DNA from: Phycisphaerales bacterium
GTDB taxonomy: Bacteria > Planctomycetota > Phycisphaerae > Phycisphaerales > UBA1924
DNA length: 36,176 nucleotides
Assembly: GCA_020831775.1 (NCBI GenBank)
Contig: JAFIFZ010000011.1
Location: 1-36,176 of the forward strand
Direction: 5' to 3'
Shown: positions 1 to 36,176 of the stretch, one piece after another
How the letters are laid out: each line of letters starts with the position of its first letter
Position numbering within the stretch: the first letter of the stretch is position 1
Notes under the pieces: model-generated
Told to the model about the DNA's origin: nothing
Seen by the model: only the letters and a program-made list of their open reading frames with translations
The model's database searches: none
Translations under genes and position numbers: made by a program

Positions 1-93
1 CTGCACGCATCTCAATCCCCCAGCGCAATCAATGAAACGCAAAACACTTCGGCTTGTTGCAGAGTTCATCGGCTCGCTCGGTTCACGCCAGAT

Positions 94-172
94 GCTCCTA
101 AGGAGCGCCGGATCTTTGCCACGGGTGGAGCGCACGCACGATGCGCAGCATCGTGCGAAGCGCAACCCGTGG
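94..172. repeat. Palindrome cluster in the left intergenic region
   Basis: Two inverted repeats lie close together. The 13-base palindrome GCTCCTAAGGAGC is at 94-106. A nested structure at 119-172 has outer arms CCACGGGT (119-126) and ACCCGTGG (165-172) and an inner stem GCACGATGC/GCATCGTGC (136-144/148-156) with a 3-base loop. No convincing gene covers positions 1-296; the short ORFs there have no family features. The region holds only these palindromes and the hairpin at 246-273. It may be the 3' intergenic region of corC plus part of a REP-like cluster. Confidence 0.6.
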
Positions 173-244
173 TCAGCTCACACAGAGAGTGAAGCCCTGA
201 AGGGGCGAAGGAACGAGACCCGCCCTCGATACAGCATCGCCGCA

Positions 245-286
245 GCACCGACCTCTTAAAGCAGAGGCCGGTGGCACGACTTGACA
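245..286 (-). repeat. Short hairpin repeat downstream of corC
   Basis: Arms CACCGACCTC (246-255) and GAGGCCGGTG (264-273) form a 10-bp stem with one mismatch. The flank GTGGCACG-N-CTTGACA follows. The same arms and the same GGCACG...TTGACA flank recur at 142-180 bases past 30000 (30142-30180). In both places the repeat lies just past the stop codon of a minus-strand gene, here 11 bases beyond the corC stop. That placement suggests a 3'-end or terminator role, although no U-tract is present. Confidence 0.65.
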
Positions 287-296
287 TCGCCCGCCC

Positions 297-1649
297 CTAC
301 TCCTCCCGCACCGCCGGCGTCTCCTCCGGCGCCGACGACTCCTCCCGCACGCGCACCACGCGCACCCGCACCACGCGCGTCGGCTCCGCCTCCGTCACGG
401 TGATCTCCGCCTTTTCGTGGCGGAAGCTCTCGCCCGCCTCGGGGATGCGGCCCAGGGTCACCACCACGAACCCGCCCACCGTGTCGTAGTCCTCGCCCTC
501 GGGCAGTTCGACGCCGATCGCCTCCAGCGCGTCGTTCGCGTCGTCGATGTGCTTTCTCGCGTCGATCTCCGCGGCCGATTGCTCGGGGTCGATGTCCACG
601 CTCGGGCGTTCCTCGCCCTGCTCGTACTCGTCCTCGATCTCGCCGAAGATCTCCTCGACGATGTCCTCGATGGTGACGATGCCCGCGACGCCGCCGTACT
701 CGTCGGCCGCGACGGCCATGTGCACGCGCTTGGCCAAGAGCTCTGTCAAGAGCTCGCGCAGCGTTTTGGTCTCGGGCACAAACGCCGCGCCCCGCAGAAC
801 ATCGCGCAGCACGAACCGCTTGCCGTTCTGCTCGGGGTCGCTCAGCCAGTGCAGAAGGTCCTTGGCGTACAGGATGCCCACGATGTGGTCGAGGTCCCCC
901 TTGTACACCGGGATGCGGCTGTGCCCCACCTTCCGCACCACCTGCTTGATCCGCTCAAGATCGTCGGTGTACTCGATCGCCTCGACCTCGGTCCGGGGCG
1001 TCATGATCTCCTCGACCGTCGTCGTGCCGAACTCGACGACCGCCTCGATCATGTCGCGCGCGATGTGGTCGAGCTGCCCGTCGGTGTCGTGCTCCTCGAC
1101 CACGCTCAAGAGCTCGGCTTCGAGGATGTCGGTGTTTTTGGGCTTGGTGTCGCCGGCGAGGCGGCGGACGATCTCGTCAAAGAACGCCGTCACCCGCGAC
1201 AGGGGCGAGCAGAGCACCGCCGTCACCCGGATCAACGGCGACCAGACCGCGATCGTCTGCACACCCGCGTGCCTGGCCACGCTCGTGGGCACCGCGATCC
1301 CCATGATCCAGAACAGCAGCGCCGCGATCAGCAGGCCGATCGCCATGTCCGCCCCGCCCACCGCCTGCCCCGGGCCGATCCCCGTGACCACGCCGACCAT
1401 GCCGACGGCAAAGAGCATCGTGAAGACCGCACGCGGGAGGGCCGCCGCCAGCGCGTGTTCCTCGGTGTCGGCGTGGATCGACATGATCATCGCCGCGGTG
1501 CGCGGCCGGGTTTCGCGCCTGCGCCCCGCCGCCTCCTCGATCGACGCACGCGCCACCTGACGCAGCGAGATGTGCAGCGCAGAAAACAGCGACGCCGCCG
1601 CCAGCGACCCGATCGAGATCCACAGCCAGCCCTGCGTGGTGACCATCAC
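297..1649 (-). CDS. corC: CorC/HlyC-type CNNM/CBS-domain membrane protein
   Basis: This 450-residue protein has an N-terminal membrane region with hydrophobic segments at about 9-29, 72-92 and 99-124. A CBS pair follows: EEIMTPRTEVEAI near 213-225, and HMAVAADEYGGVAGIVTIED near 310-329. A C-terminal CorC_HlyC domain covers about 360-435. Family members are linked to magnesium/cobalt efflux or homeostasis in the inner membrane; the exact ion cannot be read from sequence. Its ATG overlaps the ybeY stop (ATGA, 1646-1649), so the two are translationally coupled. The ybeY-corC pairing matches the E. coli ybeY-ybeX order. A second ATG three bases downstream could equally be the start. The acidic, low-complexity C-terminus is ordinary for the family. 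Confidence 0.93.
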   Translation of the reverse strand: MMVTTQGWLWISIGSLAAASLFSALHISLRQVARASIEEAAGRRRETRPRTAAMIMSIHADTEEHALAAALPRAVFTMLFAVGMVGVVTGIGPGQAVGGADMAIGLLIAALLFWIMGIAVPTSVARHAGVQTIAVWSPLIRVTAVLCSPLSRVTAFFDEIVRRLAGDTKPKNTDILEAELLSVVEEHDTDGQLDHIARDMIEAVVEFGTTTVEEIMTPRTEVEAIEYTDDLERIKQVVRKVGHSRIPVYKGDLDHIVGILYAKDLLHWLSDPEQNGKRFVLRDVLRGAAFVPETKTLRELLTELLAKRVHMAVAADEYGGVAGIVTIEDIVEEIFGEIEDEYEQGEERPSVDIDPEQSAAEIDARKHIDDANDALEAIGVELPEGEDYDTVGGFVVVTLGRIPEAGESFRHEKAEITVTEAEPTRVVRVRVVRVREESSAPEETPAVREE

Positions 1650-2245
1650 GACCCACCCCCGGCCTTCGATCGCCCGGGCTGATAGACCGCCCCGACGCCG
1701 ATCGTCTGAAGCACACGGTCTTCCTCCGCGTGCATGCGAGCCGACGACGCCTCGTCGGTGTCGTTGTGGCCGAGGCAGTGCAAGACGCCGTGGACGATGT
1801 AGAGCAAGAGCTCTCGCTCGACGCCATGCCCAAGCTCGTCCGCCCGGCGCGACGCCTCGTCGAAGCAGACGAGCAGATCTGTATCCAGCGGCCCATCTCC
1901 CTGACCATCACGCAGGTCGAAGGTCAGCACATCGGTCGTGCCCGACACGCCCGAGTACCGCTCGTGGGCCAGGGCCATCTCCTGATCGCCGACGATCCGC
2001 ACCCGCACCTCGCCCGAGGCGCCGAGGGCGCTCAGGGCCGAGAGCGTGTGCTCGCGCAGCCACGCGATCGCGGTCCGGCCCAATCGTCCGGTCGCGTCGA
2101 AGAGATCCAGCTCGGGGTTGTCGCCCGCAGGGGCGTCGGCCCTCGTGGTCATCTTGCCTGCTCGGTCAGGGTCGGGCCGCGGCTTTGCGGGCCGACCCCT
2201 GGTCGGAGGAGGCTCAGATGATGCGGGGCTCGCGTCGTCGTCCAT
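1646..2245 (-). CDS. ybeY: Endoribonuclease YbeY (rRNA maturation factor)
   Basis: YbeY processes 16S rRNA 3' ends and takes part in ribosome quality control in the cytoplasm. The protein is 199 residues, longer than the usual 150-160 because of a proline-rich N-terminus. An alternative ATG at 2152 would give 168 residues. The family core is clear: the TTDVLTF strand at about 103-109 and the metal site HGVLHCLGHND at 152-162. H152 and H156 are present, but the third canonical histidine position (162) is Asp, with an extra His at 160. It is first in a two-gene unit with corC. A divergent TACATT box at 2340-2345 could drive it. Confidence 0.93.
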   Translation of the reverse strand: MDDDASPASSEPPPTRGRPAKPRPDPDRAGKMTTRADAPAGDNPELDLFDATGRLGRTAIAWLREHTLSALSALGASGEVRVRIVGDQEMALAHERYSGVSGTTDVLTFDLRDGQGDGPLDTDLLVCFDEASRRADELGHGVERELLLYIVHGVLHCLGHNDTDEASSARMHAEEDRVLQTIGVGAVYQPGRSKAGGGS

Positions 2246-2339
2246 CAGCTTTCCGTTCCATGGCGTCGCTCGGGCCGGAGGCCTGCGGCCTCGCTTTCCA
2301 GATCATTCCCGATCGACGCGTCGGCGGGATCACCCCGGC

Positions 2340-2345
2340 AATGTA
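2340..2345 (-). promoter_or_regulatory. -10 box for ybeY-corC
   Basis: Read on the minus strand this is TACATT, a TAnnnT match in DNA almost free of TA steps. It lies about 95 bases before the ybeY ATG at 2245 and 30 bases from the divergent upp box. No good TTGACA -35 is visible. Confidence 0.4.
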
Positions 2346-2374
2346 GCCGGGCGACAAACCGAACGCCGTGAGGG

Positions 2375-2380
2375 TATTCT
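2375..2380 (+). promoter_or_regulatory. -10 box for upp
   Basis: This TATTCT box has a weak GCGACA -35-like hexamer at 2351-2356 (18-base spacer). It lies 120 bases before the chosen upp start. A second candidate, TATTCA, lies nearer the gene. Confidence 0.4.
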
Positions 2381-2499
2381 CGCACCCCGCGGGCCCGGTT
2401 CCAGACGCTACAGGCCGAACGCCCCTGCGTCGGTTCGCGGACCGGTTATTCAGACCCCGCCCGCTCGATCCGACCCGCGGGCCCAAAGCCGGAGGCCAG

Positions 2500-3147
2500 A
2501 TGCCCCACCAGCACGCCCAGTGGCCAAACCTCCACATCTTCGACCACCCGCTGATCCTCCACAAGGTCTCCTGGCTCCGCGACCGCACGCTCAGCTACCG
2601 GCCGTTCCGAGCGCTCGTCGCCCAGGTCGCCGGCCTGATGGTCTACGAGGCGACGCGGAGCTTTCCGACCAAAGCCGTCGAGGTCGAAACGCCGCTGGAA
2701 CCGACGACCGGACGGCGGCTCGCCGGAGCCATCACCGTTGTCCCCGTTCTCCGGGCCGGGCTGGGCATGGCCGAGGGCATCCTCGAAGTCATGCCCGAGG
2801 CCCGCGTCGGCCACCTCGGCATGGCCCGCGACGAAGACACGCTCGAGCCGGGCGTCTACCTCAAGAAGCTTCCGAAGGACCTCGACGCGGGCCCGGTCGT
2901 CCTCGTCGACCCCATGCTCGCCACCGGGGGCTCGGCCAGCGCCGCTCTGGAGATTCTCCGCGAGGCCGGCGCGAGCGACCTCCGCGTGCTCTGCCTCGTC
3001 GCCGCCCCCGAGGGTGTCCAGCGCCTCGGGCGCGACCACCCCGATGTCACCGTCTACGCCGCGGCCCTCGACCGCGAGCTCGACGAGCGAGGCTTCATCC
3101 GCCCCGGCCTGGGCGACGCGGGCGACCGGATGTACGGGACGGAATAG
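2500..3147 (+). CDS. upp: Uracil phosphoribosyltransferase
   Basis: The enzyme converts uracil and PRPP to UMP in pyrimidine salvage. An open frame extends back to 2368. The ATG at 2500 is preferred because CCGGAGG lies 6-12 bases before it and because the product (215 residues) then matches the usual 208-215 residue family length, starting MPHQHAQWPNLHIFDHP. Visible motifs are VPVLRAGLGM (81-90), the PRPP-binding loop VDPMLATGGS (136-145), and the typical C-terminus GDAGDRMYGTE. It appears to be a single-gene unit, divergent from ybeY and followed by a large inverted-repeat element. Confidence 0.96.
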   Translation: MPHQHAQWPNLHIFDHPLILHKVSWLRDRTLSYRPFRALVAQVAGLMVYEATRSFPTKAVEVETPLEPTTGRRLAGAITVVPVLRAGLGMAEGILEVMPEARVGHLGMARDEDTLEPGVYLKKLPKDLDAGPVVLVDPMLATGGSASAALEILREAGASDLRVLCLVAAPEGVQRLGRDHPDVTVYAAALDRELDERGFIRPGLGDAGDRMYGTE

Positions 3148-3158
3148 CGGGGCCCGAT

Positions 3159-3318
3159 GGGCGCGGGGTGTGGGGCGCGGGGCGCTGGGGGGAGGTCGCG
3201 GCCTTCGGCCGCGGGTTGTCTTTGTGCTTCCAGCATTCTGAACCCGTGCCCCCATTTCAAGCCTCGGCCGAAGGCCGAAGCCACCCCTGCGCCCAGCACC
3301 CCGCGCCCAGCGCCCCTC
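3159..3318 (+). repeat. GC-rich inverted-repeat element, copy A
   Basis: This intergenic element is of about 160 bases. GC-rich outer arms (left GGGCGCGGGG/GCGCGGGGCGCTGGG, right mirror ending GCGCCCAGCGCCCC) enclose two inner hairpins, GCGGCCTTCGGCCGC (3198-3212) and TCGGCCGAAGGCCGA (3264-3278). The whole can fold into one long branched hairpin. A 27-base core (3198-3224) is identical, in reverse complement, to 8170-8196 in copy B. The second arm (3261-3280) matches 8129-8148 at 19 of 20 bases. No open reading frame of note lies inside. It may be a MITE/REP-like element or a terminator between upp and the MFS gene. Confidence 0.75.
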
Positions 3319-3336
3319 TCCCACAGTCGCCGCGCG

Positions 3337-3342
3337 TAACCT
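3337..3342 (+). promoter_or_regulatory. -10 box of the MFS gene, leaderless arrangement
   Basis: TAACCT ends 7 bases before the GTG at 3350. With normal -10 to start-site spacing, transcription would begin at or within a base or two of the start codon. There is no Shine-Dalgarno in the gap. Confidence 0.5.
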
Positions 3343-3349
3343 CGTTGGC

Positions 3350-4702
3350 GTGCCCGCCGACGAGCCAACCCCGCCCGAACAAGCCGCACGCAAGGCCTAC
3401 AACCTCGTCTTCGACGACGCAGAGCTCGACAACGGCGCCCTGCCCGAAGCCGCGGCACAGAGCGTCCCCCGCAACTTCTTCCTCAATGTTTTCAACGGCG
3501 GGCTGACCAAGCTCGCCGAGCAACTCGCCTCGCCCGGGCTCGTACTCGCGTGGCTGATCGGCGCTGTGGGCGCGCCGGCCGTCTTCGCCGGGCTCTTGGT
3601 GCCCATCCGCCAGGCGGGGTCGCTTTTGCCCCAGCTGTTTGTGTCCGGCCAGATCCGGCGCCTGACGCGCCAGAAATGGTTCTGGGTCGGCGCGGGGCTG
3701 ACGCAGGCGGCCGCTTTGCTGCTCATGGCGCTCGCCGCAATCACGCTGGAGGGCTCGGCGGCGGGGCTCGCGGTCGTGCTGACGCTCGGGCTCTTCAGCC
3801 TCGCCAGCGGCGTCGGCTCGATCGCCTTCAAAGATGTCATGGCCAAAACCACGCGAAAGGGTCGGCGCGGGTCGCTCCTGGCGGCACGCGCATCCCTCGG
3901 CGGCGCGCTCACGCTCGTCGCCGGCGTCACACTCCGCATCGTGCTCGGGGGCGACGACGGCCCGACCGGGGTCTACGCGGCGTTGCTCATCATCGCCGCG
4001 GCGCTCTGGGTCGCCGCCGCGATGCTCTTTGCGATGATCGTCGAGCCCGAGGGCGAGCGCCAGAAGCCGCGATCGGTCATCGAAGAGGTCCGCGAGGGTG
4101 CAAAGCTCATCCGGCGCAACAGCGCCTTCCGCTGGTTCCTCGGCGCAAGGGCCCTGCTCGTCTCGGTGCCGCTGATCGTCCCGTTCCTGGCGCTGTTCGC
4201 TCAGGGCCTCGTCGGGGGCGGGTCGGACCGGCTGCTGATCTTCGTGATCGCGCTGGGCCTGACCGAGGTCATCGCCAGCCCGCTGTGGGGATGGGTCGCC
4301 GACCGCTCGGCGAAGCTCGCGATGGCGATGGGCGGGATGATGGGCGTGCTCGCCGGTGGCGGCGCGATGCTCTGCTGGATCCTCCCCACAGACGATCTGC
4401 CCGGGTGGGCGCTCATGCTCATCGCCGGGTCGTTCATCGTCGCCGCGGGGCTCGGCCAGGCCGGGGCTCGATTGGGCAGAAAGACCTACCTCGTCGACGG
4501 CGCCCCCGACGACCGTCGCCCGCTCTATGTCTCGGTCGCCAACACGATCATCGGCGTCGTCACGATCGCGGGCGCAACGCTCGGCATCCTCGCAGAAGTG
4601 CTGAGCGTCGAGGCGGTGATCGGCGTCCTGACCTTCTTCGCCTGCCTCGGCGTGCTCGCCTCGACGCTCATGCCCGAGGCCGAACGCCTCGCCGACGACT
4701 GA
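3350..4702 (+). CDS. Major facilitator superfamily transporter
   Basis: This 450-residue integral membrane protein has a hydrophilic N-terminal extension of about 45 residues followed by about 11-12 hydrophobic segments. A charged stretch, SGQIRRLTRQKWFW (near 99-112), lies between early helices. A charged cytoplasmic loop, EPEGERQKPRSVIEEVREG, lies near the middle. The architecture fits MFS (two six-helix halves). The substrate cannot be inferred. The start is GTG; there is no Shine-Dalgarno, and the TAACCT box 7 bases upstream suggests a leaderless message. It stands alone between element A and the convergent HDOD gene. Confidence 0.8.
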   Translation: MPADEPTPPEQAARKAYNLVFDDAELDNGALPEAAAQSVPRNFFLNVFNGGLTKLAEQLASPGLVLAWLIGAVGAPAVFAGLLVPIRQAGSLLPQLFVSGQIRRLTRQKWFWVGAGLTQAAALLLMALAAITLEGSAAGLAVVLTLGLFSLASGVGSIAFKDVMAKTTRKGRRGSLLAARASLGGALTLVAGVTLRIVLGGDDGPTGVYAALLIIAAALWVAAAMLFAMIVEPEGERQKPRSVIEEVREGAKLIRRNSAFRWFLGARALLVSVPLIVPFLALFAQGLVGGGSDRLLIFVIALGLTEVIASPLWGWVADRSAKLAMAMGGMMGVLAGGGAMLCWILPTDDLPGWALMLIAGSFIVAAGLGQAGARLGRKTYLVDGAPDDRRPLYVSVANTIIGVVTIAGATLGILAEVLSVEAVIGVLTFFACLGVLASTLMPEAERLADD

Positions 4703-4808
4703 GCCCGCACAAAGACGGCCGCATCTGTCGACACGGCCGCCCGGAGGGAGAAAGAGAGATCGTGGTTCGCCGCTACTTGTTACGGCATGCGGCGGAGTTT
4801 CGTTCGGA

Positions 4809-5693
4809 TCAGGCGGCGAGGTTCACGGCGGACTTGACCGCCTCTTCCATCGCTTCCTGGATCGGCTGCACATCAGCGGCGTTCAGGCCGAGCACCTCGA
4901 GCACCTGCGGATCGCAATCCAGGGAGAGCAGGTCGCCCCGGAAGCCGATCCCCATCCGCCCCGCCAGCCGGTCGGCCAGGTAGACCGTCGACACGAGCGT
5001 CTTGGACTCGGCCGGCGTCTCCAGCGGCCTGTGGTGGTAGCCGGTCACCAGCGCGAACGGACGCGGGAAGCGCCACTTGTCGCAGAGGGCCGCGCCGAAG
5101 TCTTGGTGGTTGGCGCCGAAGACATCGTCCTCGATCTCGCGCATCTCGTTGGCCGGCTCGCCCTTGGCGTCCAGCCCGGAGCGCTTGAGCACCTCGACCA
5201 GCCGGTTGCGGTCGAACTGCATCTCGACCACCAGCCCGATGTCGTGGATCAGGCCCGCGAGGTACGCCTCGTCGCCCAGGCCCAGACGCAGGCGGTCGTT
5301 GACGATCTTGCACCCCGCGGCAACCGCGGAGCAGTGATCCCAGAGCATCTTCGCCGAGAACCCCTGCGTCAGCTCGCCGCCCCTGAAGAGCTTCACCAGG
5401 CTCGCGGCGATCGCGATGTTCTTCACCGCGTTCAGCCCGAGCATCACGATCGCGCGATTGATCGAGCCGATCTGGCCGGGCAGCCCGTAGAACGACGAGT
5501 TGACCACCTTCAGGATGCGGCTGCACAGCGCCGGGTCCTGGCTGATCACCTTGTGCAGGTCCTGAGCCGTGGACTTGGGGTCCTCCACGAGCTCGATAAT
5601 GCGGACGGTGATTTCGGGCAGGGTGGCGATGTGGCTGATCTCGCGGATCGCCGCCTCCACCGTCTGCTTCCTCTGATCTGGCGTCGGGCTCAT
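4809..5693 (-). CDS. HDOD-domain signalling protein
   Basis: The protein is 294 residues. HDOD domains are HD-related, usually non-catalytic output or scaffold modules in bacterial signalling. The core is visible early: TLPEITVRIIELVEDP, then ISQDPALCSRILKVVNSSFY and SINRAIVMLGLNAVKNIA. Next come HDIGLVVEMQF and GYHHRPLETP, typical of the helical bundle. The ATG at 5693 is chosen over an upstream frame opening at 5777 because AAGGGAGA lies about 10 bases before it and the upstream residues are unlike the family. It lies 159 bases downstream of the HIT gene on the same strand, with no TAnnnT box between, so it may be co-transcribed with it. Confidence 0.88.
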   Translation of the reverse strand: MSPTPDQRKQTVEAAIREISHIATLPEITVRIIELVEDPKSTAQDLHKVISQDPALCSRILKVVNSSFYGLPGQIGSINRAIVMLGLNAVKNIAIAASLVKLFRGGELTQGFSAKMLWDHCSAVAAGCKIVNDRLRLGLGDEAYLAGLIHDIGLVVEMQFDRNRLVEVLKRSGLDAKGEPANEMREIEDDVFGANHQDFGAALCDKWRFPRPFALVTGYHHRPLETPAESKTLVSTVYLADRLAGRMGIGFRGDLLSLDCDPQVLEVLGLNAADVQPIQEAMEEAVKSAVNLAA

Positions 5694-5852
5694 CCGGGCG
5701 TCTCCCTTCGGGGTTGCTCGAAGGAGAGATCGGCCCCGGCAAGGGCCGACTTGGGCGAAGACCCGGCCCGCCCGCAAGAAACAGAAACGGACGCGCCGCC
5801 TCCCACCCCGCCCGGGGGATCGCCCCGCACAGCCGGACCCCTCGGGACCGCT

Positions 5853-6416
5853 TCAGCCGGTGGTCTCCCCGGTGCTGCCGCCGGATGCGACAACCATCCG
5901 GTAACGCTCGGCCATCGCCTCCAGCGGCGCAGGGATCACCCGTACACGCCCCACAGCCTCCATGAAATTCACATCCCCGCCCCATCTGGGCACAAGGTGC
6001 ACATGGAGGTGTCCGGGCACACCCGCCCCGGCCGCACGACTCTGGTTCACCCCGATGTTCATCCCCTGCGGGCGGAGCGTCCGCTGCATGAGGTCGGCGG
6101 CTCTGTCCACCAACGCCCAGAGCGCCGCTCGCTGCGTTGCGTCGTAGTCCAGGAGCGAGGGCCGAGCCTCGCCCAGCGCCACCAGCAGATGCCCGTTGGC
6201 GTAGGGGAAGGCGTTGAGCAGGATCATCCCCTCGCCCGTGCGCACGATCACATGGTTCTGCACATCCAGTTCGGGGTGCTGCCAGTACCCCAGCAGGAAG
6301 CTCCCGCCCGAGGGCGCCGGCGCGGGCTTGTCGAGCGACTCGAGATACTCAAGACGCCACGGGGCTTGGAGCGAGCGGGGATGTTCGTCGTTGGGGTTGG
6401 GTGCGCCGCCGCTCAT
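5853..6416 (-). CDS. HIT-family nucleotide hydrolase/phosphorylase
   Basis: This 187-residue protein has the histidine triad GHLHVHLVPRW near 133-143 and the N-terminal strand/turn FPYANGHLLVAL near 70-81. The HLHVHLVPRWGGDVNFM context, with Trp after the triad, resembles the Ap4A phosphorylase-like branch (Mycobacterium Rv2613c type) more than the Hint branch. A dinucleoside polyphosphate substrate is therefore likely but not proven. A TACACT box at 6425-6430 lies 8 bases before the ATG and there is no Shine-Dalgarno, so the message is probably leaderless. It is divergent from the aminopeptidase gene. Confidence 0.9.
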   Translation of the reverse strand: MSGGAPNPNDEHPRSLQAPWRLEYLESLDKPAPAPSGGSFLLGYWQHPELDVQNHVIVRTGEGMILLNAFPYANGHLLVALGEARPSLLDYDATQRAALWALVDRAADLMQRTLRPQGMNIGVNQSRAAGAGVPGHLHVHLVPRWGGDVNFMEAVGRVRVIPAPLEAMAERYRMVVASGGSTGETTG

Positions 6417-6424
6417 GGTGCCCG

Positions 6425-6430
6425 AGTGTA
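6425..6430 (-). promoter_or_regulatory. -10 box of the HIT gene, leaderless arrangement
   Basis: On the minus strand this reads TACACT, followed by 8 bases and the ATG at 6416. The gap holds no Shine-Dalgarno. Confidence 0.5.
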
Positions 6431-6459
6431 TTGGTGCGCCCCGTCCGGGGGCGGGTCCC

Positions 6460-6465
6460 TATCGT
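6460..6465 (+). promoter_or_regulatory. -10 box of the aminopeptidase gene
   Basis: TATCGT lies 71 bases before the ATG at 6537 and is divergent from the HIT box 30 bases away. The predicted leader of about 65 bases contains the hairpin at 6507-6522. Confidence 0.4.
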
Positions 6466-6506
6466 CCTCTCCTGATCGCAATCCGGATCTTCGACTGTCA
6501 TAACAA

Positions 6507-6522
6507 CCGGGCAAGGGCCCGG
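6507..6522 (+). other. Leader hairpin touching the Shine-Dalgarno of pepA
   Basis: CCGGGC (6507-6512) pairs with GCCCGG (6517-6522) across a 4-base loop. The right arm shares its last two G residues with the Shine-Dalgarno GGAGGAG (6521-6527), which lies 9 bases before the ATG. Partial masking of the ribosome site is possible. Confidence 0.4.
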
Positions 6523-6536
6523 AGGAGTGCTGAAGC

Positions 6537-8018
6537 ATGTTCCAGTCTGTTCGTGTCGGTGGGCGCGGAGCCCCGAGCGTGCTCGTCCTCGGCCAGTTCA
6601 AGGGCGAGAAGCTCGACACCACCAGCGCCAAGCGCGACACCGACGGCTGGATCAAGGCCGCATCTGAACGCCCCGAGGTCACCGGCGAGGCCGGCGCCAT
6701 CAGCGAGGTCACCGGCTCCAGCGGCTTCGACCGCACCATCATCGTCGGCCTGGGCGACAAGGACGCCTTCGAGCCGGGCGTGATGCGCAATGTCGCCGCC
6801 GCGATCGGCCGTCGCCTTGCGCAGGTCAAGGCGACCGCCTTCGAGGCGGACTTCGCCGGGGTCCTCAAGGGCCGGCGCTTCGACACCCGCCAGGCCGGAC
6901 GCGCTTTCGGCGAGGGCCTTGGCCTGATCGCCTGGCTCGCCGACGAGTTCCGGGGCAAGGCGACCACCGTCGCCGAACGCACCAAGCTCAGCGTCCAGAC
7001 CTCCGACGACGCCTTCGCCAAGGGCATCAAGGAAGGGCTGGGCTTCGCCGAGGGCGCCAACCTCGCCCGCACCCTCAGCAACCGCCCGCCCAACATCTGC
7101 ACCCCCGACCACATGGCTTCGGAGGCCCGCAAGCTCGCCCGCGAAACGGGCATGAAGTGCACCGTCATCAAGGGCAAGGCCCTGACCGACGAAAAGCTCG
7201 TCGGCATCGAGACCGTCGGCGCCGCCAGCGAGCACAAGCCCTGCATGATCCGCCTGGAGTACCGGCCCAGCCGCGTCAGAAAGGGCGCCAAGCCCGCCGT
7301 CCTCGTCGGCAAGACCATCACCTACGACTCCGGCGGCCTCTCCATCAAGGTCGGCGGGGGCATGCGGGGCATGAAGCGCGACAAGGACGGCGGCTGCGCC
7401 GTCTTCGGCGCCATGCACACCATCGCCACCGTCGTCAAGCCCGACTTCCCCGTCGTCGCCCTCCTCGCCTGCGCTGAGAACGCCATCAGCGAGGTCGCCT
7501 ACCGGCCCGACGACATCCTCACCTTCCGCAACGGCGTCACCGTCGAAGTCACCAACACCGACGCCGAGGGCCGACTCGTCCTCGCCGACGCCCTCGTCTG
7601 GGCTTGCGAAAAGGAAAAGCCCGGCTACATCGTCGACATGGCCACCCTCACCGGCGGCGTCGTCGTCGCCCTGGGCAAGGTCTTTGCCGGCATGTGGTGC
7701 GACGACGACCAGCTCCGCGCCAAGATCGAGAAGGCCTCGGAGATCAGCGGCGAGCGGGTCTGGCGTCTGCCCCACCACAACGACTACCGCGAGATGATGA
7801 AGTCGCCGGTCGCGGATGTGCACAACTCGGCCCCGGTCCGCGAGGCCCACCCGATTCAGGGGGCTGCCTTCCTGTCGTACTTCGTCACCGAGGGCACGCC
7901 CTGGGCGCACATCGACATCGCGGGCGTCCACGCCACCGAGCGCGACGCGGGCTGCTACATCGCCGGCCCGACCGGCTACGGCGCTCGCCTGCTGGCATCG
8001 CTGATCGAGCAGGGGTGA
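6537..8018 (+). CDS. pepA: Leucyl aminopeptidase (M17 family)
   Basis: This 493-residue cytosolic M17 peptidase removes N-terminal residues, with leucine preferred in the family. The dinuclear metal site is complete: K259 and D264 in VGKTITYDSGG, D282 in MKRDKDGG, and D342 and E344 in NTDAEGR. R346 corresponds to the family catalytic arginine. The motif MKRDKDGGC departs from the usual MKxDMxGA, but the ligands are kept. A poorly conserved N-terminal domain covers about 1-165. The start has a strong Shine-Dalgarno (GGAGGAG). Some M17 members also bind DNA; nothing here shows that. It is followed by inverted-repeat element B. Confidence 0.95.
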   Translation: MFQSVRVGGRGAPSVLVLGQFKGEKLDTTSAKRDTDGWIKAASERPEVTGEAGAISEVTGSSGFDRTIIVGLGDKDAFEPGVMRNVAAAIGRRLAQVKATAFEADFAGVLKGRRFDTRQAGRAFGEGLGLIAWLADEFRGKATTVAERTKLSVQTSDDAFAKGIKEGLGFAEGANLARTLSNRPPNICTPDHMASEARKLARETGMKCTVIKGKALTDEKLVGIETVGAASEHKPCMIRLEYRPSRVRKGAKPAVLVGKTITYDSGGLSIKVGGGMRGMKRDKDGGCAVFGAMHTIATVVKPDFPVVALLACAENAISEVAYRPDDILTFRNGVTVEVTNTDAEGRLVLADALVWACEKEKPGYIVDMATLTGGVVVALGKVFAGMWCDDDQLRAKIEKASEISGERVWRLPHHNDYREMMKSPVADVHNSAPVREAHPIQGAAFLSYFVTEGTPWAHIDIAGVHATERDAGCYIAGPTGYGARLLASLIEQG

Positions 8019-8092
8019 GCCCAGGGCAATCGCATGATCCGGCAGATCTGTCTGTTTCGTGCTTGTTCAGAAGTCTCAGCAGGGATGAAAAG

Positions 8093-8235
8093 CGGGCGCG
8101 GGGCGCAGGGAACTGGGCGCAGGGGCAGCTTCGGCCTGCGGCCGAGGCTGGGTTCAGGTCGCCCCAGAGCAAAGACAACCCGCGGCCGAAGGCCGCTGCC
8201 TCACCCAGCGCCCCGCGCCCCCCACCCTGCGCCCC
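8093..8235 (-). repeat. GC-rich inverted-repeat element, copy B
   Basis: This is the same family as copy A at 3159-3318 but in the opposite orientation. Bases 8170-8196 are the exact reverse complement of 3198-3224, and 8129-8148 match 3261-3280 at 19 of 20. GC-rich arms enclose two GGCC-centred hairpins. It fills most of the 277-base gap between the aminopeptidase and the glycan locus. No gene lies in the gap. Confidence 0.75.
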
Positions 8236-8256
8236 TGATCCGCCCCGGCGGGGGCG

Positions 8257-8262
8257 TAGCAT
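8257..8262 (+). promoter_or_regulatory. -10 box of the sulfotransferase-led operon
   Basis: TAGCAT lies 33 bases before the GTG at 8296, with GGAG (8284-8287) as the ribosome site between them. It is the only strong TAnnnT box between element B and the first gene. Confidence 0.45.
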
Positions 8263-8295
8263 TGGGTTCGGCCGCGCTTTTGCGGAGCGGTATCT

Positions 8296-9357
8296 GTGCG
8301 GCCGGAAATCAGCGAGTCCCGCAGCATGACCCCACCAGCCACGATCGACCCGGACGCGTCGCCAAGACCGGTGCTCGACCAGCACCGACCGATCCTCGAC
8401 CGGCCTGTCCGGTTTTTCTTCGTCACCGGGGCGAGGCGGAGCGGGACGACCCTTCTTACCGCGATGCTCAACACCCACCCCGAGGCCTACTGCCGCAACG
8501 AAGGTTGGCTGGTGAACGGCTTCGGCTCGGGGGCGGAGTGCTGGATCGACCCCGAACGGTTCGGCGCATGGTGCTCGCACGGCGGGGCCGAGCACGGCTG
8601 GCTGCGGAACATCCCTGCCTCTGACGCGAGGATGATCGCGGCGAGGGGGGCGGTCGAGGCCCTGATGCGCGAAGCCGCGGCGAGAGAACCCTGGAAAAAC
8701 CCCGCCCGCGTCCGCGTCATCGGGGACAAGTCCGTCGAGCACTACTGCCACGGGGCCGAGACGCTCTGGCGGCTCTTCCCCGAGGCGAAGTACATCCACA
8801 TGCTGCGGGACGGGCGGGATGTGGCCGTCAGCGAGATGTTCCTGCGCTTTCGCCACGACGATTTCGAGGCGTTCGGGGCGGGGGCGGAGCAGGCAAGGCG
8901 GGCGAAGGAAGCGTGGTTTGGGGGGACCACTGGCGGGCGAGCCGCCGGCGCCACAGCGAACGAGCCTTTGTTCAACGACGACAGTTTGGCGGTGCTCGCC
9001 TCGTCGTGGGCATCTGCGGTGCGGTCGGCCCGCCAGGCCTCAGGGCTGTTCGGCGATCGGTACAGCGAGGTGAGGTACGAGGATCTTTTGCAGGGGGCGT
9101 CGCCACTGGCGGGGGTTCTGGACTTTCTCGGGGTGTCGGGCGACGACGCGCAGGCCGGGGCGTGCGCCGCCGAGGCCCGCTTCGAGCGCCACTCGGGCGG
9201 GCGGAAGCCCGGCGAGGAAGACCCGAGCTCGGACCTGCGGATGGGGGTGGCGGGGGACTGGAAGCGGTGCTTCACCGACCGGGACCGCGAGGTGTTCAGG
9301 GAAGCCGCGGGCGGGGTGCTCGCCGAGCTGGGCTACGAGACCGGCGGGGGCGGATAA
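8296..9357 (+). CDS. PAPS-dependent sulfotransferase
   Basis: This 353-residue protein would transfer a sulfuryl group from PAPS to an acceptor, probably a sugar given the neighbours. The 5'-phosphosulfate loop FFVTGARRSGTTLL is at about 41-54. The 3'-phosphate motif YIHMLRDGRDVAVSEM is at 166-181. The C-terminal GDWKRCFTDRDREVF then ELGYE is typical of the Sulfotransfer_3 type. GTG at 8296 is preferred for the GGAG 8 bases upstream; ATG at 8326 has none. Residues encoded at 8928-8955 (TGGRAAGAT) come from a palindromic repeat inserted in frame in a variable loop. The next gene starts 6 bases after the stop. Confidence 0.88.
   Translation: MRPEISESRSMTPPATIDPDASPRPVLDQHRPILDRPVRFFFVTGARRSGTTLLTAMLNTHPEAYCRNEGWLVNGFGSGAECWIDPERFGAWCSHGGAEHGWLRNIPASDARMIAARGAVEALMREAAAREPWKNPARVRVIGDKSVEHYCHGAETLWRLFPEAKYIHMLRDGRDVAVSEMFLRFRHDDFEAFGAGAEQARRAKEAWFGGTTGGRAAGATANEPLFNDDSLAVLASSWASAVRSARQASGLFGDRYSEVRYEDLLQGASPLAGVLDFLGVSGDDAQAGACAAEARFERHSGGRKPGEEDPSSDLRMGVAGDWKRCFTDRDREVFREAAGGVLAELGYETGGGG
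8928..8955 (-). repeat. Hairpin repeat copy inside the sulfotransferase gene
   Basis: The reverse complement of these 28 bases matches 29995-30022 (the hairpin after nuoD) at 25 positions, including GGCGGCT and GCCCGCCAGTG. It forms a stem CTGGCGG/CCGCCGG. It keeps the reading frame and encodes a small-residue loop between RRAKEAWFGG and ANEPLF. Confidence 0.55.
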
Positions 9358-9363
9358 GAGACC

Positions 9364-10254
9364 ATGGCGTCGAGCGCGACATCCATCGCCGGGGACGGTC
9401 GGGTTCGACGGCTGACGCCCGAGCCCACGGCGTGGTCGCACCTGCTGAGCCCGCTGGTGATGTTTCTCTCGCTCTGGTCGCACCGGAGCCTGATCCGGCA
9501 GTTCGCGGCGCGGGACATCCGGGGTCGGACGCGCGGGACGCGGATGGGCGTGTTCTGGTCGATCCTCGGCCCGATCCTGCAACTGGTTGTGTTCACGATC
9601 GTGTTCAGCACGGTGCTGGAGGGGCGACTGAGCGGTCGACCGGACGAGACCCGGATCGAGTTCGCCATCCTGCTCTTTGCCGGGCTGATGGTCTTCGGCA
9701 TCTTCGCCGATCCCCTGGGCCAGGCGCCGAACCTCGTGGTCGGGCGGCGGAACATGGTCAAGAGGGTCGTCTTCCCGCTTGAGATTCTCTCGGTCTCTTC
9801 GGTGCTGGCGGCGTTGTTCTATTCGTCGCTGGGCCTGCTGGTGGCGTGGCTGATCTGGGTGATCCACCAGGGCGAGGTGCACGCGACGGTGCTGCTGACG
9901 CCCATCGTGTTGCTGCCGGGGATCCTGTGTGTCCTGGGGCTCAGTTGGATCCTGGCCGCCCTGGGCGTGTTCGTGCGCGACCTGAACCAGGTCGTTGCGA
10001 TGTTTGTGCAGCGGCTGCTGTTCTTTGCGACGCCGATCTTCTACTCGCTGGAGATCGTGCCGGCGCAGTTCCGGATCGTCCTGTACTTCAACCCCATGAC
10101 GCCGGTCGTCGACGGCGTGCGGTCGGTGGCGATGTTCGGAGAGCAGCCGATGTGGTGGCTCCTGAACATCTGGCTGGTGGCCGGCGCCGTGCTGTGCATC
10201 GTTGGCTACGCCCTCTTCCAGCGCGCCCGCGGGGGGTTCGCCGATGTCATCTGA
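9364..10254 (+). CDS. ABC-2 type polysaccharide export permease (Wzm-like)
   Basis: This 296-residue membrane protein has about six hydrophobic segments. The N-terminal amphipathic region SLIRQFAARDIRGRTRGTRMGVFWSILGP is split over 51-80 and is typical of Wzm/TagG permeases (RDIKxRYxxSxLGxxW type). The family exports lipid-linked O-antigen, teichoic acid or capsule chains across the inner membrane with a Wzt/TagH ATPase. The ATPase gene follows and overlaps by 11 bases, which supports pairing. The ATG lies 6 bases after the sulfotransferase stop, so the genes form one operon. Confidence 0.92.
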   Translation: MASSATSIAGDGRVRRLTPEPTAWSHLLSPLVMFLSLWSHRSLIRQFAARDIRGRTRGTRMGVFWSILGPILQLVVFTIVFSTVLEGRLSGRPDETRIEFAILLFAGLMVFGIFADPLGQAPNLVVGRRNMVKRVVFPLEILSVSSVLAALFYSSLGLLVAWLIWVIHQGEVHATVLLTPIVLLPGILCVLGLSWILAALGVFVRDLNQVVAMFVQRLLFFATPIFYSLEIVPAQFRIVLYFNPMTPVVDGVRSVAMFGEQPMWWLLNIWLVAGAVLCIVGYALFQRARGGFADVI

Positions 10255-11662
10255 GGCGCAGCGCACCGATGTGGTCGGCGGGACGACGGGGATTGCCGCT
10301 GGTGTTGCGCGGGGTACCGCCCCGTCCCCGCTCGGGCCCGCGCCCGAGCTGGTGACCGACAACGGCGCCGACGCTCCGGACCGCGATGTCGTCCTCCGCG
10401 TGCGCGGGGTCGGCAAGTGCTACCAGATGTACGCCAAGCCGTCGGACCGCCTCCGCCAGAGCCTCCTGCGCTGGACGGGCAAGAAGTACCACAAAGATTT
10501 CTGGGCCCTGCAGGATGTCTCGTTCCGCTTGGAGAAGGGCGAGGCGCTGGGCATCATCGGGCGCAACGGCTCGGGCAAGAGCACGCTGATGCAGATCATC
10601 GCCGGCGTCCTCCGCCCGACCACCGGCGAGGTCGAGGTCCGCGGACGCGTCGCGGCGCTGCTCGAGCTCGGCGCTGGGTTCAACCCCGAATTCACGGGCC
10701 GCGAGAACGCGATGCTCTACGGCTCGATCCTCGGCATGCCCCGCAAGGAAGTCGAGAAGCGCTTCCCCGAGATCGAAGCGTTCGCGGCGATCGGCCACTT
10801 CATCGACCAGCCGGTCAAGACCTACTCCTCGGGCATGCTGGTGCGCCTGGCGTTCAGCGTGCAGGTGCAGCTCGAACCGGAGGTGCTCATCATCGACGAG
10901 GCGCTCTCGGTCGGCGACGCGGGCTTCAGGGCCAAGTGCCTCCGCCGGCTGGAGCTGCTCAGGGAGAAGGGCGTCACCCTCCTCCTGGTCACCCATGACA
11001 TGGGCGTCGTCCGCAAGTGGTGCGACAAGGCGATCCTGCTCGATGGCGGGCGCGTCGTCGACAGGGGCGACACCGCCAGCGTCGCGGCCGAGTACTACCG
11101 CATCGTCCAGGGGCTCGAACTCAGCGAGGCGCCGAAGCCCGACACCGGCGGGCCGGCGACCGAGACCTCCGGCGACGAGTTGGTCCCCGCCGTGGGGCTC
11201 GACCCGGGCAACCGCGCCGGCGACGGTCGCGCCAAGATCGTCGCGTTCAACATCTTCGACGCCGAGGGGCGGCCCGCGCGAGTCATCCGCTCGCGCGACG
11301 AGATCCGCGTCGACCTCCGCCTGCAGATCCTCGACGACCTTGAAGACGCCCAGGTCGGCGTCGTTCTCTGTGACAACAAAGGGCGGATGATCGTCGGGGC
11401 GCACACGATGTACGGCGAGCACGAATCCGTCGGCTGCCTCGCTGGGGCGAGGGCGGGCTCGACGATCCGTGTGTCGTTCAGTTTCCCTGTTGCCGCCAAC
11501 CCCGGCGAGTACCTGCTGATGGCGGGCGTCGCCGACCACACCGGGCCCCACCTCTGGTCTGACTGCGACATCGTGCACGATCTGTGCGAGGTCGAGGTGG
11601 TCGGCGAGCGGAGCTGGGGCGACGCCAATGTCGCTGCGAGGATCGATGCCCGCCCAGAGTGA
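10244..11662 (+). CDS. Polysaccharide ABC transporter ATPase with Wzt C-terminal domain
   Basis: The product is 472 residues from ATG 10244, which overlaps the permease stop; an in-frame ATG at 10202 lies inside the permease gene and is less likely. An N-terminal tail of about 50 residues precedes the nucleotide-binding domain. Walker A is GRNGSGKST (106-114), the ABC signature YSSGM (194-198), Walker B LIIDEA (215-220) and the switch His LLVTHDM. Residues from about 320 form a beta-rich Wzt_C-like domain with RVDLRLQILDD and DNKGRMIVGAHT. In E. coli O9a this domain binds the methylated or capped chain end. The next gene is a methyltransferase, as expected for such a system. Confidence 0.93.
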   Translation: MSSEAQRTDVVGGTTGIAAGVARGTAPSPLGPAPELVTDNGADAPDRDVVLRVRGVGKCYQMYAKPSDRLRQSLLRWTGKKYHKDFWALQDVSFRLEKGEALGIIGRNGSGKSTLMQIIAGVLRPTTGEVEVRGRVAALLELGAGFNPEFTGRENAMLYGSILGMPRKEVEKRFPEIEAFAAIGHFIDQPVKTYSSGMLVRLAFSVQVQLEPEVLIIDEALSVGDAGFRAKCLRRLELLREKGVTLLLVTHDMGVVRKWCDKAILLDGGRVVDRGDTASVAAEYYRIVQGLELSEAPKPDTGGPATETSGDELVPAVGLDPGNRAGDGRAKIVAFNIFDAEGRPARVIRSRDEIRVDLRLQILDDLEDAQVGVVLCDNKGRMIVGAHTMYGEHESVGCLAGARAGSTIRVSFSFPVAANPGEYLLMAGVADHTGPHLWSDCDIVHDLCEVEVVGERSWGDANVAARIDARPE

Positions 11663-13175
11663 ACAATCACCGGTGCAGGACGACCCCCACCAGAGCCCCC
11701 ACGAGGGCGCCCACCCAAGCCCCCCTCAGAGCGCAGACGCGTGCCTGGAGCGGATCGACCCCGCCGAGGCCGACCCCCACCTCGCGACCCAGCACCTGGC
11801 CCGCTACGCCTGGGCCGCCTCGCTCATGCCCGCCCCGCGCGTGCTCGATTGCGGGTGCGGGCTGGGCTACGGCTCGGCCATGCTCGCCGACGCCGGCGCG
11901 GGCGAGGTGCTCGGGATCGACATCGCTGCCGACGCGGTCGAGGAAGCCGCACGCCTGTATCCCCGCCCGGGCGTGACCCACCGCTGCGTCGACGCGATGA
12001 CGCTCGAAGTGGCGATGACATTGGATGGGGCCTCGGTCGGCAGGTTCGATGTGATCGTGTGTCTGGAAGTGATCGAGCATGTCGCCGAGCCGCAGAAGCT
12101 GCTCGATGTGCTCAAGTCGCTCCTTGCGCCCGGGGGCGTGCTGGCGGTCTCGTGCCCCGACGACGAGGCGATCGGCGTTGACAACCCGTTCCACATCTGG
12201 GAGGCCGGGCCCGACGACCTCGGGCGCTGGCTGCGGAGCCGGTTCGCGCATGTCAGCGAGCACGCCGAGCTGCACACGATGGGCACGGCGGTCCGCCCGA
12301 TGCCGATCGAGGAGGGCGTCTGGCAGGAGCTCCGCGCCCAGACGATGGGGACCGGTCGCGAGCAGGTGATCCCAGGGCGGCTGTTCCTGGCCGCGGACAC
12401 CCCCCTGCCCGCGATCCCGCCCCTGACCGTCCAACTCGCCGACGGGCTGGGGTATGTGCGAGATCTGCTGAGCGCCAAGGGCTGGCTGGACGCGAAGCTG
12501 GAGGAGCACCGGGGGCTGGTGGCGGACTTGGAAGCTTCGGCCGACGGGGCGATCGCCGAGCGCGACCGCCTCCGCGCCCGCGTCGACGAGCTGGAGCGCG
12601 AGAACGCCTACCTCAAGACCCGCGTCAACGACCTCCAGGCCTGGGCGGACCAGCAGACCGAACGCCTCGCCGAGGCCTGGAAGGCGAAGGAGGGGGTCGA
12701 CGCCGAGCTGAAGGCCCGCGACGAGATCGTCGAGGAGATGCGCCGCTGGGCCGAGGAGCAGACCGGGCGCGTGCAGGAGCTCTGGGAGGCCAAGACCTGG
12801 CTCGACGAGCAGCTCCGCGTCAAAACCGAACGCGTCGAGGGGCTGGAGGCGATCGCCGCCTCGCTCGGACAGCGGCTGGAAAACGAGGGTCGGCTCCTGC
12901 GCCGGTGGGCGGGCGAGCTTCTGGCCGAGAAGGTCCGCCTCGCGACCGAGCTGGAGCGTCGGTCGGGGAGCCCCGCCGGAAAACGGGCCTTCGGGCCCGG
13001 CGGGGCTAGAATCGCATCCACGAACGGAGAGGCCGGCGATGGGGGCAGCGCCGACTCACCAAAGTCGCCCAGAGGGGGCGCCGCAGACCGCCGCGGGCAA
13101 GAGCCCGCCCGACCCACACCGCCCGGTCCGCGCCAAACACAGAACCCGACCGAACCACGGGAGCCCGGCCCATGA
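11646..13175 (+). CDS. Methyltransferase with long C-terminal coiled coil (WbdD-like ruler candidate)
   Basis: The product is 509 residues. A class I SAM methyltransferase fills about 40-250, with motif I LDCGCGLGYG (67-76) and the post-motif VCLEVIEHV. From about 265 to 440 it is a charged heptad coiled coil. Two consecutive 35-residue units (332-366 and 367-401) share WAxxQTxR...ExWxAK...D, and a related half unit is at 276-296. E. coli WbdD couples a capping methyltransferase/kinase to a coiled-coil ruler beside wzm-wzt; here there is no kinase domain. ATG 11646 overlaps the ATPase stop; ATG 11628 is the alternative. The last 70 or so residues are low-complexity and may be translated spacer DNA. 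Confidence 0.82.
   Translation: MPAQSEQSPVQDDPHQSPHEGAHPSPPQSADACLERIDPAEADPHLATQHLARYAWAASLMPAPRVLDCGCGLGYGSAMLADAGAGEVLGIDIAADAVEEAARLYPRPGVTHRCVDAMTLEVAMTLDGASVGRFDVIVCLEVIEHVAEPQKLLDVLKSLLAPGGVLAVSCPDDEAIGVDNPFHIWEAGPDDLGRWLRSRFAHVSEHAELHTMGTAVRPMPIEEGVWQELRAQTMGTGREQVIPGRLFLAADTPLPAIPPLTVQLADGLGYVRDLLSAKGWLDAKLEEHRGLVADLEASADGAIAERDRLRARVDELERENAYLKTRVNDLQAWADQQTERLAEAWKAKEGVDAELKARDEIVEEMRRWAEEQTGRVQELWEAKTWLDEQLRVKTERVEGLEAIAASLGQRLENEGRLLRRWAGELLAEKVRLATELERRSGSPAGKRAFGPGGARIASTNGEAGDGGSADSPKSPRGGAADRRGQEPARPTPPGPRQTQNPTEPREPGP
12969..13012 (+). promoter_or_regulatory. Hairpin followed by a -10 box inside the 3' end of the methyltransferase gene
   Basis: AGCCCCGCCGG (12969-12979) pairs perfectly with CCGGCGGGGCT (12997-13007), with a further GGGCC/GGCCC pairing in the loop. 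TAGAAT (13007-13012) begins at the last base of the stem. GGAGAGG and a short 46-codon frame from 13039 follow. This looks like a terminator- or attenuator-like stem plus an internal promoter for the next glycosyltransferase. No U-tract follows the stem. Confidence 0.4.
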
Positions 13176-15883
13176 TTGATCCGCGCAGACCGGACTATGC
13201 CTGTACACCCGCGTCGGCCCACGCGCCGTCGTTCAGGTATCGTCCCGCGGACCCCACGCTGCCTCCTTTGGTGAGCGTGGTGACGCCGTTCTACAACGAG
13301 TCGGACGCCGAGCGTTTCGAGGAGACGGCCCGCTGCGTGCTCGGCCAGTCTCTGCAGCGCTTCGAGTGGATCATCGTCAATGACGGCTCGAACTGCCGGG
13401 CCGCCCTCGCTCTGCTTGAGCGGTTCAGGAACGGTCGGCGCGACCCCCGCGTCCGGGTCGTCGACCACGACGAGAACAGGGGCCTGCCGGCCGCACGCAA
13501 CACGGGCTATCGCGAGGCCTCGGCCGAGTTTGTCTTCCAGATCGACTCGGACGACCTGATCGAGCCCACGGCCATCGAGAAGTGCCTCTGGACGCTGACC
13601 TTCAGGCCCGACCTGGGCTTCTGCGGGGGCTACAGCGTCGGCTTCGGTGCCCAGGAGTACCTCTGGACCAGGGGCTTCCACGACGGGCCGGCCTTCCTCA
13701 AAGAGAACCTCGTCACCGCGACCAAGCTCGTCAGAAAGAGCGCGTGGAAGGCGGCCGGGGGCTTCGACGAGTCGATGCGGGGCGGCCTGGAAGACTGGGC
13801 CTTCTGGCTCGCCTGCGCCGATCGCGGCCTCTGGGGGCACACCATCCCCGAGTACCTCGACTGGTACCGCAGGCGGGAGAACCAGCACGACGACTGGGAG
13901 AACCTCGGGTGCGACCAACGCAACGCGCAGGTGCTTGCCGAGCTGCGCGACCGCCACCCGAAGCTCTTCGACGGCCCCTTCCCGACGCCGAGGCCCAAGG
14001 GCCACCCCCAGTGGGCCCACCAGCCCGGCCAGACCGCTTGGGCCAACCCCCTGGCCAAGGAGAAGCGCCGGCTGCTGATCGTCCTGCCCTGGCTGCGGCT
14101 GGGCGGGGCGGACAAGTTCAACCGCGACCTGCTCGACCAGATGACCCGCCAGGGCTGGGAAGTGACGGTCGCGACGACCAATGTCGCGCCGCACCCGTGG
14201 CTGAGCGAGTTCAGCTCGATCACGCCCGATGTCTTCCTGCTGGACCACCTCGCCCAGCCCCTGCACTACGCGACGATGCTGCGCGGGCTGATCGAGTCCA
14301 GGCGGCCCGATGTCGTGCTGATGAGCAACTCCGAGTTCGGCTACGCCGTGCTGCCCGCCCTGCGCTCGCTCTGCCCCGAGCCCGCCTATGTCGACTACTG
14401 CCACATGGAGGAGGAGCACTGGAAGTTCGGGGGCCACCCGCGCACGGCGGTCGGCGCCCAGAGCCAGCTCGAACTGAACATCACCTCGTCTGAGCATCTG
14501 AAGAACTGGATGATCGAGCGCGGGTCGGACCACTCGCGGATCGCCGTGGCCAACACCAACATCGATCCGGAGGTCTGGAAGCCCGACCCCGAGCTTCGGG
14601 CCGAGGTCCGGCGGAAGCTCGGCGTCGACGAGGGCACGACGGTGATCCTCTACGCCGGTCGGATCTGCCCGCAAAAGCAGCCGCTGGTCTTCGCCGAGAC
14701 GATGCGCCGCCTGAGGGACAAGGCGGTGAACAAGGGCAAGCGGTTCGTCGCCCTCGTCGCCGGCAGCGGCGAAGACGAGGCGGCCCTGGCCGAGCGACTC
14801 GCCGGCGACGGCATGCTCCAACGCGGCGAGCCGGGCGGCGAGGTCCGGTTGCTGGGCGAGACGATCAACGACGAGATGCGCGGGCTCATGGCCGCGGCCG
14901 ACATCTTCTTCATGCCCTCAGAGTGGGAGGGCATCGCGCTGGTGCTCTTTGAGTCGATGGCGACCGAGACCGTGTTTGTCGGCGCGGTCGTCGGCGGGCA
15001 GGTCGAGGTGCTGACGCCCGACTGCGGCGTGCTGCTCCCCAAGGCGAAGCCCGGACGCGAGCTGATCGACGAGCCCCCCGCCTACGCCGATCGGCTGATG
15101 GAGCTGATCGGCAACCCCGAGAAGCTGCGCGCCATGGCCAGGGCCGGACGCGAGCGGATCTGCAAGCACTACACGCTCGACGCGATGGGCGAGCGGATGG
15201 ACTCGCTGCTGAAGCGGGCGATCGAGCTGAAGCGTCGCGAGCCGAGATCGACGCTGCCGCCGGCCGCCGCGGTCGACCTCTTAGAGCGCGCGATCGAGAC
15301 CGACCGCCTGCAGCGATCGATCCACAACCTGTGGAACGAGCACCAGCGCGTCAAGGGACGCAACGCCGAGCTGCGCGCTCGGTTGCAGGAGGCGCGGGGG
15401 CGAGCGCAGGAGCTTGAGCGACGCCTTGCCCGCGTGGCGCCCAGCCCTGCAAAGCAGCTCGAAGCGATCGAGGCATCACGGGCGTGGGGGATGGTGCGGA
15501 AGTTCAAGAGCAACCCGGTCTACGCCGGATACGCCCGCGTGCGGTACGGCTCGTCATGGAGGGACCAGCTCGACAAGGGCTCACCCGCCCAGAGACTGGC
15601 ACGGATCCAAGGGGGCAAGGCGTACCGCCTGCTCAGCGCGCTCAAGGCGCTGCGCGGGCTCCCGCCCGTCGGCGGGCCGATGGGCGATATGGGCGGGTCG
15701 GGCCGCGAGCCTTCGCCGCGGAAGCGGGTCGAAAGAGAGCCGCGTGCGGAGCTGAACGGAGCGGTTTCGCAGCGACCGCTGCCAGAGCCGCAGCAGACGC
15801 CCGCCAAGCCCGCCCAAGAGGAGCGATCGGCGCCGCCCGTAGTGGTGCGTCAGAAGGACATGGCGTCGGGGCGGTCGCGGTAA
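13172..15883 (+). CDS. Bifunctional glycosyltransferase, GT2 then GT4, with coiled-coil tail
   Basis: The product is 903 residues. The N-terminal GT2/GT-A domain has SVVTPFYNES (35-44), IVNDGS (68-73), the metal/nucleotide motif DSDD (125-128) and the acceptor motif LEDW. From about 298 a GT4/GT-B domain starts at LLIVLPWLRLGGADKFN; it has the donor-site pair E586/E594 (EWEGIALVLFE). A coiled coil lies at about 710-765. The C-terminal 130 residues are Pro/Arg-rich and unrecognised. The ATG overlaps the methyltransferase stop (ATGA), indicating coupling. Two activities suggest it adds two different linkages of one repeat unit. The tail could dock on the ruler coiled coil upstream, which is speculation. 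Confidence 0.9.
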   Translation: MIDPRRPDYACTPASAHAPSFRYRPADPTLPPLVSVVTPFYNESDAERFEETARCVLGQSLQRFEWIIVNDGSNCRAALALLERFRNGRRDPRVRVVDHDENRGLPAARNTGYREASAEFVFQIDSDDLIEPTAIEKCLWTLTFRPDLGFCGGYSVGFGAQEYLWTRGFHDGPAFLKENLVTATKLVRKSAWKAAGGFDESMRGGLEDWAFWLACADRGLWGHTIPEYLDWYRRRENQHDDWENLGCDQRNAQVLAELRDRHPKLFDGPFPTPRPKGHPQWAHQPGQTAWANPLAKEKRRLLIVLPWLRLGGADKFNRDLLDQMTRQGWEVTVATTNVAPHPWLSEFSSITPDVFLLDHLAQPLHYATMLRGLIESRRPDVVLMSNSEFGYAVLPALRSLCPEPAYVDYCHMEEEHWKFGGHPRTAVGAQSQLELNITSSEHLKNWMIERGSDHSRIAVANTNIDPEVWKPDPELRAEVRRKLGVDEGTTVILYAGRICPQKQPLVFAETMRRLRDKAVNKGKRFVALVAGSGEDEAALAERLAGDGMLQRGEPGGEVRLLGETINDEMRGLMAAADIFFMPSEWEGIALVLFESMATETVFVGAVVGGQVEVLTPDCGVLLPKAKPGRELIDEPPAYADRLMELIGNPEKLRAMARAGRERICKHYTLDAMGERMDSLLKRAIELKRREPRSTLPPAAAVDLLERAIETDRLQRSIHNLWNEHQRVKGRNAELRARLQEARGRAQELERRLARVAPSPAKQLEAIEASRAWGMVRKFKSNPVYAGYARVRYGSSWRDQLDKGSPAQRLARIQGGKAYRLLSALKALRGLPPVGGPMGDMGGSGREPSPRKRVEREPRAELNGAVSQRPLPEPQQTPAKPAQEERSAPPVVVRQKDMASGRSR

Positions 15884-15900
15884 GTCTTTGACTTGCGCCG

Positions 15901-17958
15901 TCAGCCGCTCGCCTTGCGTGCCGAGGGCGCGGGCCCGGGTTGGCCGGCTTTCCTGCGGGCCTGCTCGCTCAGCGAGAGCGCGAGGCGGAAGGCCCTGTCC
16001 GGGCGCTCTGCGAGTGCGGGGTGGCGGGAGGCGAGCTCGGCGATGAGGTCGGCGTGCTTGGTGCTGTCGTTGTGCAGGCGTGAGCCGGGTCGCAGGCGGT
16101 AGCGCAGCAGGAACTCGGGCACGACCACGCCCTGCATCCCCAAGAGCGCCATGCGGCACCAGAGCTCCCAGTCCTCGTAGCCGGGCATCGTCGGGTCCCA
16201 GCCGCCGACCTCTTCGATCGCCTCGCGCCGGAAGAGGGCCGCGCTGGCGCCGCCGACATTGAAGCAGGTCAACAGGTCGCGATGGAGCCCCAGCGGCACC
16301 CACCCGGTCACGGGCTTGAGCGGGTCTTTGCGGAAGCTGGCGATCAGGGGCGTCGCGTACGACGCATCGGGGTTGCGCTCCAGCGCCGCTTCGAGCTTCT
16401 CGATTGCGTCGGGGGCGAGGAGGTCGTCGGCGTCGAGGGGGAAGACCAGGGGCGCGTCGGTCCGGGCGACGCCGGTGTTGCGGGCCGCGGCGACGCCCGC
16501 GTTGTCGGTGTGCAGAACCCGGAGAGGGAGGTGGTGCGTGTTGCGGCGAGCGGTCCGGTCCAGCCAGTCGAGGCTGGCGGGGTCGGTCGACCCGTCGTTG
16601 ACCAGGACGACCTCGTCGGGCTGGCGGGTCTGCCTGGCGAGGCTCGCGAGGGTCTGGTCGGTCAGCTCGCCCATGTTGAAGTACGGGATCACGACACAGA
16701 GTCGGCGCGGCGTGACGGTCGGCGCACGGCGCCGGGGCTCGGCGGGCTTGAGCAGCGGCGCGTAGGCGTCGAGGGCGCCGGCCGCCGCGGCTTGCGGGTC
16801 GGCGAGCTCGCGGGCCCGCGCGGGGCCGGCGGCGCTCAGCGCCGATTGCAGCTCGGTGTCTTCGATCAGCGTCTCGATCGCGTCGCGGAGGGCGCTTGCG
16901 TCGCCATTGGCGAAGAGGAGCCCGTGCTCGCGGTCGGCGATCATCTCGGGGATGCCGCCGGCGTCGGAGGCGATGACCGGCGTTGCAGCGCCCATCGCTT
17001 CGAGCACCGAGTACGGGAGATTGTCCCAGAGCGAGGGGGCGACGAGCGCCGTGGCGCGAGAGAGCAGGCGACGGACCGTCGGCGGGTCGACCGGGCCGAG
17101 GAAGACGAAGCGGTCGCGCCAGCGCCCGGGGATCTGCTTTGCGATGGTTTCGCGCATCGAGGTCCGCAGGGGTCCGGTGACCGAATCGGCCCCGGCCAGG
17201 AGCACGCTGAGATCGTGCCCCTTGTCGAGCAACTCGACGGCAGCCTGCACGAGCAGGTGCTGGCCTTTGAGGCGCTCGATCCGCCCGACACACAGGAGCA
17301 TCGTCGGGCCGTCGGCCCTGGGGGGCGCGGGCCTTGACGGAAAGGGGTTGGGCGTGACGGCTTCGGGCCGGCCCTCTCGGCGGACGCCGGGCAGGACGCG
17401 TTCGATTTCGGCGATCGCCGCGGCGCTGGGGGAGAGCAGGATGTCCGCCTCGGCGAGGACGGTCCGCTCCATGTGCTCGACGACGGCGTCGGACCGGTTG
17501 TACCACGAGCGCCCGTGCCGGTCGTACAGCACCGCCCCGGGCGTGTGGATCCGGACACTCAGCACGCAATCCTCGAAGAGCCCCATCGCCCGGCGGGCCC
17601 GGAAGAGGAAGTAGCCTTCGGCCCGGATGTCGGGCGTCTCGATGATGTCGAACCGGTGTTCGTCGTGCAGGGGTTTGAGCGCCTGATAAACGCTCATCGC
17701 CCGACGCATCGGTGGGCAGTGGTAGGCGGGGAAGGCGAACTCGCCCTCGGACGGGTCGTGGGTGTGGATGCGGACGCCGGGGAACAGCCGCTCGGCCCGG
17801 GAGTCCAGCTTCTGGTGGGGCGTGGTGAGCAGGTGGACCTCGGCGCCCGCGCCGGCGAGGGCCCGGGCCATGTGGGCGGCGTACACGCCCGCCCCGCCCC
17901 CAGAGAACGGGGCGAGTTCGGCCGAGACCAGACAGATTCGCGTCGGGCGGTCGTTCAA
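15901..17958 (-). CDS. Bifunctional glycosyltransferase, GT4 then GT2
   Basis: The product is 685 residues with domains in the reverse order of its convergent neighbour, whose stop lies 17 bases away. The N-terminal GT4 domain has ICLVSAELAPFSGGGAGVYA (8-27). Its donor-site region is PSLWDNLPYSVLEAMG, where Asp replaces the usual first Glu, as in some GT4 branches. The GT2 domain begins near 430 with VVIPYFNMGE and has DADD at 509-512 plus YEDWELWCRMA. The start is TTG: the frame shows no better initiator, and the TAGCCT box 7 bases upstream points to a leaderless TTG message. It probably builds the same glycan as the plus-strand operon. Confidence 0.88.
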   Translation of the reverse strand: MNDRPTRICLVSAELAPFSGGGAGVYAAHMARALAGAGAEVHLLTTPHQKLDSRAERLFPGVRIHTHDPSEGEFAFPAYHCPPMRRAMSVYQALKPLHDEHRFDIIETPDIRAEGYFLFRARRAMGLFEDCVLSVRIHTPGAVLYDRHGRSWYNRSDAVVEHMERTVLAEADILLSPSAAAIAEIERVLPGVRREGRPEAVTPNPFPSRPAPPRADGPTMLLCVGRIERLKGQHLLVQAAVELLDKGHDLSVLLAGADSVTGPLRTSMRETIAKQIPGRWRDRFVFLGPVDPPTVRRLLSRATALVAPSLWDNLPYSVLEAMGAATPVIASDAGGIPEMIADREHGLLFANGDASALRDAIETLIEDTELQSALSAAGPARARELADPQAAAAGALDAYAPLLKPAEPRRRAPTVTPRRLCVVIPYFNMGELTDQTLASLARQTRQPDEVVLVNDGSTDPASLDWLDRTARRNTHHLPLRVLHTDNAGVAAARNTGVARTDAPLVFPLDADDLLAPDAIEKLEAALERNPDASYATPLIASFRKDPLKPVTGWVPLGLHRDLLTCFNVGGASAALFRREAIEEVGGWDPTMPGYEDWELWCRMALLGMQGVVVPEFLLRYRLRPGSRLHNDSTKHADLIAELASRHPALAERPDRAFRLALSLSEQARRKAGQPGPAPSARKASG

Positions 17959-17965
17959 GCGGACA

Positions 17966-17971
17966 AGGCTA
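17966..17971 (-). promoter_or_regulatory. -10 box of the GT4-GT2 gene, leaderless arrangement
   Basis: On the minus strand this reads gggTAGCCT, followed by 7 bases and the TTG start at 17958. It is paired with a divergent box 33 bases away. Confidence 0.45.
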
Positions 17972-18004
17972 CCCGTCGGGGGTGAGTTGTGCCGGGGCGG
18001 GGAC

Positions 18005-18010
18005 TACCAT
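18005..18010 (+). promoter_or_regulatory. -10 box of the lyase/epimerase-like operon
   Basis: TACCAT lies 113 bases before the ATG at 18123. The leader contains a small inverted repeat, CGCGCCGTGAACGGCG-like, near 18020-18036. It is divergent from the TAGCCT box. Confidence 0.4.
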
Positions 18011-18122
18011 CGAGACCCCGCGCCGTGAACGGCGTCGCGGGCCCGCCGACACCCTTTTTCGGGGATCATTCGGCCCGGTGCGATGCGTTCGGCTCGCGGG
18101 CCTTCCCGGAGGGACACCTGTG

Positions 18123-19856
18123 ATGAGAGACCGGTACGCAGCGCTGGCGCTGCCTTACATCCCGCGCCTGCTCCACCTGGTGGACATGAACCCGTACTCG
18201 AAGACCTACGGGAGCTTCGATCGGGCGTTCTGGCACTACCGGACGATGGACTTCCCGTGCGGGATGTCGCAGGAGTTCGTGCTGCCCCTGGCCCTGGTCT
18301 ACGCCAAGGAGTACCCGGGCAACACCTTCTGTGGGGTCGAGCGCCTGCGCGAGATCGCCGAGGGATCGCTCCGGTTCATGGCTTCGTCGAGCCACAAGGA
18401 CGGGACCTGCGACGACTACTTCCCGTTCGAGCGGGCGATGGGGGCGTTGGTCTTCAGCCTGTACGCCGGGTGCGAGGCGTACCGGGTGCTGAAGATGGAC
18501 GACCAGCGGGTCGCCGACTTGTTCACCAGGCGGATCCGCCACCTCGAGCACGAGAACGAGACGGGGCGGTTGAGCAACCACCAGGCGCTGGCCGCCCTCG
18601 CGGCGTTCAATGTCTACAGCGTCACCGGCGACGAGAAGGCGAAGAAGGTCGCCGAGGACCGCATCGCCCTGACCCTGAGCTGGCAGCATAAGGAGGAGGG
18701 GTGGTTCCAGGAGTACGAGGGGGCCGACCCGGGCTACCACACCTGCACGATCGACTTCCTCGCCAAGCTGCGCCAGAAGATGCGGCAAGCGAAGCACCCG
18801 GGCGCCGAGGAGCTCACCAAGCCGCTGGTCGACGCGGTGAAGTTCAGCTGGCACTTCATGCACCCCGACGGTTCGTACGGGGGCGAGTACGGCTCGCGCA
18901 ACACCTACCACTTCTACCCCCACGGGTTCGAGCTCCTGGCCCCCGACTGCGAGGAGGCGGGGCAGATCGCCGACGCCTTCCTCGCCGGGACCGAGCGCGA
19001 CAAGCGGTACCACAACGACGACGACCGCATGACGGCCCACTATGTCTACGACTTCCTCCAGGCGTGGGAGGACTACCACCCCGAGCGCCCCGCGCCGATC
19101 AACGAGAGCCGGCGCAAGCCCGAGACGCGGTACATGCCCGGGGCGAAGATCGCGGTCTCGTGGAACGGACGCGAGGCCGACAGCGAAAACAGCCGCGGAC
19201 GCTACACGGTCACCAACCTCTCCAAGGGCGGCGTGCTGAAGGTCTTCGACGCCCACGGCCCGATCGCCAGCGACACCGGTCTGATCGGCGAGCTTTCCGA
19301 CGGGACCGTCGTCGTCTCGCACCTCGTCCAGGACGACAACAAGGTGAGCGCCGACCCCGACCAGGGCAGGTTCAGCGTCGAGGGCGACCTGTGCAAGCGG
19401 CGCAACAACGGGATGACGGTCATCAAGCAGCTCATGCTCCGGGGCTGGGTGCTGGTGATCGGGCGGTTCAACGCCAATCTGACGCGTTCGATCGTGCAGA
19501 AGATCGCGATCACCGGCAAACCGAAGGCGGGGCACCGGTTCCGGCGCGACATCGAGATTCTCGATGACCGCGTCGTGGTCACCGACCGTGTGCCGGTGGG
19601 CACGCCCTTGAAGCGTCTGAGCGTCGGGAGCGACGCGACGAGCATCTATGTGGCCAACAGTCTGGTGTACCAGGAGTCGAGGCTCTGCCGCTGGCAGCAC
19701 GCGGATGTGGCGTCGCTGCCTGTCGAGGCGGGGATGCGTGTGTGGCGTCGCGAGTACTTCCGGGGCTCGGGGCACAGCCCGGGCGGCGGGCTGGACGAGG
19801 GGGCCGGCGCGGGATCGCAAACAAAGCGGCCGAAGCCCGAGGCGCTGCACGCTTGA
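18123..19856 (+). CDS. Heparinase/alginate-lyase-like or C5-epimerase-like alpha/alpha-toroid protein
   Basis: The product is 577 residues. No signal peptide is visible, so it is probably cytosolic. The first 350 or so residues are helix-rich with aromatic motifs (FWHYRTMDFPCGM, EYEGADPGYHTCTIDFL, and N260-Y262-H263-Y265-H267 in NTYHFYPHG). The rest looks beta-rich (SWNGREADSENSRGRYTVTN, VVVSHLVQDDN). This two-part pattern is that of polysaccharide lyases and uronyl C5-epimerases with a toroid plus beta-sandwich. I do not recognise the exact family. The ATG at 18123 follows a CGGAGGG ribosome site; an upstream extension to 17982 is unlikely. It heads a five-gene block of glycan genes. Confidence 0.55.
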   Translation: MRDRYAALALPYIPRLLHLVDMNPYSKTYGSFDRAFWHYRTMDFPCGMSQEFVLPLALVYAKEYPGNTFCGVERLREIAEGSLRFMASSSHKDGTCDDYFPFERAMGALVFSLYAGCEAYRVLKMDDQRVADLFTRRIRHLEHENETGRLSNHQALAALAAFNVYSVTGDEKAKKVAEDRIALTLSWQHKEEGWFQEYEGADPGYHTCTIDFLAKLRQKMRQAKHPGAEELTKPLVDAVKFSWHFMHPDGSYGGEYGSRNTYHFYPHGFELLAPDCEEAGQIADAFLAGTERDKRYHNDDDRMTAHYVYDFLQAWEDYHPERPAPINESRRKPETRYMPGAKIAVSWNGREADSENSRGRYTVTNLSKGGVLKVFDAHGPIASDTGLIGELSDGTVVVSHLVQDDNKVSADPDQGRFSVEGDLCKRRNNGMTVIKQLMLRGWVLVIGRFNANLTRSIVQKIAITGKPKAGHRFRRDIEILDDRVVVTDRVPVGTPLKRLSVGSDATSIYVANSLVYQESRLCRWQHADVASLPVEAGMRVWRREYFRGSGHSPGGGLDEGAGAGSQTKRPKPEALHA

Positions 19857-19917
19857 GAGGCACGGCGTCCGCTACCGCCAACGAGGTTCAGACCGGTCGA
19901 GCCGGGGCAAGCCAACG

Positions 19918-20661
19918 ATGAACGCAACAACCGAACAATCGACGCCCGCCGGCGTGATGGACGCGAGCTACGCGGAGGGTCGTCGAGCCAAGCCGCACCT
20001 CTCGTTCAGGTACAAGTCGCGGGCGCTCAACGCGTGCGACGCGTACCGGCGTTTCGGCCCGGGCGAGGCTTCGCCCCGTGTGCTCGACCTCGGTGCCGCC
20101 GAGGGCGCGACGATGGCCGAGGTGCATCGGATGCTCGGCGCATCAGAGTCGATCGGGATCGAGTACACGCAGGAACTGATCGACGCGTCGGGGCCGCTGC
20201 CCGAAGGGTGCAGGCTGGTCCGGGGGGATGTATCGGTCGAACACGAAGGGGTTGATCCCGCCTCGTTTCACCTTGTGACGGCCTTGGCGATCATCGAGCA
20301 TCTGAAAGACCCGGGGCTGATGATGGTGCAGGCGGCAAGGGCGCTCGTTCCCGGGGGCGTGTTCGTGGCGTCGTGCCCGGCGGGGACATGGGACGCGGTC
20401 AGCGGCAAGCTCGGCCTGCACAAGGACGAGCACCACGAGGACGCGATCAACCGCGCCAAGTTCGAGTCGTTGGCGCAGGGCGCCGGGCTGGAGTCGGTGC
20501 GGTACTGCCGTTTTATGTTCGCGCCCGTTGGTTTCCTGCCCTACCTTCGGCTGCCGGTGCCCGTCGGGCTTGCCGACGGCGTCGATCGGGCGTTGCGTCC
20601 TTTGAAGGTATTCGACCCGTTCTTTGTCAATCAGCTCTTTGTTGCGAGGAAGCCGGCGTGA
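19918..20661 (+). CDS. Class I SAM-dependent methyltransferase
   Basis: This 247-residue protein has the SAM-binding motif I VLDLGAAEG (55-63), an acidic post-I residue in SIGIEY, and ALAIIEHLKDPG with RALVPGGVF as later motifs (Methyltransf_11/12 type). The substrate is unknown; the context suggests a sugar or lipid intermediate. The start is the ATG at 19918, since the longer open frame overlaps the upstream gene and has no family similarity. It lies 61 bases after the lyase-like gene, and its stop overlaps the next start (GTGA). Confidence 0.88.
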   Translation: MNATTEQSTPAGVMDASYAEGRRAKPHLSFRYKSRALNACDAYRRFGPGEASPRVLDLGAAEGATMAEVHRMLGASESIGIEYTQELIDASGPLPEGCRLVRGDVSVEHEGVDPASFHLVTALAIIEHLKDPGLMMVQAARALVPGGVFVASCPAGTWDAVSGKLGLHKDEHHEDAINRAKFESLAQGAGLESVRYCRFMFAPVGFLPYLRLPVPVGLADGVDRALRPLKVFDPFFVNQLFVARKPA

Positions 20662-21350
20662 CCGGAGGGGCCGACCAAGCCGGACTGCAGCGGAGCTACT
20701 GGTCCAAGGACCAGAGCGGGCGTCGCTCGCCCGAGCACCCCGCGGTCCGTGCGCTCTTCGAGCCAAGGGCCGACTACCTCGCCTCGCTCGTGCCCGACGC
20801 TTCGAAGGCCTCGATCGTCGATGTGGGCTGCGGCAACGGGTACCTCACTTGGTGGTTGGAGCAGCGCTTCGGGCGCGTGGTGGGCGTGGACTACAGCCAG
20901 AGCATGCTCGACGCCAACCCGTGCAAAGAGAAGGTGTGCGCCTCGGCGAGCGAGCTGCCCTTCGAGGACGGGGCGTTCGACATCGCCGTCGAGAGCCACC
21001 TCCTGCACCACTTGGTCGAGGAAGACCGTCGCAAGTCGGTGCGTGAGCTGGCGCGTGTGGCGAAGGTCGCGGCGGTGCTCTACGAGCCCAACCGGAACAA
21101 CCCGCTGATGTTCGCCTTCGGCGCCCTCAAGCCCGAGGAGCGGATGTCGCTGAAGTTCAGCCCTGGCTATGTGCGCCGCCTGCTCGATGAGACCGGCTTC
21201 GAAGATCGCAAGGCCCGCGTCGAGGGGCTGATCGTGCCCAACAAAGCCCCCGCGGCGTGGTCGAAGATCGCGGGCACGCTGGAAAAATCACCCCTGCGTC
21301 GGCTGGGGTTCTACACGCGCGCCGTCGCGACGCGGGGAGGTTCGGCTTGA
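20658..21350 (+). CDS. Class I SAM-dependent methyltransferase
   Basis: The product is 230 residues from a GTG that overlaps the previous stop (GTGA, 20658-20661). Motif I is VDVGCGNGYLT (54-64), followed by VVGVDYSQSML and AVESHLLHHL (Methyltransf_11 type). The C-terminal half, with EPNRNNPLMFAFGALKPEER and the YVRRLLDETGF region, resembles methyltransferases found beside polyprenyl-phosphate glycosyltransferases. The acceptor cannot be read from the sequence. It is coupled downstream to a TTG-started GT2 by TTGA overlap. Confidence 0.88.
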   Translation: MTGGADQAGLQRSYWSKDQSGRRSPEHPAVRALFEPRADYLASLVPDASKASIVDVGCGNGYLTWWLEQRFGRVVGVDYSQSMLDANPCKEKVCASASELPFEDGAFDIAVESHLLHHLVEEDRRKSVRELARVAKVAAVLYEPNRNNPLMFAFGALKPEERMSLKFSPGYVRRLLDETGFEDRKARVEGLIVPNKAPAAWSKIAGTLEKSPLRRLGFYTRAVATRGGSA

Positions 21351-22267
21351 TCTCTGATCGCAGGCGTCATCTTGAAGTCGGTGTGAGCGTCGTCGTGCCC
21401 TGCTACAACGAGGAGGGCGCGGTCACCGAGACCGTCGAACGCGTCTCGGCGGCTTTGGACGAGATGGAGAACCATCCCGAGCAGCCCCTGCCCTCGGAGA
21501 TGCTCTTCGTCAACGACGGGAGCTCCGACCGCACGCTGGAGATCCTTAAGCGTCTCGAAAAAGACCACACCCGCCTCCGCGTCATCGACAACGGGGTCAA
21601 CTGCGGCTACGGCGCCTCGCTCAAGCGCGGGATCGCCCAGGCCAAGTACGACCGCATCGTCATCACCGACGCCGACGGCACCTACCCAAACGAGCGCATC
21701 GGCGAGTTCGCCCGCATGCTCGACGAGTGCGACATGGTGATCGGCGCCCGCACCGCCGAGAATGTGCACATCCCGCTGATCCGCCGGCCGGCCAAGTGGG
21801 CCCTGCTCAAGTATGCGAGGTTTATGAGCCGCGCCGACATCAAGGACATCAACTCCGGCCTGCGCGCGATCCGGACCGAGCATGTGCTGCGGTTCTGGTT
21901 CATGCTGCCCGACGCGTTCAGTTTCACGACGACGATCACGATGGCGATGCACGCCGCGAGGCTGCGGGTGGAGTACCCACCGATCGAGTACCACCAGCGT
22001 GTGGGGCGGAGCTCGATCAAGCCGGTGCGCGACACGCTTCGGTTCTTCTCGCTGGTGCTGCGGACCTCGATGTACTTCAAGCCGCTGCAGGTGTTCGGAA
22101 CGGTCGCGGTGGTGCTGCTCGTGGCGGCGGTGGCGATCGGCGTGAGCGTCAAGCTCATCACCGACCAGGTGCCGCAGGTCACGACGATGTCGCTCTTCTC
22201 GACCGGGATGATCTTCCTCGGCCTCGGGTTGATCGGCGACCTGATCAACGCGCGGCGGTCGGTGTAG
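21347..22267 (+). CDS. Polyprenyl-phosphate-type GT2 glycosyltransferase
   Basis: The product is 306 residues from a TTG at 21347, which overlaps the preceding stop and has GGAGG 6-10 bases upstream. GT2 motifs are VSVVVPCYNEE (13-23), LFVNDGSSD (53-61), NCGYGASLKRG (85-95) and the metal site TDADGTYP (107-114). Two hydrophobic segments at about 246-270 and 280-298 close the protein, as in DPM1/ArnC/GtrB-like enzymes that load a sugar onto undecaprenyl phosphate. The upstream open frame to 21257 lies inside the methyltransferase and is rejected. Its likely product would feed the GT-C enzymes at 23270-28545. Confidence 0.9.
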   Translation: MISDRRRHLEVGVSVVVPCYNEEGAVTETVERVSAALDEMENHPEQPLPSEMLFVNDGSSDRTLEILKRLEKDHTRLRVIDNGVNCGYGASLKRGIAQAKYDRIVITDADGTYPNERIGEFARMLDECDMVIGARTAENVHIPLIRRPAKWALLKYARFMSRADIKDINSGLRAIRTEHVLRFWFMLPDAFSFTTTITMAMHAARLRVEYPPIEYHQRVGRSSIKPVRDTLRFFSLVLRTSMYFKPLQVFGTVAVVLLVAAVAIGVSVKLITDQVPQVTTMSLFSTGMIFLGLGLIGDLINARRSV

Positions 22268-22271
22268 CCCG

Positions 22272-23267
22272 GTGGACACGGGCGGGAGGGCCCCGACGCC
22301 GGAGACCGGCCCCGCCCCCGGCGCAAAGCGCGGGCGGACGCTGAAGCTGGCGATCCCGTTTGTCGGGCTCGTTGTCGTGCTGGCGGTGCTCGTCAGCGTG
22401 ATCGATATTCGCGAAGCGCTGCGCGCGATCGCCGAGGCCGAACTGCCGTGGGTGGCGTTTGCGGCGGGGCTCGCGCTCGTGCTGGTGATGGTCAGCGCGC
22501 TACGGCTGCGGATTTTCTGCCTGGCCGCGGGTGAGCGGGTGGGCTATCGCCGGTGCTGGTCGGCGGTGATGGCGTCGCTGACGCTCAACGCGGTTTTGCC
22601 CGGGCGCGGCGGGGACTTTGTCAAGGCGTACTTCCTGGCCGACCGCAAGGGGCAGGGGGCGGTGCTGCTGGGCGTGACGCTGCTGGAGCGCGTGGTCGAT
22701 GTGCTGGTGCTTGCGGTCCTGGCGCTGATCGGGGCGCTGCACGCAGAGATGCACGGGGCGGCAGCGGCGGCGGCGATCGTCGCGTGCCTGCCGATCGGCG
22801 CGTTTCTCGCCCTCGGCTTTGCGCACCGCGTGCCTGTTGTCGGGGCGAAGCTGCAGCGGCTGGGCGTCGCGGCGCGGGGAGCGGCAAAGCGGCCGGGGCT
22901 GCTCGCCGGGGCGACACTGCTCGCGACGGTGTTCTGGGGGATCGTGGTGCTGATCGTCTGGTCGCTGTTGCGTGCGGTCGGGGCGGGCGTGCCCATCGAC
23001 GCCACGGCGGGCGCGACGCCTCTGGCCGTCTTGGTGGGCGTGCTGCCGCTGACGATCTCGGGCATCGGGACGCGGGACGGGATGCTTGTGCTGCTGCTGC
23101 GCGACTATGCGCCGGGCGAGCTGGTGTTCGCCGCGGGGTTGCTATATACCGCGATCTCGTACTGGATGCTGGCGGCGCTCGGGCTGGCGCTCCTGGGTCG
23201 CGAGACGCTTCGGAAGGCGGGGCGGGCGGATGCAGAGCAGGGTGCAGAGCCCCCGCCGATCGACTGA
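22272..23267 (+). CDS. Flippase-like integral membrane protein (LPG_synthase_TM family)
   Basis: This 331-residue, GTG-started protein has about eight hydrophobic segments. The family signature region SLTLNAVLPGRGGDFVKAYFL (split at about 97-117) is the N-x3-PG-x-GG-x2-x-K/R motif of the YbhN/AglD/MprF-N family. LPLTISGIGTRDGMLVLLL is the second conserved stretch. Family members are proposed lipid or lipid-linked-sugar translocases. The start lies 4 bases after the GT2 stop, so the pair is an operon. The stop is only 2 bases from the convergent membrane gene. Confidence 0.85.
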   Translation: MDTGGRAPTPETGPAPGAKRGRTLKLAIPFVGLVVVLAVLVSVIDIREALRAIAEAELPWVAFAAGLALVLVMVSALRLRIFCLAAGERVGYRRCWSAVMASLTLNAVLPGRGGDFVKAYFLADRKGQGAVLLGVTLLERVVDVLVLAVLALIGALHAEMHGAAAAAAIVACLPIGAFLALGFAHRVPVVGAKLQRLGVAARGAAKRPGLLAGATLLATVFWGIVVLIVWSLLRAVGAGVPIDATAGATPLAVLVGVLPLTISGIGTRDGMLVLLLRDYAPGELVFAAGLLYTAISYWMLAALGLALLGRETLRKAGRADAEQGAEPPPID

Positions 23268-23269
23268 AC

Positions 23270-25492
23270 CTATCGAACACCCTCGAACGGCTGCGCGTCT
23301 TCGTCGGCGGGGCCGTCTGGTGATGTCTGCGGCGGCGAGTCGGTGTCGCTCGCCGGGGGCGTCGGCCTGCGCGAGAAGAGCGTGCTGAACCCGGCGCCGC
23401 CGAAGATCGCGACGATGACCAGCAGGCCCGTGATCACCGAGCGGTACCGTTCCACGGCACAGAGCGTCAGCAGCGCGACGGCCATCGCGCACGCCAGCGC
23501 GATCATGGCGAGCGAGAAGACCTCGTAGCGGCGGGAGAAGAACGACGAGACCAGCCCGACCAGGAACAGCAGCCCGACAACGGGCCTGAGCAGGCGCCAG
23601 GCGTAGACCCACTCCTCGAAGTACCCGGCGCTGGCGCTGCCCTTGAGGTGCTCCAGCGGGCGCTTGGCGCGAGGCCCGAGGTCGGTCTCGGCCCATGGCC
23701 TGTTGACTGCCGGCGCGGGGATGTTGCTGTCGGTCCAATACCTGCCCCGGAAGGGCGCGGTGAACTCGACGATGTTGATGTTGGTCCTGGGGTGGTCCCA
23801 CTTGGTCCAGAGCCCGAGGTTCGTTGTTGTGGCGATGATGAACGCCCGAACACGGGCGGATCTCTTGCGTGCGTAGGACTCATCGGTGATGTAGCCGTTG
23901 ACGAGCTCGCGGTGGTTGATCCAGGTCAGGTTCTCATCGGGCCTGGGGAAGACCTCGCCGCTGCGGACCTCGTTGGCGAAGTTCCACGCGCTCATGCGTC
24001 CCTCGCGGAATTGTTCGTCGATCGAGAGCCACCGTTCGCGGTCGAACGCGGTCGTCTGGTTCTCGTCGATGACCCCCGACATCTGCGCACACTGGATCTT
24101 TGTGAAGTTCATCGAGAGCGCCATCGCGTATCGGCCGTGCTGCTCCTTGGCGCTGCTCATCCACGGGTGGAGCAGACCGATCGCGACGACGCCCACGAGA
24201 ACGGCCTGCACCGCGTACAAGATTCGCAGCCGGGGCAGTCGCATCGCCAGCAGCATCACCGGAACGAGCACGATCATGACCTGAAGCGCCGAACGGACAT
24301 AGACCGCCGCGGCGCAGAGCAGACCGAGGGCCAGCGCCGTTGCGATCGATCCGGCGATCCCGCCGAGCTTCCGCGGATCCCGGCGCGCCTCGTGGGCGGC
24401 CAGATACGCGATAAGCATGACAAGGAAGAGGCCGAGCGTTTCGGTGAGCACCCATCGCTCGAACGAGATGAGGTCCGGGTCGAGCCCGAGCAGCAGCATC
24501 CCCGCGATCGCCCACCACCTGCCCACGATCGGGCGCAGGACCAGAAAGCAGAGCCACGCGCTGGCGACGCCCATCGCGGCCTGCACAAGCCCCAGCGCCA
24601 GCGTGTAGTTCTCGAACAGCCCGACGAAGGGCGAGAGAAAGACCGGGTAGCCCGGCATGAAGTGGAAGCCGCCGTCCTCGATCTTCCCGCTTTCCCAGAA
24701 GATCAGGGCGTGATGGGTGTACAAGGCCGAGTCGGTCCAGAGCATCATCGGCGTAAAGCCGATCACCCAGAGTCGGACACCGATGAGCAGGGCGAGAGCC
24801 GCAAGCTCGGGCGAGAGCCTGACGCCGCGCGCCGCCGGATGGAGCCGCCGCAACCCTTCACACGCCAGCGCGGCAAGGAGCAGCAGCACGAACACGCCGA
24901 TCGTCCCGATCGCGTGGGGCACGACGCCCAGCGGCGGCGAGCCGGCGACGCCCGAGGCGCCCATCCCTTCAGCGTCCGCGAAGCGGTGGCTGGTGATCTC
25001 CACTTCAGGATCGAGCGGGGGCAAATCCTTGCTGCGCAGGGGAAGCCAGCGGATCTCGGTGCGCTCCTTTGCGCTGATGAGTTCCGCATCGAAAGCGTCC
25101 TTGCTCCAGCGGAGGGCGTAGAAGTCGCTCGCGTAGTTCGGGGCGGGCAGTTCCAGACGGATCTGCCGTCGCTGCCTTTCCGGGCCAAGGTCTTCCTCGC
25201 TCAGCCAACGCCCGTTGAGCACGCCGTCGGAACTGCGACGCCACTCCAGCGCGATCAAGGGCTCCGCATCGCCCGGATCGACGCGTTCTGCTCTGATCTC
25301 AAGCTCGATCGTTCTGGAGACAACCCAGGGGTGCATCGTGGCCCAGAGGATCGCCGCGAGCAGCAGCAAGCCGGGCAGCACGAAACGCGGTCGCCAGAGC
25401 CTCGAAAGCGCCGTGACCGGGTCGAGCCAGGACGCTGCCGGGGCTGCGGCGCCTGCTTGTGCTTGCGGGTCGGTCGGTGTGTGATCTTGCAT
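23270..25492 (-). CDS. Large GT-C-like membrane glycosyltransferase, 740 residues
   Basis: The first membrane span is at about 37-56. A mainly beta-type non-cytoplasmic insert follows at about 60-190, then a polytopic region from about 195. The first loop carries LWTDSALYTHHA with D254, the acidic residue typical of GT39/PMT-like enzymes, followed by FMPGYPVFLSPF. A large soluble loop at about 490-650 precedes the last spans. The predicted role is sugar transfer from a polyprenyl phosphate carrier on the outer face. ATG 25492 is chosen; the open frame to 26017 overlaps the upstream gene. It lies 56 bases after that gene, on the same strand. Confidence 0.78.
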   Translation of the reverse strand: MQDHTPTDPQAQAGAAAPAASWLDPVTALSRLWRPRFVLPGLLLLAAILWATMHPWVVSRTIELEIRAERVDPGDAEPLIALEWRRSSDGVLNGRWLSEEDLGPERQRRQIRLELPAPNYASDFYALRWSKDAFDAELISAKERTEIRWLPLRSKDLPPLDPEVEITSHRFADAEGMGASGVAGSPPLGVVPHAIGTIGVFVLLLLAALACEGLRRLHPAARGVRLSPELAALALLIGVRLWVIGFTPMMLWTDSALYTHHALIFWESGKIEDGGFHFMPGYPVFLSPFVGLFENYTLALGLVQAAMGVASAWLCFLVLRPIVGRWWAIAGMLLLGLDPDLISFERWVLTETLGLFLVMLIAYLAAHEARRDPRKLGGIAGSIATALALGLLCAAAVYVRSALQVMIVLVPVMLLAMRLPRLRILYAVQAVLVGVVAIGLLHPWMSSAKEQHGRYAMALSMNFTKIQCAQMSGVIDENQTTAFDRERWLSIDEQFREGRMSAWNFANEVRSGEVFPRPDENLTWINHRELVNGYITDESYARKRSARVRAFIIATTTNLGLWTKWDHPRTNINIVEFTAPFRGRYWTDSNIPAPAVNRPWAETDLGPRAKRPLEHLKGSASAGYFEEWVYAWRLLRPVVGLLFLVGLVSSFFSRRYEVFSLAMIALACAMAVALLTLCAVERYRSVITGLLVIVAIFGGAGFSTLFSRRPTPPASDTDSPPQTSPDGPADEDAQPFEGVR

Positions 25493-25548
25493 GAGTGTCT
25501 CGCGTGGGTCCGCCGGGTGGCGTGTACTGGGGCGGCGGAAGGGAGATC

Positions 25549-28545
25549 TTACGGATTCGGCTTGCTTTCCATCCCGGTGTTCGGAGATGCGGCTCGGCGC
25601 AAACCGTCTCGGAGCAGGCAGGACAGGCAGAGCGCGACCTGCATCAGCAGCAGCGGTTCGAGCACATGCACATACCTCGGTCGGAAGTTCAGCAGGAGCA
25701 CACAGAGCGCGAGGTTGCCTGCGAACAGCAGCCAGGGCAGCGCGATCTCCGGTCGTCCACGCCAGAACAGCCAGAGCGCCGCGAGCGTCCCCAGCGCGAG
25801 CAACGCCCGGTGGTAGGTGGGGTGAAAGCCGGAGAGCCGGTCGAGCGCCTGCTGCACCGGTCCCACGGGCCGGATCGCATGGTTCAGCCTCGGATCGATC
25901 GATGCGGGGTCGACGCGCCGGGCGCGTTGGCCCGGTGTTGCGAGATTGACACCGATCCACGGATAGTTGCGGTCGCGCCTGACAAAGTCCTGCTCCGGGA
26001 TCGACGAGAGGCTCCACGCCGCTGTGCGTCCGAGCGAGGCCAGCCTTGCGCCGAGGCCCCCGGCGGGCCCGCGCCGCGATCTTTCGACAACCGATCGGAG
26101 TTCATCGTCGAGTCGTTGCTGAAAGCCGTGCTCGCTCTGATCGTTCCGAGCACCGAGGAACGACCGCACGCCCCAGCCGTCGAAGTGGAAAGCGCGTGCT
26201 TCGGCGCCGCGTGCGTATGTGTCGTAGGCGTCGTCGTCGAGGGCGCGGGGGTCGAAGAGGCCGGCGCTCATCGCGCCCTGGAGGTGCGCGACGCCGCCCA
26301 TGTCTGTCGGCCCCGCAAACCCGAAGCGGTCGAGGTTCCGAGCGCTCCACGCGACCAACGCCAGGATCGGGAGCGAGGCCGCGAGCACGAACACGAGCGC
26401 GGCACGCACCCCCGAACCGAGCGTGTGTCCGGCCCCGGCCCCGCGTGCGGCGGCGCAGACCGGCACAACACCCGCGGCGAGCAGCAGCGGAACCAGCACG
26501 ATCCCGTTCGGCCGGACAAGCACCGCGCACGCGCTCAGCAAGCCCGCCAACAGCACCCAGAGAACGCCCCGTTTGGCCCGCTTGTGCGCGAGCAGGCAGG
26601 CGACAACCCCGATGCACAGCGCCGCAAACAACCCATCGGGCAGCACGGACGAACTCGCCGAGATCGCCGCGGGCGACATGAGCGAGAGAACGATCACTGC
26701 CGAGGCGGCCCATGGCTTGATCCAAACCGCCCCCGCCATCGCGAGGCCGAGCACCGCGACCGACAACGCGACAGACTGGAGTGCGACGACGGTCTCCATC
26801 GCGTAGCCGCCGGCCCCGAGCGCCGACGCGAGCCAGACGGCGTATCCCGGCAGACGGTTGAGCGTCTCGGCGGGCGTGCCCGTGTCCGCGTCGCCGTAGT
26901 CCAGCAGGCCGATCGACTGCTCGAGATGGACCCTTCCGTCGTTGGTGATGCCGGGCGTCAGGCCCATGGCGAGCACGAGGTGCGCGATCGCCGCGAGCGA
27001 CCAAACGACCAAGACCGTGGTCCGTTGCCGCGTGGACCACTCCGAGCGGGCGTGGCGCTCGGGCACGCCGACCAGCAGCCCACGCACCACGACAAGCACC
27101 ATCGCCGCCAGCGCGGCAACACCGACGCCGAACGCGAGCCCCCAGCGGACCCGAGAGACGCCGAGCCTGGGCCTATCAAGCTCCAGGCCGAATTGCTCGC
27201 CGGGCTCGATAGTCGCTCCGCCCGTGCGCTCGCTCAGATCAATGTCGAGCAGCGGGGTCTCGGCATCGCGCGGATCGAACAGTCGGAGGCGATCAAGCCG
27301 AGCCCCCTCGCCACGCGGGTCTGCAACGACTGTCAGCGTGATCGGGCCCCGCGGCCCCGGGGGCAACACGCCGACCAGCAGACCCTCCGTCCCGCCGGGT
27401 ACCAGCCGAACCGGGCCTCCGTCCGCCTCTGCATCTCCGATCGTCGCGCCGCTCGCGCCCGGGGCGTTGAGCATCACCGGCATGAACGACCGATCGGCGT
27501 GGGGTGTCGCCACAACCGCCGCAGCGGCAGCCACACCGACGATCACACCGACACCCGCGATCACAGAAAGCCTGCCGATGCGCGATCCCAGCGGATGTAG
27601 CGGACGCGCCGGCCCGGCTCTATCGATCTGTTCGCGGGGCCAGATCCGCTGCATCGCCCACGCGAGGCCGACGAACACGCCGCCAGCGAGCACGAGCGCG
27701 CCGAGCCTCGACAACCACGCGACCCACCCCCGGAACCGCCCGTCGAGCAGGCCGGCGATCCTGCCGCCGGCGTTGGCGTGCCCGAGATCGATCCAGACCC
27801 GATCGAACCAGTCGTTCGAGCCGGGCGGCCCGGGCAGCACTTCCAGGCGCACGCGGTCGACGCCGGGCGGAACCTCGGCCTCCAGTTCGATCCATCGCCG
27901 GTCTTCGTCGCGAGCGAACGGGTCGATCTGTCGTTCGACGAGCACATCGCCCCCGGGCGAGCCGCCGGCGGTCACGCGGAGCAGGACGCCGTCCGCTCCG
28001 GGTCGGACCCGTCCGTCGGGGCCGAACACGATCCATGAGGGCTGGGCGGCTCTGAACGACCAACGGATCGGCCAGTCCCGGTCCGCTGCTCGTCGGCCTC
28101 CCGGACCCAGCGCGATCTCCGCGGACCGGGTCCGCACCGGCGCCGCACGCGCATCGGCGTGCAACTCGAACGCCTCGACCCGCACCCCCCACGCATCGCG
28201 CCGCTGAAGCATCGGCGCCTCGCCCGCCGACGGGCCCGTGTCCAGCACGGCATGGGGGGGCCATGGAGACTCGGGCGGTGCGATGCTCTGCCACGCCCAC
28301 GACGCGGCCAGCGCGACTCCGAGCGTGAACCTTCCCACCATCCCGGCCCGAAATCCCAGCCGCCAGAGCAACACCCCCAGCACGATCGACGAGACGATGG
28401 AGACCAGCCAGACCGCCAGCGCCCCTCCCGACTCTCCCGCCCGCACACCCAATGACACGCCGAGCAGGACGGACGCGACTCCGACACACGCCGCCCCGGC
28501 CGCCGTTTCGGCCCGAAGATCGTTCTGAGCGGGCTTGTCGCACAT
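25549..28545 (-). CDS. Very large GT-C-like membrane glycosyltransferase, 998 residues
   Basis: Hydrophobic spans lie at about 19-36, 42-62 and 70-88. A soluble beta-rich insert follows at about 100-275, then a span, a second insert at about 320-430, and a polytopic C-terminal half. The catalytic-type loop is PGITNDGRVHLEQS (D536), followed by RLPGYAVWLAS; RPNGIVLVPLLLA is a typical GT39/PMT helix end. It shares this order with the 740-residue neighbour. The open frame runs on through nuoD antisense, but the ATG at 28545 has a TATGCT box 9 bases upstream, and upstream residues are nuoD shadow. The enzyme would act on the periplasmic side. Confidence 0.78.
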   Translation of the reverse strand: MCDKPAQNDLRAETAAGAACVGVASVLLGVSLGVRAGESGGALAVWLVSIVSSIVLGVLLWRLGFRAGMVGRFTLGVALAASWAWQSIAPPESPWPPHAVLDTGPSAGEAPMLQRRDAWGVRVEAFELHADARAAPVRTRSAEIALGPGGRRAADRDWPIRWSFRAAQPSWIVFGPDGRVRPGADGVLLRVTAGGSPGGDVLVERQIDPFARDEDRRWIELEAEVPPGVDRVRLEVLPGPPGSNDWFDRVWIDLGHANAGGRIAGLLDGRFRGWVAWLSRLGALVLAGGVFVGLAWAMQRIWPREQIDRAGPARPLHPLGSRIGRLSVIAGVGVIVGVAAAAAVVATPHADRSFMPVMLNAPGASGATIGDAEADGGPVRLVPGGTEGLLVGVLPPGPRGPITLTVVADPRGEGARLDRLRLFDPRDAETPLLDIDLSERTGGATIEPGEQFGLELDRPRLGVSRVRWGLAFGVGVAALAAMVLVVVRGLLVGVPERHARSEWSTRQRTTVLVVWSLAAIAHLVLAMGLTPGITNDGRVHLEQSIGLLDYGDADTGTPAETLNRLPGYAVWLASALGAGGYAMETVVALQSVALSVAVLGLAMAGAVWIKPWAASAVIVLSLMSPAAISASSSVLPDGLFAALCIGVVACLLAHKRAKRGVLWVLLAGLLSACAVLVRPNGIVLVPLLLAAGVVPVCAAARGAGAGHTLGSGVRAALVFVLAASLPILALVAWSARNLDRFGFAGPTDMGGVAHLQGAMSAGLFDPRALDDDAYDTYARGAEARAFHFDGWGVRSFLGARNDQSEHGFQQRLDDELRSVVERSRRGPAGGLGARLASLGRTAAWSLSSIPEQDFVRRDRNYPWIGVNLATPGQRARRVDPASIDPRLNHAIRPVGPVQQALDRLSGFHPTYHRALLALGTLAALWLFWRGRPEIALPWLLFAGNLALCVLLLNFRPRYVHVLEPLLLMQVALCLSCLLRDGLRRAASPNTGMESKPNP

Positions 28546-28554
28546 CGGGCCGGG

Positions 28555-28560
28555 AGCATA
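28555..28560 (-). promoter_or_regulatory. -10 box of the 998-residue GT-C gene, near-leaderless
   Basis: On the minus strand this reads cgggTATGCT, followed by 9 bases and the ATG at 28545. The same cgggTATGCT string stands before the M28 peptidase gene at 35015-35024. Confidence 0.5.
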
Positions 28561-28623
28561 CCCGACCGGTCTTGGCCCCCACGCTCTTGGCTCGCCTCCG
28601 GCCGCCCACATCGGGCCCGGCCC

Positions 28624-28629
28624 TATCAT
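28624..28629 (+). promoter_or_regulatory. -10 box of nuoD
   Basis: TATCAT lies 60 bases before the ATG at 28684. An AAGGGA ribosome site lies about 9 bases before that ATG. It is divergent from the box at 28555-28560. Confidence 0.45.
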
Positions 28630-28683
28630 CGAAACCGCTGCCGACCCGCCCCGCCCGGGCCTCCGCCTGAAAGGGATCTGTTC

Positions 28684-29973
28684 ATGCCGTTCTCGATCAA
28701 GCCCGCCAAGAACTTCGATGTCGACGCAGACACCGTCGAGTATGTCTCCGAGCATGTCGACACCGGCGACAGATGGGTCCTCAACTTCGGGCCTCAGCAC
28801 CCCGCAACCCACACGACCCTCCGGCTGGTGCTCGAACTCGACGGCGAGCGCATCGCCCGCTGCACCCCGCACATCGGCTACCTCCACTCCGGCTTCGAGA
28901 AGCTCGGCGAGCACCTGGACTACAACCAGTATGTCACCATCGTCTCGCGGATGAACTACCTCTCGCCCGTCAGCAACGACATCTGCTGGCACCACGCCGT
29001 CGAGACGCTCTTCGGCATCGACATCACGCCCCGCTGCAAGGTCCTGCGGACGATCATGGCCGAGCTGGGGCGGATCCAGGACCACCTGCTCAACCTCGCC
29101 GCCGCCGCACTCGACCTGGGCGCATTCACCGGCTTCCTCTACGGCTTCAACCCCCGTGAGAAGATCTACGACATCTGCGACTACATCTCCGGCCAGCGCT
29201 ACCACCCGGACTGGACGCGCGTCGGCGGGCTGATGCGCGACTTGCCCGACGAGGAAATCTTCAAGGGCATGGTCAAGAACTTCATCCGCGACGACCTGCC
29301 GCAGGTGCTCAAGGAGCTTGAAGGCCTGCTGGTTCGCAACCGGATCTTCTACGACCGCACGCGCGGGATCGGCGTGATGACCAAGGACCAGGCGATCGGC
29401 TGGAGCGTGACGGGCCCGCTCGCCCGCGCCTCGGGCGTCAAGCGCGACCTCCGCAAGGACGAGCCCTACCTCTGCTATGCCGACAACTGGGACGGACAGG
29501 GCGCTGAGGCCGTCAAGTTCTCGGTGCCCATCGCGACCGACGGCGATGTGTACAGCCGCTTCCTCGTCCGCATGGAGGAGGTCAAGCAGGCCGTCAAGAT
29601 CATCGAGCAGCTCATCGACAACATCCCCGGCGGCCCCGTCGACACCTTCGCCGACGGCAAGCTCGTCAAGCCGCGCAAGGAAGACGTCTACGGCTCGATC
29701 GAGGGCCTCATCCAGCACTTCGAGCTGATCATGACCAACAGGGGCTGGGAGCCGCCCATCGCCGAGGCCTACGGCTGCCAGGAAACCGCCAACGGCGAAC
29801 TCGGCTACTACATCGTCTCCGACGGCGGCCCGCGCGCGTGGCGCGTCAAAACCCGCGCGCCGAGCTTCAACAACTACCAGGTCATGGCCATGCTCAGCGA
29901 GGGCCACATGCTCGGCGACATCGTCGCCATCCTCGGCTCGCTGAACATCGTCGCGGCCGAGCTGGACAGATAA
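28684..29973 (+). CDS. nuoD: NADH-quinone oxidoreductase subunit D
   Basis: NuoD (49-kDa subunit) forms part of the quinone site of complex I on the cytoplasmic arm. The 429-residue protein begins with the family block NFGPQHPATHTTLRLVLELD, then IGYLHSGFEKLGE, NYLSPVSND and RTIMAELGRIQDHLL. It ends with the expected SFNNYQ...DIVAILGSLNIV...ELDR pattern. The length is near the usual 400-430. No other nuo gene is adjacent: the gene stands alone between a glycosyltransferase and a PLP enzyme, so the rest of complex I must lie elsewhere. Hairpin repeats follow the stop. Confidence 0.95.
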   Translation: MPFSIKPAKNFDVDADTVEYVSEHVDTGDRWVLNFGPQHPATHTTLRLVLELDGERIARCTPHIGYLHSGFEKLGEHLDYNQYVTIVSRMNYLSPVSNDICWHHAVETLFGIDITPRCKVLRTIMAELGRIQDHLLNLAAAALDLGAFTGFLYGFNPREKIYDICDYISGQRYHPDWTRVGGLMRDLPDEEIFKGMVKNFIRDDLPQVLKELEGLLVRNRIFYDRTRGIGVMTKDQAIGWSVTGPLARASGVKRDLRKDEPYLCYADNWDGQGAEAVKFSVPIATDGDVYSRFLVRMEEVKQAVKIIEQLIDNIPGGPVDTFADGKLVKPRKEDVYGSIEGLIQHFELIMTNRGWEPPIAEAYGCQETANGELGYYIVSDGGPRAWRVKTRAPSFNNYQVMAMLSEGHMLGDIVAILGSLNIVAAELDR

Positions 29974-29994
29974 GCCCGATCACGCCTGAAGACC

Positions 29995-30031
29995 TGTGGC
30001 ACTGGCGGCTTGCCCGCCAGTGTTTCATGCC
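29995..30031 (+). repeat. Hairpin repeat after nuoD
   Basis: CACTGGCGG (30000-30008) pairs with CCGCCAGTG (30014-30022), giving a 9-bp perfect stem with a 5-base loop, 22 bases past the nuoD stop. A near copy in reverse complement lies inside the sulfotransferase gene at 8928-8955. A terminator role is plausible. Confidence 0.65.
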
Positions 30032-30058
30032 AAAGACAAGATCGACCGCCTCCCGTGC

Positions 30059-30112
30059 CACCGACCTCGGCTTTGCGAGGTCGGTGCTCTCTTTCGACCA
30101 AATCGGATTTGG
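30059..30112. repeat. Hairpin repeat plus palindrome in the convergent intergenic region
   Basis: CACCGACCTCG (30059-30069) and CGAGGTCGGTG (30076-30086) form an 11-bp perfect stem. CCAAATC-G-GATTTGG (30098-30112) is a separate perfect palindrome. Both lie between the convergent nuoD and PLP-enzyme genes. No gene is seen in the 228-base gap. Confidence 0.65.
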
Positions 30113-30141
30113 ACTCCAAGAAGCCGTAGCGGTGCTCCAAC

Positions 30142-30180
30142 GCACCGACCTCCGTTGGAGGTCGGTGGCACGTGTTGACA
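30142..30180 (-). repeat. Hairpin repeat downstream of the PLP-enzyme gene
   Basis: CACCGACCTCC (30143-30153) and GGAGGTCGGTG (30157-30167) form an 11-bp stem with a GTT loop. The flank GGCACGTGTTGACA matches that of the repeat at 245-286. It lies 22 bases beyond the stop of the minus-strand gene, the same relation as at corC. Confidence 0.7.
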
Positions 30181-30201
30181 CTCTGTCACTCCCGGCACCC
30201 C

Positions 30202-32070
30202 TCACTCCATCATCGACGACGCCGGCGGCAGGCTCTCAAGGTACCTCTTGTGCACATCGAGGTAGTGCTTCCGATAGATCGCGTCGATGTCGTCGGGGTC
30301 GGGGAAGCGGCCTGAGAAGCCGGGGTGTTCGTCGTCGAGGCTGCTCTTGGCGGCGCTGATCAGGTGGGCCAGCAGCGTCCGCGGGTCTTCGGTGCCCACC
30401 GCGACGCGCGTCGTAGTCGGCGTGATCCCCGCGTCGGCCAGCGCCTCGCGGCTCATCTCGCTGTGGCTCGTGATCGCCGGGCAGAGACAGATCGTGTTCG
30501 TCTGCCCGAGCGAAACCTGATGCCCGAAGGCCGGGTCGAGCGCGTCGAAGAACCGCTCGAAGACGGTGCGTGAGAAGATGCCCTCGGGCTTGTCCGGGCC
30601 CCCCTCGAAATCAAAGGTGAACAGCGGCGCGGGAAGGCCCAGGAACAGGCACTTCTTGAGGATCGGGCCGTTGGGGTTGCCCGGCGCAGCCGAGCAGCAG
30701 ACATTCACATCCGGGTGCTTGCTCAGCGCCTCGGCCATGGTCAGCGTGTTGATGCACTTCTGGAGCATGCGGAGCTCCAGCGTCTGGATGCCCGCGATCA
30801 CCTCCGAAGCTTTGTCCGCGTCGAGGAACGCGCCCTTGATGTAGTAGACGTTCCAGAAGAGCGTCTCGTCCCAGTTCCAGGTGCGTTCGCTGCCGTCGAC
30901 ATCCGGCCCCTTCACCGAGTCGTGCTTGCCCATGAACATGCGTTCGTTGCGTCCGATCGCGACGCCGGCGGTCGTGCCCCCGTGCCCGGAGAGGTCCTTG
31001 GTGTAGCTGTGGATGACAAAGTCCGGGCGCTCCAGCGGGTCTTCGCGCTGCAGCGGGCGGTGCAGGAAGGGCGTGCCGACCGTCGAGTCGCAGATCACCG
31101 TCAGCCCGCGCTCGTGCGCCGCTTTCGTGATCGCCGGGACATCGAGCACATACCCGTGCGGGTTGCAGGGCGACTCCAGATACACATAGATCTGTCGCCC
31201 GTCTTCGAGCCTCGACCGCTCTTTCTCCTGGACCTTTTCGAGCGCCTTGAGGAATGCGGCCTCGTCGTAGCCGTCGAAGAAGTGCAGGCCCACATCGAGG
31301 TTCGAGACCTTCGCGAACCAGTCGTGCATGAGCTGGTAGGTGCCGCCGTAGACGTTCCGGCTCGTCAGGATCACATCCCGGTAGCCGACGAGGTGGCTGA
31401 GCACCGCGTCGACGGCGGCCATGCCCGAGTTGAAGTTCCAGGCGAGGTACTCGTTGGCCCGCGATCCCGCCTCGATGTCGACGATGAAGTTCGCGAGGCT
31501 GATGCTCGTGGGGTTCAGCAGGCGGCTGTAGACCTCAAGCATCAATTCCTTGCCCTGGAACGCGTCGTCGACCCACTCGGCGCAGGCGTAGATGTAGGTC
31601 GCCGTCCGCGTCACCACCGGGCGCGCGCTGAAGAGCGCCGTCACATTGTCGAAGATCGGGTAAGGCCCGCGCCTCGAACGCTGGCCCGGCTCGGTCACCA
31701 GCGACTGGTAGGTCGCTCTGAACGGGTGCTGCAGCGTGTCGAGGATCTTGCCGAGCTGGAAGCAGAGAAACTTCTGGGCCGCAAAACGCTCCACCCGGTC
31801 GACGCGACTCATCCCTTTGAGCTCGGCGACGCCGATCTCCCACATGCGTCGCATGTCGGCGTGGGCGGAGTACAGGCTGCGTGTGAAGCTCGCCAGCGTG
31901 CGCCCGTACTCGCTGTCGGGATCGACGCCGAAGTGCTCGAGCTGTTCGGCGACCAGGCCGTCGAGATCCGAGGCCTCGGTCGTCTTTCGCCTGGGGCTGA
32001 TCTCGCGGGCGAGCTCGAAGTCGCTCGCGGCTGCGGCGATCCTGTCCATCGGTGTTTGGGCGCTGGTCAC
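30202..32070 (-). CDS. Cystathionine gamma-synthase-like PLP enzyme with N-terminal extension
   Basis: This 622-residue protein carries a Cys/Met-metabolism PLP domain. Signatures are YSRLLNPT (181-188), NSGMAAV (214-220), NVYGGTYQL (239-247), ESPCNPHG (299-306) and CDSTVGTPF (328-336). The PLP lysine is K358 in SYTKDLSGHGG. Ordinary members have about 400 residues; here an extension of roughly 150 residues precedes the domain and is unlike anything I can name. The reaction could be gamma-elimination/replacement in methionine or homocysteine metabolism, or a related lyase. The start is GTG at 32070 with a GGAG 7-10 bases upstream; ATG 32049 is the alternative. The gene stands alone. Confidence 0.85.
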   Translation of the reverse strand: MTSAQTPMDRIAAAASDFELAREISPRRKTTEASDLDGLVAEQLEHFGVDPDSEYGRTLASFTRSLYSAHADMRRMWEIGVAELKGMSRVDRVERFAAQKFLCFQLGKILDTLQHPFRATYQSLVTEPGQRSRRGPYPIFDNVTALFSARPVVTRTATYIYACAEWVDDAFQGKELMLEVYSRLLNPTSISLANFIVDIEAGSRANEYLAWNFNSGMAAVDAVLSHLVGYRDVILTSRNVYGGTYQLMHDWFAKVSNLDVGLHFFDGYDEAAFLKALEKVQEKERSRLEDGRQIYVYLESPCNPHGYVLDVPAITKAAHERGLTVICDSTVGTPFLHRPLQREDPLERPDFVIHSYTKDLSGHGGTTAGVAIGRNERMFMGKHDSVKGPDVDGSERTWNWDETLFWNVYYIKGAFLDADKASEVIAGIQTLELRMLQKCINTLTMAEALSKHPDVNVCCSAAPGNPNGPILKKCLFLGLPAPLFTFDFEGGPDKPEGIFSRTVFERFFDALDPAFGHQVSLGQTNTICLCPAITSHSEMSREALADAGITPTTTRVAVGTEDPRTLLAHLISAAKSSLDDEHPGFSGRFPDPDDIDAIYRKHYLDVHKRYLESLPPASSMME

Positions 32071-32106
32071 GGGCGGGCTCCGGTTGGCTGTCGTTGCTTG
32101 AAAGGG

Positions 32107-32112
32107 ATCCTA
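32107..32112 (-). promoter_or_regulatory. -10 box of the PLP-enzyme gene
   Basis: On the minus strand this reads TAGGAT, 36 bases before the GTG at 32070. The spacing allows a short leader with a GGAG ribosome site. Confidence 0.4.
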
Positions 32113-32158
32113 GAGCACGGGCCTATCCGAGGAAGCCTCGCCCGCCGCACACCCCCGA

Positions 32159-32164
32159 TAGACT
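32159..32164 (+). promoter_or_regulatory. -10 box of the SRPBCC gene
   Basis: TAGACT lies 52 bases before the ATG at 32217. The identical hexamer precedes ispE and the ROK gene. It is divergent from the box at 32107. Confidence 0.45.
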
Positions 32165-32216
32165 CCAGCCACGCCCGACCGGAGGGCGCCCCGATCACGC
32201 TCGCGAGAGGACCGCG

Positions 32217-32903
32217 ATGACCGTTGCACAAGCCGCACCACCCGCCGGCTTTCCCATGATCTTCGGCCTGATCGTGATCGCCATCGTCATCGTCGCGGCG
32301 ATCGTGCTCGTCACGATCCTTCGCCGCATGCTCGGGGGCGTGCACAAGCCCCGGAGTTTCACCGCCGTCACCGAGGTCACGCTTTCGGGCGCTGACCACG
32401 GCGAGGTCTGGAAGGCGCTGGCCGATGTCGAAAACGAATCAAGCCGGCCCCAGGGCACCTCGTTCAGATGGCTCGACGAGGGACGCACGCTCTACCGCTT
32501 CGAAGACAGCGGCGGCAACGGCATCACATGGCTCATCATCGAAGAGCAAGCCCCCACTCGCAGCGTCCGCCAGTACGAGCTCGACGCCATGCCTATGCGC
32601 GGCATCGTCGAGGTCGACCTCTCCCGATCCGGCTCGGGCGTGAACCTCACCATCACCCACCACTGCGACATCCCGGGCATCATCGCCATGATGCTCAAGA
32701 GACGCCCCAACGCCGAGCACTCCATGGCGGGCGATCTCGTCGGCGACATCGTCCGCAGGCTCGGCCACGAAGAGACCCCCGAGATCCGCCCCGTCGACAT
32801 CGCCGAGTCGCCCGAGCCCCTCGTCGAACCCCTCGACCTCGACCCGGAGCTTTTCGGGGCCGAAGCCCAGACCGAGTCCAGGACCGAGCCCGAGCGGGCC
32901 TGA
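32217..32903 (+). CDS. Membrane-anchored SRPBCC-family protein
   Basis: The product is 228 residues. A single N-terminal transmembrane segment at about 13-35 (IFGLIVIAIVIVAAIVLVT) is followed by a cytoplasmic-type START/SRPBCC-like domain with FTAVTEVTLSGADHGEVWKA as the first strand and helix. Later strands include SFRWLDEGRTLYRFED and the middle region MRGIVEVDLS. The acidic C-terminus (EPLVEPLDLDPELFG) is probably disordered. SRPBCC folds bind hydrophobic ligands; the ligand is unknown. The ATG at 32217 has a GCGAGAGG ribosome site. It lies 19 bases before ispE but ispE has its own box. Confidence 0.72.
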   Translation: MTVAQAAPPAGFPMIFGLIVIAIVIVAAIVLVTILRRMLGGVHKPRSFTAVTEVTLSGADHGEVWKALADVENESSRPQGTSFRWLDEGRTLYRFEDSGGNGITWLIIEEQAPTRSVRQYELDAMPMRGIVEVDLSRSGSGVNLTITHHCDIPGIIAMMLKRRPNAEHSMAGDLVGDIVRRLGHEETPEIRPVDIAESPEPLVEPLDLDPELFGAEAQTESRTEPERA

Positions 32904-32910
32904 ACCCCTG

Positions 32911-32916
32911 TAGACT
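32911..32916 (+). promoter_or_regulatory. -10 box of ispE, leaderless arrangement
   Basis: TAGACT ends 6 bases before the ATG at 32923, so the predicted start of transcription coincides with the start codon. No Shine-Dalgarno fits in the gap. Confidence 0.55.
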
Positions 32917-32922
32917 CATCCC

Positions 32923-33873
32923 ATGAGCACCACGCACCGGGCCCGCGCCTACGCGAAGGTCAACCTCGCCCTCGCGGTCGGCCCCCCCGTGACCGGCCAA
33001 GGACCCAAAGCCGGCTGGCACCGCATCGCCTCGTGGATGCACGCGATCGATCTCTCCGACGACATCGAGGCCGAACCCGTCGCGGGCGATGCAAAGCGCA
33101 ACGCACCGGAGCACTTCGATCTCCGCTGGGCCGATGACGCTCCGCTCCACGCCGGCGAGCCCCTCGGGTGGCCCGTCGAGCACGACCTGATCTTCAAAGC
33201 GATCGAGGCGCTGCAGCAGGCGACGGGCAAAGCCCTCCCCACAAGGATCCGCCTGCGCAAACGCATCCCCGATGGGGGCGGGCTCGGCGGGGGATCGGCC
33301 GACGCCGCGGCGGCGCTCCGCCTCACCGCCCGGGCCCACGCCATCAGCCTGACAGAGCAGGAGTTCGCCGAGATCGCCGCCGCCATCGGCAGCGATGTCG
33401 CCTACTTCCTCGATGCTGAGTCGGGGGCGGATGCGCCGCCCAGGCCCGCGATCGTCGACGGCTTCGGCGACCGCATCAAACGGCTCGGACGCTGCCAGGC
33501 CGATCTGCTCTTGATCCTCCCGCCATTCGGCTGCGCCACCGGCGCCGTCTACAAGGACTACGACGAGCACATGCGCCGCGACCGACGGGGCTTCGACCGC
33601 AAGGGCATCGAGGAGGCCTCCGCCACCGGCGCCCCCGAGACCGACCTGTGCATGAACGACCTGACCCACGCGGCGATCCGTGTCGAACCCCGCCTGGCGG
33701 GGATCATCGAGCGGGCCGAGGCCGTCGCCGGGGCCGACCGCGTCCGCATGTCCGGCTCGGGCAGCACGCTTTTTGTGCTCGTCGAGGCGAACGGCGCCGA
33801 TGCGATCGAGCGGGAGCTCACCCGCGTGCTCAAGGGAGACGGCGCGACCATCATCAAAACAAAGCTCGTCTGA
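32923..33873 (+). CDS. ispE: 4-diphosphocytidyl-2-C-methyl-D-erythritol kinase
   Basis: IspE phosphorylates CDP-methylerythritol in the MEP route to isoprenoid precursors. The 316-residue GHMP kinase has the N-terminal AYAKVNLAL (9-17) with K12, the ATP-binding loop PDGGGLGGGSADAA (116-129) and the catalytic Asp D158 in GSDVAYFLD. The third GHMP motif, MSGSGST, is at 276-282. The length is slightly above the usual 280-300. The TAGACT box 6 bases before the ATG and the lack of a ribosome site point to a leaderless message. It links to the glycan locus only in that both use isoprenoid carriers. Confidence 0.95.
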   Translation: MSTTHRARAYAKVNLALAVGPPVTGQGPKAGWHRIASWMHAIDLSDDIEAEPVAGDAKRNAPEHFDLRWADDAPLHAGEPLGWPVEHDLIFKAIEALQQATGKALPTRIRLRKRIPDGGGLGGGSADAAAALRLTARAHAISLTEQEFAEIAAAIGSDVAYFLDAESGADAPPRPAIVDGFGDRIKRLGRCQADLLLILPPFGCATGAVYKDYDEHMRRDRRGFDRKGIEEASATGAPETDLCMNDLTHAAIRVEPRLAGIIERAEAVAGADRVRMSGSGSTLFVLVEANGADAIERELTRVLKGDGATIIKTKLV

Positions 33874-33919
33874 GCCGCTTTGTGGGCCCCGGGATGGGGC
33901 ACGCCGACCCCCGCGGCAC

Positions 33920-33925
33920 TAGACT
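33920..33925 (+). promoter_or_regulatory. -10 box of the ROK kinase gene
   Basis: TAGACT lies 35 bases before the ATG at 33960, followed by a normal AGGAGG ribosome site. Confidence 0.5.
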
Positions 33926-33959
33926 CGCCCGCACCGTTTTCCCGCAGGAGGCTCTCTGT

Positions 33960-34973
33960 ATGCAGCCCGACACAGGCGAACCCGGCCAGCCGGACGAGCG
34001 CGTCATCGGCATCGACCTGGGCGGCACCAATGTCCAGATCGGCGTGGTCGAGTTTGGGGACGAGCCGGGCTACCGCGTCGTCGGACGCGAGAAACGCAAG
34101 ACCAAGCCCGACCAGGGCGTCGAGACCGTGATCGAACGCGTCGCCAAGGGCGTCGAGAAAGCGTGCGAGCTCGCGGGCATCAAGCCGTCGCAGGCCGCCG
34201 CGATCGGCGTCGGAGCGCCGGGCGTCGTTGAGCCCCACCAGGGCGTCGTGCTCGAAGCGGTGAACCTCCGCTGGGACGAGGTCCCCCTGGCCGAACGCCT
34301 GAGCGAGCGCCTCGGAACGCCGGTGTATGTCGACAACGATGTCAACGCCGCGGTCTTTGGTGAGCACCGCCTCGGCTCAGGTCGCGGCGCCTCGCACATG
34401 CTGGGGGTCTGGGTCGGCACGGGGATCGGGGGCGGGCTGATCCTCGGCGGCGACCTCTACTACGGGCACTTCCTCACCGCCGGCGAGGTCGGCCACATGC
34501 TCGCCATCCCCTACAACCCCGCGGGATCGCGTTCGCTGGAGCACAACTGCTCGCGGTCGGCGATCGTCGAGCGGCTCGTCAAGCTCATCCGCTCCAACCG
34601 CAAGAGCCTCCTGACCGACCTCGTCGAGGACGACTTCTCGCAGATCCGCTCGGGCGTGATCGCCCAGGCCTACCGCGCCGGCGACCCGCTCGTTGTCGAG
34701 GTGATCGAGGAGTCCGCCCGCCTCCTGGGCACCCACCTGGCGGGGATCCACTCGCTGCTCTCGCTGGAGCGGATCGTGCTCGGGGGTGGGCTGGTCGAGG
34801 CCCTGGGCACCCCGTATGTCCAAATCGTCGCCGAGGAGCTCAGGCGATCCGCCTTCCCCGACAAGATCAAGGGTGTCGAGGTCGTCGCCAGCCGCCTGGA
34901 AGACGACGCGGGCATCATCGGCGCCGCGATGCTCGCCCGCGAGCGCCTCGGCGACCCCGCCTACTCCCGCTAG
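33960..34973 (+). CDS. ROK-family sugar kinase (glucokinase-like)
   Basis: The product is 337 residues. The ASKHA phosphate-1 loop IGIDLGGTN is at 16-24. The catalytic Asp lies in VDNDVNAA (D127). The second phosphate loop VGTGIGGGLILGG and GEVGHM (H179) follow. ROK enzymes usually carry a zinc motif CxCGxxGCxE just after that His; here the stretch reads SRSLEHNCSRSAI with a single Cys (C197), so zinc is probably absent. Glucose is the commonest substrate of such proteins, but this is not proven. AGGAGG lies 10-15 bases before the ATG. Confidence 0.9.
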   Translation: MQPDTGEPGQPDERVIGIDLGGTNVQIGVVEFGDEPGYRVVGREKRKTKPDQGVETVIERVAKGVEKACELAGIKPSQAAAIGVGAPGVVEPHQGVVLEAVNLRWDEVPLAERLSERLGTPVYVDNDVNAAVFGEHRLGSGRGASHMLGVWVGTGIGGGLILGGDLYYGHFLTAGEVGHMLAIPYNPAGSRSLEHNCSRSAIVERLVKLIRSNRKSLLTDLVEDDFSQIRSGVIAQAYRAGDPLVVEVIEESARLLGTHLAGIHSLLSLERIVLGGGLVEALGTPYVQIVAEELRRSAFPDKIKGVEVVASRLEDDAGIIGAAMLARERLGDPAYSR

Positions 34974-35018
34974 ACGCGGCCCCCGCGCCGTGCCGAACCC
35001 CGACCGTCCCGGCTCGGG

Positions 35019-35024
35019 TATGCT
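35019..35024 (+). promoter_or_regulatory. -10 box of the M28 peptidase gene, leaderless arrangement
   Basis: The string cgggTATGCT ends 6 bases before the ATG at 35031. No Shine-Dalgarno fits. Confidence 0.55.
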
Positions 35025-35030
35025 CGGGAC

Positions 35031-36074
35031 ATGCCGACCCCCCGATTCCTGCTGCCCGCGATCCTCTCGTTCGCCTGCGCAAGCCCCACGCTCGCCGAGC
35101 CACAGCGTGATCTCTCCGGCGTCACGCCCGAGTCGCTCGCCGGCGTGATCGGCTCACTGCCCGAGCAGCGCGCCGTCCAAGGCGGCGAGGCCTACCTCGA
35201 AGGCCTGCGGGCGACCGAGGACTGGCTGATCGAACAGCTCGAAGGCTTCGGGTACAAGGTGCAGACCCAGGAGGTCCGCTATGTGCCCCACCGGCGCGCC
35301 CGCGGAGGTGAGAATCCCGAGGTCGTGGTCACACGGAACATCTGGGCCGACCTGCCCGGCAGCGAGACGCCCGACGAGGTCGTGATCTTCTGCGCCCATT
35401 TCGACGCCGTGCCCGGCAGCCCGGGCGCCAACGACAACGGCTCGGGCGTGGCGGCGGTCCTGGAAGGGGCCCGCGTGCTCGCCGGCGAGCCGGCGCCTCG
35501 GACGATCCGCTTCATGTTCTTCACGGCAGAGGAATTCGGGCTGATCGGCTCGCGCCAGTATGTCGCCCAGGTGCTGACGCCGAAGCTCGAATCGGGCGAG
35601 GAACGCTTCATCGGCTGCGTCAATCTGGATGTGATGGGGTATTACTCTGACGAGCCGGGCAGCCAGCGCCACCCGCGGGGCTTCCCGGGCGACCCCGACG
35701 CGCCGGGAGACTTTGTCGCGGTGCTTTCGTTCGCGGCCCAGGCAGACTTCCTCCGCGAGGTCGCCAAGGGCATGCGCCAGGCCGAGCCGGAGGTCAAGAT
35801 CCTGTCGACGGAGTTTCTCCCCCTCCCCCTGCCAGACATGATGCGGTCCGACCACGCCCCGTTCTGGAACGCGGGGCTCCCGGCGGTGCACCTGACCGAT
35901 ACGGCCAACTTCCGCTACGACCACTACCACCGCTCGACGGACACGCTCGACAAGCTCAACCTCCCCGTGTACGCGCAGGTTTCGCGTGCCGCGATCGGGG
36001 CGGTGGTGCACCTGGCCTCGCCCGAATCCCCCGAAGAAAGGGACGCGGAGGACGACGCGGGCGCGAACCGGTAG
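35031..36074 (+). CDS. Secreted M28-family zinc peptidase
   Basis: This 347-residue protein has a signal peptide at about 1-22 (cut after TLA). The M28 metal ligands are all visible: H123 (with D125) in CAHFDAVPG, D135 in GANDNGSG, E167/E168 in TAEEFG, D200 in NLDVMGY and H300 in YHRSTDTLDK. The family contains aminopeptidases and carboxypeptidases acting outside the cytoplasm. Substrate specificity cannot be read. The ATG at 35031 starts directly after a TATGCT box with 6 bases between, so the mRNA is probably leaderless. The C-terminal acidic tail is short. Confidence 0.92.
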   Translation: MPTPRFLLPAILSFACASPTLAEPQRDLSGVTPESLAGVIGSLPEQRAVQGGEAYLEGLRATEDWLIEQLEGFGYKVQTQEVRYVPHRRARGGENPEVVVTRNIWADLPGSETPDEVVIFCAHFDAVPGSPGANDNGSGVAAVLEGARVLAGEPAPRTIRFMFFTAEEFGLIGSRQYVAQVLTPKLESGEERFIGCVNLDVMGYYSDEPGSQRHPRGFPGDPDAPGDFVAVLSFAAQADFLREVAKGMRQAEPEVKILSTEFLPLPLPDMMRSDHAPFWNAGLPAVHLTDTANFRYDHYHRSTDTLDKLNLPVYAQVSRAAIGAVVHLASPESPEERDAEDDAGANR

Positions 36075-36094
36075 CTCGATGGCAACGAAAAGGC

Positions 36095-36120
36095 GGGGGG
36101 GCCGTGGATGTGGCCCCCCC
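36095..36120 (+). terminator. GC hairpin after the M28 peptidase gene
   Basis: GGGGGGGCC (36095-36103) pairs with GGCCCCCCC (36112-36120) across an 8-base loop, 20 bases after the stop. No U-tract follows directly; a T6 run lies at 36147-36152. The long G and C homopolymers at the window end could include sequencing errors. Confidence 0.4.
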
Positions 36121-36176
36121 CCCGGGGCGGCCGGGCGAGGCGGCTATTTTTTAACGCGGTTAGGCCCCCCCGCGGG

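Follow-up and report, generated by a model that had tools for sequence, protein, structure and literature searches.

The gene described here encodes a protein of 577 amino acids that is predicted to adopt the fold of the heparinase II/III lyases and the DS-epimerases, and that appears to belong to an undescribed but widespread bacterial family. It lies in a window of 36,176 nucleotides (the whole stretch of DNA that was analysed), which is part of the 3.55-Mb genome of a Phycisphaerales bacterium. The computation supports the fold, the homology, the conservation of N152, H153 and Y205, the absence of the beta-domain His and metal loop, and the linkage to genes for a GT2 protein and an LPG_synthase_TM protein. 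The reading we prefer, with a probability of roughly 0.4, is that the protein is a cytosolic, membrane-facing uronyl-modifying enzyme that acts on a lipid-linked sugar. The fold class is of a known kind and so are heparinase-like proteins without apparent signal peptide, which carry PF07940; the new part would be the family without PF07940, the changes in its catalytic set, and its linkage to GT2 and the flippase. An exact-word search of the open-licence literature, with most subscription papers outside its range, found no description of these three.

The gene and its product

The plus-strand frame behaves as a gene, since differences from each of five relatives are most frequent at the third codon position (0.016/0.009/0.09 against L002, 0.052/0.033/0.17 against L012, 0.208/0.165/0.365 against L016, 0.278/0.234/0.442 against L018, and 0.211/0.151/0.605 against L013). 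The GC content of the three codon positions is 0.63/0.44/0.94. There is also an antisense ORF of 594 amino acids (18066-19850, minus strand), but its third position is position 1 of the plus frame, which is less variable. An in-frame GTG at 17982 would lengthen the protein by 47 residues. The absence of an export signal, noted in the original prediction, is supported: a hydrophobic 12-mer (Kyte-Doolittle mean >2.2) starting in residues 1-60 occurs in none of 104 related ORFs, by a crude 12-mer screen that is not SignalP and with some ORFs over-extended at the 5' end, and the earliest possible start codon of the relative L004 is at residue 1. The protein thus apparently has no signal peptide and would stay in the cell.

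Table 1. Features of the locus and the basis of each assignment (positions in the window).
Feature	Position	Strand	Basis
Toroid plus beta-sandwich protein gene	18123..19856	+	ORF from ATG to end of stop codon, 577 aa; codon-position test; homologues 38-98% identical (78-row alignment)
Predicted (alpha/alpha) toroid domain, residues 1-330	18123..19112	+	AlphaFold2, DSSP; VIA-align matches over 1-323
N152-H153, candidate catalytic Asn-His	18576..18581	+	Aligned to N174-H175 of a heparinase II/III protein
E197 to Y205 (Y205 candidate catalytic Tyr)	18711..18737	+	Aligned to E222 and Y227 of heparinase II/III protein L116
N260-Y262-H263-H267 cluster, core-family loop	18900..18923	+	Conservation
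Predicted beta-sandwich domain, residues 334-545	19122..19757	+	AlphaFold2, DSSP; alone pLDDT 87.9
K368, tight turn at the position of the superfamily's His-x-His-x-Asp loop	19224..19226	+	Conservation; alignment gap
Helical hairpin 433-463 within the beta-sandwich domain; may touch the membrane	19419..19511	+	DSSP
Class-I SAM methyltransferase MT1	19918..20661	+	PF13489; a homologue is present in the loci of 4 out of 7 relatives examined
SAM methyltransferase MT2	20658..21350	+	PF08241; 4-base overlap with MT1
GT2	21257..22267	+	PF00535; start uncertain (21257, 21347 or 21383)
LPG_synthase_TM (flippase-like) membrane protein	22272..23267	+	PF03706, TIGR00374

Extent of the family

The 577-residue protein matches no Pfam or NCBIfam family at E ≤ 1, in line with the earlier suspicion that its family could be new. 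PF07940 (Hepar_II_III_C) is likewise absent at E ≤ 1 among the 78 members of the family alignment A2, which has 68 invariant columns, and the 23 members of A3. A comparison with the glucuronyl C5-epimerase profile had been suggested as well and came out negative, PF06662 having no match in the protein, in A2 or A3 members, or in its own genome. The Pec_lyase profile PF09492 has no match in the protein itself at E ≤ 1; weak matches at that threshold occur in 23 of 78 A2 and 5 of 23 A3 members, and when 10 of those 23 A2 members were scanned singly, L092 lay above the Pec_lyase cut-off and two lay below. The L092 match (24.5 bits, cut-off 22) covers residues 205-258, or 54 of the profile's 292 residues. 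We read these weak matches as echoes of a common toroid, though the family may have a distant tie to PL10-type lyases. Sequence searches of the PDB returned noise or nothing.

Family relatives were found in 6 of 61 genomes, the own genome included (one of the six, G060, holds an apparently different toroid protein), and in 19 of 392 genomes, again counting the own, in a phylum-level search. Two peptide patterns, run over genome contigs, picked out 166 relatives, and the 80 that were kept come from Phycisphaerae, Opitutia, Kiritimatiellia, Verrucomicrobia, Sumerlaeota, Deltaproteobacteria/Myxococcales, one Rhodospirillales and many filamentous Cyanobacteria. The family as a whole spans Planctomycetota, Verrucomicrobiota, Sumerlaeota, Deltaproteobacteria/Myxococcales and Cyanobacteria, and the nearest named relatives of the window protein are in Phycisphaerales MAGs. 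One further relative, 36.8% identical and with no annotated feature beneath it, came from a plasmid collection. Five distant second paralogues (L109-L113) are 24-26% identical to L091, and the same genomes also hold a closer copy. Rows were left out as cut off or short (L014, L019, L049) or as duplicates (L001-L007, L009, L010, L114, apart from L006), and L102, L106, L107 and L108, which are short or weak, were removed before the 97-row profile was made. The match of L006 (E 1.8e-4) was set aside, this protein having by eye a prenyltransferase-type toroid look and a signal-like N-terminus.

Fold and homology to heparinase II/III

The original prediction of a lyase/epimerase-like toroid protein agrees with the AlphaFold2 model and with both structural searches, and the structure prediction proposed as its check returned a toroid plus a beta-sandwich. 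The model, built on alignment A2, has a mean pLDDT of 89.8 and a pTM of 0.91; its toroid helices run to about residue 316 and its beta strands from 334 to 545. The best Foldseek matches are PL15 3a0o (E 1.5e-9), 9o3q (a chondroitinase, labelled PL35), PL33 and DS-epi1 6hzn (8.1e-8), with TM-scores of 0.29-0.53 by query length over the 22 best rows, a modest range that we count against the preferred reading. VIA-align, near full length, places DS-epi1 6hzn (Z 20.5, rmsd 4.9, 458 aligned) beside 9o3q (Z 20.2, rmsd 6.2, 429 aligned) and 8khw (Z 19.9, rmsd 5.3, 426 aligned). The protein as modelled therefore has the heparinase II/III-DS-epimerase fold, a toroid followed by an antiparallel beta-sandwich. 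The beta domain alone is weak evidence, because unrelated glycosidases score 7.7-9.2 in VIA-align and a PL26 lyase tops the list with 11.3, next to 9.8 for PL33 and HepC, 9.5 for PL15, 9.2 for HepII and 9.1 for DS-epi1; Foldseek found no match for it at E ≤ 0.001 (best PL33, 2.5e-3). The hairpin inserted in this domain is modelled at lower confidence (73-83 in 10-residue blocks), and the most hydrophobic 19-mer falls in the hairpin region in 40 of 97 members, but not in the window protein.

Two rivals of the preferred reading draw on these fold matches. Most of the best whole-length matches are lyases, which speaks for a polysaccharide lyase of the cytosol that shortens or recycles uronate-containing chains ahead of export, or removes lipid-linked chains that were wrongly assembled, a reading we consider rather unlikely. 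Taken by itself, the toroid gives its best superpositions with cellobiose 2-epimerase and AGE enzymes (VIA-align Z about 25, about 300 aligned), as would suit another chemistry on a neutral lipid-linked sugar, by a hydrolase, transferase or isomerase comparable to the GH127, GH88 and AGE toroids; this too we regard as somewhat improbable.

Profile comparison bears on the second of these rivals. The target profile was made from 13 heparinase II/III proteins collected with PF07940 (30 loci, 14 ORFs translated, L124 left out), and the search against this family that had been suggested earlier returned a match: hhalign aligned the 97 family rows with a score of 114.0 (probability 97.9, E 3.1e-13), against 20.9 for a reversed control and 21.5-33.2 for 10 block shuffles; the profiles of two neighbouring genes scored 14.1 and 19.5. 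The match spans the toroid and the beta domain (126-488), with 305 columns at the default and 428 at a relaxed setting. Alignment A2 alone gave the weaker probabilities of 83.8 against set A4 and 40.3 against the PL12-like set A5, which count against the preferred reading, as do the L092 match and the near approach of other toroid families in thin profiles. Heparinase II/III targets of three sequences scored 42.8-66.3 in eight draws (seven distinct triples), against 24.6 for AGE, 36.6 for GH88 and 38.8 for Pec_lyase, although the control and rival-family profiles are thinner than the 13-protein profile. The AGE score, obtained with just three AGE sequences, is inside the control range; in structure, AGE enzymes match the toroid part only. 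Because Pec_lyase reaches 38.8 as a triple and 22.0-40.2 as four singles, toroid repeats alone can give about 40, and single-sequence comparisons with heparinase II/III (16.6-42.6) are no better than the Pec_lyase singles, so that only pooled profiles separate the two. Heparinase II/III is still favoured over Pec_lyase, since both the fold order and the pooled profile favour it, and the scores support homology to the heparinase II/III superfamily beyond chance.

Candidate active site

Conservation was counted over 86 core and 11 distant sequences. N152, E197, D202 and D300 are present in all 86 core and all 11 distant sequences, Y205 in 86 and 10, and H153 in 86 and 8; the three distant sequences in which H153 differs count against the preferred reading. 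In the alignment with heparinase II/III further pairs are formed by the HPDG motifs of both sides and by R475/D488 with the R..D motif, and the Asn and Tyr columns are also seen in solved heparinase III chains. N240, which we take to be the catalytic Asn of heparinase III, fits the aligned Asn column by count. The same holds for the Tyr column and Y294, the catalytic Tyr of heparinase III in PMC11848413. What the equivalent Tyr, His and Asn do in lyases and in DS-epi1 is described in PMC8006597 and PMC11848413. The active site had previously been sought in the N260-Y262-H263-H267 cluster, an assignment that the conservation does not support: N260 is invariant in the 78-row alignment but is kept in 84 of 86 core and 4 of 11 distant sequences, Y262 in 68, H263 in 44 (Asn in 40) and H267 in 78 of the 86 core sequences. 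By conservation and alignment with the superfamily's catalytic residues, N152, H153 and Y205 are the better catalytic candidates.

The beta domain presents a different picture. The AHAHAD (His-x-His-x-Asp) metal loop of the superfamily is an alignment gap in the family, and the model has at its position a short turn between strands 361-365 and 371-376, so the catalytic His and the metal loop of this domain appear to be missing. K368, in this turn, is found in 85 of 86 core and 4 of 11 distant sequences, D384 in 84 of 86 core, and H400 in 83 of 86 core and 1 of 11 distant sequences. H400 may be the equivalent of the AHNT His, although the alignment sets it four residues off. The Tyr of GTxxY is aligned to residue 390, where the 86 core sequences include 39 with Gln, 18 with Glu, 9 with Arg and 6 with Lys, and the second beta-domain Tyr (Y470 of PL33, Y473 of DS-epi1) thus seems not to be kept; the Ala mutant of Y473 in DS-epi1 is inactive according to PMC8006597. 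With no beta-domain His or metal loop, and with Gln or Glu in most cases in place of the second Tyr, the DS-epi1 triad would be incomplete in the family, which counts against the preferred reading, and neither known mechanism appears directly transferable when both this Tyr and the beta-domain His are missing.

These residues weigh differently on the rivals. The retained toroid Asn, His and Tyr suit a lyase, in which Y205 and H153 would abstract H5 and the C4-linked sugar would leave, a chemistry of doubtful standing here; the beta-domain His that lyases use (PMC11848413, in part) is the residue lost in the alignment gap. A beta-domain site rebuilt around K368, D384 and H400, together with the invariant acids E197, D202 and D300, fits the other chemistry on a neutral sugar, a reading against which the rival profiles described above, being thin, speak only tentatively. 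Since the beta domain lacks its catalytic and metal residues, the protein could also be a non-catalytic glycan-binding or chaperone subunit escorting the lipid-linked sugar from GT2 to the flippase; this is very unlikely, as N152, H153, E197, D202 and Y205, invariant in 86 of 86 core sequences, are hard to explain without catalysis.

Heparinase II/III proteins such as L116, L118 and L119, which by eye have no apparent signal peptide, share with the family the toroid N-H, E and Tyr, HPDG and R..D, and differ from it in being matched by PF07940 and in keeping the His-x-His-x-Asp loop (L119 has Gln in place of its second His) and a GTxxY-type Tyr. L115-L122, heparinase II/III proteins from other genomes of the phylum and the nearest relatives by profile, include several without obvious signal peptide by eye. 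The lyases of PL12, PL15, PL17, PL21, PL33, PL39 and PL35 are mostly secreted degraders; they are like the family in their toroid plus antiparallel beta-sheet fold and in the toroid Asn/His and Tyr, whereas the family has no apparent signal peptide, a biosynthetic context and no beta-domain His. The first six of these are grouped together in excerpts of PMC11848413. DS-epi1 is a human enzyme, while the 577-residue protein is bacterial and has no apparent export signal. His205 and Tyr261 of DS-epi1 (PMC8006597, in part) would correspond to H153 and Y205, through the superfamily and not by direct alignment; the family has a residue other than Tyr at 390, which aligns with the second Tyr, and it lacks the His loop.

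Gene neighbourhood

Directly downstream of one another in the window follow the toroid gene, MT1, MT2, GT2 and the flippase-like gene, besides which no PF03706 match was found in the own genome. Methyltransferase genes, MT1 among them, belong with GT2 and the flippase to the partners that recur near the toroid gene. GT2 has AglJ- and ArnC-type NCBIfam matches far below the cut-offs; because of these weak matches and its partners, we infer that it acts on polyprenyl phosphate, and it is probably of the polyprenyl-phosphate hexosyltransferase type.

The context was counted over 54 loci flanked by 2.5 kb or more on each side, taking partners within 5 kb on the same strand by clustering of flanking ORFs and HMM detection. 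GT2 is present in 33 loci, the flippase in 33, both in 24 and either in 42; narrowing the distance to 400 bases leaves GT2 in 20 loci, the flippase in 25 and both in 15. These loci are not independent, many of the cyanobacteria being close kin, and the flanking genes are our own ORF picks in often GC-rich DNA, some of which are wrong. Neither partner is found in 12 of the 54 loci (six cyanobacterial, five Sumerlaeota/Sumerlaeia, one other bacterium), and LPG_synthase_TM proteins are common, occurring in 11 of 14 control genomes; both points count against the preferred reading. In the Sumerlaeota loci L036 and L043 peptidyl-prolyl-isomerase-like, Maf-like and efflux-type genes were seen by eye instead of GT2 and the flippase. 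GT2 is adjacent to the distant paralogues L109-L113 in five of five cases. Among 10 hand-picked multi-TM neighbours, three match PMT_2 above the cut-off, and the rest match PMT_2, PMT or GT87 below it or have no such match.

Upstream of the toroid gene the window holds an ABC-export polysaccharide cluster of the Wzm/Wzt type. A sulfotransferase gene (8296-9357, plus strand) lies directly before an ABC-2 permease (9364-10254, plus) and a Wzt/TagH-like ATPase (10202-11662, plus), and these genes could possibly serve a sulfated exported polysaccharide. The adjoining gene (11628-13175, plus) gives methyltransferase-domain and then coiled-coil-like profile matches, a layout that presumably recalls WbdD-like chain-length terminators. 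Two large glycosyltransferase fusions of GT2 and GT1/GT4 type, in both orders, follow with their 3' ends facing (13172-15883, plus; 15901-17958, minus). The exporter and the sulfotransferase would suit the lyase reading, against which stand the recurrent partners, GT2 and the flippase-like gene, and the locus of G008, a genome of the same taxonomic family but another genus. In that locus an M17 peptidase gene, whose product is 61% identical to the window's M17 peptidase, lies directly before the toroid gene and the ABC cluster is lacking, which shows that the toroid gene is not always accompanied by the export cluster. Of the biosynthetic neighbourhood originally described, the biosynthetic character of the neighbours stands, whereas the link to the upstream export genes is weaker and the recurrent partners form a GT2/flippase module.

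A gene for making uronate was not found in the operon, which counts against uronyl modification; in the own genome, two matches to the N-domain of UDPG/MGDP dehydrogenases exceed the cut-off and make UDP-uronate plausible.

Proposed role

The uronyl-modifying enzyme that we prefer, acting on a polyprenyl-phosphate carrier, is suggested by the fold, the homology, the apparent lack of an export signal, the kept and missing residues and the gene partners in combination. GT2 would make a polyprenyl-phosphate-linked sugar at the inner leaflet, and the toroid enzyme, resting on the membrane via its inserted hairpin, would bind a uronyl residue of this lipid-linked sugar or of a short glycan. N152, perhaps with K368, might stabilise the enolate, with Y205 and H153 transferring the C5 proton, and the uronyl sugar would be epimerised (more likely) or beta-eliminated. 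Epimerisation is preferred over elimination because the gene partners build rather than degrade. The flippase-like protein, assuming that it is active on such a substrate, would carry the modified sugar across the membrane; a PMT-type GT-C, in some genomes, may then transfer it. The most specific form of this proposal, a cytosolic uronyl C5-epimerase with a rebuilt site (toroid Asn-His-Tyr plus a beta-turn Lys) working between GT2 and the flippase, we judge to be distinctly unlikely.

The Arn system offers an analogy. In PMC10632790, a transferase loads undecaprenyl phosphate, an enzyme modifies the sugar, a flippase moves it and another transferase uses it, with ArnD as a deformylase. The toroid enzyme would hold the place of ArnD between ArnC and ArnEF/ArnT; this is an analogy of role, not of descent, and the chemistry is another.

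Should the proposal hold, it would add a new step to the assembly of lipid-linked glycans in Cyanobacteria, Planctomycetota and other phyla, and a bacterial counterpart to polymer-level epimerisation. It would also mean that an enzyme of lyase fold has moved, in several phyla, from digesting to building acidic glycans on a membrane lipid carrier. The rebuilt active site would then be a place to ask what makes a lyase or an epimerase, a question touched on in parts of PMC8006597 and PMC11848413. Since its genes also occur in named cyanobacterial strains, the module is open to experimental test.
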